Both the position numbers and the translations under genes were made by a program. Source: Rhizobium brockwellii (GTDB taxonomy: Bacteria; Pseudomonadota; Alphaproteobacteria; Rhizobiales; Rhizobiaceae). Taken from it: a stretch of 64,000 bases of DNA. Shown one piece after another: positions 1-64,000 of this stretch. The stretch lies in assembly GCF_000769405.2 (NCBI RefSeq), contig NZ_CP053439.1, forward strand, positions 1,426,001 to 1,490,000. Reading direction: 5' to 3'. Below the pieces are notes generated by a model. It ran no database searches and was not told where the DNA came from. It was given only the letters and a program-made list of their open reading frames with translations. How positions within the stretch are numbered: position 1 is the first letter of the stretch; each line of letters opens with the position of its first letter.

Positions 1-883
1 CCTTGTGTGCTCGGCCGCTGACGGCCCGATGCCGCAGACACGCGAACACATTCTGCTGGCTCGCCAGGTTGGCGTTCCGGCAATCGTGGTGTTCCTGAAC
101 AAGGTCGACCAGGTTGACGACGCCGAGCTTCTCGAACTGGTCGAGCTCGAAGTTCGCGAACTGCTGTCGTCCTACGACTTCCCGGGCGACGATATCCCGA
201 TCGTCAAGGGTTCGGCGCTGGCCGCTCTCGAAGATTCGGACAAGAAGATCGGCGAAGACGCGATCCGCGAGCTGATGGCTGCTGTTGACGCCTACATCCC
301 GACGCCTGAGCGTCCGATCAACCTGCCGTTCCTGCTGCCGATCGAAGACGTGTTCTCGATCTCGGGCCGCGGTACGGTTGTGACCGGCCGCGTCGAGCGT
401 GGCATCGTCAAGGTTGGCGAGGAAGTCGAGATCGTCGGCATCCGCCCGACGACGAAGACGACGGTGACCGGCGTTGAAATGTTCCGCAAGCTGCTCGATC
501 AGGGCCAGGCTGGCGACAACATCGGCGCGCTGATCCGCGGCGTTACCCGTGATGGTGTTGAGCGTGGCCAGATTCTGTGCAAGCCGGGTTCGGTCAAGCC
601 GCACAAGAAGTTCATGGCTGAAGCCTACATCCTGACGAAGGAAGAGGGTGGCCGTCATACGCCGTTCTTCACCAACTACCGTCCGCAGTTCTACTTCCGC
701 ACGACCGACGTGACCGGCATCGTAACGCTGCCGGAAGGCACGGAGATGGTCATGCCGGGCGACAACGTCACGGTATCGGTCGAGCTGATCGTTCCGATCG
801 CGATGGAAGAAAAGCTGCGCTTCGCCATCCGCGAAGGCGGCCGCACCGTCGGCGCCGGTATCGTCGCGTCGATCGTCGAGTAA
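1..883 (+). CDS. tuf: Elongation factor Tu, first copy (5' end outside window)
   Basis: This is the C-terminal three quarters of EF-Tu, the GTPase that delivers aminoacyl-tRNA to the ribosome. The first whole codon is at base 2, and the G-domain NKVD motif for guanine recognition is visible, followed by domains 2 and 3 to the end IVASIVE. Over the shared 292 residues the protein is identical to the second tuf at 18923-20098. The DNA differs at only eight bases, all in third codon positions. Similarity stops at the stop codon. A strong terminator follows 28 bases later, so this copy ends its own transcription unit. Carrying two tuf genes is normal in Rhizobiaceae. The start lies outside the window. 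Confidence 0.98.
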
Positions 884-910
884 CTTTCGAGTTATCCGCA
901 ATTATGAAGA

Positions 911-935
911 CCCCGCTGGAAACAGCGGGGTTTTT
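911..935 (+). terminator. Rho-independent terminator of the first tuf
   Basis: A perfect 8-bp stem (CCCCGCTG / CAGCGGGG) with a GAAA tetraloop is followed directly by TTTTT. It lies 28 bases after the tuf stop codon, the usual place for an intrinsic terminator. Confidence 0.93.
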
Positions 936-1085
936 CATTTTGATGGCTTCCTGTAGGTTTAACAGGTGTTGTAAAAATATCGTTAAGTTGGCCTGTCACA
1001 GTATTTTGTTCATCTCACGTTCAGAAACCGGTTTGTGATTGGACCAATGTAGTCCAGACTCCTCCTTGCAAAGAGGAGAGCCCGG

Positions 1086-1220
1086 ATGATTCCAAAGGCC
1101 ACATTCGCTGCGACGATATTCGCGATGTATGTTTTCACGATGTTTTTCATCGCTGCAATACCGCAAGAAGTTGTTCAGTCTGCCGTAGTGCAGATTGGCG
1201 AGGTAAGTGTCGTCAAGTGA
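1086..1220 (+). CDS. Possible 44-aa membrane peptide, unknown function
   Basis: This short ORF starts ATG ATT CCA and ends TGA. It encodes 44 residues with one hydrophobic, Phe/Met/Ala-rich stretch at about residues 6-25, consistent with a single membrane helix or an uncleaved signal. A purine-rich ribosome site (GAGGAG, 1073-1078) lies at good spacing. That site is the 3' arm of a 6-bp inverted repeat with CTCCTC at 1059-1064, so the ribosome site could be masked in the RNA. The ORF lies between the tuf terminator and the next gene, with nothing else to explain the interval. I do not recognise a family. It could be a chance ORF; the paired start signal and hydrophobic pattern are the only support. 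Confidence 0.4.
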   Translation: MIPKATFAATIFAMYVFTMFFIAAIPQEVVQSAVVQIGEVSVVK

Positions 1221-1391
1221 CGACCTTTGCCGAACATCGCAGGGTTCTGCGGTGATCGGAAATAATCGGTCAGGTGCTCCCGGATAGGATGCTCCTGGCG
1301 ACGCGGGGGTGAACCCTTGCAGGACGCTCGCTTGCTCTTCGCGCGGAAGCGTCTATCTATGCCTCCGATTTCATGACGCGGAGGATATTCC

Positions 1392-2285
1392 ATGAAGAGA
1401 CGTATTCTATTCACCGGCGGTTCGGGCAAGGCAGGTCGCCATGCGGTGCCGTGGCTCGTCAATGCCGGCTACGAGGTTCACAACCTCGATCTCGTGCCGC
1501 TCGATAGCCCCGGCGTCACCAATCTCATCGCCGACATCACCGATAGCGGTCAGGTCTTCAACGCGCTTTCGATGCATCGCGATTTTCCCGATCTCGACGC
1601 GGGCAGGGGCGTGCAGCCCTTCGACGCCGTCGTGCATTTCGCCGCCATCCCGCGCATCCTGATCAAGCCCGACAACGAAACCTTCCGCATCAACACGATG
1701 GGCACATATAATGTCATCGAGGCGGCGGTAAAGCTCGGCATCCGGAAGATCATCGTCGCATCGAGCGAGACGACCTACGGCGTCTGCTTCGCCGAAGGCC
1801 ATCGCGATTTCCACCAGTTCCCGCTGGAGGAGGACTACGACGTCAATCCGATGGATTCCTACGGCCTTTCCAAAGTGGTCAACGAAAAGACGGCGCGCGC
1901 CTTTGCCGAACGTTCGGGTTTCGACATTTATGCGCTACGCATCGGCAACGTCATCGAGCCTGACGAATACGAGAAGTTTCCGACCTATTTCGCCAATCCC
2001 GAGTTGCGCAAGCGAATCGCCTGGAGCTATATCGACGCCCGCGACCTCGGGCAGATCTGCCATCTCTGCATCGAGAAGGACGGCCTCGGCTACCAGGTCT
2101 TCAACGCCGCCAACGACACCGTCTCGGCCAATACGCCATCGAAAGAGCTTGCGAAGCGATTCTTTCCGAACGTGCCTTTCACCCGCGAGATCGGCGAATA
2201 TGAGGGCCTGCTCTCCAACCGCAAGATCCGCGAGGTGCTGGGTTTTAAGGAAGAACACGATTGGCGGAAGTATGTGAAGGTCTGA
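1392..2285 (+). CDS. NAD(P)-dependent epimerase/dehydratase, extended SDR family
   Basis: The protein has 297 residues. The N-terminus has the Rossmann dinucleotide motif TGGSGKAG (residues 8-15), then the HFAAI motif near residue 84, a Ser-Ser-Glu-Thr-Thr active-site segment near 125-129, and the catalytic YGLSK (YxxxK) near 155-159. These place it in the extended short-chain dehydrogenase family acting on nucleotide sugars, uronates or related substrates. The length suits uronate dehydrogenase-like or small epimerase members, but the substrate cannot be assigned. It stands alone between the tuf terminator and tRNA-Trp, with 168 bases before the tRNA, so it is probably a single-gene unit unrelated to translation. 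Confidence 0.85.
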   Translation: MKRRILFTGGSGKAGRHAVPWLVNAGYEVHNLDLVPLDSPGVTNLIADITDSGQVFNALSMHRDFPDLDAGRGVQPFDAVVHFAAIPRILIKPDNETFRINTMGTYNVIEAAVKLGIRKIIVASSETTYGVCFAEGHRDFHQFPLEEDYDVNPMDSYGLSKVVNEKTARAFAERSGFDIYALRIGNVIEPDEYEKFPTYFANPELRKRIAWSYIDARDLGQICHLCIEKDGLGYQVFNAANDTVSANTPSKELAKRFFPNVPFTREIGEYEGLLSNRKIREVLGFKEEHDWRKYVKV

Positions 2286-2361
2286 ATGGACCGTGGTTCC
2301 GCGACTGAAAGGCCGATCGCTCGCATATCAGGAGAATGGCCTTGAAAATCGAAAATCGTGC

Positions 2362-2390
2362 TTGCCAATCCCGTGTCGTCGTCTTAAAGG
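2362..2390 (+). promoter_or_regulatory. Weak candidate promoter for tRNA-Trp/secE-nusG
   Basis: TTGCCA and TAAAGG are separated by exactly 17 bases, and the -10 element ends 63 bases before the tRNA. The -35 matches the consensus at five of six bases, the -10 only at three. The position fits a promoter for the tRNA and perhaps for secE-nusG downstream, but sequence alone gives low certainty. Confidence 0.25.
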
Positions 2391-2453
2391 GAGCGCCATG
2401 CTTTTCAGCAGCGATTTGCGGGCCTTGGCCCAGGCGCTGAATGATCGGTATGA

Positions 2454-2529
<76 letters not shown>

Positions 2530-2724
2530 TTTTCCTGGATGCGGGACAGCGCGGACATGCTCGCGGCATTTCCGGCTGGGGATTGATTGGTGGCAAGTAA
2601 TTTCGTTAAACTTCGGTTTCCCTCTTGTGTATTCGGAAATCGGTGTTTATTTAGGGTTCAACAGACACGCGGTGCGTGGGGCTGATAGTTTCAGCTTTAC
2701 GCGCCGTAATTGCGTGGGCAGTCG

Positions 2725-2925
2725 ATGGCATCCAAATCCAATCCGTTTACGTTTCTGCAGCAGGTTCGCTCCGAGACGTCCAAAGTTACATGGCCGTCGC
2801 GCCGCGAGACCATGATCTCGACGGTCATGGTGCTGGTGATGGTGGTTTTCGCCGCGCTGTTTTTCTTTGCCGCTGACCAGCTGATCGGCTGGGCTCTGAG
2901 CTTCGTGCTGAATACCGGCAACTGA
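2725..2925 (+). CDS. secE: Preprotein translocase subunit SecE
   Basis: This 66-aa protein is the small essential subunit that clamps SecY in the inner-membrane translocon. It has a short cytoplasmic amphipathic segment with the conserved VTWPSRRE motif at about residues 22-29, then one membrane helix (about 36-62). That is the single-TM SecE form usual outside enterics. I chose ATG at 2725 (MASKSNPF) over an upstream TTG because the family begins there. It is followed 17 bases later by nusG, the classical pair. Confidence 0.95.
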   Translation: MASKSNPFTFLQQVRSETSKVTWPSRRETMISTVMVLVMVVFAALFFFAADQLIGWALSFVLNTGN

Positions 2926-2942
2926 TACGGGTGGAGATGAAA

Positions 2943-3473
2943 ATGGCGGCACGTTGGTACATCGTCCACGCATATTCCAATTTTGAAAAGAAGGTGGCTG
3001 AAGATATCGAGAACAAGGCTCGCCAGAAGGGGCTTGAGCACCTGTTCGAGAAGATCCTCGTGCCGACCGAAAAGGTGGTGGAAGTGCGTCGCGGCCGCAA
3101 GGTCGATTCCGAGCGCAAGTTTTTCCCGGGCTATGTCATGGTTCGCGCCAATCTGACGGACGAAGCCTACCACCTGATCAAGAATACGCCGAAGGTCACG
3201 GGTTTCCTCGGCTCCGACAACAAGCCAGTTCCGATTCCGGACTATGAGGCCGAGCGCATTCTCGGTCAGGTCCAGGAAGGTGTCGAGCGGCCGAAGGCCT
3301 CGATTACCTTCGAGATCGGCGAGCAGGTCCGCGTTTCCGACGGCCCGTTCGCTTCGTTCAACGGCACGGTTCAGGATGTGGACGAAGAGCGTTCGCGCCT
3401 GAAGGTGGAAGTGTCGATCTTCGGCCGCGCAACGCCGGTCGAGTTGGAATACGCTCAGGTCGAGAAGGTCTGA
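2943..3473 (+). CDS. nusG: Transcription elongation/antitermination factor NusG
   Basis: The protein has 176 residues. The N-terminal NGN domain (WYIVHAYSNFEKKV onward) binds the RNA polymerase clamp. The C-terminal KOW domain (about residues 125-176, with VSDGPFASFNGTV) contacts Rho or ribosomal S10. The start at 2943 is chosen because GGAG at 2932-2935 is spaced correctly for it; the ATG at 2937 is too close. It is co-oriented with secE and precedes rplK by 177 bases. Confidence 0.97.
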   Translation: MAARWYIVHAYSNFEKKVAEDIENKARQKGLEHLFEKILVPTEKVVEVRRGRKVDSERKFFPGYVMVRANLTDEAYHLIKNTPKVTGFLGSDNKPVPIPDYEAERILGQVQEGVERPKASITFEIGEQVRVSDGPFASFNGTVQDVDEERSRLKVEVSIFGRATPVELEYAQVEKV

Positions 3474-3545
3474 TTGCGAGAGACTGGAGGCTGGCCCTTG
3501 CGGCCTGTCTCCTGCGGACCTTGTCCGCATCCGCGTGGAAGGTGA

Positions 3546-3629
3546 GGGGTCTTAGCCGGACCCTAATGATCCGCACCACGCAACCGCAGCCGCCGGAGAG
3601 ATCCGGCATCACGGGCCGGGCGACCGGCC
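3546..3629 (+). promoter_or_regulatory. Structured leader of rplKA (candidate L1 autoregulatory region)
   Basis: Two hairpins are visible in the 177-base nusG-rplK gap. One pairs GGGTC with GACCC around 3547-3563. The other is GGCCGG / CCGGCC with a GCGA tetraloop at 3614-3629, ending 21 bases before the rplK start. In other bacteria L1 represses the L11-L1 message by binding near the rplK start. That this is such a site is inference from position, not from a recognised L1 motif. Confidence 0.4.
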
Positions 3630-3650
3630 GTTCATGAAAGGCAGAGAGAT

Positions 3651-4082
3651 ATGGCTAAGAAAGTTGCAGGCCAGCTCAAGCTTCAGGTCAAGGCAGGATC
3701 GGCAAACCCGTCCCCGCCGATTGGTCCGGCGCTTGGTCAGCGTGGCATTAACATCATGGAATTCTGCAAGGCGTTCAATGCCGCCACGCAGGAAATGGAA
3801 AAGGGCATGCCGATTCCGGTCGTCATCACCTATTACCAGGACAAGTCCTTCACCTTCGCGATGAAGCAGCCGCCGGTCAGCTACTGGCTGAAGAAGGAAG
3901 CGAAGATCACGTCCGGTTCCAAGACCCCCGGCAAGGGCGCCAAGGCCGGCTCCCTCACCAAGGCTCAGATCAAGTCGATCGCAGAAGCCAAGATGAAGGA
4001 TCTGAACGCAGCGGATATCGAAGGTGCAATGGCGATGATCGAGGGCTCTGCCCGCGCCATGGGCCTGGAAGTGGTGGGTTAA
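3651..4082 (+). CDS. rplK: 50S ribosomal protein L11
   Basis: The 143-aa protein is full length for L11, which binds 23S rRNA at the GTPase-associated centre. The sequence [23 protein letters not shown] is the proline-rich conserved N-terminal motif for factor and RelA-related function. The C-terminal rRNA-binding domain includes [18 protein letters not shown]. rplA follows after 4 bases, so the two are one operon and probably translationally coupled. Confidence 0.98.
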
Positions 4083-4086
4083 GATC

Positions 4087-4788
4087 ATGGCTGGTAAGCG
4101 CACGCAGAAGATCAACGAAGGTGTTGATCCCACCAAGCTCTACGCTCTGACCCTGGCCATCGGCATGGTCAAGGAACGGGCTGTCGCCAAGTTCGACGAA
4201 ACCATCGAAGTCTCGATGAACCTCGGCGTCGACCCGCGCCATGCGGACCAGATGGTCCGCGGCGTCGTCAATCTGCCGAACGGCACGGGCCGTACGGTTC
4301 GCGTCGCCGTCTTCGCTCGTGGCGCCAAGGCTGACGAAGCCAAGGCCGCCGGTGCCGATATCGTCGGTGCCGAAGAGCTTGTCGAAATCGTCCAGGGCGG
4401 CAAGATCGAATTCGATCGCTGCATTGCCACCCCCGATATGATGCCGCTCGTCGGCCGTCTCGGTAAGGTTCTCGGCCCCCGCGGCATGATGCCGAACCCG
4501 AAGGTCGGCACCGTCACCATGGATGTCGCCGGAGCCGTCAAGGCTTCCAAGGGCGGCGCTGTCGAGTTCCGCGTCGAGAAGGCTGGCATCGTCCATGCCG
4601 GTATCGGCAAGGCCTCGTTCGACGCCAAGGCTCTGGAAGAAAACATCCGCGCCTTTGCTGACGCCGTCATCAAGGCGAAGCCGGCTGGCGCCAAGGGCAA
4701 CTATGTCAAGCGCGTGGCGATTTCCTCGACCATGGGCCCGGGCGTCAAGATCGAGCCCGGCTCGGTCACCGGAGCTTCGGCTGCGTAA
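4087..4788 (+). CDS. rplA: 50S ribosomal protein L1
   Basis: The 233-aa protein forms the mobile L1 stalk at the ribosomal E site. It carries the signature [14 protein letters not shown] at about residues 131-144 and the usual two-domain length. It follows rplK by 4 bases. In other bacteria L1 is the feedback regulator of this operon. Confidence 0.98.
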
Positions 4789-4795
4789 GTTTATG

Positions 4796-5102
4796 GCCGG
4801 GCTTTAAGCCCGGCGACTGAATTTCCGGCCTCGCAAGGGGCCGGAATATTCCGGAGAAATCCGGAATCCTGTCCGAGATTGCAGGTGGTTTTCCCTTAAT
4901 CACTGTGCCTGCATGAGACGGGTAAGACCCGATTTGCATGAAGTTCGCTTCTAGGAACTCGGTTCGAGCCTTGGATGCCTTGTGCCTCTTTAGCCTTGAT
5001 TGGCGCGAGAGCGCGGGGGGACAGGATCCTCAAGCGTCGCTTGGGATCTCGCATGATCCCAGGAGGCAAAAGGCAACCGGCGGGCCCATTTTCGGTCCCG
5101 CC
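4796..5102 (+). promoter_or_regulatory. Long structured leader of rplJL (candidate L10 regulatory region)
   Basis: The 329-base rplA-rplJ interval has no convincing gene but many hairpins. GCCGGGC / GCCCGGC is at 4796-4814, TTCCGGCC / GGCCGGAA at 4823-4846, ATTCCGG / CCGGAAT at 4848-4867, TGGGATC / GATCCCA at 5042-5061, and a mismatched GGCGGG / CCCGCC stem at 5079-5102 ends near the ribosome site. Arms of the second and third overlap by repeated CCGGAA/TTCCGG, so alternative folds are possible. Bacterial rplJ leaders bind L10-(L12)n to repress translation; assigning that role here is by position. No terminator T-tract is present. Confidence 0.5.
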
Positions 5103-5117
5103 AACTGGAGATAGGCA

Positions 5118-5636
5118 GTGGAAAGAGCGGAAAAACGCGAATTCGTCACGGAACTGAACGAAGTCTTCAAGGCTTCGGGCTCAGTTGTCGTGGCCCACTA
5201 TGCTGGTGCCACAGTCGCGCAGATGAACGATTTTCGTTCGAAGATGCGCGCAGCTGGCGGCACCGTCAAAGTCGCGAAGAACCGCCTGGCCAAGATTGCC
5301 CTTCAGGGTACGGAAGCGGAAGGGATGTCCAATCTCTTCAAGGGTCAGACGCTGATTGCATACAGCACCGATCCGATCACCGCTCCGAAGGTCGTCATGG
5401 ATTTCGCCAAGACCAATGACAAGATCATTGTTCTGGGCGGCGCCATGGGAACAACCACGCTCAACGCCGATGCAGTCAAGTCGCTTGCGACCCTGCCTTC
5501 GCTCGATGAGTTGCGTGCGAAGCTGCTGGGCATGATCCAGACACCGGCTACCCGCATCGCTGGGGTTGTTGCAGCACCGGCAAGCCAGCTTGCTCGCGTG
5601 TTTGCGGCCTACGCCAAGAAGGACGAAGCCGCGTAA
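5118..5636 (+). CDS. rplJ: 50S ribosomal protein L10
   Basis: The 172-aa protein anchors the L7/L12 stalk on 23S rRNA. The N-terminal globular part has [18 protein letters not shown] and VKVAKNRL motifs. The C-terminal helix ending [12 protein letters not shown] is where L7/L12 dimers bind. The start is GTG at 5118, supported by GGAG at 5107-5110. rplL follows after 58 bases. Confidence 0.97.
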
Positions 5637-5694
5637 GGCGGTTTTTCGCTGTTTATAATCAACCGGTTCGAACCGAACAAAAGGAACTAGTAAA

Positions 5695-6072
5695 ATGGCT
5701 GATCTCGCAAAGATCGTTGACGACCTCTCCTCGCTGACCGTTCTGGAAGCTGCAGAACTGTCGAAGCTTCTCGAAGAAAAGTGGGGCGTTTCCGCTGCTG
5801 CTCCGGTAGCTGTTGCTGCCGCTGCCGGCGGTGCTGCTGCTGCTGTCGTTGAAGAAGAAAAGACCGAGTTCGACGTCATCCTCACGGATGTCGGTGCCAA
5901 CAAGATCAACGTCATCAAGGAAGTCCGCGCCATCACTGGTCTCGGCCTCAAGGAAGCCAAGGATCTCGTTGAAGCCGCTCCGAAGGCTGTCAAGGAAGGC
6001 GTCAACAAGGCTGAAGCCGCTGACATCAAGAAGAAGCTTGAAGACGCTGGCGCAAAGGCCGACGTCAAGTAA
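5695..6072 (+). CDS. rplL: 50S ribosomal protein L7/L12
   Basis: The 125-aa stalk protein recruits translation factors. It has an N-terminal dimerisation domain (residues 1-33), a flexible Ala-rich hinge (about 36-52), and the conserved C-terminal domain starting EKTEFDVIL with the factor-binding segment [18 protein letters not shown]. Codons are strongly optimised, as expected for a very abundant protein. Two strong hairpins follow before rpoB. Confidence 0.98.
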
Positions 6073-6086
6073 TCTTGAACTGCTTT

Positions 6087-6130
6087 TGGGAGGCAGTATC
6101 TCTACTGCCTCCCATTTGCCGTTTTTCTGA
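6087..6130 (+). terminator. Attenuator-like hairpin between rplL and rpoB
   Basis: A perfect 12-bp stem (TGGGAGGCAGTA / TACTGCCTCCCA) with TCTC loop spans 6087-6114. It is followed by TTTGCCGTTTTTC, an interrupted T-tract. It begins 14 bases after the rplL stop. Partial termination here would lower rpoBC relative to rplJL, as known at this junction in E. coli; the function here is inferred. Confidence 0.7.
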
Positions 6131-6134
6131 ACGA

Positions 6135-6172
6135 ATTACCCAAAAGCCGCGTCGAAACGGCTTTTGGGTAAT
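6135..6172 (+). promoter_or_regulatory. Second, perfect 15-bp hairpin between rplL and rpoB
   Basis: ATTACCCAAAAGCCG at 6135-6149 pairs perfectly with its complement at 6158-6172 around the 8-base loop CGTCGAAA. There is no continuous T-tract after it, so it is less like a terminator. A long uninterrupted duplex in this junction could be an RNase III processing site or a second attenuator; an RNase III site is known at the same junction in E. coli. Confidence 0.6.
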
Positions 6173-6335
6173 GGGTTCTTCAAAAGGATGGTCTCGCACC
6201 GAGGGCAGCACAGCAATCCGAGCTGAGCGTTTTCTGGGGTCGGACGAGATTGAATTACTCATTGATTGACGGGATCGACTGGCCATCGGTTCCCGTCCGT
6301 TGCAGGCCCGGGTGCAAGATTTTGAAGGAGCGACG

Positions 6336-10475
<4,140 letters not shown>

Positions 10476-10486
10476 GCACTTGATAG

Positions 10487-10514
10487 GGCGTGCGCTGCCA
10501 ATGCGGCGCACGCC
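10487..10514 (+). promoter_or_regulatory. GC-rich hairpin in the rpoB-rpoC gap
   Basis: GGCGTGCGC at 10487-10495 pairs with GCGCACGCC at 10506-10514, 11 bases after the rpoB stop. No T-tract follows, so it is not a standard terminator. It may shape mRNA processing in the 190-base gap. Nothing else in the gap looks coding. Confidence 0.4.
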
Positions 10515-10665
10515 GGTCCCACCGGGCGCCGTATCCGTGTCGGCCCGGGAGGGAAGTTTCGCCGCATCCAGCGGTTATTCTCGTTTAAGCGAGGGAGGCG
10601 GCTCCCGGGAAATTGCCGCCGATCATCGCATTTTGAGGGCGCTTTAGCCCATGAAGGAGACAGGC

Positions 10666-14874
<4,209 letters not shown>

Positions 14875-14900
14875 CCCGCCGCTGAAGTCTATGAAATTGA

Positions 14901-14936
14901 AAAACCGCCCGGAGCGATCCGGGCGGTTTTTGTTTT
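14901..14936 (+). terminator. Rho-independent terminator of rpoC
   Basis: A perfect 13-bp stem (AAAACCGCCCGGA / TCCGGGCGGTTTT, 14901-14930) with GCGA loop runs into TGTTTTATC. It lies 26 bases after the rpoC stop. Confidence 0.95.
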
Positions 14937-15015
14937 ATCTGCTCTGATTATCTGGCGGGGAGGGAGGCTGCTTCCGCTTATGCTGCCTTGACGGCGCCAG
15001 CGGTGGCTCCCAACC

Positions 15016-15309
15016 TCAGTTGAACCGGATGATCGCGACTTCGCCTTCGATGGCGCCCTGGTAGGCCGATGCGTGCGGCTCTTCGGCCGGGACCTCGGTC
15101 AGCATGCCGATCTGGTCGAGGTCTGCCTCGATGAAGCCTTCCTCGGCAAGGGCGTTCAAGGCCTCGCGTACGGCAGTGTCGTCGTCAGGCGCCTTCAGCA
15201 TGATGTGCAGGTCGATGCCTTCGCTGGCGTCGGACTCGTAGCCCTTGCCGATGATGATGAAGATCATCGGGCCGTCGAAATTATTGTCGTTATCAGGTGT
15301 CGTGATCAT
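15016..15309 (-). CDS. Small acidic protein, unknown function
   Basis: This 97-aa protein on the strand opposite to rpoC and rpsL starts MITTPDNDNNFDGPMIF. The start at 15309 is supported by AAGGACAGG just upstream on the minus strand; a longer reading to 15405 is possible but has no such signal. The protein is rich in Asp and Glu and shows a pattern compatible with a small alpha/beta fold: a strand (MIFIIIGKG), a second strand (IDLHIMLKAP), then a helix (DDDTAVREALNALAEEGF). No catalytic motif or membrane segment is seen. I do not recognise the family. It interrupts an otherwise one-directional ribosomal cluster, which suggests a later insertion or a separately regulated gene. Confidence 0.7.
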   Translation of the reverse strand: MITTPDNDNNFDGPMIFIIIGKGYESDASEGIDLHIMLKAPDDDTAVREALNALAEEGFIEADLDQIGMLTEVPAEEPHASAYQGAIEGEVAIIRFN

Positions 15310-15806
15310 CGCCTGTCCTTCGGCTCTTTGACGATTCGGTCGCTCGAATCCGGCTGGGAGGGCCGAACGCCGCAATTGCTGATTCCTTAACTGCTTTTGC
15401 TGCAATGCCCAAGTTTTTATCTTGGGGCACAGCCGTGAATTCGTCTAGAAGGATGAAACAGGGCGTTCGGCCGCCATATCAAGGCGATACGGCGAGTTTA
15501 TTTCTTAACCGGCCTTGACGAGACGGGAGGAAACCAGTAGTACCCCGGCCATCAGATCCCATGTGAGGCTTGGCTGTTCGGGGCGACTCGCCCTGAAGTT
15601 CACCTCAAACAAGGTTCTAAACGCACGTTGAAGTCATGATGCTGCACGCACGACGCATATTCTATGCGTCCTCTGCTCCTTGTGGTCCATCTGCGGAAGC
15701 GGATCGGGCCATATTTTGCGCATTGACGGAAAGCGCGCGTCACTGCCGGAGACGGCGCGAGTTCAAGCCCGCAAGGGTACTGAGATAAAACGTAAGGGAT
15801 GGTTGA
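15310..15806. other. Intergenic region upstream of rpsL
   Basis: This stretch of about 500 bases lies between the divergent small gene and rpsL and must hold promoters for both. A possible + strand promoter is TTGACG (15515-15520) with TAGTAC 17 bases further on, but the -10 match is poor. No convincing gene or long palindrome is seen. The rpsL start has GTAAGGGATGG upstream, a usable ribosome site. Confidence 0.5.
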
Positions 15807-16178
15807 ATGCCTACCGTAAACCAGCTGATCCGCAAGCCTCGCCAGGCGAACGTAAAGCGTAACAAGGTTCCCGCACTCCAGGAGAACCCGCAGAAGCGCG
15901 GCGTTTGCACGCGCGTCTACACGACGACGCCGAAGAAGCCGAACTCGGCTCTGCGTAAGGTCGCAAAGATCCGCCTGACCAACGGCTTCGAAGTCATTGG
16001 TTACATCCCCGGCGAAGGTCACAACCTTCAGGAACACTCCGTCGTCATGATCCGTGGCGGCCGCGTCAAGGACCTTCCGGGTGTCCGTTATCACATCATC
16101 CGCGGCGTTCTCGATACCCAGGGTGTCAAGAACCGCAAGCAGCGCCGCTCCAAGTACGGCGCGAAGCGTCCGAAGTAA
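15807..16178 (+). CDS. rpsL: 30S ribosomal protein S12
   Basis: The 123-aa decoding-centre protein contains [15 protein letters not shown] and [13 protein letters not shown], where streptomycin-resistance changes arise in other bacteria. The residues seen are the ordinary sensitive ones. It is the first gene of the str operon, followed by rpsG after 76 bases. Confidence 0.98.
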
Positions 16179-16236
16179 TTCGGTTTTTGAATAATCCGGC
16201 GCTGCGCGAGGTCCTCCGCGTCATGAAGCGCCTTAA

Positions 16237-16725
<489 letters not shown>

Positions 16726-16754
16726 TTCCGAACGGTATCGAAAGGCAGTCCACA

Positions 16755-18854
<2,100 letters not shown>

Positions 18855-18922
18855 CCGGAATACCAATTGACCGATAACAAGAATTAGATCCCTTCGGGGA
18901 CTAGCAAAACGGAGACCCGAAA

Positions 18923-20098
<1,176 letters not shown>

Positions 20099-20185
20099 TT
20101 AGCGGCTGGGCCACCTGGCCCAAGGAAAGGATAGGGACGCCGATCTCGGTGTCCCTCTCGATCTTTGAAACCGGTGGCCCGCTAA
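20099..20185 (+). promoter_or_regulatory. Structured leader between tuf and rpsJ
   Basis: Directly after the tuf stop, TTAGC (20099-20103) and GGGCCACC (20108-20115) can pair with GGTGGCCC (20173-20180) and GCTAA (20181-20185), leaving a 4-base bulge. Inside this long-range stem is a 10-bp hairpin at 20133-20156 (AGGGACGCCG / CGGTGTCCCT, ATCT loop, one G-T pair). No T-tract follows. Position suggests an S10-operon leader, possibly a ribosomal-protein binding site; this is inference. Confidence 0.55.
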
Positions 20186-20252
20186 CGTAACTGAAGGTAA
20201 GTCGTGTCCCTAAGTGGTGACACGCGGATAACAGACACAAGGATAAAGTCGA

Positions 20253-20561
20253 ATGAACGGCCAGAATATCCGCATCCGCCTGAAGGCGTTCGATCACCGG
20301 ATTCTCGACGCCTCCACGCGTGAGATCGTATCGACGGCTAAGCGCACAGGTGCAAGCGTCCGGGGCCCCGTTCCGCTTCCGACCCGCATCGAGAAGTTTA
20401 CGGTCAACCGGTCCCCGCACATCGACAAGAAGAGCCGCGAACAGTTCGAGATGCGCACGCATAAGCGCCTTCTCGATATCGTTGACCCGACCCCGCAGAC
20501 GGTAGACGCGCTGATGAAGCTCGATCTCGCCGCCGGTGTCGATGTTGAGATCAAGCTCTGA
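20253..20561 (+). CDS. rpsJ: 30S ribosomal protein S10 (NusE)
   Basis: The 102-aa protein has the conserved [14 protein letters not shown] start and [17 protein letters not shown]10 also binds NusG and NusB in antitermination. It is the first gene of the S10 group; rplC begins 39 bases later. Confidence 0.98.
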
Positions 20562-20600
20562 GACCTCGGGTCTTCGGGCTGAGTGAGAAGGATTGAACCG

Positions 20601-21242
20601 ATGCGTTCAGGTGTGATTGCACAGAAGGTGGGAATGACCCGCGTCTATAACGACGCCGGCGAGCATGTCCCGGTAACGGTACTGCGCATGGAGGCCGTCC
20701 AGGTCGTTGCCACGCGCACTGTCGAAAAGAATGGCTATACCGCAGTTCAGCTCGGTGCCGGCCAGGCGAAGGTAAAGAACACGTCGAAGGCGATGCGCGG
20801 CAACTTTGCCATTGCCAACGTCGAGCCGAAGGCCAAGGTCACGGAATTCCGCGTTTCGGAAGACAACCTGCTGGAGATCGGCACGGAGATCAAGGCGGGC
20901 CACTTCGCAGCTGGCCAGCTGGTCGACGTGACGGGTACGACGATCGGCAAGGGCTTTGCCGGCGCCATGAAGCGTCACGGCTTCGGCGGTCTGCGCGCCA
21001 CGCACGGTGTGTCGGTGTCGCACCGCTCGCACGGTTCGACTGGCTCGCGCCAGGATCCGGGCAAGGTTTTCAAGAACAAGAAGATGGCTGGTCACATGGG
21101 CCAGACGCGCGTCACGACGCAGAACCTGGAAGTGGTTTCGACCGACGAAGATCGTGGTCTGATCCTGATCAAGGGTGCTGTTCCTGGTTCCAAGGGTGCT
21201 TGGATCATCGTGCGCGACGCCGTCAAGTCGGCCGCGAAGTAA
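20601..21242 (+). CDS. rplC: 50S ribosomal protein L3
   Basis: The 213-aa early assembly protein reaches the peptidyl-transferase centre. It carries the long extension [32 protein letters not shown], which includes the usual Gln methylation site region. Start ATG 20601 ([14 protein letters not shown]) matches the family; a longer in-frame start is less likely. Confidence 0.97.
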
Positions 21243-21255
21243 GGGAGCCAGATCA

Positions 21256-21876
21256 ATGGAATTCAACGTCAAGACCCTCGAGGGAAAAGACGCCGGGAAG
21301 GTTTCCCTTTCGGACGCGATTTTCGGCCTCGAGCCCCGCGAAGACATTCTCGCCCGCGTCATCCGCTGGCAGCTTGCCAAGAAGCAGCAGGGCACGCACA
21401 AGGCTAAGGGCCGCGCGGAAGTTTCGCGCACCGGCGCCAAGATGTACAAGCAGAAGGGTACGGGCCGCGCCCGCCACCACTCGGCTCGCGCGCCGCAGTT
21501 CCGCGGCGGCGGCAAGGCTCACGGCCCGGTTGTCCGCAGCCACGAGCACGATCTTCCGAAGAAGGTTCGCGCACTCGGCCTTCGCCACGCCCTTTCGGCC
21601 AAGATCAAGGCCGATGACGTCATCGTCATCGACAACCTGGTTGCCGCTGAAGCCAAGACCAAGTCGCTCGCGTCCGTTTTCGAGACGCTCGGCCTGACCA
21701 ACGCCCTCTTCATCGGCGGCGCAGAGCTTGATGGCAACTTCAAGCTCGCAGCTCAGAACATCCCGAACATCGATGTTCTGCCGATCCAGGGCATCAACGT
21801 TTACGATATCGTGCGCCGCGGTAAGCTTGTGCTTTCCAAGGCTGCGGTTGAAGCGCTAGAGGAGCGATTCAAGTGA
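21256..21876 (+). CDS. rplD: 50S ribosomal protein L4
   Basis: The 206-aa protein lines the nascent-peptide exit tunnel. The loop [21 protein letters not shown] (about residues 61-81) is its tunnel extension. ATG 21256 ([10 protein letters not shown]) follows AAGGGAG. Its stop overlaps the GTG start of rplW by 4 bases, so translation is coupled. In E. coli L4 represses the S10 operon. Confidence 0.97.
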
Positions 21877-22166
21877 CCGATCTTCGCCACTACGATGTGA
21901 TCGTCTCTCCGGCGATCACCGAAAAGTCCACGCTGGTATCCGAAAACAACCAGGTTGTTTTCAATGTCGCCAAGCAGGCGACGAAGCCGGAAATCAAGGC
22001 TGCGGTCGAGGCGCTGTTCGGCGTCAAGGTCACGGCTGTCAACACTCTGCTGCGCAAGGGCAAGACCAAGCGGTTCCGCGGTTTTGTCGGCAAGCAGAAG
22101 GACGTGAAGAAGGCTGTTGTGACGCTGGCTGAAGGCCAGACGATCGACGTCTCCACCGGTCTCTGA
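21873..22166 (+). CDS. rplW: 50S ribosomal protein L23
   Basis: The 97-aa protein forms the exit-tunnel platform for SRP and trigger factor. It starts with GTG overlapping the rplD stop (GTGA). Conserved [11 protein letters not shown] is at about residues 10-20. rplB follows after 11 bases. Confidence 0.97.
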
Positions 22167-22177
22167 GGTATAAGAAA

Positions 22178-23014
22178 ATGGCATTGAAAACTTTCAATCC
22201 GATCACCCCGAGCCAGCGCCAGCTGGTCATCGTCGACCGCTCGGCCCTTTACAAGGGCAAGCCGGTCAAGGCGCTGACGGAAGGTCTGACCAAGAGCGGC
22301 GGTCGTAACAACCTCGGTCGCATCACCGCCCGCTTCATCGGCGGTGGTCACAAGCGCACCTATCGTCTGATCGACTTCAAGCGTCGCAAGTTCGACGTCG
22401 AAGGCACGGTCGAGCGTATCGAATACGATCCGAACCGCACGGCTTTCATCGCGCTGGTGAATTATGCTGACGGCGAGAAGGCTTATATCCTCGCTCCTCA
22501 GCGCCTCGCTGCCGGTGACAAGGTTATCGCTTCCGAGAAGGCTGTCGACGTCAAGCCCGGCAACACCATGCCGCTGCAGTTCATCCCGGTCGGCTCCATC
22601 ATCCACAATGTGGAAATGAAGCCGGGCAAGGGTGGTCAGATCGCTCGCTCCGCCGGTGGCTACGCACAGCTCGTCGGCCGCGACCAGGGCATGGCGATCC
22701 TTCGCCTGAACTCAGGTGAACAGCGTCTCGTTCATGGCTCCTGCCTTGCTTCGATCGGCGCCGTCTCCAACCCTGATCACGCCAACATCAACGACGGAAA
22801 GGCCGGTCGTACCGTTTGGCGCGGCAAGCGTCCGCATAACCGCGGTGTCGTCATGAACCCGGTCGACCATCCGCACGGCGGTGGTGAAGGCCGCACCTCC
22901 GGTGGTCGCCATCCGGTGACACCGTGGGGCAAGCCGACCAAGGGCAAGCGCACCCGGTCGAACAAGTCGACCGACAAGATGATCATGCGCTCGCGTCATC
23001 AGCGTAAGAAGTAA
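22178..23014 (+). CDS. rplB: 50S ribosomal protein L2
   Basis: The 278-aa protein is needed for subunit joining and peptidyl transfer. The signature [23 protein letters not shown], with the essential histidine in DHPHGGG, lies near residues 226-248. The C-terminus is Lys/Arg-rich. It is in operon with rplW and rpsS. Confidence 0.98.
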
Positions 23015-23029
23015 GAGAGGAAGTCTCCA

Positions 23030-23308
23030 ATGGCTCGTTCAGTATGGAAAGGTCCGTTCGTTGACGGCTATCTTCTCAAGAAGGCTGAGAAGGTTCGTGA
23101 AGGCGGTCGCAGTGAAGTGATCAAGATCTGGAGCCGTCGCTCCACGATCCTGCCGCAGTTCGTCGGTCTCACCTTCGGCGTCTACAACGGCAGCAAGCAT
23201 ATCCCGGTCAGCGTCAATGAAGACATGGTCGGTCACAAATTCGGTGAATTCTCTCCGACCCGCACCTACTACGGTCACGGCGCGGACAAGAAGGCGAAGA
23301 GGAAGTAA
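23030..23308 (+). CDS. rpsS: 30S ribosomal protein S19
   Basis: The 92-aa head protein begins [18 protein letters not shown] and contains [21 protein letters not shown], both family signatures. It lies 15 bases after rplB and 2 bases before rplV. Confidence 0.98.
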
Positions 23309-23310
23309 CA

Positions 23311-23699
23311 ATGGGCAAGGCAAAAGCCGAACGCCGGCTGAAGGACAACGAGGCGCAAGCAGTCGCCCGCACGCTCCGCGTCAGCCCCCAGAAGCTCAAC
23401 CTGGTTGCTGCGGCTATCCGCGGCAAGAAGGTCGAGCGCGCACTCGCTGAGCTGGAGTTCTCCCGCAAGCGCATCGCAGGCGCCGTCAAAAAGACGCTTG
23501 AATCTGCGATCGCCAACGCCGAGAACAACCACGATCTCGACGTCGACTCGCTGGTTGTCGCCGAGGCCTATGTCGGCAAGTCGATCGTCATGAAGCGTTT
23601 TCACGCTCGTGGCCGCGGTCGCGCGTCGCGCATTGAAAAGCCCTTCGCGCACCTGACGATCGTCGTTCGTGAAGTGCAGGCAGCAGAGGAGGCCGCATA

Positions 23700-23700
<1 letters not shown>
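23311..23700 (+). CDS. rplV: 50S ribosomal protein L22
   Basis: The 129-aa exit-tunnel protein shows [23 protein letters not shown] and the beta-hairpin tip [19 protein letters not shown], which reaches into the tunnel near the macrolide site. Its stop overlaps the rpsC start by one base (TAATG). Confidence 0.97.
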
Positions 23701-24431
<731 letters not shown>

Positions 24432-24467
24432 TAGCGCGCGTGGCAGAGAAGTTCGGAGAATAAGAAA

Positions 24468-24881
24468 ATGTTGCAGCCAAAGCGTACCAAGTACCGCAAG
24501 CAGTTCAAGGGCCGCATCAAGGGCGTCGCCAAGGGCGGTTCTGACCTGGCATTCGGCGAATTCGGCCTGAAGGCACAGGAACCCAACCGCGTCAACGCGC
24601 GCGAGATCGAAGCGGCCCGCCGTGCGATCACGCGTTATATGAAGCGCGCCGGCCGTGTATGGATCCGCGTGTTCCCGGACGTTCCGGTAACCAAAAAGCC
24701 GACCGAAGTCCGTATGGGTAAGGGTAAGGGCTCCGTTGAATACTGGGCATGCAAGGTCAAGCCCGGCCGTATGATGTTCGAGATCGACGGTGTCAGCGAA
24801 GAAATCGCCCGTGAGGCGCTTCGCCTCGGCTCTGCCAAGCTCTCGGTCAAGACGCGCTTCGTTCAGCGCATTGCAGAGTAA
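24468..24881 (+). CDS. rplP: 50S ribosomal protein L16
   Basis: The 137-aa A-site protein begins [16 protein letters not shown] and contains [32 protein letters not shown], the family signature. It lies 36 bases after rpsC and 11 before rpmC. Confidence 0.97.
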
Positions 24882-24892
24882 GGAATGAGCTC

Positions 24893-25093
24893 ATGAAAGC
24901 CTCAGACGTTCGCGCGTTCACCGCCGACCAACTCAAGGACGAGCTTGCCAAGCTGAAGAAGGAGCAGTTTAACCTGCGCTTTCAGAAGGCGACCGGCCAG
25001 CTCGAAAAGTCCTCGCGCATCAACGAAGTTCGCAAGGACATCGCCCGCGTGAAAACCATTGCCCGCCAGAAGGCGGCAGAAGTTAAGGCCTAA
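24893..25093 (+). CDS. rpmC: 50S ribosomal protein L29
   Basis: The 66-aa two-helix protein near the tunnel exit begins [37 protein letters not shown], matching the family. It is tightly packed between rplP and rpsQ. Confidence 0.96.
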
Positions 25094-25105
25094 AGGAAGA
25101 AAAAT

Positions 25106-25345
25106 ATGCCGAAGCGCATCCTGCAGGGCGTCGTCGTTGGCGACAAGAACGAGAAGACGGTAGTGGTTCGTGTCGAGCGTCGTTTCGCTCACCCGCTGCT
25201 CCAGAAGACCGTTCGTCGTTCCAAGAAGTACAAGGCCCACGACGAGAACAACCAGTACAAGATCGGCGATACCGTATCCATCGAGGAATGCGCGCCCATC
25301 TCCAAGGACAAGCGCTGGACGGTGATTTCCGCCCAGGGCAAGTAA
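25106..25345 (+). CDS. rpsQ: 30S ribosomal protein S17
   Basis: The 79-aa OB-fold protein begins [26 protein letters not shown]. It is the last gene of the S10 group. A 258-base gap with a terminator-like hairpin follows, the same position as the S10/spc operon boundary in E. coli. Confidence 0.97.
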
Positions 25346-25400
25346 CAGAATTTTGCGCGAGGCCTTGCGTCTCGCCGAAATATCTGTATGAAGCAGCGTC

Positions 25401-25432
25401 AGAACGCTCGAATGCCGGGCGTTCTTTTGCTT
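25401..25432 (+). terminator. Terminator-like hairpin between rpsQ and rplN
   Basis: AGAACGC (25401-25407) pairs with GCGTTCT (25419-25425) and runs into TTTTGCTTT. It sits 56 bases after rpsQ in a 258-base gap that has no gene and most likely also carries a promoter for the rplN group. Confidence 0.6.
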
Positions 25433-25603
25433 TGAGCGCACGGAAGGTCCCGTTCGGGAAACCACCCTGGCACGATCGACCCCGCGCTATTCAGCTATTG
25501 CCGCGTCTGTGCTGCCTCACGGCAGCTCGGCCGGCGAAAATTTTCATAAGCCGGAGTAGGGGGCTAGCCCAACCATTCCGGTAAACCAAGAAGGCGACCT
25601 GAT

Positions 25604-25972
25604 ATGATTCAGATGCAAACAAACCTCGACGTCGCGGATAATTCCGGCGCACGTCGTGTCATGTGCATCAAGGTGCTGGGCGGCTCGAAGCGCAAGTATG
25701 CCTCGATCGGCGACGTCATCGTCGTTTCGATCAAGGAAGCGATCCCGCGCGGCCGTGTGAAGAAGGGTGACGTGATGAAGGCGGTTGTCGTTCGCACCGC
25801 CAAGGACATCCGTCGTGCGGATGGCTCCGTCATCCGCTTCGACACCAACGCAGCAGTCCTCATCGACAACAAAAAAGAGCCGATCGGCACCCGTATCTTC
25901 GGACCGGTTCCGCGCGAACTTCGCGCCAAGAACCACATGAAGATCATCTCGCTGGCTCCCGAAGTACTGTAA
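25604..25972 (+). CDS. rplN: 50S ribosomal protein L14
   Basis: The 122-aa interface protein begins [27 protein letters not shown] and carries [18 protein letters not shown]. It is the first gene of the spc group, preceded by a long gap and an AAGAAGG ribosome site. Confidence 0.98.
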
Positions 25973-25983
25973 GGAGCGAAGCG

Positions 25984-26292
25984 ATGCAGAAGATTCGTAA
26001 GGGCGACAAGGTCGTCATGCTCGCTGGCAAGGACAAGGGCCGTACCGGCGAAGTTGTCCAGGTCATGCCGAAGGAAGATCGTGCCGTTGTTCGTGGCGTC
26101 AACGTCGTCAAGCGCCACCAGCGCCAGACGCAGACCCAGGAAGCCGGCATCATCAACAAGGAAGCCCCGGTTCACCTGTCCAACGTTGCAATCATCGACA
26201 AGGACGGCAAGCCGACCCGCGTCGGTTTCAAGGTCGTTGACGGCAAGAAGGTCCGTGTGGCCAAGCGTTCTGGAGAAGTGATCGATGGCTGA
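25984..26292 (+). CDS. rplX: 50S ribosomal protein L24
   Basis: The 102-aa assembly initiator has the N-terminal KOW motif [26 protein letters not shown]. Its end overlaps the rplE start by 8 bases, so the two are coupled. Confidence 0.97.
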
Positions 26293-26842
26293 GGCAAAAT
26301 ATGAGCCGCGGCTCAAGAAGGAATATGTCGAGCGCATCCGCAAGGCGTTGCAGGAGCAGTTCTCCTACGCCAACGAGATGATGATCCCGAAGCTCGACAA
26401 GATCGTGATCAACATGGGTGTCGGCGAAGCGACCGCCGACTCGAAGAAGCCGACGGTAGCTGCCGCCGACCTCGCAGCGATCGCCGGCCAGAAGCCGGTC
26501 ATCACCCGCGCACGCAACTCTATCGCAGGCTTCAAGGTCCGCGAACAGATGCCGATCGGCGCCAAGGTCACCCTGCGCGGCGCCCGCATGTACGAGTTCA
26601 TGGACCGTCTCGTGAACATCGCGCTCCCGCGCGTTCGCGACTTCCGCGGCCTGAACCCGAAAAGCTTTGACGGCCGTGGCAACTTCGCCATGGGCATCAA
26701 GGAGCACATTGTGTTCCCTGAGATCAACTACGACAAGGTTGATCAGATGTGGGGCATGGACATCATCGTTTGCACGACGGCGACGACCGACGACGAAGCA
26801 CGGGCTCTTCTGAAAGAGTTCAGCTTCCCGTTCCGTCAATAA
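26285..26842 (+). CDS. rplE: 50S ribosomal protein L5
   Basis: The 185-aa 5S rRNA-binding protein has [15 protein letters not shown] and the C-terminal [34 protein letters not shown]. It overlaps rplX by 8 bases. rpsN follows after 32 bases. Confidence 0.98.
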
Positions 26843-26874
26843 CCGTAACGACGAGCGTAGAAAAGGAACCTGAC

Positions 26875-27180
26875 ATGGCGAAGACAAGCGCAGTTGAAAA
26901 GAACAAGCGCCGCCGTACTACGGTCGCTAACCAGGCCGCTAAGCGGGCTGGGTTGAAGGCGATCATCATGAACCAGGCTCTTCCGATCGAAGAGCGGTTC
27001 AAGGCCTCGATCAAGCTGGCATCCCTGCCGCGTGATGGATCGAAGACCCGTATTCGCAACCGGTGCGAAGTTTCGGGGCGTCCGCGCGCATATTACCGCA
27101 AACTGCGCATGTCGCGTATTGCGCTGCGTGAACTCGGCAATCTCGGCAAGGTGCCGGGTATCGTCAAGTCGAGCTGGTAA
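26875..27180 (+). CDS. rpsN: 30S ribosomal protein S14
   Basis: The 101-aa form lacks the CxxC pairs of the zinc-containing type, so it is the long, zinc-free form. The C-terminal signature [29 protein letters not shown] is clear. ATG 26875 follows AAAAGGAACC. rpsH begins 12 bases later. Confidence 0.97.
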
Positions 27181-27192
27181 GGAGCAGGTTAC

Positions 27193-27591
27193 ATGACAAT
27201 GACTGATCCGTTGGGCGATATGCTCACTCGCATCCGTAACGGCGCTTCCCGCCGCAAGTCGTCGGTTTCGACGCCTGCTTCGAAGCTCCGTGCACGTGTT
27301 CTCGATGTTCTGCAGTCCGAAGGCTACATCCGTGGCTATTCCGTTGTCGATTTCGGCAATGGCAAGTCGGAACTCAGCATCGAGCTGAAATATTATGAAG
27401 GCGCATCGGTGATCCGCGAGATCGGCCGTGTGTCCAAGCCGGGCCGCCGGGTTTATGTCTCGGTCAAGTCCATTCCGCAGGTCGCGAACGGTCTCGGCAT
27501 CACCATCCTTTCGACTCCGAAGGGTGTGATGGCCGATCACCAGGCTCGCGAACAGAACGTTGGTGGCGAGGTTCTTTGCTCGGTCTTCTAA
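27193..27591 (+). CDS. rpsH: 30S ribosomal protein S8
   Basis: The 132-aa 16S rRNA binder begins [25 protein letters not shown] and ends with [28 protein letters not shown], the family signature. In E. coli S8 represses the spc operon. It is 12 bases after rpsN. Confidence 0.98.
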
Positions 27592-27633
27592 GATCGGGCA
27601 GGGATCTCCATAGCGAACAGACAGGATTGAAAC

Positions 27634-28167
27634 ATGTCTCGTATCGGTAAAAAGCCCGTTCAGGTGCCTGCTGGGATCACGGCTACGGTCGATGGCCAGA
27701 AGGTGACTGCAAAGGGCCCGAAGGGCGAGCTGTTTTTCGTTGCTAACGACGAAATCAGCCTCAAGCTTGAAAATAACGCCGTCGTCGTGACGCCGGTGAA
27801 CCAGACCAAGGATGCGCGCTCAAAGTGGGGCATGTCCCGCACGATGATCGAAGGCATCTTCAAGGGCGTCAAGGACGGTTTCGAGCGCAAGCTTGAAATC
27901 AACGGCGTCGGTTACCGCGCCGCCATGCAGGGCAAGAACCTGCAGTTGGCCCTCGGTTTCAGCCATGACGTGATCTACGAGCCGCCGGTCGGTATCTCGA
28001 TCGTTGTTCCGAAGCCGACGGAAATCGTCGTCAGCGGCATCAACAAGCAGCAGGTCGGTCAGGTTGCCGCCGAAATCCGCGAATATCGCGGTCCCGAGCC
28101 CTACAAGGGCAAGGGCGTCAAGTACGCTGACGAGCGGATCGTCCGCAAAGAAGGCAAGAAGAAGTAA
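27634..28167 (+). CDS. rplF: 50S ribosomal protein L6
   Basis: The 177-aa protein near the factor-binding site has two similar domains. It begins [14 protein letters not shown] and its second domain ends [23 protein letters not shown], the family signature. rplR begins 12 bases later. Confidence 0.98.
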
Positions 28168-28179
28168 GGATCACGCGAA

Positions 28180-28542
28180 ATGGCTAGCAGGAAAGAAGCA
28201 CTTGCACGTCGTGCCAACCGCGTGCGCCGTCATCTCAAGTCGGTGGCCAATGGCCGTCCGCGCCTGTCGGTTCATCGCTCCTCGAAGAACATCTACGCCC
28301 AGGTCATCGATGATGTGGCCGGCAAGACGCTTGCGTCTGCCTCCACTCTCGAGAAGGATCTGCGCGGTTCTCTGAAGACCGGTGCCGATACCGCCGCCGC
28401 TACCGTTGTGGGCAAGCTCCTCGCAGAGCGCGCCTCCAAGGCCGGTGTTACGGAAGTCGTGTTCGACCGTGGCGCTTTCATCTATCACGGCCGCATCAAG
28501 GCTCTCGCCGAAGCGGCCCGCGAAGGCGGTCTCACCTTCTGA
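28180..28542 (+). CDS. rplR: 50S ribosomal protein L18
   Basis: The 120-aa 5S rRNA-binding protein has [29 protein letters not shown] and ends [26 protein letters not shown], typical of the family. A terminator-like hairpin follows 6 bases after the stop. Confidence 0.97.
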
Positions 28543-28548
28543 TCAGTT

Positions 28549-28582
28549 TCCGGCCGGACGCCTCAAGCGCCGGCCGGATTTT
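28549..28582 (+). terminator. Terminator-like hairpin between rplR and rpsE
   Basis: TCCGGCCGG (28549-28557) pairs with CCGGCCGGA (28570-28578). An inner CGC / GCG extension and one bulged A complete it, then TTTT follows. It lies inside the spc group, so it is more likely a partial attenuator than a full stop. Confidence 0.6.
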
Positions 28583-28673
28583 CGCCGGACCGCAGGCACT
28601 CTCCGAAAGGGGAGGCTGATGCGGTCCACATTTGTTTGCCGATTGCACCCGGAAAAGAAAAAGGAAGAGGACA

Positions 28674-29243
28674 ATGGCACAGGAAAGAAGGCCGCAGCGG
28701 GACGACCGCCAGAGCCGTGAAGAGCGCGATAGCGAATTCGTCGACAAGCTTGTCGCGATCAACCGCGTCGCCAAGGTCGTCAAGGGCGGCCGTCGTTTCG
28801 GTTTCGCAGCACTCGTCGTCGTCGGCGACCAGAAGGGCCGCGTTGGCTTCGGCCATGGCAAGGCGCGTGAAGTGCCGGAAGCCATCCGCAAGGCAACCGA
28901 AGCCGCCAAGCGCGAACTGATCTTCGTACCGCTGCGTGACGGCCGTACGCTGCATCACGACGTTCACGGCCGCCACGGCGCCGGCAAGGTTCTGCTGCGC
29001 TCGGCCAAGGTCGGTACCGGCATCATCGCCGGCGGTCCGATGCGCGCCGTATTCGAAACACTCGGCATGCACGACGTCGTCGCCAAGTCGACCGGTTCGT
29101 CGAACCCCTACAACATGGTTCGCGCCACCTTCGACGCTCTGAAGCACCAGGTTCACCCGAAGGACATCGCAGCTCAGCGCGGCATCAAGTATGCAACGCT
29201 GCAGGCTCGTCGTAGCGCCTCCGGCAACGCCTCTGAAGAATAA
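28674..29243 (+). CDS. rpsE: 30S ribosomal protein S5
   Basis: The 189-aa fidelity protein has the double-stranded-RNA-like fold start [31 protein letters not shown] and the second-domain [17 protein letters not shown] 28674 follows GGAAGAGGACA. An upstream in-frame start is possible but would add a basic stretch not usual in the family. Confidence 0.97.
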
Positions 29244-29257
29244 GAGGAGTTTGACAG

Positions 29258-29467
29258 ATGGCCAAGGCTACTAAGAAGGCTGAAGCGAAGACTGTCACGA
29301 TCGAACAGATCGGCAGCCCGATTCGCCGTCCGGATGTCCAGCAGCGCACGCTGATCGGTCTCGGACTGAACAAGATGCACCGTCGCCGCACGCTGGAGGA
29401 TACCCCTTCCGTTCGTGGCATGATCCGTGCTGTCCAGCATCTTGTTCGCGTCGTCGACGAGAAGTGA
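29258..29467 (+). CDS. rpmD: 50S ribosomal protein L30
   Basis: The 69-aa protein has [42 protein letters not shown], the family signature. It lies between rpsE and rplO with 14- and 16-base gaps. Confidence 0.96.
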
Positions 29468-29483
29468 GACGGAGGAAACGCTC

Positions 29484-29960
29484 ATGAAACTCAATGAAAT
29501 CAAAGACAACGAAGGCTCGACTCACAGCCGCAAGCGCCTCGGCCGCGGTATCGGCTCGGGCTCGGGCAAGACTGGTGGTCGCGGCGTGAAGGGTCAGAAG
29601 TCCCGTTCAGGCGTCGCCATCAATGGCTTCGAAGGCGGCCAGATGCCGATCTATCGTCGCCTGCCGAAGCGCGGCTTCAACAACATTTTCGCTTCCGATT
29701 TTGTTGTCGTGTCGCTGGCCCGTATCCAGACGGCGATCGACGCCGGCAAGCTCGATGCCAAGACGACCGTTGACGCAGCTGCCCTCAAGGCTGCTGGTGT
29801 CATCCGCCGCGTCAAGGACGGCGTTCGCGTTCTCGCCGACGGCGAGATCAAGGCCAAGATCACCATCGTCGTTGCAGGTGCCTCCAAGCCTGCCGTCGAG
29901 AAGATCGAAAAGGCCGGCGGCACGGTGACGCTGCTTTCGGCTCCCGCTGCAGCCGAATAA
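29484..29960 (+). CDS. rplO: 50S ribosomal protein L15
   Basis: The 158-aa assembly protein has the Gly-rich N-terminal extension [24 protein letters not shown] and [20 protein letters not shown] 29484 is supported by GGAGGAAA. A terminator-like hairpin and a 235-base gap precede secY. Confidence 0.97.
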
Positions 29961-29976
29961 ATAATCTGATGATATC

Positions 29977-30007
29977 TCGCCCGGGGTGCTTCACACCGGG
30001 CGATTTT
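29977..30007 (+). terminator. Terminator-like hairpin between rplO and secY
   Basis: TCGCCCGG (29977-29984) pairs with CCGGGCGA (29996-30003), followed by TTTT. It begins 16 bases after the rplO stop. The remaining gap to secY holds no gene that I can support. Confidence 0.65.
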
Positions 30008-30195
30008 GCTCCCATATGTGGGCCTCACAAAAACTTGGCTGGCGCGCCCGCGTCATGCCGGTAAGACTCGAAAACAAGGGTGAGGCAAGGGGTTGCGCCG
30101 CAATCCGTCCTGAGCCCGGTTTTGAATAATTTCATACTGATTCCGGGTCCGGTCTGTCCCCCAGAGACGCCGGAATTGGTAGCGCGGAGAAACGC

Positions 30196-31536
30196 ATGGC
30201 TTCTGCAGCGGAACAATTGGCATCCAACCTCAATTTTTCGACCTTCGCTAAAGCCGAGGATTTGAAGAAGCGCTTGTGGTTCACACTGGCAGCTCTCCTC
30301 GTCTACCGACTCGGCACGCATATTCCGCTTCCGGGTCTCAATCCCGAAGCCTATGCCCAGGCTTTCCGCGGCCAGGCAGGCGGCATTCTCGGCCTTTTCA
30401 ACATGTTCTCGGGCGGCGCTGTTCAGCGCATGGCGATCTTCGCGCTCGGCATCATGCCCTATATCTCCGCTTCGATCATCGTCCAGCTCATGACCTCGGT
30501 CGTGCCGGCGCTCGAAAACCTCAAGAAGGAAGGCGAGCAGGGCCGTAAGATCATCAATCAGTATACCCGCTATGGTACTGTCATCCTCGGTGCACTCCAG
30601 GCCTATGGCATTGCCGCCGGCCTCGAAAGCGGCCAGGGCCTCGTCGTCGAGCCGGGCTGGTTCTTCCGTGTTTCCACCGTTCTGACGCTGCTCGGCGGCA
30701 CGATGTTCCTGATGTGGCTCGGCGAGCAGATCACCTCGCGCGGCATCGGCAACGGCATCTCGCTGATCATTTTCGCCGGCATTGCCGCCGGCCTTCCGAC
30801 AGCCCTTGCCGGCACGCTCGAACTCGGCCGCACCGGTGCGCTGTCGACCTTCCTCATCCTGCTCGTCATCATCGTCGCGATCGCCGTCATCGGCATCATC
30901 GTCTTCGTCGAGCGCGCCCAGCGCCGGCTACTGATTCAGTATCCGAAGCGTCAGGTTGGCAATCGGATGTTCCAGGGCGATACCTCGCATCTGCCGCTGA
31001 AGCTGAACACGTCAGGCGTCATTCCGGCGATCTTCGCGTCGTCGCTGCTGCTGCTGCCGGCAACGGTCGCCGGTTTCGCCAACACCTCGGCAATGCCCTC
31101 CTGGGTGACGTCGATCGTCGCGGCCCTCGGTCATGGCCAGCCGCTCTATATGGCGCTGTACGGCGCGCTGATCGCCTTCTTCGCCTTCTTCTATACGGCC
31201 ATCGTCTTCAATCCGAAGGACACGGCCGACAATCTGAAGAAGCATGGCGGCTTCATTCCCGGCATCCGTCCGGGTGAGCGTACCGCCGAATATATCGACT
31301 ACGTGCTGACCCGCATCACGGTGATCGGCGCGCTCTATCTCGTCTTCGTCTGCATCCTGCCGGAGATATTGGTGTCGCAAACCGGCATTCCATTAGCCCT
31401 TGGTGGGACTTCGCTTTTGATCGTGGTTAGCGTAACTCTTGATACGGTTGCACAGATCCAGGGTCACCTGATCGCGCAGCAGTACGAAGGCCTGATCAAG
31501 AAATCGAAGTTGCGTGGAGGAAAGAGGGGGCGATGA
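30196..31536 (+). CDS. secY: Preprotein translocase subunit SecY
   Basis: The 446-aa channel protein has about ten hydrophobic segments. The first begins at [22 protein letters not shown], the plug-region signature; [19 protein letters not shown] TM5 and the C-terminal [14 protein letters not shown] are also typical. Its stop overlaps the adk start by 4 bases (ATGA). Confidence 0.98.
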
Positions 31537-32183
31537 GACTTATCCTTTTGGGGCCGCCGGGCGCGGGTAAGGGAACCCAGGCCCAGCGGATCGTGGAAAA
31601 GCACGGCATTCCGCAGCTTTCCACTGGAGACATGCTGCGTGCTGCTACCGAAGCTGGCACTGAGGTGGGGAAACGCGCCAAGGCGGTCATGGACGCCGGC
31701 AAACTCGTCTCTGATGAGATCGTCATCGCCATCGTCTCTGAGCGAATCGATCAGCCCGATTGCGCCAACGGCTTCATTCTCGATGGTTTTCCTCGCACAC
31801 TCGTGCAGGCCGATGCCACCGAGGGGATGCTAAAGTCCAAGGGCCTTGACCTCTCAGTGGTTATAGAGTTTCGCGTCGACGACAAGGAACTCATCCGTCG
31901 GGTGGATGGTCGATATACCTGCGTTCAGTGTGGCACTGTCTATCATGACACTGACAAGCTCCCGGCCAAGGAAGGTGTTTGCGACAAGTGCGGTTCGACT
32001 CACTTCAAACGCCGTCCTGACGACAACGCCGAGACCATGATCAAGCGTCTCGAGGTCTACTACAAGGAAACCTCGCCGCTGATCGGCTATTACCATGCCA
32101 AGGGCAAACTCAAGTCCGTGGACGGCATGGCAGAGATTGATCAGGTGACGGCCGAGGTCGAAAGCATTCTTTCCAAGCTTTAA
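31533..32183 (+). CDS. adk: Adenylate kinase with zinc-type LID
   Basis: The 216-aa enzyme interconverts ATP + AMP and 2 ADP. The P-loop [10 protein letters not shown] is at residues 8-16, and FILDGFPRT (81-89) is the family signature. The LID domain carries C130, C133, C150 and C153 as two CxxC pairs, so it probably binds zinc. That form is common in Gram-positives and found in several alphaproteobacteria. It overlaps secY by 4 bases, the usual secY-adk coupling. Confidence 0.98.
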
Positions 32184-32404
32184 CGCTTTGAAAATAAACT
32201 TGGCGGACTGGTTGCTTTTCAGCAGTGATTCCGCTAAACACCGCGCCAACTCGCGACATTCCATGCGATCGGCGCGGATTTCCCAGGGAAGTCCGGGTGC
32301 GGTCGTTTTGACATGTTACGGACGTAAATCTGAACGGGCGGTTCTCAAGACCGCATAACGAAGCCCACTTGCCGGATGGCAACTGGAATGCAAGGAGAAT
32401 AGGC

Positions 32405-32773
32405 GTGGCACGTATCGCTGGCGTCAACATCCCGACTGCGAAGCGCGTTGTCATCGCGCTGACCTACATTCACGGGATCGGTTCGAAATTCGCACAGGAA
32501 ATCGTCGAAAAGGTCGGTATCCCGGCTGAACGTCGTGTGCATCAGCTGACGGACGCAGAAGTCCTTCAGATCCGCGAAGCCATCGACCGCGACTATCAGG
32601 TCGAAGGCGATCTTCGTCGCGATACCGCGATGAACATCAAGCGTCTGATGGACCTCGGCTGCTACCGTGGCCTGCGTCATCGCCGCGGCCTTCCGGTTCG
32701 CGGTCAGCGCACGCATACCAATGCCCGCACCCGCAAGGGTCCGGCAAAGGCAATCGCTGGCAAGAAGAAGTAA
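32405..32773 (+). CDS. rpsM: 30S ribosomal protein S13
   Basis: The 122-aa head protein starts with GTG ([15 protein letters not shown]), preceded by AAGGAGAATA. It ends with [28 protein letters not shown], the family signature. A 221-base gap separates it from adk. No gene is seen in that gap. Confidence 0.97.
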
Positions 32774-32794
32774 TTTCCGGGAAACCGGGGTGGG

Positions 32795-32823
32795 GAGGCT
32801 GGCGGTCTGCGCCGGCCTCTTTT
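32795..32823 (+). terminator. Terminator-like hairpin between rpsM and rpsK
   Basis: A 10-bp stem, GAGGCTGGCG / CGCCGGCCTC with one G-T pair and loop GTCTG, is followed by TTTT. It begins 21 bases after the rpsM stop and looks like a strong intrinsic terminator, although rpsK lies only 84 bases further on. Confidence 0.7.
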
Positions 32824-32906
32824 GAGTTTGGAGCGGGACCATATAGGCGCCGTTCCGGTGTAGCCGCTGGCATTACGGCGGTGAAGAGATCAACGAAAGG
32901 AATACC

Positions 32907-33296
32907 ATGGCTAAGGAAGCCGTCCGCGTTCGCCGTCGCGAGCGCAAGAACATCTCGTCGGGTGTCGCTCACGTCAACTCGACCTTCAACAACACGATGA
33001 TCACCATCACCGATGCGCAGGGCAACGCGATCGCCTGGTCGTCGGCTGGCGCCAAGGGCTTCAAGGGCTCGCGCAAGTCGACGCCGTTCGCCGCCCAGAT
33101 CGCTGCCGAAGACTGCGCCAAGAAGGCCCAGGAGCACGGCATGAAGTCGCTGGAAGTCGAAGTCTGCGGTCCGGGTTCGGGTCGTGAATCGGCTCTGCGC
33201 GCGCTCCAGGCTGCAGGTTTCATGATCACGTCCATCCGCGACGTGACCCCGATCCCGCACAATGGCTGCCGTCCGCGCAAGAAGCGCCGCGTCTGA
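32907..33296 (+). CDS. rpsK: 30S ribosomal protein S11
   Basis: The 129-aa platform protein has [22 protein letters not shown] and ends [21 protein letters not shown], the conserved C-terminus. ATG 32907 follows AAAGGAATACC. Confidence 0.98.
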
Positions 33297-33309
33297 TCAT
33301 CGCTCTCGT

Positions 33310-33343
33310 CACCGGTGAGCGCCTTCGCGCTCCCGGTGGTTTT
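33310..33343 (+). terminator. Terminator-like hairpin between rpsK and rpoA
   Basis: CACCGG (33310-33315) and GAGCGC (33317-33322) pair with GCGCTC (33327-33332) and CCGGTG (33333-33338), with one bulged T and loop CTTC; TTTT follows at 33340. The position 13 bases after rpsK suggests attenuation ahead of rpoA. Confidence 0.6.
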
Positions 33344-33393
33344 CAAGCTCGGTTGCCACGATTGGATGGTGGCAACGAACGGAAGGCAAACTC

Positions 33394-34404
33394 ATGATTC
33401 AGAAGAACTGGCAGGAACTGATAAAGCCGAACAAGGTGGAGTTCTCTTCGAGCTCGCGCACCAGGGCGACGCTTGTTGCCGAACCGCTGGAGCGCGGCTT
33501 CGGCCTCACCCTCGGCAACGCGCTTCGCCGCGTTCTGCTCTCCTCGCTGCGCGGTGCTGCCGTCACGGCGGTGCAGATCGATGGCGTGCTGCATGAATTC
33601 TCCTCGATTCCGGGCGTCCGCGAAGACGTGACGGACATCGTGCTCAACATCAAGGAAATCGCCATCAAGATGGATGGCGACGATGCAAAGCGCATGGTCG
33701 TGCGTAAGCAGGGCCCTGGCGTTGTCACGGCTGGCGACATTCAGACGGTCGGCGATATCGAAATCCTCAACCCCGAGCATGTCATCTGCACGCTCGACGA
33801 GGGTGCCGAGATCCGCATGGAATTCACCGTCAACAACGGCAAGGGCTACGTTCCGGCCGAACGCAATCGTGCGGAAGATGCTCCGATCGGTCTCATTCCG
33901 GTCGACAGCCTCTATTCGCCGGTCAAGAAGGTGTCCTACAAGGTTGAAAATACCCGCGAAGGACAGGTTCTCGACTACGACAAGCTGAACATGACCATCG
34001 AAACCGATGGCTCGATCACCGGCGAAGACGCCGTCGCTTTTGCGGCGCGCATTCTCCAGGATCAGCTTGGCGTCTTCGTCAACTTCGACGAGCCGCAGAA
34101 GGAAACCGAAGAGGAAGCAGTCACCGAACTCGCTTTCAACCCGGCTCTCCTGAAGAAGGTGGACGAACTCGAACTGTCGGTCCGTTCGGCAAACTGCCTG
34201 AAGAACGACAACATCGTCTACATCGGCGACCTCATTCAGAAGACCGAAGCAGAAATGCTCCGCACACCGAATTTTGGTCGCAAGTCGCTGAACGAAATCA
34301 AGGAAGTTCTCGCTTCCATGGGCCTGCACCTCGGCATGGAAGTGCCGGCATGGCCGCCCGAGAACATCGAAGATCTCGCCAAGCGTTACGAAGATCAATA
34401 CTGA
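33394..34404 (+). CDS. rpoA: RNA polymerase alpha subunit
   Basis: The 336-aa protein has the N-terminal assembly domain with [37 protein letters not shown] linker follows, then a C-terminal domain with [22 protein letters not shown] and [22 protein letters not shown] that contacts DNA UP elements and activators. It sits in the alpha group before rplQ. Confidence 0.98.
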
Positions 34405-34411
34405 AAAAACA

Positions 34412-34437
34412 AAAGGCAGGCTCTTTCGGCTGCCTTT
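34412..34437 (+). terminator. Terminator-like hairpin between rpoA and rplQ
   Basis: AAAGGCAG (34412-34419) pairs with CTGCCTTT (34430-34437) around a 10-base loop, 8 bases after the rpoA stop. Its U run is inside the stem and the next bases are C-rich, so it is weaker than the others. Confidence 0.45.
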
Positions 34438-34527
34438 CCCCGTCAAACAGCAGGCCGATCGCCTGCATGTGCCAGGAAACGGCAGGCCCACTTAGCGTAA
34501 GGGCACCTGCATTAAAGGAGAATAGCA

Positions 34528-34950
34528 ATGCGCCATGGTAAAGCCGGCCGCAAGCTGAATAGAACTGCAAGCCACCGCAAGGCGATGTTCGCCAACATGG
34601 CGGCTTCGCTGATTACCCACGAGCAGATCGTCACGACCCTGCCGAAGGCCAAGGAAATCCGTCCGATCGTCGAGAAGCTCGTCACGCTCGGCAAGCGCGG
34701 CGACCTGCATGCTCGCCGTCAGGCGATCTCGCAGATCCGCGATGCGGCTGTCGTCTCGAAGCTGTTCGACACGATCGCAACGCGCTACGCCACCCGCAAC
34801 GGCGGCTACCTGCGCATCATGAAAGCCGGCTTCCGTCAGGGCGACAATGCTGCCATGGCTGTGATCGAATTCGTTGACCGCGATGCCTATGCCAAGGGCG
34901 CAGCCGACAAGGCCCGCGTCGCTGCCGAAGAGCAGGCCGTCGCCGCTTAA
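34528..34950 (+). CDS. rplQ: 50S ribosomal protein L17
   Basis: The 140-aa protein begins [29 protein letters not shown] and contains [32 protein letters not shown], the family signature. It is the last gene of the ribosomal cluster, closed by a strong terminator. Confidence 0.98.
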
Positions 34951-34973
34951 ATCTTCCGCTTCGGCGGAAACAG

Positions 34974-35006
34974 AACAGCCGGGCTGGAAAGCCCGGCTGT
35001 TTTTGT
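34974..35006 (+). terminator. Rho-independent terminator of rplQ
   Basis: ACAGCCGGGCT (34975-34985) pairs perfectly with AGCCCGGCTGT (34990-35000) around GGAA and is followed by TTTTTG. It closes the whole ribosomal cluster. Confidence 0.95.
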
Positions 35007-35016
35007 TTCTGATATA

Positions 35017-35451
35017 GTGACGGGACCGGCTTCATTGCGCAAAATCATTCAGACTCGCTCTCCGCAGTTCCTTCGTCTGGCCGCCCTGTTTCTCGTTATC
35101 GTTCTCGGGCTGGTGCTGCGCAGGTTTGGCTATGAGGCTGATCTGCCTTTTATCGTTGTCAAATATGGCGGATCGGCACTCTGGGGAGCGATGGTCTATC
35201 TGCTCGTGGCGTTCCTGGTCGCAAGATCACGCCCGGCAGTAATTGCCGTCACAGCGCTGTTCATAGCGATCTCAGTGGAATTGTTCCGGCTTTATCACAC
35301 GCCGTGGCTCGACGCGTTTCGGCTGACCACGGCAGGCGCGCTGCTGCTTGGTCGAGTCTTTTCGCTTTGGAATATGCTGGCTTATGCAATCGGCATAGCT
35401 GCGGCCTGCGCCTTCGATCTGGCACGCTGGAGTGCGCTGCGTCCTTGCTAA
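35017..35451 (+). CDS. DUF2809 family membrane protein
   Basis: The 144-aa protein starts with GTG at 35017, just after the rplQ terminator. Four or five hydrophobic segments (about residues 19-37, 50-68, 72-88, 103-116, 118-134) make it an integral inner-membrane protein. The motifs RRFG, FIVVKYGGSALWGAMVYLL and ELFRLYHTPWLDAFRLT match what I recall of the small DUF2809 family, whose function is unknown. A palindromic repeat follows its stop. The start is uncertain by a few codons. Confidence 0.75.
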   Translation: MTGPASLRKIIQTRSPQFLRLAALFLVIVLGLVLRRFGYEADLPFIVVKYGGSALWGAMVYLLVAFLVARSRPAVIAVTALFIAISVELFRLYHTPWLDAFRLTTAGALLLGRVFSLWNMLAYAIGIAAACAFDLARWSALRPC

Positions 35452-35457
35452 AGCGCC

Positions 35458-35551
35458 GCGCGTCTTCTCAGACGCGCTAAGGACGCTCTATCACTTTGAA
35501 TCTGCGCATAATCCTTTCCGAAAATCGATTCCGATTTTCCGGGTTATGCGC
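35458..35551. repeat. Rhizobium-type palindromic intergenic repeat (REP/RIME-like)
   Basis: Two inverted repeats lie side by side. GCGCGTC / GACGCGC spans 35458-35477. A 48-bp imperfect palindrome at 35504-35551 has arms GCGCATAA / TTATGCGC and CCGAAAATCG / CGATTTTC-like inner parts. The last base is shared with the msrQ stop codon. The type is widespread between genes in Rhizobiaceae. Its arm resembles the repeat at 40320-40370 (GCAT.AT...CCGAAAA). The family name is from memory. Confidence 0.75.
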
Positions 35552-36219
35552 TAACCTGCCGTCTCACGAACAGACGCCACTGCGCGATTGCGCGTCCGCC
35601 CTTTGCCCTTCTGCCTGTTGCGTGCGATCGGTCGGTAGGAGCGGTAGAGGATGAGCGCGATGATCAGCCCGACATAGATATACTGCTCGAGATCGAGGAT
35701 CTTGGTCGAGAGCGCGAAGTGCAGCGCCCCGCAGGCGGCGATGATGTAGACGAGGCGATGCAGCCAGATCCAGTTCTTGCCGAGGCGGCGGATCGAGAAA
35801 TTGTTGGATGTCAGGGCCAGCGGAATGAGCATCGTAAGGGCTGCCATGCCGAACATGATGAAGGGGCGCTTCAGCACGTCGTTGATGACGGCGGGAATAT
35901 CCATCGCCTGGTCGAGCACCATGTAGACGGTGAAATGCATCAGTGCGTAGTAGAAGGTCAGCAGGCCAAGCGCGCGGCGATAGCGCAGGTAGTTCCAGCC
36001 GAAGAGCTCACGGGCAGGGGAAACGGCAAGGGTCAGGATCAGGAAACGGATCGTCCAGATGCCGAGGAAGAGCTCGAAGCTCTTGACCGGATCGGCGCCG
36101 AGCTGATCGGTCGCGCCGAGATAGAACGTCCAGGCCGCAGGCACGAGCCCGACGACATAAAGCAGCCAGATGGAGGCGGGCTGCCAGCGCTTCGGGATGG
36201 CGAGCGACAGTTCCGCCAT
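35551..36219 (-). CDS. msrQ: MsrQ, heme-binding membrane subunit of periplasmic Met-sulfoxide reductase
   Basis: The 222-aa protein has about six membrane helices and the ferric-reductase-like fold. Histidines in FYYALMHFTVY, WLHRLVYIIAACGALHF and nearby positions are the expected heme b ligands. MsrQ passes quinone-pool electrons to MsrP to repair oxidised methionine in periplasmic proteins. Its start overlaps the msrP stop by one base (TGATG), so the pair is translationally coupled. Formerly called YedZ. Confidence 0.93.
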   Translation of the reverse strand: MAELSLAIPKRWQPASIWLLYVVGLVPAAWTFYLGATDQLGADPVKSFELFLGIWTIRFLILTLAVSPARELFGWNYLRYRRALGLLTFYYALMHFTVYMVLDQAMDIPAVINDVLKRPFIMFGMAALTMLIPLALTSNNFSIRRLGKNWIWLHRLVYIIAACGALHFALSTKILDLEQYIYVGLIIALILYRSYRPIARNRQKGKGRTRNRAVASVRETAG

Positions 36220-37166
36220 CAGAAATTCGCCTTCAAGTCCATGCCGGCATAAAGGCTTGCCACCTCGTCGGCATAACCGTTGAAGGGCAGGGTGGGATGG
36301 CGGCTCGCGCCGAAGAAGCCGCTCTCGCCGATGCGCCGTTCGCTCGCCTGGCTCCAGCGGGGATGGTCGACCGCCGGATTGACGTTAGCATAGAAGCCGT
36401 ATTCCTGCGCATTGGTGACCTGCCAGGTATTCTTGGGCTGCTGGTCGGTGAGTGTAATCCTGACGATCGACTTGATGCCCTTGAAGCCGTATTTCCACGG
36501 CACGACGAGCCGGATCGGCGCGCCGTTCTGGTTCGGCAGCGTTTCGCCATAGAGCCCGACGGCAAGCAGCGCCAGCGGATGGCGCGCCTCATCGAGGCGC
36601 AGACCCTCGACATAGGGCCAATCGAGCGACTGGAAGAAACCCTTCTGACCAGGCATCTCCTCTGGCCGCACGACGGTTTCGAAGGCGACGTATTTGGCGC
36701 TGCCGAGCGGCTCAACCTTGTCGAGCAGCGATGCCAGCGGAAAGCCGTCCCAGGGGATGACCATCGACCAGGCCTCGACGCAGCGCATCCGGTAGGTGCG
36801 CTCCTCAATCGGGAATTCCTTCATCAGCGCCTCGAGGTCGAAGGTGCCTGGCTTGTTGACCATGCCGTCAACCTTGATCGTCCACGGCAGCGGCTTGAAA
36901 TCGCCGGAAAGAGCTGCGGGATCGCCCTTGTCGAGGCCGAACTCATAGAAATTATTGTAGGTCGTGACGTCCTTGATCGGCGTCGCCTTCTCGTCGACCT
37001 TGTACTTGCTCTCAACGGCGGAGAGAGCCGCAGCACTCGCCTTGCCGGCGCTGTAGAGCGCCATGGCGCCAAGCGCTGCCGCACCGAGGAATTCACGACG
37101 GCGCACATAGATCTGGCGCGGCGTAATCTCCGATGACGCGATCTTCGGTGGGCGATAGCTTGGCAT
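36219..37166 (-). CDS. msrP: MsrP, periplasmic molybdoenzyme methionine sulfoxide reductase
   Basis: The 315-aa precursor has a twin-arginine signal [25 protein letters not shown] (residues 21-45) for export of a folded cofactor protein. The molybdenum-ligating cysteine is C129 in [20 protein letters not shown], the sulfite-oxidase fold signature. The start at 37166 is chosen because AGGAGG lies just upstream on the minus strand; a longer reading is possible but spoils the Tat signal position. It is the first gene of the msrPQ unit. Formerly YedY. Confidence 0.95.
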
Positions 37167-37501
37167 GTCGAAACCTCCTCGGCGGATATCCTGAAATATA
37201 GCCCTTAAACGAACCGCCGGCATGTCTAGATTAGTGTCTAAGCCTTGAATATTGCTGACGGGAAGCCAATTTTTTGTGTTCGGTCGTGATGGAATAGGCT
37301 GTAACAAAATGCCGCTTCGAACCGTATATCATCGATGGGCCTCATGGCGCTTCTCCCCGGCGTACCGGATTTGGGCTTCCCGGTAGTGACAGCCCCCGTC
37401 GATTGGATTAGGACAATTCCAAAAAGCAGCGTTTGCCCGGCCCGCAGGCTCCATGCCGCCCGGCTTCGCCTGATAATTCCGACACGTTGAGGAAGACACC
37501 G
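37167..37501. other. Divergent intergenic region between msrP and ilvD
   Basis: These 335 bases must carry promoters for both divergent genes. I found no strong -35/-10 pair and no long palindrome. A 25-codon + strand ORF at 37309-37386 ([10 protein letters not shown]...) has no run of Ile, Val or Leu codons, so it is not an ilv attenuator leader. Confidence 0.5.
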
Positions 37502-39340
37502 ATGCCAGTTTACCGTTCCAGAACCACGACCCATGGCCGCAACATGGCGGGCGCCCGCGGCCTTTGGCGCGCCACGGGCATGAAGGATTCGGATTTCGGC
37601 AAGCCGATCATCGCGGTGGTGAATTCCTTCACCCAGTTCGTGCCCGGACACGTGCACCTGAAGGACCTTGGCCAGCTCGTTGCCCGCGAAATCGAGGCGG
37701 CCGGCGGTGTCGCCAAGGAATTCAACACCATCGCCGTCGATGACGGCATCGCCATGGGCCATGACGGCATGCTTTATTCGCTGCCCTCGCGTGAGCTCAT
37801 CGCCGACAGCGTCGAATACATGGTCAATGCCCATTGCGCCGACGCCATGGTCTGCATCTCCAACTGCGACAAGATCACCCCCGGCATGCTGATGGCGTCG
37901 CTGCGCCTCAATATCCCGACCGTCTTCGTCTCGGGCGGTCCGATGGAAGCCGGCAAGGTCGTGCTGCACGGCAAGACGCATGCGCTCGACCTGGTCGATG
38001 CCATGGTCGCCGCAGCCGATGACAAGATCAGCGACGAGGACGTCCAGACCATCGAACGCTCGGCCTGTCCGACCTGTGGTTCCTGCTCCGGCATGTTCAC
38101 TGCCAATTCGATGAACTGCCTGACGGAAGCCCTCGGCCTGTCGCTGCCCGGCAACGGCTCGACGCTTGCCACCCATCTCGACCGCAAGCGCCTCTTCGTC
38201 GAGGCCGGTCATCTGATTGTCGATCTCGCCCGCCGTTATTACGAGCAGGATGACGTCAAGGCGCTGCCGCGCACCATTGCCTCCAAGCAGGCCTTCGAGA
38301 ATGCCATGACGCTCGATATCGCCATGGGTGGCTCGACCAATACGGTCCTGCACATTCTTGCCGCCGCCCATGAAGGCGAGATCGATTTCAACATGGCCGA
38401 TATCGACGCGCTGTCGCGCCGGGTGCCGTGCCTGTCGAAGGTCGCCCCCGCCAAGAGCGATGTCCATATGGAAGACGTCCATCGCGCCGGCGGCATCATG
38501 TCGATCCTCGGCGAACTCGACAAGGGCGGTCTCTTGAACCGCGATTGCCCGACCGTGCATGCAGAAACGCTGGGCGACGCGATCGATCGCTGGGATATCA
38601 CCCGCACCAACAGCGAAACTGTCCGTAAATTCTATCGTGCCGCTCCGGGTGGCATCCCAACCCAGGTCGCCTTCAGCCAGGAAGCCCGCTGGGACGAACT
38701 CGACACCGACCGCGAGAACGGCGTCATCCGCTCGGTCGAACATCCCTTCTCCAAGGATGGTGGTCTTGCCGTGCTCAAGGGCAACCTTGCGATCGACGGC
38801 TGCATCGTCAAGACTGCCGGCGTCGATGAATCGATCCTGAAATTCTCCGGCCCCGCCCGCGTCTTCGAAAGCCAGGATGCGTCGGTCAAGGCGATCCTTG
38901 CCAACGAGGTGAAGGCCGGCGACGTCGTCGTCATCCGCTACGAAGGTCCGAAGGGCGGCCCGGGCATGCAGGAAATGCTCTATCCGACGAGCTATCTGAA
39001 GTCGAAGGGCCTCGGCAAGGCCTGTGCGCTCATCACCGACGGCCGCTTCTCCGGCGGCACCTCCGGCCTCTCCATCGGCCACGCCTCGCCGGAAGCGGCA
39101 AATGGCGGCACGATCGGCCTGGTGCGCGAAGGCGACATGATCGACATCGACATCCCCAACCGTACGATCAGCCTGCGTGTCAGCGAGACTGAACTCGCCG
39201 CCCGCCGCGCCGAGCAGGACGCCAAGGGCTGGTATCCCACAGAAGTCCGCAAGCGCAACGTCACGACCGCCCTGAGGGCCTACGCGGCCTTCGCAACGAG
39301 CGCCGATCGCGGCGCCGTGCGGGATCTGAACGCCCGCTGA
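37502..39340 (+). CDS. ilvD: Dihydroxy-acid dehydratase
   Basis: The 612-aa enzyme makes 2-keto acids from dihydroxy acids in valine, leucine and isoleucine synthesis. Iron-sulfur cysteines are seen in [11 protein letters not shown] and [25 protein letters not shown]. The N-terminus [27 protein letters not shown] and the [16 protein letters not shown] segment are very like the E. coli enzyme type. Start ATG 37502 follows TTGAGGAAGACACCG. A terminator hairpin follows the stop. Confidence 0.98.
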
Positions 39341-39379
39341 GTCGCTCGAACCGACGACCCCAGAGTTAGCTGCTTTTCC

Positions 39380-39415
39380 AACCGGTCGCCTTCAAAGCGG
39401 CCGGTTGATGTTTTT
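39380..39415 (+). terminator. Terminator of ilvD overlapping the end of the convergent gene
   Basis: AACCGGTCGC (39380-39389) pairs with GCGGCCGGTT (39397-39406) with one G-T pair, then GATGTTTTTA follows. It reaches into the last codons of the opposite-strand LprI-like gene (stop at 39392-39394). Confidence 0.75.
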
Positions 39416-39745
39416 ATAGGTCTCGCCAAGCTGTTTCAGCCGCTCGTCATAGGCGGCCTTGATACAGGCCGCATCTGCAGCGCATTCCTGCCGTTTCTTC
39501 AGCCATGCCGTCTGCTCGTCCTGCAAGGTTCCGCGCGAGCCCATCGCCAGCAGGCCGGAGAGCAGCTCGAAGGTCGTCGCCATCTTCACGTCGGCATCGT
39601 TGAGCGCGCGGTTGTCGCAGATCGCTTTTTCATCCGCCTTCAATTCTTTCGCATCGCAATCGAAGCTTGCTGCCTGTGCCAGGTTCGATGCAATGAGCAG
39701 GATCGCAAAGCCGAGGGCCGCTGTCGTCGTTCTTGTCTTCATCAT
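39392..39745 (-). CDS. LprI-type lysozyme-inhibitor family protein (DUF1311), secreted
   Basis: The 117-aa protein has a signal peptide (about residues 1-25, AALGFAILLIASNLAQAA). The mature part FDCDAKELKADEKAICDNRALNDADVKM...WLKKRQECAADAACIKAAYDERL carries four cysteines that would form two disulfides. That is the LprI/DUF1311 pattern, and some relatives inhibit lysozyme. It is likely periplasmic. Convergent with ilvD. Function is by family only. Confidence 0.8.
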   Translation of the reverse strand: MMKTRTTTAALGFAILLIASNLAQAASFDCDAKELKADEKAICDNRALNDADVKMATTFELLSGLLAMGSRGTLQDEQTAWLKKRQECAADAACIKAAYDERLKQLGETYKNINRPL

Positions 39746-39768
39746 TCATATGTTCCTATTGCTGCCGG

Positions 39769-40149
39769 TCAGGCTAGCTTCCGCAGTGCCAGAGCCAGGA
39801 AGATGATGCAGATGAGCCAGACGGCAAGGATGAAGATCAGTCCGACCCGGCTGGAGGGACGCTCGGTGCGCCCTGTCGCCTCCGTACGAAGCTCGTTCAT
39901 CACCTCTACTGGCACGAGCCGGATCGCCAGCATGATACCGAGCGGCACGATAAGGAGGTCGTCGAGATAGCCGAGGACGGGGATGAAATCGGGGATGAGA
40001 TCGATGGGCGAGAGCGCATAGGCGGCAACGGCGCCGGCCACCGCTTTGGCATGCCATGGCACGCGGGGATCGCGGGCCGCAAGCCATAGAGCCACGATGT
40101 CACGCTTCAGTGACTTCGCCCAGATTTTGGCTTTTGACATCAGTTGCAT
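39769..40149 (-). CDS. DUF1232 (YkvA-like) membrane protein
   Basis: The 126-aa protein has the DUF1232 core DPRVPWHAKAVAGAVAAYALSPIDLIPDFIPVLGYLDDLLIVPLGIMLAIRLVP (about residues 28-80) and a C-terminal membrane helix. ATG 40149 is chosen because AGGAAG is 7 bases upstream on the minus strand. The family is often co-located with cell-envelope genes; its function is unknown. It lies 23 bases upstream of the LprI-like gene in the same direction, so they could be one unit. Confidence 0.85.
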   Translation of the reverse strand: MQLMSKAKIWAKSLKRDIVALWLAARDPRVPWHAKAVAGAVAAYALSPIDLIPDFIPVLGYLDDLLIVPLGIMLAIRLVPVEVMNELRTEATGRTERPSSRVGLIFILAVWLICIIFLALALRKLA

Positions 40150-40260
40150 GGCCAATCTTCCTGAATCAAATTCATAATGACTTCAACCAGTTTCCAAGAC
40201 GCTCTCTCGCCTTGTTCTTCCATGCTTCCGCCCTCTTTCCTTTCTAGCGTCGGGCCGCAG

Positions 40261-40371
40261 AACAGGATGATTTTAGGCCGTCGGCCTAAAATCTGAATCC
40301 TGTTCGCAATTAAATAGTTAGAGCATGATGTCGTCCGAAAACCGCTCACACTTTTCGGCATCATGCTCTAA
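40261..40371. repeat. Composite palindromic intergenic repeat
   Basis: Two palindromes are adjacent. The first, 40261-40304, has arms AACAGGAT / ATCCTGTT and an inner ATTTTAGGCCG / CGGCCTAAAAT. The second, 40320-40370, has arms AGAGCATGATG / CATCATGCTCT and inner CCGAAAA / TTTTCGG. The latter resembles the 35504-35551 repeat at its left arm (about 17 of 24 positions). It lies between the start of the DUF1232 gene and the start of the protease gene. Confidence 0.8.
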
Positions 40372-40403
40372 AACGTCCTCAAGAGGATTTAAAAGGGATA
40401 CCC

Positions 40404-41807
40404 ATGCAAGGCCTGTTCAAGCGCGCCTCCGTCTCGCTATTTGCTGTCATGCTCGTTCTGCCGCTTGCTGCGCATGCGCAGACGGCAAAGACCGTACCCG
40501 AGAGCCAGATGCAGATGCAGCTCTCCTTCGCGCCGCTCGTCAAACAGACGTCGGGCGCCGTCGTCAACGTTTATGCGGAAAAGATCGTCCAGCGGCAGTC
40601 GCCCTTTGCCGGCGATCCTTTCTTCGAGCAGTTTTTCGGCCAGCAGATGCCGAACCGTTCGGAGAAGCAGTCCTCGCTCGGTTCCGGCGTCATCGTCGAG
40701 GCGAACGGCACTGTCGTGACCAACAATCACGTCGTCGAAGGCGCCGATGACATCAAGATTGCGCTGTCGGATGGCCGCGAATTCCCCTGCAAGGTGGTGC
40801 TGCGCGACGACCGAGTCGATCTCGCCGTGCTGAAGATCGACACCAGGGAGAGCTTTCCAACATTGCCGATCGGCAATTCCGACGCGGTCGAGGTCGGCGA
40901 TCTCGTGCTGGCGATCGGCAACCCCTTCGGCGTCGGCCAGACGGTGACGAGCGGGATCGTCTCAGCGCTTGCCCGCAACCAGGTGGTCAGAAACGAATTC
41001 GGCTTCTTCATCCAGACCGATGCCTCGATCAATCCCGGCAATTCCGGCGGCGCGCTGATGAACATGCAAGGCGAGCTGATCGGCATCAACACGGCGATCT
41101 TCTCGCGCGGCGGCGGCTCGAACGGTATCGGTTTCGCCATTCCTGCCAATCTGGTCAAGGTCTTCCTCACCTCTGCCGATGCCGGCGTCAAATCCTTCGA
41201 ACGGCCCTATATCGGCGCGAGCTTCGATGCCGTGACCTCGGAAGTGGCCGAGGCGCTGGGGCTGAACAAGGCCCGCGGCGCGCTCGTCGTCAAGGTTTCG
41301 GAAGGTGGGCCAGCCGCCAAGGCGGGGCTGAAGGCCGGCGAAATCGTCACCGCCGTCGATGGAATTTCCGTCGAGCATCCGGATGCGCTGCTCTACCGGC
41401 TGACCACCGCCGGTCTCGGCAATTCGGTCAAGCTCACCGTCATCGAGAACGGCCGCGAGGAGCAACTGCCGCTGACGCTCGCCCGCGCCCCGGAAACCTC
41501 GCCGCGCGACCAGCGCACCATCGGCGGACGCACGCCGTTTAGCGGTGCCGTCGTCGAGAACCTGTCGCCGCGGGTCGCTGACGAGCTGCGCATGCCGCCG
41601 GAATCGGCGGGCGTCGTCGTATCCGAGGTGAAGGAGGATTCGCCTGCTGCCCGTCTCGGTTTCGAACCGAAGGATATCATCGTCTCGATCAACGGCACGG
41701 AGGTGAAGACGACCAGCGAACTGTCGGAAATCGCCGATAGCGACCCCGGCCTCTGGCGGGTCGAGATCGAGCGCGACGGCCAGCGCATCCGGCAATTCTT
41801 CCGATGA
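40404..41807 (+). CDS. DegP/DegQ-type periplasmic serine protease with two PDZ domains
   Basis: The 467-aa protein has a signal peptide (residues 1-25, VMLVLPLAAHA). The trypsin-like domain contains the triad H109 (NNHVVEG), D139 (DRVDLAVLK) and S214 (INPGNSGGAL). Two PDZ domains follow: about 260-350 (FERPYIGASFD...) and 375-467 (SGAVVENLSP...). It should degrade or hold misfolded envelope proteins. No extra Q-linker loop typical of DegP is obvious, so DegQ-like is equally possible. Its stop overlaps the rarA start by 4 bases. Confidence 0.93.
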   Translation: MQGLFKRASVSLFAVMLVLPLAAHAQTAKTVPESQMQMQLSFAPLVKQTSGAVVNVYAEKIVQRQSPFAGDPFFEQFFGQQMPNRSEKQSSLGSGVIVEANGTVVTNNHVVEGADDIKIALSDGREFPCKVVLRDDRVDLAVLKIDTRESFPTLPIGNSDAVEVGDLVLAIGNPFGVGQTVTSGIVSALARNQVVRNEFGFFIQTDASINPGNSGGALMNMQGELIGINTAIFSRGGGSNGIGFAIPANLVKVFLTSADAGVKSFERPYIGASFDAVTSEVAEALGLNKARGALVVKVSEGGPAAKAGLKAGEIVTAVDGISVEHPDALLYRLTTAGLGNSVKLTVIENGREEQLPLTLARAPETSPRDQRTIGGRTPFSGAVVENLSPRVADELRMPPESAGVVVSEVKEDSPAARLGFEPKDIIVSINGTEVKTTSELSEIADSDPGLWRVEIERDGQRIRQFFR

Positions 41808-43120
41808 GTAACGATCTCTTCGCGCCGCGTGTTCCGGAGGAGGTCGCCGCCAGGCGGCCGCTTGCCGACCGGCTGCGGCCGAAGACGCTTGCCGATGTCA
41901 CCGGTCAGGAACACCTGACCGGTGAGGATGGCGTGCTGAAAAGGATGATCGAAAGCGGCTCGCTTGGCTCGATGATCTTCTGGGGTCCGCCCGGCACCGG
42001 CAAGACGACGGTGGCACGGCTGCTTTCGGGCGAGGCGGGCCTGGCCTTCGAGCAGATATCGGCGATTTTCTCAGGCGTCGCCGATCTGAAGAAGGTGTTC
42101 GAGACAGCCCGCCTGCGGCGTATGGACGGCCGTCAGACGCTGCTCTTCGTCGATGAGATCCATCGTTTCAACCGAGCCCAGCAGGACAGTTTCCTGCCCG
42201 TCATGGAGGATGGCACCGTCATCCTCGTCGGTGCCACCACCGAGAACCCTTCCTTTGAGCTCAACGCCGCTCTGCTGTCGCGTGCCCGTGTGCTCACCTT
42301 CAAGTCGCATGACGAAGAGAGCCTCGAGGAACTGCTGAAGCGTGCCGAGGCGATCGAGCAGAAGCCTCTGCCGCTGACGGAGGATGCCCGCGTCAGCTTG
42401 GTGCGCATGGCCGACGGCGACGGCCGCGCGGTGCTGACGCTCGCCGAAGAAGTCTGGCGCGCGGCGCGCGAAGGCGAGAGCTTCGACACTGAAGGCCTGA
42501 CGCGCATCGTCCAGCGCCGTGCCCCGGTCTACGACAAGGCCCAGGATGGCCACTACAATCTGATCTCGGCGCTGCATAAATCCGTACGCGGCTCGGATCC
42601 CGATGCCGCGCTCTATTATCTCGCCCGCATGTTCGATGCCGGCGAGGACCCGCTCTATCTCGGCCGGCGGCTGGTGCGCATGGCGGTGGAGGATATCGGT
42701 CTTGCCGATCCGCAGGCGCTGGTGATCTGCAATGCCGCCAAGGATGCCTATGAGTATCTCGGCTCGCCGGAAGGCGAACTGGCGCTGGCGCAGGCCTGCG
42801 TCTATCTCGCCACCGCGCCGAAATCGAATGCCGTCTACACCGCCTTCAAGGCGGCAAGTCAGGCGGCAAAGCAGAACGGCTCGTTGCTGCCGCCGAAGCA
42901 TATCCTCAACGCGCCGACCAAGCTGATGAAGGGCGAGGGGTACGGCGACGGCTATCGCTACGATCACGACGAGCCGGATGCCTTTTCTGGCCAGGATTAT
43001 TTCCCGGAGAAGATGGGACGCCAGATCTTTTACGATCCGCCGGAACGCGGCTTCGAGCGCGATATTCGCAAGCGGCTGGAATGGTGGGCGAAGCTTCGCA
43101 AGGAGCGCAATCCGCGCTGA
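41804..43120 (+). CDS. rarA: Replication-associated recombination protein A (MgsA/RarA)
   Basis: The 438-aa AAA+ ATPase of the RarA/Mgs1/WRNIP1 family acts at stalled replication forks. Walker [10 protein letters not shown] is at residues 61-69, Walker [17 protein letters not shown] at about 113-128. The C-terminal tetramerisation part includes [19 protein letters not shown] and [22 protein letters not shown] overlaps the preceding stop (ATGA), so translation is coupled with the protease gene. Confidence 0.96.
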
Positions 43121-43133
43121 AGCCCGGCGAAAC

Positions 43134-43454
43134 TCAGGAGGCGCGCGGCGTCTTCTGATTTGCCGGCGCGGCGATCACCTTGACGGAAGATTCCGCAAGA
43201 CCGTGATGACCTTCCATATCGACGATGACATGCCAGTGACCGCTTTCCGGAACGGCGATCTTGATCGGCGATTTGCGTGCCACGCCACCGATATATTTGA
43301 AATCGAGAACCTCGGTGAATCGCTGGAAATTCGGGGCTGTCATCAGGCGGACATTGTTCACCGCATTCAACGACACCTCGATGATCGTTCCGGCGCGTTG
43401 TTCCTTGAGATCGTAATGGGTGAAGCGGAAATTCGGTTTCGGCATCGGTCTCAT
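43134..43454 (-). CDS. DUF1883 family protein
   Basis: The 106-aa protein shows FTHYDLKEQRAGTIIEVSLNAVNNVRLMTAPNFQRFTEV and PIKIAVPESGHWHVIVDMEGHHGLAESSVKV, the DUF1883 core, a small beta-rich domain of unknown function. The start may be 43454 or the ATG at 43445. It is convergent with rarA, 13 bases apart. Confidence 0.8.
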   Translation of the reverse strand: MRPMPKPNFRFTHYDLKEQRAGTIIEVSLNAVNNVRLMTAPNFQRFTEVLDFKYIGGVARKSPIKIAVPESGHWHVIVDMEGHHGLAESSVKVIAAPANQKTPRAS

Positions 43455-43577
43455 GGCGTCTGAAGTCTCTGCGCCAGGATTTTACCAGAATCTGGGTTAA
43501 GGAAAAGTTGGAAATCGGCCGTTCAGCTCATGTCTTCGTACTCCCGCTGCACGAAAACAGCGGGAGTACGGCAAGAT

Positions 43578-43841
43578 TTAGTGGATATTCGCGGTGCCGT
43601 GCGCAAGGGGCGCGAATTCGAGCACCATGCCTGCGGCCGCCCTATGGATATCGGCGGAGGGGCAGTTGCATTCCCCAGCTGCGAAATGGAGGGCGGCCGC
43701 TTCATTGATGAAGAGCCCGCCGACGAGGCCTTCGCGGTCGTGGACGATCCAGCGGCCGCTTCTGTCGCGGCCGACGGTGAAGCGGGCGGAAGGCGAGGGT
43801 GCTGCAGCGGGAAGGCTGCGGCGTTGCTGTGCATTTGCCAT
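43578..43841 (-). CDS. Hypothetical protein, 87 aa
   Basis: ATG 43841 is supported by GAAGGATC upstream. The sequence has a disordered Ser/Pro/Ala N-terminus. It then reads FTVGRDRSGRWIVHDREGLVGGLFINEAAALHFAAGE, a pattern of strand, turn and helix seen in small regulatory proteins, and a Cys-Asn-Cys pair near residue 60. I do not recognise a specific family. It is downstream of the 60-aa gene and probably in the same unit. Confidence 0.6.
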   Translation of the reverse strand: MANAQQRRSLPAAAPSPSARFTVGRDRSGRWIVHDREGLVGGLFINEAAALHFAAGECNCPSADIHRAAAGMVLEFAPLAHGTANIH

Positions 43842-43867
43842 TGTGGTGATCCTTCGGTCCTGACGCT

Positions 43868-44050
43868 TCAACGGGAGATGAGGTCGAACATCATCTGGAC
43901 CAGGCCAGCAAAGGCCAGCGTCACCGCAAGGCGGGGCGCAATCGCGGCAAGGCCGGAGAGCATCGAATGGGAGGGATCGGCGGCTAGTGTGCTGAGGTGG
44001 CTGCGTTGCAGCGGGTCGCTCTCGGCACTCGGTTCAGTCAGGCGTGACAT
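43868..44050 (-). CDS. Hypothetical single-TM protein, 60 aa
   Basis: ATG 44050 (MSRLTEPSAESDP) follows AAGGACAAACCG. The N-terminal half is polar. The C-terminal half (LAAIAPRLAVTLAFAGLVQMMF) is a likely membrane helix. Its stop is 26 bases before the next gene on the same strand. No family is recognised. Confidence 0.5.
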   Translation of the reverse strand: MSRLTEPSAESDPLQRSHLSTLAADPSHSMLSGLAAIAPRLAVTLAFAGLVQMMFDLISR

Positions 44051-44167
44051 CGGTTTGTCCTTTCGAAGTCTCAACCGCCACTTGATCGAGCGGCGGTGTC
44101 ACGCTTCAAAAATAAGCTCGGGCGGATAGGGTTTCCATTTGGCGGCGAAAACAAAAATATAAAAATC

Positions 44168-45088
44168 TCATAGGGATAACGCCATCTCCGCGCAGCTTTC
44201 GTCTAGGAAGGGCGCAAGCGCCTTGCCGATGGCGAAACGCATTTCCGGCTCAGCAGCGACAAGCGGGAGGCGAAGCTCGCTCTCCAGGCTGCGCATCAGC
44301 CGGAGCGCGTGTTTGATCCTCACCGCATCGCCCTCCGGCCCAAGCGCCGATATCAGCGGCAGCAGCCGATCCTGCAGAGAACGCGCGGCTGAAAGATTTC
44401 CGGCCCGTGCTGCCTGCTGCATCGAGGTGAAGAGCTTTGGCAGAACGTTGGCGCCCGGCGAGATCACGCCGTCGCCGCCGGCGATGGTGAAGGCGAGTGC
44501 GGAAGGATCATGCCCGGAAAAGAAGCGGAAGCGCTGCCGCAGGAACGGCGAGAGGCCGGCAAAGCGGGCGATATCGCCCGTGGCGTCGCAGATGCCAAAA
44601 ATTCCTGGTATGGCCGCCAGCCTGCCGAGCGTTTCCGTCGAAAGATCGCTCGCCGTTTGCGCCGGCGCATGGTCGATGATGACAGGCAGTCGGCTCGCCG
44701 CTGCCACCTGCTCGAAGTGGTGGACGATGCCTTTCTGCCCGGGCTTGGAATAATAGGGCACGGTGACGAGTGCGGCGGCGGCGCCGAGCGCTTCCGCCTC
44801 TCGGGTGAGCACGATCGTGCTTTCGGTGGAATTGGTGCCGGTGGCGGCGATGACGGGCACGCGGCCGGTCGCAGACCGGATGACGAGATCAATCACCTCT
44901 CCGCGCTCCTGCGGCGAAAGCGTCGGGCCTTCCCCCGTCGTCGAGCAGACGGTTAGCCCGTCGACGCCGCTGAGGATCTGCCATTCCGCAAGCGCCCGAA
45001 GCGCCGGCCTGTCGAGACCGTCACGACGAAACGGTGTAACGAGGGCGGTGATCGCGCCGCCAAGGCGCGGCATTCTCGCCGTTTCCAC
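44168..45088 (-). CDS. DapA-family TIM-barrel protein lacking the Schiff-base lysine
   Basis: The 306-aa protein has the DHDPS/N-acetylneuraminate lyase fold: GAITALVTPF, the TTGEGPTLS motif (residues 50-58) and VTVPYYSKPGQ (109-118), which keeps the active-site tyrosine. At the position of the catalytic lysine in the motif GI-K-DATGD it has cysteine, C167 (codon at 44588-44590). The usual NVPxRT segment reads DHAPAQT (139-145), so the carboxylate-binding arginine is also gone (Q144). Normal aldolase or DHDPS chemistry is therefore unlikely. The start is GTG at 45088, or ATG at 45073. It may be a diverged enzyme, or a regulator or decoy. Confidence 0.8.
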   Translation of the reverse strand: METARMPRLGGAITALVTPFRRDGLDRPALRALAEWQILSGVDGLTVCSTTGEGPTLSPQERGEVIDLVIRSATGRVPVIAATGTNSTESTIVLTREAEALGAAAALVTVPYYSKPGQKGIVHHFEQVAAASRLPVIIDHAPAQTASDLSTETLGRLAAIPGIFGICDATGDIARFAGLSPFLRQRFRFFSGHDPSALAFTIAGGDGVISPGANVLPKLFTSMQQAARAGNLSAARSLQDRLLPLISALGPEGDAVRIKHALRLMRSLESELRLPLVAAEPEMRFAIGKALAPFLDESCAEMALSL

Positions 45089-45097
45089 GGGCCAGCC

Positions 45098-45256
45098 TCA
45101 GAGCCAGCCGAAAATGACGTAGAGCTCGACGCAGGCGAGCACCACGCCGAAGACGATCAGCGCCTGGGCGGTGCGTTTCTCGCGCATCTGCCGGCTGCCG
45201 CGCGTGATCCTGTGCGGGCGAAGGGGCTGGAAACCGGAAGACATGACATCTCGCAT
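45098..45256 (-). CDS. Small membrane protein, 52 aa
   Basis: ATG 45256 has AAAGG upstream on the minus strand. The N-terminal part is basic (RPHRITRGSRQMREKR) and the C-terminal part is one membrane helix (AQALIVFGVVLACVELYVIFGWL). It lies 9 bases upstream of the DapA-like gene in the same direction, so they are probably co-transcribed. No family is recognised. Confidence 0.55.
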   Translation of the reverse strand: MRDVMSSGFQPLRPHRITRGSRQMREKRTAQALIVFGVVLACVELYVIFGWL

Positions 45257-45440
45257 GGCATTTGACCTTTGCAGTGATGACGAAAGGCTACTGCCGCTTG
45301 CGATAGGAAATCCATTCGGAGCGAGGCGTGAAAATATAGGAATGACATAAAGACCAATGCGAGAAATTTCGAAGTGCGGTGTCGGAAAGACATGAGCGCC
45401 GCCGTCCTTGCGGTATCGACGCAAACATGGGAGCAAGGAC

Positions 45441-46388
45441 ATGTCGAAGATGACGCTGATTTCGATGATCGCAACCGCTGCCGCATTCCTGGCTGCGCCC
45501 GATATATCAGGCGCCGACAGCAGCACGCCTGTTATCGAGGAGAAGAAGGCTGCAGCGCCGATCGTCAGGAAGGGAAGTCTGCCGGTCAACGGCATCGACT
45601 ATTATTACGAGATCCGCGGCGAGGGCGAGCCGCTGCTGCTCCTTTACGGCGGCCTCGGGCAGATCGAGATGTTCGCGCCGGTCATGCCTGTTTTCACCGA
45701 CCACCGGCAGGTGATCGCCGTCGATCTGCAGGGCCATGGCCGCACGCCCCTCGGCAAGCGGCCGATCGAGCTTCCGGCCATCGGCGCCGATCTCGCAATC
45801 CTGATGAAGCAGCTCGGTTACGACAAGCTCGACGTCTTCGGCTATTCCTTCGGCGGCGGGGTGGGGTTGAACATGGCGGCGAATGCACCCGACCGGGTGC
45901 GCCGGCTAGTGATACTCTCGGCTCCCTATGCGCAGAACGGCTTTTTCCCGGAGATGCTGCCGCAGCAGGCGGCCGTCGGTGCCGCTATGGCCGACATGAT
46001 GAAGGACACGCCGATGTTCCTCACCTACAAGGCGGTAGCGCCTGACGTTTCCGAATTTCCGAAGCTGCTCGACGCCATGGGCGCACTGATGCGCGAACCC
46101 ATCGATTATAGCGATGCCGTCGCCAAGCTCACCATGCCGGTTATGCTGATCTATGGCGATGCCGACATGATCCGGCCCGAGCATATGATCGACTTCTACC
46201 ACAAGCTCGGCGGCGGTCTGCGCGATGCGGGCTGGATGCGGGAAAACATGTCGAAGAACCGGCTGGCGATCCTGCCCGATCTCACCCACTACGAGACCTT
46301 CGCTTCGCCCCTCATGGCGAATATGGCGATGACCTTCCTCGATGGTGGCGGCAAGGCGCCGAACTGGGCCGAGCAGGTCGGAAAGTAA
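45441..46388 (+). CDS. Secreted alpha/beta-hydrolase
   Basis: The 315-aa protein starts MSKMTLISMIATAAAFLAAPDISGA, a probable signal peptide. The alpha/beta-hydrolase fold shows VDLQGHGRT, the nucleophile elbow GYSFGGG with S136, the acid in IYGDADMIRP and the histidine in LPDLTHYETF. All triad residues are present, so it should be an active esterase or related hydrolase; the substrate is unknown. It is followed by a strong hairpin. An upstream in-frame start exists but lacks a ribosome site. Confidence 0.8.
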   Translation: MSKMTLISMIATAAAFLAAPDISGADSSTPVIEEKKAAAPIVRKGSLPVNGIDYYYEIRGEGEPLLLLYGGLGQIEMFAPVMPVFTDHRQVIAVDLQGHGRTPLGKRPIELPAIGADLAILMKQLGYDKLDVFGYSFGGGVGLNMAANAPDRVRRLVILSAPYAQNGFFPEMLPQQAAVGAAMADMMKDTPMFLTYKAVAPDVSEFPKLLDAMGALMREPIDYSDAVAKLTMPVMLIYGDADMIRPEHMIDFYHKLGGGLRDAGWMRENMSKNRLAILPDLTHYETFASPLMANMAMTFLDGGGKAPNWAEQVGK

Positions 46389-46393
46389 GGGAA

Positions 46394-46422
46394 GGCGGCC
46401 GGGTTTTCCCCGGCCGCCCTTT
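46394..46422. terminator. Convergent terminator hairpin
   Basis: GGCGGCCGGG (46394-46403) pairs with CCCGGCCGCC (46409-46418) around TTTTC. TTT follows on the + strand, five bases after the hydrolase stop. It lies between two convergent genes. Confidence 0.65.
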
Positions 46423-46431
46423 CCTCCGCGA

Positions 46432-47436
46432 TCAGCTGCCGCGCTGGTTTTCCCGATCCAATCGGGTCACCAGCGCCAAGATCGTTTCCGAAACCGGCGT
46501 CGGCACGGCGCTCAGGCGTCCGAGCGCCACCACCATGCCGACCAGCGGCGTGATTTCGAGCGCTTTGCCGCCGATCAGGTCCTGCAGCATCGACGTCCGC
46601 ACGCCGCCGATATGGCGCGATTGTTCCAGCCGCTGCTCGACGCTCATGCTGAACCGCGCACCCAGGGCCTCGCCGACGGCGCGGACCTCACTCATCACCT
46701 TGCCGACCGTAGCCGAAAGGGCGGGATCCGCCATGATGTCGGTCATCAGCGCCTTGGTCAAAGCGCTGATCGGGTTGAAGGCGGCATTACCCATCAACTT
46801 GCTCCAGATCTCGCCGCGAATATCAGGTGTCGTCGTAATGTTGAGGCCGGCGCCGGTCAGCAGCGCGGCGATTGCCTCGAGATCGGGCGAGATTTCGCCG
46901 GAGGGCTCGCCGAGCACGAAGCGGCCGTTGTTGGCAAGCTGGATCTCGCCGGGGTTGATCACCTCGGCACCCTGATAAGCGACGCAGCCGATGACGCGCT
47001 CCGGCCCGATCAGCCGCCAGAGCCTGCCGCCGGGATCGAGCTCATCGAACTGCAGCTCGGCATGCCGGCTCTGGGTATCGCGGTGAAAATACCACCACGG
47101 AATGCCGTTGAGGATCATGATGACGCGGGTGCCCTCCTTGAGGAGGGCTGCAATGCCTTCGGCAGCGGGTGCCAGCTGATGCCCCTTTAGGCCGGTGATG
47201 ACGAGATCCTGCGGCGACAATGTCCCGGGATCGTCGGTCGCGGTAAGGCGGACATTGAGCGGCCTTTCCGAATCGGCTTCGTGCAGGCTGAGACCGTTGT
47301 CGCGGATGGCGTCGAGATGGGCTCCACGCGCAACGACGGAGATGATGGTGTTGTTTCCTGCTTGGCTTGCAAGTTTGGCGGCCATAGCGCCGCCGAGTGC
47401 GCCAGCGCCATAGATGCAGATGGACTTGATGGACAT
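46432..47436 (-). CDS. Ketopantoate reductase (ApbA/PanE) family protein
   Basis: The 334-aa protein has the N-terminal NADPH motif IYGAGALGGAMAAKLA (GxGxxG), VMILNGIPWWYFHRD, and the C-terminal helical domain with EIWSKLMGNAAFNPISALT. That segment holds the conserved catalytic lysine and asparagine of the family. Several paralogues exist in rhizobia, and many act on other 2-oxo acids. It is not next to other pantothenate genes, so I leave the symbol open. Confidence 0.85.
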   Translation of the reverse strand: MSIKSICIYGAGALGGAMAAKLASQAGNNTIISVVARGAHLDAIRDNGLSLHEADSERPLNVRLTATDDPGTLSPQDLVITGLKGHQLAPAAEGIAALLKEGTRVIMILNGIPWWYFHRDTQSRHAELQFDELDPGGRLWRLIGPERVIGCVAYQGAEVINPGEIQLANNGRFVLGEPSGEISPDLEAIAALLTGAGLNITTTPDIRGEIWSKLMGNAAFNPISALTKALMTDIMADPALSATVGKVMSEVRAVGEALGARFSMSVEQRLEQSRHIGGVRTSMLQDLIGGKALEITPLVGMVVALGRLSAVPTPVSETILALVTRLDRENQRGS

Positions 47437-47462
47437 GCTCGCCTCTTCATGGTGGTGATCGA

Positions 47463-47476
47463 ACCTAGATCTAGGT
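47463..47476. promoter_or_regulatory. Perfect 14-bp palindrome upstream of the PanE-like gene
   Basis: ACCTAGATCTAGGT is a perfect inverted repeat 26 bases upstream of the minus-strand start at 47436. Its position suits an operator. The regulator is unknown. Confidence 0.4.
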
Positions 47477-47540
47477 CATTCCAGGTGTGAGGCGAATGCT
47501 AATTTGCCGCATCATGCGTTTTCCTGCGGTCACAGCGGCG

Positions 47541-47578
47541 CTGCCGCCGCATCCCGAGATCTGGGATGCGGCGGGCAG
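47541..47578 (-). terminator. Long hairpin after the SDR gene
   Basis: A 12-bp perfect stem, with a 3-bp extension past one bulge, has a 7-base loop (GAGATCT). It spans 47541-47578 and begins 6 bases past the SDR stop at 47585. There is no T-tract on the minus strand, so termination may be weak or the hairpin may serve RNA stability. Confidence 0.5.
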
Positions 47579-47584
47579 TGCCTT

Positions 47585-48436
47585 TCAGGCCAAGGCCGTT
47601 GCATCGCTTGGAAAATCCGTGGACAGCGCGAGCTGGCGCCAGGCGGCAAGTTCCTGTTCGACGCTGGCATGCTGCTGCTCGATGACGGCCACCGTGTCGC
47701 TGCCGAACGGCATGCGCAGCGGCGGATTGGGCGAATTGGCGAGTGTCATGATGCCGGCGGCAAGCTTGGCGGGATTGCCGGGCTGGGCATGGTTTGCGTC
47801 GGCAGCGAAACTACGCATGTTGCCGGCCGGCGTACCCTCGTAGTCCGCGATGGAGGCCGGGCTGATCGCCAGCGAGGTCTCGGCGAGGAAGTCGGTGCGG
47901 AAGAAGCCCGGCTCGACGATCGTCACCTTGATGCCGAAAGGTTCGAGTTCGGCGGCCATCGATTCGGACAAGCCTTCGACAGCGAACTTCGTCGAGCCGT
48001 AGACGCCCCAGCCGGGATAGCCGAAGTAACCGCCGATCGAGGAAAAGTTCAGGATGTGGCCGGAGCGCTGGCGGCGCATATAGGGCAGCACGGCGCGCGT
48101 TACTTTCAAGAGGCCGAAGACATTCGTGGCATAGAGCTTTTCGACCTCTTCGGCGGTGGCTTCCTCGACAGCGCCGAGCAGGCCGTAGCCGGCATTGTTG
48201 GCGAGGACGTCGATACGGCCGAAGCGGGCGATGCCGGCAGCCGCTGCCTCCTTGGCCTGCGCCTCGTTGGTGACGTCGAGGGCAACGGCCAGCAGGTTCG
48301 GATGCTCGCCGAACTGCTCGGTGATGGTCTTCGGGTTGCGGGCAGTGGCGATAACGGCATCGCCTGACGCAAGGGCTTCCTTGGCCATCAGCGCGCCGAA
48401 GCCGCGGGATGCACCAGTGATGAACCATACTTTCAT
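47585..48436 (-). CDS. Short-chain dehydrogenase/reductase (classical SDR)
   Basis: The 283-aa protein has GASRGFG (residues 8-14) for NAD(P) binding, NNAGYG, the catalytic Ser in NFSSIGG and the YGSTK motif. ATG 48436 is supported by AAAGGAA. The chain extends past the usual 250 residues, as in ketoreductases often annotated oxidoreductase. It is divergent from the LysR gene, the classic layout of a LysR regulator and its target. Confidence 0.9.
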   Translation of the reverse strand: MKVWFITGASRGFGALMAKEALASGDAVIATARNPKTITEQFGEHPNLLAVALDVTNEAQAKEAAAAGIARFGRIDVLANNAGYGLLGAVEEATAEEVEKLYATNVFGLLKVTRAVLPYMRRQRSGHILNFSSIGGYFGYPGWGVYGSTKFAVEGLSESMAAELEPFGIKVTIVEPGFFRTDFLAETSLAISPASIADYEGTPAGNMRSFAADANHAQPGNPAKLAAGIMTLANSPNPPLRMPFGSDTVAVIEQQHASVEQELAAWRQLALSTDFPSDATALA

Positions 48437-48496
48437 GACGAATTCCTTTCGAGAGCTATTCGGTTGGCGTCGCATCTCTGTGCTGACCGGTTGAAT

Positions 48497-48525
48497 TTGA
48501 CCAAAAATCCGTTGCTGTATAAGAT
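48497..48525 (+). promoter_or_regulatory. Likely sigma-70 promoter of the LysR gene
   Basis: TTGACC (48497-48502) and TAAGAT (48520-48525) are separated by exactly 17 bases, a good match to the consensus. The -10 ends 37 bases before the LysR start. The interval is shared with the divergent SDR gene. Confidence 0.6.
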
Positions 48526-48562
48526 TTGTTATTCTTGAAACTATGATGAGTGACATTCAGGA

Positions 48563-49450
48563 ATGCGCGCCACCGAACTTTCCGAACTCGCGGCCTTCGC
48601 TGCCGTCGCCCGGCATAAAAGCTTCCGCAAGGCGGGCGAGGAGAGGGGTGTCACCGCCTCCGCGGTCAGCCACGCCGTGCTCAATCTCGAAGACCGGATC
48701 GGCATCCGCCTGCTCAACCGCACGACGCGCAGCGTTTCGCTGACCGAGGCCGGCGAACTCCTGGTCTCGCATCTCGACCCGGCCTTCGGCGAAATGGCTG
48801 CGGCGCTGGATGCGCTGAACCGCTACCGCGACACGCCGTTCGGCAAGGTGCGGATCAACGTTCCGAACTCGATCGGCCCCTTCGTCATCGGTCGTGTCGT
48901 CGGTCCGTTGCTCAAAAAGAATCCCAATTTGCAGCTGGAGATCAACGCCACGGACCGGCTGGTCGATATCGTCGAAGAGGGCTTCGATGCCGGCATCCGC
49001 TTCGGCGAACGCGTCACCGAGGGCATGATCGCGCTGCGTATCAAGCCGCGCATCCGCTTGGTCGTCGTCGGCTCGCCCGCCTATTTCGAGACCCGGCCGA
49101 AACCGGCGACACCGCACGAACTCAAGCGCCATCTCTGCATCCAGAACATGTTTCCTTCAGGCGCGCGTTACGCCTGGGAATTCGAGAAGGACGGCCAGGC
49201 GGTGAGCTTTCAGCCGACCGGACCGCTGTCGCTCGACGATCACGAGCTGATGATGCAGGCAGCGCTCGGCGGCGTCGGCCTTGCCTATGTCTGGGAGCCG
49301 CGCGTGGAGAAGGCGATCGCCGACGGCGAGTTGATCCAGGTGCTGGACGACTGGTGCCAGCCGGAGGAACCGCTCTATCTCTACTATCCGAGCCGCCGCC
49401 ACATGTCGGCGGGCTTCAGGGCTCTCATCGACGCGATGAAGGCGGAGTAA
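48563..49450 (+). CDS. LysR family transcriptional regulator
   Basis: The 295-aa regulator has an N-terminal winged helix-turn-helix (residues about 1-60, with SFRKAGEERGVTASAVSHAVLNLEDRIGIRLLNRTTRSVSLTEAG). An effector-binding domain follows, from about residue 88 (GKVRINVPNS...). The start is ATG 48563; an in-frame stop lies just upstream, so no longer start is possible, and the ribosome site is poor. It divergently faces the SDR gene and probably regulates it. Its last 26 bases overlap the convergent next gene. Confidence 0.95.
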   Translation: MRATELSELAAFAAVARHKSFRKAGEERGVTASAVSHAVLNLEDRIGIRLLNRTTRSVSLTEAGELLVSHLDPAFGEMAAALDALNRYRDTPFGKVRINVPNSIGPFVIGRVVGPLLKKNPNLQLEINATDRLVDIVEEGFDAGIRFGERVTEGMIALRIKPRIRLVVVGSPAYFETRPKPATPHELKRHLCIQNMFPSGARYAWEFEKDGQAVSFQPTGPLSLDDHELMMQAALGGVGLAYVWEPRVEKAIADGELIQVLDDWCQPEEPLYLYYPSRRHMSAGFRALIDAMKAE

Positions 49451-50015
49451 AAGAGGCCAGCATGCCGGCGATGGTCTGAAGCGCCTCGAAGTAAACCGCA
49501 AGGTCGCGGGCAGGGTCCGCCGGGAGTGCGGCCGCACGAAACACCTTGCCTCCCGTCGCCTCAACCCCTCCGTCGATCATCAGGTTGTCGGCCATGCCGT
49601 GATTTTCGATCGCAATGCCATCCGGTCCGCGTGGGCGCCCGCTCGTCTCATCGATATCGAGTCCCGCATACCAGATCGAGCGAACACGCAGACCATAGTC
49701 GTCGGGGTGATTGGTATAGGCGAAGACCGCTTTTCCCAGCGCAATCATAAAGCCAATCTCGTAGACCGTACCCGGATCGGCGCTGACGCCTCGAAAGGGA
49801 GTGATGTTGGCAAGGCAGATCTCGGCTCGACGCATGGCGTCGTCGTTGCGTGCGTAGATCTCTGCGGCCGTCCGCTTCACCGGCGTCTGGTTTTCGTCGC
49901 TGCCGGGACCGGTCGGCTCGAAGCCGAACTGGCGCGCCAATCGGCGTTTCTCGGCCATTGTGGGCATGGCTTCCGGAAGAAAGACTTCCGGGCCGGCAAG
50001 GTAAATGGTGGTCAT
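49425..50015 (-). CDS. Nucleoside 2-deoxyribosyltransferase-like protein
   Basis: The 196-aa protein has TIYLAGPEVFLPEA (nucleotide-binding start) and GVSADPGTVYEIGFMIALGKAVFAYTN. The latter matches the conserved region around the catalytic glutamate of the NDT family (residue E in VYEIG). Such enzymes swap bases between deoxyribonucleosides or cleave nucleotides. It overlaps the end of the LysR gene by 26 bases on the opposite strand. Confidence 0.85.
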   Translation of the reverse strand: MTTIYLAGPEVFLPEAMPTMAEKRRLARQFGFEPTGPGSDENQTPVKRTAAEIYARNDDAMRRAEICLANITPFRGVSADPGTVYEIGFMIALGKAVFAYTNHPDDYGLRVRSIWYAGLDIDETSGRPRGPDGIAIENHGMADNLMIDGGVEATGGKVFRAAALPADPARDLAVYFEALQTIAGMLASFTPPSSRR

Positions 50016-50251
50016 CGGTATCCTTCACTCACAAGCAAGACGAGGCGCCGGGGGTAGGGGGACAGCCAGGCACGTCGTCCATTTCCGACGGAAGCGCGGC
50101 AAATGGCAAGCCGTGCAGGCAGGCATTGTTCAATTTTTTAAGAGCAGTCTGACGAATCCACAGTGAACGGGCAGCCGCTGACTTTCATTCCAGGCAGAGT
50201 GGAGGGACGTCCAGAGGATCCGCCCTATCTCCGTCATCGAGTCGCGGCCTG
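50016..50251. other. Intergenic region with no convincing gene
   Basis: This interval lies upstream of the deoxyribosyltransferase-like gene (read leftward) and the 54-aa ORF or esterase (read rightward). It should hold promoters for both. I see no clear promoter and no strong palindrome. Confidence 0.4.
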
Positions 50252-50416
50252 ATGTGGACGGCCCTCAAGGCGGCCATCGACCGCACCCAGGCCCGGACGG
50301 GTGCGGCGATGTTCGTGGAACGAAAAAGCTTGGGGTTTGCGCCTGTCACCCTTTTGACTCCGGTGGACGAACCGGCCAAAGATGCCGCCATGGCCAGCAT
50401 CGTCGGGAGAGGTTGA
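50252..50416 (+). CDS. Possible 54-aa ORF coupled to the esterase-like gene
   Basis: MWTALKAAIDRTQARTGAAM...VGRG ends in a TGA that overlaps the next ATG by one base (TGATG), the arrangement expected for translational coupling. The codons are GC-rich and plausible. No ribosome site precedes it and I recognise no family. It could be a remnant or chance reading. Confidence 0.3.
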   Translation: MWTALKAAIDRTQARTGAAMFVERKSLGFAPVTLLTPVDEPAKDAAMASIVGRG

Positions 50417-51459
50417 TGAACGGTCGGATTTTGCCAGCTGGTATTGGAAGAGCCCCAAAGCGGCTCAAATGTCTGTTCCCCGCATTGGCTGCGCTGATGC
50501 TGCTCGCCTCGGCGGCGGTCGGGCGGGACATTGGGCCGCAAAGCCCGGCCTCGCGCGAACAGGTCGAAAAACTCGTCGGCCTCTGGAAGGATCACTTTGC
50601 CGGCGCCGATAGCCTGCAGCAGCGGCGAACGGCCTTCAGGACGCTGATGGAGACGACGCCGGGACCGACGCGCATCCAGGTCCGGCAGGTCGATGCCGAC
50701 GGCGTCGACGCCGAGCTGATGTGGCCTGCCCGTCTTCATCACCCGATCGGCCAAAGGGTGATCCTCTATATCCATGGCGGCGGCTTTTCCAGCGGCTCCA
50801 TTCGCACGCATAGCCTGCTTGCCGGCTCGCTCGCCAAGGCCGCATCCAGCGACATTCTTCTCATTGATTATCGGCTGATGCCCGAATATGCCTATCCCGC
50901 GCAGATCAACGACGCGCTGACCGCCTATCGCTGGCTTCTCGACAACGGCTATCGGAGCGAGAATGTCATCGTGGCCGGAGACGGCGCCGGCGGCAATATC
51001 GCGATCGAGACGGTGCTGAGGCAGATGCAGGCGGCAAAGCCGTTGCCGTCGGCTGTGATTGCGCTCAGCCCCATCACCGATCTTGCCGCGACAGGCGGAT
51101 CCATGACATCAAACGCCGGAAGCGATCCGCTGGTCGGCAAGGACTGGATCGAGACCTTGCGCAAGACCTATCTCCGCAGCCGGTCTCCGACCGATCCCCA
51201 GGCATCGCCGCTTTATGCTGACATGACCGGCTTTCCGCCGCTGTTGTTGCAGGTCGGCTCCGGCGAAGTCCTGCTGGACGATACACTGCGGCTCGCCGAC
51301 AAGGCGCGCCAGGCGGGCGTGGATGTCACCACCGAGGTATGGCCCGGCATGCCGCATCAGTGGCAGCTGTTTCCCTCGCTGCTCGACGATGCCGATCGGT
51401 CGAGCCAGAATATCGCCGAGTTTGCGATCCGGCATTTTGCCGACAAACCGCAGGAATAG
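50416..51459 (+). CDS. HSL-family alpha/beta-hydrolase with Gly in place of nucleophilic Ser
   Basis: The 347-aa protein begins with a membrane/signal segment (about residues 18-35). The hormone-sensitive-lipase fold is clear: ILYIHGGGFSSG (HGGG oxyanion loop, residues 120-123), DYRLMPEYAYPA and the histidine in GMPHQWQLF. The nucleophile elbow normally reads GDSAGGN; here it is GDGAGGN with G190 (codon GGC, 50983-50985). The acid region reads VGSGEVLLDD. Without serine, ordinary esterase activity is not expected. The start ATG 50416 follows GGGAGAGG. Confidence 0.8.
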   Translation: MNGRILPAGIGRAPKRLKCLFPALAALMLLASAAVGRDIGPQSPASREQVEKLVGLWKDHFAGADSLQQRRTAFRTLMETTPGPTRIQVRQVDADGVDAELMWPARLHHPIGQRVILYIHGGGFSSGSIRTHSLLAGSLAKAASSDILLIDYRLMPEYAYPAQINDALTAYRWLLDNGYRSENVIVAGDGAGGNIAIETVLRQMQAAKPLPSAVIALSPITDLAATGGSMTSNAGSDPLVGKDWIETLRKTYLRSRSPTDPQASPLYADMTGFPPLLLQVGSGEVLLDDTLRLADKARQAGVDVTTEVWPGMPHQWQLFPSLLDDADRSSQNIAEFAIRHFADKPQE

Positions 51460-51499
51460 GGGCCGCAGGACCAAGCGTCCTGACGCCTCCGTCATCGCA

Positions 51500-52117
51500 T
51501 CATTGCGCGCGAGACGGTGACGGCGCCAGAGGCCGCTCGACCTCTCGGCCGACGCTGAGCGCCTTTCGCACATTCGGCTCCAGCCGCTCTATATAGGCGT
51601 GGTCGGGTGCAGCACCCAGCGCATCCAGCATTTTCGAGAAGAAACACCGGGCCGCTGCCGCAGCCGTGACGTCGAAGACATCGGCATCGCTCAGCCCGTG
51701 TTTCTTCAGCCCGTCTATGTCCTGCTGGGTCACCGACGTCGCATCGCGCGCCACCTTGGCGGCAAAGGCCATGATCGCGCGTTCGCCGGCATCGATCGGC
51801 GCCTTGTCCGTCTCGTTGACAACAGCCGTCAGCCCGTCGCTGGTGAAACCCTCGCGCAGCAGCACTGAGCCGTGCGCCAGCATGCAATAGGAGGATTTGA
51901 GCTCCTTGGCCGCTGCCAGCGTCACCAGTTCGTAGCGCCGCAAGCTCATATGGCCGCGAATGCTCGAAAGCAGCGCCGCCCAACTCTCCATCACTTCAGG
52001 CCGATGGCCGAAGGCCCGATACATGTTCGGCAGATAACCATAATTCGCCTCGGCCGACGCATACATCGACGTCGTCTTCTCGCTGGCGGATGCGTTGGGG
52101 GTGTGAATGAAAGCCAT
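51500..52117 (-). CDS. Carboxymuconolactone decarboxylase/AhpD-family protein
   Basis: The 205-aa all-helical protein shows RRYELVTLAAAKELKSSYCMLAHGSVLL, the AhpD-like motif around the redox site. Only one cysteine of the usual CxxC pair is present (S-S-Y-C), and the histidine three residues on is kept. This is the pattern of the peroxidase-related subgroup. It is convergent with the esterase-like gene. The redox role is uncertain. Confidence 0.8.
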   Translation of the reverse strand: MAFIHTPNASASEKTTSMYASAEANYGYLPNMYRAFGHRPEVMESWAALLSSIRGHMSLRRYELVTLAAAKELKSSYCMLAHGSVLLREGFTSDGLTAVVNETDKAPIDAGERAIMAFAAKVARDATSVTQQDIDGLKKHGLSDADVFDVTAAAAARCFFSKMLDALGAAPDHAYIERLEPNVRKALSVGREVERPLAPSPSRAQ

Positions 52118-52180
52118 GGCATGATCCTCCTCTATTGGGAGAAGGATAGGGTAGATATGCAGGACAGCAATCCTGAAACG

Positions 52181-53716
52181 TCAGGCAGCGCTATTGACCG
52201 CGGAAACGTCGCCGTTTCTCTTGATTGGAAGAGTTACGGTGAATGTCGATCCGCATCCTCTTGCACTTCGGACCTCTATCGAGCCGTTGTGCAATTCGAT
52301 GATCTGCTTCACCAGATTGAGGCCGATACCCGTGCCAGCAATCCCGGTCGACGTCCGGGCCCGAAAATAGCGCTGGAACAGCCGGGGCACGTCTTCGGCA
52401 TCGATCCCCACGCCATCATCGCTGATCGAAACTTTGACGTTTCCCGTCTCTGCCCATGCGGTGACGCGAATTTCTGAGGTTCCGGGCGCGTACTTGACGG
52501 CATTGGAAAGCAGGTTGGTAAAGACCTGTGCCAAACTACGGGGATCGGCATCTATGAACTCCGGCAGTCCATCGATATCCAACACAAAGCTGTGCGATTT
52601 TGAGATCGTCGACTGCCGCTCGCAACAGGTTTTTATCAATGATCTCAATGCGCATGCGTCGTAGCTGATGTCGATCTTGCCGGTATCAAGGCGTCCGGCT
52701 GACAGGATGCTCTCCATGAGATCGACAATCCGGGTCACCGATGCGCGGATTTGATCGACCTTGTCACTGAGAAATTCGGGCTCGACCGCCCCCTTTTTTC
52801 GCAACAGCCGCTGGGCAGCAGCGTCGATGATTGCAAGCGGGGTCCTGAATTCATGCGATGCCATCGCCACGAATTGCCGTTGCAGTTCGTTGATGTTCCG
52901 CTCCTGCGCCAGCATGCGCTCGAGTTCCCGCGCCTGCCGCTCGACTTCCGCCGTGCGGCTCTGCACTGTCGCTTCGAGCTGATCGTGATGCCGGCGCAGC
53001 TCTTCCGCAAGTCGAACGGTCTTGGTCACGTCCTCATGGGTGGCCACGTATCCACCGTTTTGCATCGGATTGTGGGTGATCTTGATAACGCGCCCATCGG
53101 CCAGGACGATGTTTTGGCTGGCCGGCGCACCGCGGGTTGTCGCTTCGAAGACCACATCAAAATAGGTCGTGGTATCGGCCGGGCCGTTTCCCTCCCGGCT
53201 GCGATAGGCCAGGATATCCACAAGTGGTGTCCCCGGTTGCGTTAGCAGGTCCGGCAGATTGTACATCCGCGCGTAGGAGGCGTTGCACAATATCAGGTTC
53301 TTGGTCGAATCGAACATGCACAGCCCATGCGGCATGTTGCTGAGCGCTGCGTCGAACCGGCGATGTTGTTCGGTCAGGCTGTCTTCGACACGAATGAGAG
53401 TCGAGATGTCTTCGTAACTGAGGATCCAGCCTCCATCCCGCGATGGGGCGCAGGTCAGTGAGACCATGCCGCCGTCGGAAAGGGCAAACTGAGACGTCGG
53501 CGGTCCACCGGTCGTCGACCGCCGGGATGCCACTGAACGGCAGTCTGCAGCGCCCGGCAATCCGTCGATATTCATGCCTTTGCGGATAGCGCCGTGCGGA
53601 AGGCCGAGAATATCAAGCGAGCGTGAATTGAAAGCCGTCACCATACCGGCAGGATCAAGCAGAACGATGCCCTGAGGCAGGCTCTCCAGAATGGATTCAA
53701 ACGAGTGTGACATCAT
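52181..53716 (-). CDS. Orphan sensor histidine kinase with two PAS domains
   Basis: The 511-aa protein has no clear membrane helix. Two PAS domains lie at about residues 5-110 and 120-235. A coiled-coil (about 235-280) leads to the H box MASHEFRTPL with H288. The ATPase part has the N box (399-410), DDGVGI (433-438) and GTGIGL (461-466). It should be a soluble kinase sensing through PAS. No response regulator is adjacent. I chose the first of two ATGs at 53716 because the PAS fold begins there; a longer reading to 53821 exists. Confidence 0.9.
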   Translation of the reverse strand: MMSHSFESILESLPQGIVLLDPAGMVTAFNSRSLDILGLPHGAIRKGMNIDGLPGAADCRSVASRRSTTGGPPTSQFALSDGGMVSLTCAPSRDGGWILSYEDISTLIRVEDSLTEQHRRFDAALSNMPHGLCMFDSTKNLILCNASYARMYNLPDLLTQPGTPLVDILAYRSREGNGPADTTTYFDVVFEATTRGAPASQNIVLADGRVIKITHNPMQNGGYVATHEDVTKTVRLAEELRRHHDQLEATVQSRTAEVERQARELERMLAQERNINELQRQFVAMASHEFRTPLAIIDAAAQRLLRKKGAVEPEFLSDKVDQIRASVTRIVDLMESILSAGRLDTGKIDISYDACALRSLIKTCCERQSTISKSHSFVLDIDGLPEFIDADPRSLAQVFTNLLSNAVKYAPGTSEIRVTAWAETGNVKVSISDDGVGIDAEDVPRLFQRYFRARTSTGIAGTGIGLNLVKQIIELHNGSIEVRSARGCGSTFTVTLPIKRNGDVSAVNSAA

Positions 53717-54145
53717 CCGGCCCTGCTTCAGATCTGGCGCGTTGCACGTATTCGTAGCATTCGTCACAAACGATAAAGTTTCGCTAATGTCTATCGAAGC
53801 GAGGGATGTTCGAGTGCGCATCGATAAACAAGGGACGATCCTCTCCGACCATGTCGGCGAATTCGTGGAGAAGCCGTAGCGCCAGAACGGTCAACTCGGC
53901 GCGCAGTTTCATGTCTCCATCTGCTCCACTGGGTTTGTCGCAGCGTCTATGAACGCAGAATAGCAGCCCTTCGTGCTTTTGCCGGAATGTCCGCCCATTG
54001 CGCCGCATAGATCGCTTTCGACGGAGATACCGGGCGAGCCCGAATCTTCCACATTCTTGCTCCCAACGCATCGGTCGGTCGTGCGCCACGCACGATTTTG
54101 CGGATCGAAAAATATCGAAACATGCCTCTCAGTCGTGATCATCTT

Positions 54146-54159
54146 TTAGATCGTTCCAA
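54146..54159. promoter_or_regulatory. Upstream operator-like site for the LacI regulator
   Basis: TTAGATCGTTCCAA matches 12 of 14 bases of the perfect palindrome at 54252-54265. The two centres are 106 bases apart, close to ten helical turns, which would allow DNA looping by a tetrameric LacI-family repressor. The looping is inference. Confidence 0.45.
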
Positions 54160-54242
54160 TTTTCAGAGTAAGATTCCGGCGGTTGCGGAGGAGAAAATTG
54201 CAGCAGATGCTTCTAATAGATAACAGTTCGTATAAATTTCGC

Positions 54243-54271
54243 TTGACTTAATTGGAACGTTCCAAATATTA
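54243..54271 (+). promoter_or_regulatory. Promoter with LacI-type operator in the spacer
   Basis: TTGACT (54243-54248) and ATATTA (54266-54271) are 17 bases apart. The spacer contains the perfect 14-bp palindrome TTGGAACGTTCCAA (54252-54265), typical of LacI-family operators with a central CG. A repressor bound there would block RNA polymerase. The promoter lies 35 bases upstream of the lacI-type start, so the operon probably regulates itself. Confidence 0.7.
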
Positions 54272-54305
54272 GGCAACCATTCGACGTTGGCGTCGGGGAG
54301 GAGAA

Positions 54306-55352
54306 ATGACAAAGGCGCGGGTAACCGTCATCGACATTGCGAAGGCCGCCGGCGTCTCGAAATCGACGGTTTCGCTGGTGCTTCAGGGCTCTTCCCTGGT
54401 CAATGAGGGGACGCGCACCAAGGTCAACGCCGTGATGCGTGAGCTGGGCTACGTCTACAATCGCGGCGCAGCCAATCTCCGGCAGGCCGGCGCCAAATCG
54501 AGGATCATCGGGGTCGTCGTCAACGACCTGACGAACAGCTTCTTCGCGGAACTGGCGGTTGGCGTCGATATGGTCGTTCAGTCGGCCGGATTTGTGCAGT
54601 TCCTGTCGAACACCAGCGAGAGCATCGACAGGCAGCGCGAAGTTGTCGCATCGATGCGGGAACATGGCATTTCGGGGCTCATCGTGTCGCCGGCGCGCGC
54701 CACCGATGCCGCAGATTTCAAACCACTCGTCGCCGCAGGGATTCCGGTGGTGGTCGTCGTCAGAAACCTGCCTGGCGCCAAAGTCTCGTCCGTCGTCTCC
54801 GACAACCGGGCTGGCATGATGTCTGCAGTCAAGCACTTGGCGGACCTTGGTCACAAGCGCATCGCTTTTCTCGGCGGCTTTCCCGACACCGCTGTCTTCG
54901 ACGACCGCCTTGCCGGTTACCGAAGCGGCATGGAGGCAGCCGGTCTCGACTATCACCAAGAACTTGTCATCTCGTCGGCGCCTTCGCGAGCCGGCGGGGT
55001 AGAGGCGATCGGAAAAGCAATCGTTCTTGCCGACAAACCCTCAGCAGCCGTCTGCTTCAACGATGCCGTAGCCTTCGGTGTTTGCGACGGATTGCGTGCG
55101 CGCCGTCTGGAACCCGGCTCCGACTTCGCGGTCGTGGGTTTCGACGACGTCATCGAGGCTCAGGCGGCGGTTCCGGCGCTGACGACCGTCTCGGTCGATC
55201 CGCAGGGCATCGGGCGCCGCGGCGCCCAACTGCTTCTCAAGCAGATTAATGCGGGCAAGGCCGAGGCGGAGACGGTGACGACAGCTGTTCGGCTGGTTGT
55301 TCGCGAGAGCTGCGGAGCCCGCAAGAGCGTGAAAATTGAAACAGGACTCTGA
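54306..55352 (+). CDS. LacI family transcriptional regulator
   Basis: The 348-aa protein starts with the LacI helix-turn-helix VTVIDIAKAAGVSKSTVSLVLQGSSLVNEGTRTKVNAVMRELGYVYN (residues about 4-50), including the hinge. A periplasmic-binding-like effector domain with IIGVVVNDLTNSFFAELAVG follows, and DFAVVGFDDVIEAQAAVPALTTVSVDP is at its C-terminal part. It is the first gene of the operon and the likely repressor acting at the upstream palindromes. The CoA-transferase gene follows after 9 bases. Confidence 0.95.
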   Translation: MTKARVTVIDIAKAAGVSKSTVSLVLQGSSLVNEGTRTKVNAVMRELGYVYNRGAANLRQAGAKSRIIGVVVNDLTNSFFAELAVGVDMVVQSAGFVQFLSNTSESIDRQREVVASMREHGISGLIVSPARATDAADFKPLVAAGIPVVVVVRNLPGAKVSSVVSDNRAGMMSAVKHLADLGHKRIAFLGGFPDTAVFDDRLAGYRSGMEAAGLDYHQELVISSAPSRAGGVEAIGKAIVLADKPSAAVCFNDAVAFGVCDGLRARRLEPGSDFAVVGFDDVIEAQAAVPALTTVSVDPQGIGRRGAQLLLKQINAGKAEAETVTTAVRLVVRESCGARKSVKIETGL

Positions 55353-55361
55353 GTAAGGCCC

Positions 55362-56975
55362 ATGAAGAAGCATCTCACCCCGACCGAAGCAGCCGCGCTG
55401 ATCCCGGATGGCGCTGTTGTAACGGTATCGTCCTCGAGCGGTCTCGGTTGCCCGGACCTCATGCTGAAGGCGATTGGCGAACGTTTCGACGCGACCGGCC
55501 ATCCCCGTGATATCACGACCCTTCATCCCATCGCCGCCGGCGACATGAGCGGCATCAAAGGCGTCGACCATATCGCCAAGAAGGGCCTGCTCGCGCGCAT
55601 CATCGGTGGCTCCTATCCGTCCGGCCCGTCGTCATCCGAGCCGCCGCTGATCTGGCAAATGATCACCAACAACGAAATCCCCGCTTACAACATTCCATCG
55701 GGTATCCTCTTCGACATCCATCGCGAGGCCGCCGCGAAGCGGCCGGGCGTCCTGACCAAGATCGGCATCGATACATTCGTCGATCCCGAGCGGCAGGGTT
55801 GCGCGATGAACGGCCTGGCGTCGGAAAATCCGGTGGTCAAGCGCGTGCGCTTCGAGGGCGACGACTGGCTGTTCTTTCCCTCGATCGTCCCGGAGGTCGC
55901 CATCATCCGCGCTACCACCGCCGACGAGCGCGGCAACCTGACATACGAACATGAAGGCGCCTATCTCGGCGGCCTCGATCAGGCGCTGGCCGCACGCAAC
56001 AACGGCGGCATCGTCATCGCCCAGGTCAAGCGGATCACCAAGGAAGGCTCGCTGAAGCCCCACGACGTTCGGGTTCCTGGAATGCTGGTCGACTATGTGG
56101 TCATCGATCCGGAGCAGAAGCAGACGACGCAGACGCAATATGATCCGGCGATTTCCGGGGAGATCTTCCGTCCGCTCGATAGCTTCAGCGTTCCGGAGTT
56201 CAATGTTCAGAAAGTCATCGCGCGCCGTGTTGCGCAGGAACTTCAGGCTGGAAGCTGCGTCAATCTCGGTTTCGGCATATCGGCCAACGTGCCGCGAATT
56301 CTGCTGGAGGAAGGGCTCCATGGCGCGGTCACCTGGGTCATCGAGCAAGGCGCGGTCGGTGGCGTGCCGCTGCTCGACTTCGCCTTTGGCTGCGCCTCCA
56401 ATGCCGACGCCTACATGCCGTCCCCCTATCAGTTCACCTACTTCCAGGGTGCAGGCTTCGATGCATCGCTGCTGTCCTTTCTCGAGATCGGCAAAGACGG
56501 TTCGGTCAACGTCTCCAAGCTCTCCTTCCGGCCGCATGTGACGGCGGGCGCCGGAGGCTTCGTCGACATCACGGCGCGGGCGAAGAAGATCGTCTTCTCC
56601 GGCATGTTCAATGCCGGAGCGAAGCTTTCGATTGCCGATGGAGCTCTTCTCATCGACAAGGAAGGCAAGTTGAAGAAACTCGTGAAGGAGGTCGAACACG
56701 TCACTTTCAGCGGCAGGCGCGCGATCGAGCAGGGGCAGGAGATCACCTATGTCACCGAGCGGTGCGTGATGAAACTGACGCCCGATGGCGTCGTCCTCAC
56801 CGAGATTGCGCCCGGCGTCGATCTCCAAGCCCACATCCTCGATCAGTCGGAGTTTCCGCTGATGGTGGCGCCCGACCTGAAGGTCATGGACGCGGCGCTC
56901 TTCGCGGAGGCAAACATCGGCCTGTCGCTTCCAGAAAAGAAGGCGCGGACGCTGGAGGGCAGCTTCAATGGCTAG
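55362..56975 (+). CDS. Acyl-CoA:acetate/3-ketoacid CoA-transferase (PCT/YdiF-like)
   Basis: The 537-aa chain has the two halves of family I CoA-transferases fused in one protein. The first half carries GGSYPSGPSSSEPPLIWQM. The second half carries the catalytic glutamate E328 in WVIEQGAVGGVPL, where the acyl group forms a glutamyl-CoA thioester. Length and order match propionate CoA-transferase and E. coli YdiF. It moves CoA between short-chain acids. It overlaps the next gene by 8 bases. Confidence 0.9.
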   Translation: MKKHLTPTEAAALIPDGAVVTVSSSSGLGCPDLMLKAIGERFDATGHPRDITTLHPIAAGDMSGIKGVDHIAKKGLLARIIGGSYPSGPSSSEPPLIWQMITNNEIPAYNIPSGILFDIHREAAAKRPGVLTKIGIDTFVDPERQGCAMNGLASENPVVKRVRFEGDDWLFFPSIVPEVAIIRATTADERGNLTYEHEGAYLGGLDQALAARNNGGIVIAQVKRITKEGSLKPHDVRVPGMLVDYVVIDPEQKQTTQTQYDPAISGEIFRPLDSFSVPEFNVQKVIARRVAQELQAGSCVNLGFGISANVPRILLEEGLHGAVTWVIEQGAVGGVPLLDFAFGCASNADAYMPSPYQFTYFQGAGFDASLLSFLEIGKDGSVNVSKLSFRPHVTAGAGGFVDITARAKKIVFSGMFNAGAKLSIADGALLIDKEGKLKKLVKEVEHVTFSGRRAIEQGQEITYVTERCVMKLTPDGVVLTEIAPGVDLQAHILDQSEFPLMVAPDLKVMDAALFAEANIGLSLPEKKARTLEGSFNG

Positions 56976-57747
56976 CGGAACAGTCAGAATTGACGTCGAT
57001 GGACATGTTGCGACGCTGACGATTTCTCGTCCGGAGAAGCTGAACGCGCTCGACCTCGATATGCTCAAGGCGTTGGCGGATGCGGCCGACGAGGTGGAGG
57101 CCAACGCCAATGTGCGCGCTGCCATTCTCACGGGCGAAGGAAAGGGCTTTTCCGCCGGAGGCGATATCAAGGCCTGGGGCGGAATGTTGCCTCAGGAGTT
57201 CGGTCATCTCTGGGTTCGCCACGGCCACCGTATCTTCGAAAGACTGGCGACGCTCAGGGTGCCGCTGATCGCGGCTCTGAACGGCCATGCCCTCGGAGGA
57301 GGACTTGAACTTGCAGGCGTCGCGGACATTCGCCTCGCCGAGGAACAGATCAAGATCGGCCTGCCGGAGACCGGCCTTGGAATGGTGCCGGGCTGGTCCG
57401 GGACCCAGCGTCTTGTGCGCCGGTTCAGTGCGCAGGCCGTCCGGCGTATGGCTTTGGGCGGCGAGATATTCACCGCCGAGGAGGCACGCCTGCTCGGGAT
57501 CGTAGACGCGGTCGTTCCCACAGGAAACGCGCTCGCCGCCGCCCGGGAATATGCGCAGCGGATCGCCGCAAGGGGGCCGGCTGCGACCGAGATCGCGAAG
57601 TTGATGATCGCATCGGCGAACGGCGAAGACAATGGAACCGCGGTCGAAGCCCTGGGCTCGATCCTCGCTGCGAAGACCGGCGATCTGAAGGAGGGCGTCG
57701 CATCATTCAGCGAGAAGCGCCCGGCAACGTTCAAGGGAGAATGGTAA
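56968..57747 (+). CDS. Enoyl-CoA hydratase/isomerase (crotonase) family
   Basis: The 259-aa protein has the crotonase fold: GKGFSAGGDIKAW (oxyanion region) and NGHALGGGLELAGVADIRLAEEQIKIGLPETGLG. Both glutamates of true hydratases are present, E114 and E134, spaced by 20 as in rat enzyme E144/E164. It should therefore hydrate an enoyl-CoA rather than act only as isomerase. It overlaps the CoA-transferase by 8 bases and the aldehyde dehydrogenase by 1. Confidence 0.9.
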   Translation: MASGTVRIDVDGHVATLTISRPEKLNALDLDMLKALADAADEVEANANVRAAILTGEGKGFSAGGDIKAWGGMLPQEFGHLWVRHGHRIFERLATLRVPLIAALNGHALGGGLELAGVADIRLAEEQIKIGLPETGLGMVPGWSGTQRLVRRFSAQAVRRMALGGEIFTAEEARLLGIVDAVVPTGNALAAAREYAQRIAARGPAATEIAKLMIASANGEDNGTAVEALGSILAAKTGDLKEGVASFSEKRPATFKGEW

Positions 57748-59267
57748 TGACGGTTCTCGTCAACCCCACCGCGCTCAACGACCACAAAGCGCGTGATTTC
57801 AAGATGCTCATCGACGGCAGATGGGAGGCTGGTGCCTCCGATCCGATCGAGCGTGTCGCGCCGAGCCATGGTGTCGTGGTCAGCCGGTTTCCGACCGGCA
57901 GCAGGAAGGACGCCGAGCGTGCGATTTCCGCGGCACGCAAGGCTTTCGATCTTGGGCCGTGGCCCCGAATGACCGCTTCCGAACGTTCCGCCATCCTGCT
58001 CAAGGCGGCCGATCTGATCGCAGCGCGCGCAGAGGAGCTGGCATTTCTCGATGCTATCGAGGCAGGAAAGCCGATCACGCAGGTGCGGGGAGAAATTGCA
58101 GGCTCCGTTGACATATGGCGTTACGCGGCGGCACTTGCCCGCGACCTTCACGGTGAAAGCTACAACACGCTCGGCGACGGCACGCTCGGCGTCGTCTTGC
58201 GCGAAGCGATCGGCGTGGTGTCGATCATCACGCCTTGGAACTTTCCGTTCCTGATCGTCGGCCAGAAGCTGCCATTCGCCTTGGCCGCTGGCTGCACGAC
58301 CGTCGTCAAGCCCTCGGAACTGACCTCGGGATCGACGCTGGTGCTGGGAGAGATCCTGCAGCAGGCTGGCATTCCGGATGGTGTCGTCAACATTGTCACC
58401 GGCACGGGACCAGAGGTCGGTGCGATCATGACCTCCCATCCCGACGTCGACATGGTGTCCTTCACCGGCTCGACCGGCGTGGGAAAGCTGACCATGTCGA
58501 ATGCCGCACAGACGCTGAAGAAGGTCTCGCTGGAATTGGGTGGGAAGAACCCGCAGATCGTGTTTCCGGATGCCGATCTCGGTGCCTTCATCGATGCCGC
58601 GGTCTTCGGCGCATACTTCAATGCCGGCGAGTGCTGCAATGCCGGTTCGCGGCTGATCCTTCACAAATCAATCGCTTCCGATGTCGTCAAGCGGATTGCC
58701 GAATTGTCGAAGGCAGTGAAGGTCGGTGACCCGCTCGATCCCTCGACGCAGGTCGGCGCCATCATCACGCCACAGCATCTGGAGAAAATATCAGGATACG
58801 TTGCCGGCGCGAGGAGCAGCGGTGCCCGGGTCGCGCATGGCGGCGAGACGCTCGACCTCGGCATGGGGCAGTTCATGTCGCCGACGATCCTCGAAGAGGT
58901 CACCCCTGATATGGCCATGGCGCGCGAGGAAGTCTTTGGCCCGGTGCTTTCGGTCCTGACATTCGAGACATCAGCAGAAGCCATCAGGATTGCGAATTCC
59001 ATCGACTACGGCCTGTCGGCCGGTGTCTGGAGCCGCGATTTCGACACGTGCCTGACGATCGGCCGATCGGTGCGGGCGGGCACGGTCTGGATGAACACCT
59101 TCATGGACGGCGCCTCGGAACTTCCCTTTGGCGGCTACAAGCAAAGCGGCCTCGGCCGCGAACTCGGCCGCCATGCGGTCGAAGATTACACGGAGACCAA
59201 GACGCTGAACATGCATATCGGCAAACGCACCAGCTGGTGGATGCCGCAGACGGAAAAGCCGGCTTAG
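57747..59267 (+). CDS. Aldehyde dehydrogenase
   Basis: The 506-aa NAD(P)-dependent enzyme has the cofactor motif FTGSTGVGK, the general base E263 in SLELGGK and the catalytic cysteine C297 in [11 protein letters not shown] (spacing 34, as in the family). ATG 57747 is chosen because AAGGGAGA is correctly spaced for it; ATG 57741 is too close. It should oxidise an aldehyde to an acid that the CoA-transferase could activate. The substrate is unknown. Confidence 0.95.
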
Positions 59268-59306
59268 CCGGCGGCCGAACTACGCTCGAGGAGGGCGGGT
59301 GATTGG

Positions 59307-59325
59307 TGCGGGAATGGGTCCCGCA
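59307..59325 (+). promoter_or_regulatory. Hairpin upstream of the binding-protein gene
   Basis: TGCGGGA / TCCCGCA with a 5-base loop lies 31 bases before the binding-protein start. Just after it is the palindrome TTCCAAACTGGAA (59328-59340). Together they sit in the 88-base gap after the aldehyde dehydrogenase and could tune expression of the highly needed binding protein. Confidence 0.4.
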
Positions 59326-59355
59326 TCTTCCAAACTGGAACTGGGAGGTTCTTCG

Positions 59356-60618
59356 ATGAACAAGTTTTTGACCACGACCGCAATGATCGCGTTGGCTCTG
59401 GCCGGCGCTGGCGTGTCCGCCCACGCCGCCGACGTCAAGGAAGTGCAGATGCTGCACTGGTGGACGTCGGGCGGTGAGGCAGCGGCGCTGAACGTCTTGA
59501 AGCAGGATCTTTCCAAGGAAGGTTTTGCCTGGAAGGACGTTCCGGTTGCCGGCGGTGGCGGCGATGCGGCGATGACGGCGCTGAAGGCGATGGTTGCGGC
59601 CGGCACCTATCCGACAGCCTCGCAGATGCTGGGCTATACCGTGCTCGACTATGCCCAGGCCGGTGTCATGGGCGATCTGACCGAGACGGCGAAGAAGGAA
59701 GGCTGGGACAAGTCGGTTCCGGCAGCCCTGCAGAAGTTCTCGGTCTATGACGGCAAGTGGGTCGCAGCCCCGGTCAATGTTCACTCGGTCAACTGGCTGT
59801 GGATCAACAAGGCGGTGATGGACAAGATCGGCGGCACCCAGCCGAAGACCTTCGACGAGCTGATCGCGCTGCTCGACAAGGCCAAGGCCGCCGGCGTCAT
59901 CCCGCTGGCTCTCGGCGGCCAGAACTGGCAGGAAGCGACGATGTTCGATTCCATCGTGCTGTCGACCGGCGGTCCGGAGTTCTACAAGAAGGCCTTCAAC
60001 GACCTCGACGAGGAATCGCTGAAGTCCGACACGATGAAGAAGTCGTTCGATAACCTGGCCACGATCATCAAATATGTCGACCCGAACTTCTCGGGCCGCG
60101 ACTGGAACCTGGCAACCGCCATGGTCATCAAGGGTGATGCGCTGGTGCAGGTGATGGGCGACTGGGCCAAGGGCGAATTCGTCGCCGCCAAGAAGACGCC
60201 GGACACCGACTTCCTGTGCTACCGCTTCCCCGGAACCGACGGCAGCGTGGTCTACAACTCCGACATGTTCGGCATGTTCAACGTTCCCGATGACCGCAAG
60301 GCGGCCCAGGTGGCGCTGGCAACCGCAACGCTGTCGAAGAGCTTCCAGTCGGCCTTCAACGTCGTCAAGGGATCGGTGCCGGCTCGCACCGACGTTCCCG
60401 ATACCGACTTCGACGCCTGCGGCAAGAAGGGCATCGCCGACCTGAAGGCTGCCAACGAAGGCGGCACGCTGTTCGGCTCGCTGGCGCAAGGCTACGGCGC
60501 CCCGCCGGCCATCGCCAATGCCTACAAGGATGTCGTCTCGAAGTTCGTCCACGGCCAGATCAAGACCTCCGACGAAGCCGTCAAGCAGCTCGTCCAGGCG
60601 ATCGACGACGCCCGCTGA
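59356..60618 (+). CDS. Sugar ABC transporter, periplasmic substrate-binding protein (CUT1 type)
   Basis: The 420-aa precursor has a signal peptide ([24 protein letters not shown]). The mature protein begins [20 protein letters not shown] and contains [33 protein letters not shown]. This resembles glucose/mannose-type binding proteins such as GtsA by memory. ATG 59356 is supported by GGGAGG. It is the first of four transporter genes. A strong 11-bp hairpin follows the stop, which often stabilises binding-protein mRNA. Confidence 0.92.
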
Positions 60619-60638
60619 GATCACGTGTGATGACAAAT

Positions 60639-60664
60639 GCTTCCCCGCCTGCTGGCGGGGAAGC
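60639..60664 (+). promoter_or_regulatory. mRNA-stabilising type hairpin after the binding-protein gene
   Basis: GCTTCCCCGCC (60639-60649) pairs perfectly with GGCGGGGAAGC (60654-60664) around TGCT. No T-tract follows, so it is not a full terminator. This layout commonly gives more binding protein than permease. A second inverted GC-rich pair (GCCCCG around 60686-60691 with CGGGGC at 60715-60720) lies further on. Confidence 0.6.
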
Positions 60665-60760
60665 TTCAGGCTCCGCGCCGATCATGCCCCGACAATTATG
60701 CGGGGATGATCATGCGGGGCCGATTGCCCGGACGATTATGCAGGCAGGAGATGACATTCC

Positions 60761-61714
60761 ATGAGCACCGTTGCGACCACCGATCCGGTTCTGACGCCGA
60801 GGCAATCGACGGGGATCTCGTTGAGGGGCCGGCTGCAGGATGCGCTGCCGAAGATCGTGCTGGCGCCGAGCTTCGTCATCACCATCATCTTCGTCTACGG
60901 CTTCATCGTCTGGACGGCCTATCTGTCGTTCACCAATTCCAAGACCTTTCCCTCCTATGCGCTGACGGGGCCACGCGCCTATCAGCGGCTGTGGCGCTGG
61001 ACCTTCGAGAGCGATCCGCCGTCTTCCTGGTACACCTCGATCACCAACATGGCGATCTTCGGCTTCCTCTATATCGGCATCTGCCTGGCGCTCGGCCTGT
61101 TCCTCGCCATCCTGCTCGACCAGAAGATCCGCGGCGAGAGCGTGTTGCGGCCGATCTTCCTCTATCCGATGGCGCTGTCCTTCATCGTCACAGGCGTTGC
61201 CTGGAAATGGTTCCTCGATCCCGGCCTCGGGCTGGAACAGACGCTGCACCACTTTGGCTGGACAAGCTTCCACTTCGACTGGATCAAGAACAAGGACTTT
61301 GTCATCTACACCGTCGTCATCGCCGGTGTCTGGCAGGCGTCCGGCTTCGTCATGGCGATGTTCCTGGCGGGCCTGCGCGGCATCGACGGCGAGATCATGA
61401 AGGCCGCCCAGATCGACGGCGCCTCGTCCTTCCAGCTCTATCGGCGCATCGTCATCCCGCTGCTGCGGCCGATCTTTCTGTCCGCCTTCATCGTGCTCGC
61501 CCATATGGCGATCAAGTCCTATGACCTGGTGGTGGCGCTGACCTCGGGCGGCCCCGGCGGATCGGCCTGGCTGCCGTCCAACTTCATGTATGAATACACC
61601 TTCAAGCGCAACGAGATGGCCGTCGGTTCGGCCAGCGCCATCATCATGCTGATGACGATCTCGGCGATCATCGTTCCCTATCTCTATTCCGAACTGAAGG
61701 AGAAGGCGCGATGA
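60761..61714 (+). CDS. Sugar ABC transporter permease 1
   Basis: The 317-aa inner-membrane protein has six or so helices and the permease EAA loop EIMKAAQIDGASSFQLYRRIVIPLL (about residues 210-234), which contacts the ATPase. MalF-type position. It overlaps the next permease by 4 bases (ATGA). Confidence 0.93.
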   Translation: MSTVATTDPVLTPRQSTGISLRGRLQDALPKIVLAPSFVITIIFVYGFIVWTAYLSFTNSKTFPSYALTGPRAYQRLWRWTFESDPPSSWYTSITNMAIFGFLYIGICLALGLFLAILLDQKIRGESVLRPIFLYPMALSFIVTGVAWKWFLDPGLGLEQTLHHFGWTSFHFDWIKNKDFVIYTVVIAGVWQASGFVMAMFLAGLRGIDGEIMKAAQIDGASSFQLYRRIVIPLLRPIFLSAFIVLAHMAIKSYDLVVALTSGGPGGSAWLPSNFMYEYTFKRNEMAVGSASAIIMLMTISAIIVPYLYSELKEKAR

Positions 61715-62655
61715 GCAGCGTGACCTCTCCGACAGCAACCTCGCAAAACAGCAACAATACCCGCTGGATCGGCCGCACCGTCATCTACGGCCTGCTGCTG
61801 GTCTTTGCCGTCCTCTATCTGATGCCGCTCTTCGTCATGCTGACGACCTCGTTCAAGACCATGGACGAGATCCAGAACGGCAACATGCTGGCGCTGCCGC
61901 AATCGCCGACCTTAGACCCCTGGATCAAGGCCTGGGGCGAGACCTGCGTCGGGCTGACCTGCGCCGGCATCAAGGGTTATTTCTGGAACTCGATCAAGAT
62001 GGTCGTGCCGGCTGTGGCGATCTCCACCATCATGGGCGCGCTCAACGGCTATGTCCTGACCAAATGGCGTTTCCCGGGCCACACGCTGGTGTTCGGGCTG
62101 ATGCTGTTTGCCTGCTTCATCCCGTTCCAGTCGGTGCTGTTGCCGATGGCAACGATCCTCGGCAGCCTCGGCCGCTTCGGCATGACGTTGCAGAATGCCA
62201 CGGGCTGGAACTTCGGCTTCGGCAATCCGACCGTCAATCTGGTCTTCGTCCATGTCGTCTATGGCCTCGGCTTCACGACGCTGTTCTTCCGCAATTTCTA
62301 CGAGGCCTTTCCGACCGAACTGGTCAGAGCCGCCCAGGTCGATGGCGCCAGCTTCTTCCAGATCTTCCGCCGCATCATGCTGCCGAACTCGCTGCCGATC
62401 ATCGTCGTCACCGTCATCTACCAGTTCACCAATATCTGGAACGACTTCCTGTTTGCCTCGGCCTATGCCGGCACCGGTGACACCATGCCGATGACGGTGG
62501 CGCTGAACAATGTCGTCAACACCTCGACCGGCGTCGTCGAATACAATGTCAACATGGCGGCTGCGATGATCGCAGCCGTGCCGACGCTCATCGTCTATAT
62601 CCTCGCCGGCCGCTACTTCGTGCGCGGTCTGATGGCGGGCGCTGTCAAAGGGTAA
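61711..62655 (+). CDS. Sugar ABC transporter permease 2
   Basis: The 314-aa MalG-type permease has several helices and the EAA loop AFPTELVRAAQVDGASFFQIFRRIMLPNSLP. Its start overlaps permease 1 and its stop is 3 bases before the ATPase, so the genes are co-translated. Confidence 0.93.
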   Translation: MSSVTSPTATSQNSNNTRWIGRTVIYGLLLVFAVLYLMPLFVMLTTSFKTMDEIQNGNMLALPQSPTLDPWIKAWGETCVGLTCAGIKGYFWNSIKMVVPAVAISTIMGALNGYVLTKWRFPGHTLVFGLMLFACFIPFQSVLLPMATILGSLGRFGMTLQNATGWNFGFGNPTVNLVFVHVVYGLGFTTLFFRNFYEAFPTELVRAAQVDGASFFQIFRRIMLPNSLPIIVVTVIYQFTNIWNDFLFASAYAGTGDTMPMTVALNNVVNTSTGVVEYNVNMAAAMIAAVPTLIVYILAGRYFVRGLMAGAVKG

Positions 62656-62658
62656 TCC

Positions 62659-63774
62659 ATGGCCTTCCTCGAAATCTCCGGTCTCAAAAAGCGCTTCGGC
62701 GCCGTCGACATTCTCAAGGGGATCGACCTCGAACTCGAAAAGGGCGGCTTTCTCGTGCTGGTCGGCCCGTCCGGCTGCGGCAAGTCGACGCTGCTCAACA
62801 CCATTGCCGGGCTGGAGACGATCACCTCCGGCGATATCAAGATCGACGGGCGCGACATCAGCGGTCTGCATCCCTCCAAGCGCGACATCGCCATGGTGTT
62901 CCAGTCCTATGCGCTCTATCCGAACATGACGGTGGCGGGCAACATCGCCTTCGGCATGGAGATCCGCGGCGTTCCCAAGGAGGAGCGTGTCAAGGCGATT
63001 GCCCAAGTCTCCGACATGCTGCAGATCGGCCATCTGCTTGACCGCAAGCCGAGCCAGCTCTCCGGCGGCCAGCGCCAGCGTGTCGCCATGGGGAGGGCGC
63101 TGGTGCGCAATCCGCAGGTCTTCCTGTTCGACGAGCCGCTCTCCAATCTCGACGCCAAGCTGCGCGTCGACATGCGCACCGAGATCAAGCGGCTGCATCA
63201 GCGCATGGGCACCACCTTTGTCTATGTCACCCATGACCAGATCGAGGCGATGACGCTGGCGACCAAGATCGCCGTGCTGAAGGATGGCGTGTTGCAGCAG
63301 TTCGGCACGCCGGCCGAGATCTATAACAGCCCTTCCAATATCTTCGTCGCCGACTTCATGGGATCGCCGGCGATGAACCTGCTCAACGCCACCGTCGAAA
63401 ACGGCGCCGGCGGGCTCGAAGTCTCGCTGGAGCGGCCCCATGCCACACCGCTGAGGCTCCCGGTCATCTCAGGCAACGACGGCCTGACCGCCTATACCGG
63501 CAGACAGGTGATCTTCGGCATCCGGCCTGAGGCCTTGACCGATCCCGATGGCGCCGACCGCAAGGCGCGCTCGCTGACCGAAGGCGATTGCCTGATCGAG
63601 GTGGTCGAACCCGCCGGCTCCGACACCTTCGCCGTCACCAAGCTCGGCGGCAAATCTGTCGTCGCCCGCCTGCGCGCTGATACCGGCATCGCTCCAGGAC
63701 AAAACACCCGCCTCGCATTCAATCTCGACAAGGCCGTCTTCTTCGATCCCGAAACACAGGCGCGGATCGTGTGA
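62659..63774 (+). CDS. Sugar ABC transporter ATPase (MalK/UgpC type)
   Basis: The 371-aa protein has Walker A GPSGCGKST, Q-loop, signature LSGGQRQRVAMGRA, Walker B VFLFDEPLSNLDAKLR and the H-loop THDQIEAM. The C-terminal MalK-type domain (from about residue 240) includes VIFGIRPEAL. Such domains bind regulators in some systems. It completes the importer. Confidence 0.95.
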   Translation: MAFLEISGLKKRFGAVDILKGIDLELEKGGFLVLVGPSGCGKSTLLNTIAGLETITSGDIKIDGRDISGLHPSKRDIAMVFQSYALYPNMTVAGNIAFGMEIRGVPKEERVKAIAQVSDMLQIGHLLDRKPSQLSGGQRQRVAMGRALVRNPQVFLFDEPLSNLDAKLRVDMRTEIKRLHQRMGTTFVYVTHDQIEAMTLATKIAVLKDGVLQQFGTPAEIYNSPSNIFVADFMGSPAMNLLNATVENGAGGLEVSLERPHATPLRLPVISGNDGLTAYTGRQVIFGIRPEALTDPDGADRKARSLTEGDCLIEVVEPAGSDTFAVTKLGGKSVVARLRADTGIAPGQNTRLAFNLDKAVFFDPETQARIV

Positions 63775-63789
63775 TGGCCAGGTGCTAAC

Positions 63790-64000
63790 ATGAGCAGTTC
63801 ACCTGACATCGTCATCATCGGTTCAGGAGTCGGCGGCGCCACGGTCGCAGCCGGCCTGGCTGCGACCGGTGCGCAGATATTGATCCTCGAAGCCGGCGAC
63901 CATATCGCCGACCTTCCTGTTAACCGCGACCAACGCGCGATCTTCCAGCGGGGACATTTTCGACCGAAGGAAACCTGGTACGAGGCGAACGGCAAGGGAT
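63790..64000 (+). CDS. GMC-type FAD-dependent oxidoreductase (3' end outside window)
   Basis: Only the first 70 residues are present. MSSSPDIVIIGSGVGGATVAAGLAATGAQILILEAGDHI is the FAD-binding Rossmann motif (GxGxxG) of glucose-methanol-choline oxidoreductases, with a following ExG. Such enzymes oxidise alcohols, including sugars and polyols. It begins 15 bases after the ATPase, so it is part of the operon. The family call rests on the N-terminus alone. Confidence 0.75.
   Translation, partial: MSSSPDIVIIGSGVGGATVAAGLAATGAQILILEAGDHIADLPVNRDQRAIFQRGHFRPKETWYEANGKG

Follow-up and report, generated by a model that had tools for sequence, protein, structure and literature searches.

The window, that is, the whole 64,000-nucleotide stretch of DNA analysed here, carries at its right-hand end all nine genes, from lacI to a GMC-type oxidoreductase, that a preliminary description had named, on the + strand and in the order it gave. 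The lacI gene (54306..55352) encodes a LacI-family repressor (PF00356, PF13377) and is followed by genes for a class I CoA-transferase of the YdiF type (55362..56975; domain scan and a 376-bit match to 2ahu), an enoyl-CoA hydratase/crotonase (ECH, 56968..57747; two catalytic-type glutamates and a PGW(S/G)GTQ signature), an NAD(P)-type aldehyde dehydrogenase (ALDH, 57741..59267; family scan), a glucose-type periplasmic binding protein (59356..60618; family scan and solved-structure matches), two ABC permeases (60761..61714 and 61711..62655; assigned from their position and the conserved gene order rather than a family scan), an ABC ATPase of the UgpC/MalK type (62659..63774; family scan), and the GMC oxidoreductase GMC1, whose start (63790..64000) is cut by the window end. 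The listed reading frame of the binding protein opens at 59299, and its likely start is 59356. The gap between binding protein and permease (60616..60762, + strand) contains two strong RNA hairpins (-70.1 kcal/mol, z -4.08). The several overlaps noted earlier amount to 8, 7 and 4 bp within the window, and another of 17 bp joins GMC1 to GMC2 past its end. When the operon was read beyond 64000, as had been advised, GMC1 was found to end at the window-equivalent position 65340 (L009:10791-12341), and genes for GMC2, a Gfo/Idh oxidoreductase and a fumarate-reductase-like flavoprotein follow on the same strand to about 70281, after which the next long reading frame read as a gene lies on the opposite strand. 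The full operon is therefore lacI, CoA-transferase, ECH, ALDH, binding protein, two permeases, ATPase, GMC1, GMC2, Gfo/Idh and flavoprotein.

Position 54243, where the preliminary description set the beginning of the operon, opens a promoter-like TTGACT that lies 63 bp upstream of lacI and pairs with AATATT across a 16-bp spacer (54243..54270, + strand; 9/12 matches); such a match occurs on average 0.4 times per shuffled region and is weak taken alone. Within the spacer, touching the second hexamer, lies the perfect palindrome TTGGAACGTTCCAA (54252..54265), the proximal LacI operator and the sole exact copy in the 7.1-Mb genome. It recurs with 0-1 mismatch in 13/13 loci with the lacI upstream region in view. 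A distal operator-like site, TTAGATCGTTCCAA (54146..54159), has 2 mismatches, and a second site of this kind (at most 3 mismatches) was located in 14/14 loci listed, always 98-204 bp upstream of the proximal operator; L102 has two operator sites too. A helix-turn-helix regulator gene, a palindromic operator at the promoter and the conservation of this arrangement mark the genes as a predicted LacI-controlled operon.

The binding protein matches the solved structures 4r2b (550 bits), 5dvf (367 bits) and 2b3b, named 'glucose-binding protein' (130 bits), and this homology, together with its SBP_bac_1 family, the two permeases and the MalK-type ATPase, is that expected of a glucose-type CUT1 ABC importer. 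With such relatives, the binding protein probably takes a glucose-shaped ligand. A stretch of 4,356 bp from the mature binding protein to the ATPase stop (59419..63774, + strand) matches G000:C1:3911231-3915586, on the opposite strand, at 99.885% identity. An assembly artefact was rejected as the source of this duplicate, as the two copies differ at 5 sites, their surroundings differ, and the pair recurs in two other complete chromosomes. Gene conversion maintains the likeness of the two copies.

Among the enzymes, the CoA-transferase has a CoA_trans domain and a candidate active-site residue, Glu328, which is invariant (69/69) and presumably the catalytic glutamate; both features assign it to the YdiF-type class I enzymes. 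In ECH, both glutamates, presumably equivalent to rat Glu144 and Glu164, and the tryptophan are invariant (70/70), as expected of a crotonase hydratase/dehydratase; its top-scoring solved relative is a 3-hydroxypropionyl-CoA dehydratase and not a sugar enzyme. ALDH keeps Cys299 and Glu265 in 70/70 sequences. GMC1 is kin to the large subunits of FAD glucose/fructose dehydrogenases, and the best solved matches of GMC2 are, by name, choline dehydrogenase, a chloramphenicol-inactivating oxidoreductase, alcohol oxidase and choline oxidase. When an acyl-CoA dehydrogenase of a sister cluster served as the single query, no relative at 40% identity or above was detected in any of 80 loci, and no acyl-CoA dehydrogenase was seen among ten operon proteins scanned; judged by this enzyme, the operon does not appear to be one of fatty-acid-type beta-oxidation. 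ECH was formerly proposed to hydrate an enoyl-CoA made upstream. Because no relative of the queried acyl-CoA dehydrogenase was detected in the 80 loci, dehydration of a beta-hydroxyacyl-CoA is more likely.

The same gene order was sought in other genomes, and the nine-gene core was found in order in 50/52 named loci for which the viewed stretch includes the CoA-transferase, a set chosen by similarity to GMC1 and including many close relatives; the exceptions are L034, which lacks the transporter, and L063, in which ALDH was not found. Enzymes and transporter stay together in 51/52 loci, as the first reading of the operon required. Because the core is ordered in 50/52 loci, the association of these genes is beyond chance. 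Around the core, genes are exchanged. The flavoprotein of the window's operon takes the place of a short-chain dehydrogenase (SDR), and in 78 loci the flavoprotein (40) or the SDR (38) is always present, one or the other in 78/78 and never both. A gene for a glycerate 2-kinase adjoins 23/78 loci, all of the SDR type. In L092 and L095 a DUF993 gene shares the divergent control region that holds the distal operator, in L112 it lies inside the operon, and the GIK motif of its product is kept (5/5). The window's genome encodes a DUF993 protein (60%) and a glycerate kinase (67%) elsewhere.

A wider version of the operon bears on the substrate. There, lacI is directly followed by a gene for an orthologue of the solved 1,5-anhydro-D-fructose reductase (AFR), with matches of 585 bits to 2glx and 574 bits to 4koa, both of that name. 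In 247 family genomes, 63/64 AFR-bearing genomes also encode a CoA-transferase of the operon type, and in 61/65 AFR places the two genes are on the same strand and within 300 bp of each other. The pairing is kept in the distant versions of Microvirga, Roseibium and Peteryoungia. AFR stands without the CoA-transferase in 3/65 family places, of which one adjoins a contig end, and, in the stretches viewed, in Bradyrhizobium (with GMC1) and Komagataeibacter; two such loci (L114, L115) gave no clear clue to the substrate and carry ABC and GMC relatives and genes for a TPP enzyme, a histidinol-dehydrogenase-like protein, a class II aldolase and kinase-like proteins. Where the CoA-transferase is only 60-74% identical, AFR lies within 3 kb in only 15/36 family places, and many of the places without it belong to the sister cluster. 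The AFR of Sinorhizobium meliloti is, we assume, Smc04400. By product name and order rather than by sequence comparison, we also place in the operon block the genes SMc04390-92, whose products are called L-sorbose dehydrogenase, short-chain dehydrogenase and dehydrogenase transmembrane protein. SMc04396, a gene for a putative sugar transporter that dextrin, an undefined inducer, induces, is placed there in the same way. AFR was not found in the window's genome, where the best whole-genome match is 30%, and the operon carries another Gfo/Idh enzyme. Since AFR is absent there, the substrate of the window's clade may have shifted. The history of the operon, by way of AFR, nonetheless points to the 1,5-anhydrohexoses as the substrate class. 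Because its relatives usually adjoin AFR, the known 1,5-anhydrosugar enzyme, the operon suggests a so far unidentified aerobic breakdown of sugars that are unable to open their ring spontaneously.

We propose that this LacI-controlled operon serves the import of a ring-locked sugar shaped like glucose and its breakdown through an acyl-CoA, the likeliest substrate being a 1,5-anhydrohexose or 1,5-anhydrohexitol; for the operon family as a whole, we give this substrate class and CoA route roughly an even chance. The candidates are 1,5-anhydrofructose (AF), 1,5-anhydroglucitol (AG) and 1,5-anhydromannitol (AM). The earlier logic of uptake, oxidation of an alcohol through the aldehyde to the acid, and CoA chemistry on something other than a simple sugar agrees with the evidence, and its details on the ligand and on ECH are corrected. 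The glycoside, polyol or other alcohol then envisaged narrows to a glucose-shaped ligand, given the 4r2b match, and to the 1,5-anhydrohexose class, given AFR.

From what is observed, namely the gene set and order, the operators, the catalytic-type residues, the near-constant pairing of AFR with the CoA-transferase in the family genomes searched and the AFR/Gfo and SDR/flavoprotein exchanges, we infer the following chemistry. The sugar would enter through the glucose-type ABC importer (step 1), and GMC1 and AFR, or in the window the different Gfo/Idh enzyme, would adjust the centre at C2 (or C3), converting AG to AF and AF to AM (step 2). GMC2, of the choline-dehydrogenase/alcohol-oxidase type, and ALDH would oxidize C6 to a carboxylate (step 3), from which the CoA-transferase would form an acyl-CoA, so acidifying the C5 hydrogen (step 4). 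ECH would then eliminate the beta hydroxyl at C4 to leave a C4=C5 enol ether (step 5); as ECH keeps both glutamates and no acyl-CoA dehydrogenase relative was detected in the 80 loci, the enoyl-CoA would probably arise in this way, from a beta-hydroxyacyl-CoA. Addition of water would give a hemiketal, whose ring would open to a 2-keto-3-deoxy acid, in the case of AM the D-erythro form, KDG (step 6). The DUF993 aldolase-like protein may finally cleave this acid to pyruvate and a C3 unit, with glycerate 2-kinase acting as well (step 7); as variants, the SDR or flavoprotein may oxidize C4 before the DUF993 cleavage, or a hydrolase of 2,4-diketo acids may release pyruvate and glycerate. Annotations of the fumarylacetoacetate hydrolase family occur near AFR in L105 and L107, for which the NCBIfam scan gave nothing in L105 and sub-threshold hits only in L107. 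The CoA would be returned via the transferase. We regard steps 4-6 as drawn, with acyl-CoA formation, loss of the C4 hydroxyl and hydration with ring opening, as a tentative scheme that is possible rather than probable. It is with similar reserve that we raise the possibility of a new sugar catabolism, in which activation as a CoA thioester would open a ring without an anomeric carbon and thereby supply the missing aerobic route for AM, AG and AF, the stereochemistry set by AFR would lead to D-KDG, and SDR and flavoprotein would be interchangeable for one step. None of the literature matches listed described such a CoA route; most subscription journals lay outside the search.

Another imported glycoside or polyol might be degraded via CoA instead, such as an alkyl glucoside, the sugar part of a plant C-glycoside or, in the Rhizobium leguminosarum clade, levoglucosan. 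In that clade AFR is replaced by a Gfo/Idh protein (nearest solved relative 6a3f, 257 bits) that resembles levoglucosan dehydrogenase, with an NCBIfam equivalog score of 307.7 bits, below the cut-off of 650; binding protein and permeases have been exchanged repeatedly among the loci, which may signal a shifting ligand range. The other core enzymes, however, are unchanged in place in AFR-containing and AFR-lacking versions, and in levoglucosan the C6 alcohol is not free for GMC2 and ALDH, so that we consider this reading unlikely. We find it rather improbable that the CoA genes do other work, for example on a side product, while AFR reduces AF to AM and a P450-like enzyme hydroxylates C1 to give mannose. 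Such a C1 hydroxylation is reported in a 2025 review (PMC12441222, citing Kuehn et al. 2006), whereas the incomplete tables of the five annotated operon relatives viewed name no P450 or monooxygenase, 50/52 loci retain CoA-transferase, ECH, ALDH and both GMC enzymes, and 61/65 AFR places are linked to the CoA-transferase. Ordinary glucose uptake is very unlikely: GMC1 would make 2-ketoglucose and the Gfo/Idh enzyme mannose, leaving ALDH, CoA-transferase and ECH for an unrelated short acid such as 3-hydroxypropionate. It would accord with the glucose-type binding protein, the kinship of GMC1 to glucose and fructose dehydrogenases, the nearest relative of ECH and the reduction of 2-ketoaldoses, which AFR also performs, but two unrelated pathways would hardly be interleaved in 50/52 loci behind one paired-operator control region. 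Three further readings were rejected: hydroxycinnamate-type chemistry, in which CoA-transferase, ECH and ALDH yield an aromatic aldehyde, misfits the glucose-type importer, the two sugar/alcohol GMC enzymes and AFR; a 1,3-propanediol/3-hydroxypropionate route alone, to which the nearest relative of ECH had pointed, misfits the importer, and acryloyl-CoA reductase was not seen among ten scanned operon proteins; and fatty-acid-type oxidation would have to proceed in 80 loci without an acyl-CoA dehydrogenase relative.

The proposed acyl-CoA route would give a chemical reason for a CoA-transferase and an enoyl-CoA hydratase in a sugar operon. An SDR in some loci gives way to an unrelated flavoprotein in others, and parts of the transporter have been swapped repeatedly; the operon is in this respect a clear case of modular pathway evolution. 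According to the 2025 review (PMC12441222), 1,5-anhydroglucitol phosphate builds up in the neutropenia that accompanies GSDIb and G6PC3 deficiency, bacterial lowering of 1,5-anhydroglucitol would require an oxygen-compatible enzyme, and the aerobic enzyme acting after AFR in Rhizobiaceae is unidentified. The operon offers a short list of candidate genes for an aerobic anhydrosugar enzyme in tractable soil bacteria.

Among known systems, a sister cluster found on plasmids of rhizobia and Paracoccus (L091, L093, L106) shares the CoA-transferase (67-70%), ECH (52-56%), glycerate kinase, SDR, DUF993 and a GMC2-like protein with the operon family, but differs in having an acyl-CoA dehydrogenase, aldo/keto reductases, an alcohol dehydrogenase and a sugar ABC importer of a different kind; ETF is present in L091 and L106, and no match to AFR or GMC1 was detected in the stretches viewed. 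The binding protein is homologous to those of the glucose-type CUT1 importers (4r2b, 5dvf, 2b3b), whereas the window's importer, predicted to take up a glucose-shaped ligand, is encoded alongside CoA-dependent enzymes. Anaerobic breakdown of AG and AM in Escherichia coli, as given in PMC12441222, relies on PTS phosphorylation and the glycyl-radical enzymes YbiW and PflD, the radical enzyme being oxygen-sensitive; the proposed substrates are the same, but the window's operon would use ABC import, oxidoreductases and CoA enzymes. The closest likeness is to AF catabolism in Sinorhizobium morelense and S. meliloti. AFR adjoins the CoA-transferase in the orthologous operon of many Rhizobiaceae, and CoA-transferase, ECH, ALDH, transporter, GMC1 and GMC2 are common to the window's operon, in contrast to its genome's lack of AFR and its other Gfo/Idh enzyme and flavoprotein without an SDR. 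By their AFR orthologue, the orthologous operons would count as 1,5-anhydrofructose catabolic loci and the window would not, while the neighbouring catabolic genes stand in conserved order. PMC12441222 reports that Rhizobiaceae convert AM to mannose by C1 hydroxylation, which would bypass the proposed steps 3-6, whereas the window's operon suggests that the next step leads into an acyl-CoA route.

The window (G000:C1:1426001-1490000) lies within a 7.1-Mb genome that belongs by similarity to the Rhizobium leguminosarum group, and the named loci nearest to its first GMC oxidoreductase (GMC1), at 96-98%, come from R. ruizarguesonis, R. leguminosarum, R. johnstonii and near relatives. ORF and domain reading bore out the gene list and order of the preliminary description, lacI through GMC, and reading past base 64000 (stretch L009) added, downstream of the window end, a second GMC oxidoreductase (GMC2) after GMC1, a Gfo/Idh/MocA oxidoreductase of 389 aa, and a flavoprotein of 694 aa from the fumarate reductase/succinate dehydrogenase/aspartate oxidase superfamily. 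Intergenic spacing is tight along the operon (9, -8, -7, 88, 142, -4, 3, 15, -17, 24 and 5 bp), and two strong hairpins are predicted (z -4.08) in the 142-bp gap 3' of the binding-protein gene (60616-60762, before a permease gene).

The same order was sought in the best 80 of at least 583 GMC1 relatives in named genomes, a set biased to close relatives because it was chosen as the best GMC1 matches. The CoA-transferase gene is in view in 52 of these 80 loci, and in the remaining 28 the contig starts only downstream of that gene; the transporter is present in 51 of the 52, and the order CoA-transferase, enoyl-CoA hydratase (ECH), aldehyde dehydrogenase (ALDH), binding protein, permeases, ATPase, GMC1, GMC2 is intact in 50. 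One version, L034, has no transporter of its own. Many draft assemblies of the R. leguminosarum/phaseoli clade break within transporter genes, mostly in the ATPase gene, likely because the transporter is duplicated.

Catalytic-type residues are conserved throughout, in counts that include loci of a related sister cluster: Glu328 of the YdiF-type CoA-transferase (2ahu, 376 bits) in 69/69 sequences, both glutamates (114 and 134) and the Trp of PGW(S/G)GTQ in ECH in 70/70, and Cys and Glu of ALDH in 70/70. The signature Trp is absent from the seven other crotonase-like matches in the window's genome. GMC1 matches the large subunits of FAD glucose and fructose dehydrogenases (116 and 109 bits), and the solved matches of GMC2 are choline dehydrogenase 9lq0 (389 bits), a chloramphenicol-inactivating oxidoreductase and alcohol oxidases. 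The Gfo/Idh protein of the window's clade matches 6a3f (257 bits) and scores well below the cut-off of the levoglucosan dehydrogenase model. For the binding protein, matches were 4r2b (550 bits) and the 'glucose-binding protein' 2b3b (130 bits).

The clue to the substrate comes from the wider operon version, in which a 333-aa Gfo/Idh protein encoded immediately 3' of lacI matches solved 1,5-anhydro-D-fructose reductases (AFR; 2glx, 585 bits over residues 3-333; 4koa, 574 bits). Across 247 evenly drawn family genomes (CoA-transferase E up to 1e-150, AFR E up to 1e-90), the CoA-transferase occurs in 81 genomes (90 places) and AFR in 64 (65 places), 63 of which also carry the CoA-transferase. AFR lies within 300 bp of the CoA-transferase on the same strand in 61 of its 65 places and within 3 kb in 62. 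Of the three exceptions, one is in G200, one is an additional G073 copy, and one, in G236, lies close to where a contig ends; the hypergeometric figure for this pairing takes no account of kinship among the genomes. Counted from the CoA-transferase, 47 places reach at least 80% identity: AFR is within 3 kb at 40 of them, the flavoprotein within 20 kb at three, and neither is in reach at four (G029, G194, G067, G236); AFR accompanies 7/7 places at 74-80% and 15/36 at 60-74%, the range of the sister cluster, where the flavoprotein accompanies 6/36. Within the extent of the stretches, gene order is unchanged in divergent versions (Microvirga L092, Roseibium porphyridii L104, Peteryoungia L105, L111-L113 and L117), and L112 has fourteen consecutive same-strand genes, Dabb, DUF993 and lacI among them. 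Counting against the linkage, a Bradyrhizobium plasmid stretch (L103) holds only AFR and GMC1 of the set, and Komagataeibacter L107 has AFR but none of the other operon genes. Because AFR is linked to the operon, we infer that the substrates are probably 1,5-anhydrohexoses.

The AFR-CoA operon L104 lies on a 49-kb plasmid of R. porphyridii, a bacterium obtained from Porphyridium, a red alga; algae of this group make 1,5-anhydrofructose (AF) by alpha-1,4-glucan lyase.

AFR was not found in a whole-genome search of the window's own genome (best match 30%), which encodes DUF993 (60%) and glycerate kinase (67%) elsewhere. Seventy-eight loci extend at least 3.5 kb past GMC2; of these, 38 carry an SDR between GMC1 and GMC2 and 40 the flavoprotein, with none having both or neither; L081 and L089, dropped for short flanks, have the SDR. 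A glycerate 2-kinase gene accompanies 23 of these 78 loci, every one SDR-type. Where both flanks are visible (45 loci), AFR stands alone in 34 and the Gfo/Idh of the window's clade in eight, with both in one (L045) and neither in two (L034, L039). The loci share descent, so these counts do not represent independent events. Since these enzymes exchange among loci, the window's operon seems to be derived, two of its slots having been refilled by unrelated or distant enzymes.

Lacking an anomeric carbon, a 1,5-anhydrohexitol has a ring that cannot open. We propose that GMC2 and ALDH would oxidise C6, which would then be joined to CoA, making the C5 hydrogen acidic; the crotonase ECH could expel the C4 hydroxyl, as from any beta-hydroxyacyl-CoA, and water added at C5 of the resulting enol ether would give a hemiketal opening to a 2-keto-3-deoxy acid. 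By Fischer projection drawn by hand, 1,5-anhydromannitol (AM) would yield the D-erythro acid (KDG) and 1,5-anhydroglucitol (AG) would lead to the L-threo acid; this would account for AFR setting the manno configuration first. A DHDPS-like aldolase might split the product into pyruvate and glyceraldehyde. DUF993 (PF06187, 624 bits; solved, uncharacterised relative 4dnh) has a GIK motif, invariant in 5/5, which we take to resemble the motif around the Schiff-base lysine in DHDPS-type aldolases. A second possibility is that C4 is oxidised by the SDR or flavoprotein, after which hydrolytic splitting would give pyruvate and glycerate, the substrate for the glycerate 2-kinase beside many SDR-type operons. 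For ECH, dehydration is favoured over the hydration of an enoyl-CoA first supposed, because a search of the 80 loci with the acyl-CoA dehydrogenase of the sister cluster found no relative at 40% identity or more.

A putative proximal LacI operator upstream of lacI, the perfect 14-bp palindrome TTGGAACGTTCCAA (54252-54265), falls between the two hexamers of a promoter-like site, touching the second, and has no other exact copy in the window's genome. It is kept in 13/13 loci with the lacI upstream region in view (no mismatch in 11, one in two); 300-bp segments drawn at random from those loci gave 0-1 mismatch in 52/2,600 and at most three in 73/2,600, some of these matches covering true sites. 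A second operator-like site (at most three mismatches) lies 98-204 bp upstream of the proximal one in 14/14 loci listed, and L102 has two such sites too. The window keeps its distal site (54146-54159) although DUF993 is not adjacent. The paired sites are 106 bp apart in the window, and the pairing is present in all 15 loci examined. DUF993 appears to belong to the regulon, because the distal operator precedes the divergent DUF993 start, by about 40-56 bp from coordinates, in Microvirga L092 and S. meliloti L095.

The transporter block (59419-63774) is duplicated at G000:C1:3911231-3915586 (L010) over 4,356 bp at 99.885% identity, from just past the signal peptide to the ATPase stop codon; the signal peptides differ, and the second copy lies near a GH2 glycosidase gene. 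Within-genome identity is 99.89% here, 98.86% in strain Norway and 98.29% in strain 3841, whereas every combination of copies between strains gives 95.7-96.3%. Copies being more alike within a genome than between strains bears the mark of ongoing gene conversion, or concerted evolution, in the three strains. Other lineages have undergone swaps of the binding protein and permeases: between L074 and L076, identity is 95% in CoA-transferase and 91% in GMC1, yet 60% in binding protein and 66% in permease 1. Six loci (L066, L068, L073, L074, L113, L117) have 90%-class binding proteins and permeases with the rest of the operon close to, or no nearer than, 60%-class lineages, suggesting repeated swapping of the transporter core.

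The preliminary description was thus correct in its observation and right in outline in its interpretation; what we add is an inferred substrate class, reached through the AFR linkage, and a testable rationale for the CoA chemistry. According to a review, Rhizobiaceae reduce AF to AM, which a P450-like, still unidentified enzyme is then reported to convert to mannose; in anaerobic bacteria glycyl-radical enzymes are used, and a probiotic would require an oxygen-compatible enzyme for AG (PMC12441222). Two other papers list the putative sugar transporter gene smc04396 as dextrin-induced (PMC4960864), and SMc04390 as L-sorbose dehydrogenase (log2 -1.98), SMc04391 as short-chain dehydrogenase (log2 -2.38) and SMc04392 as dehydrogenase transmembrane protein (log2 -1.80) (PMC12542648). 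The sister cluster on rhizobial and Paracoccus plasmids (L091, L093, L106) likewise has CoA-transferase and ECH, together with glycerate kinase, DUF993, an SDR and an acyl-CoA dehydrogenase, but adjoins sugar ABC genes of a different kind from those of the operon.
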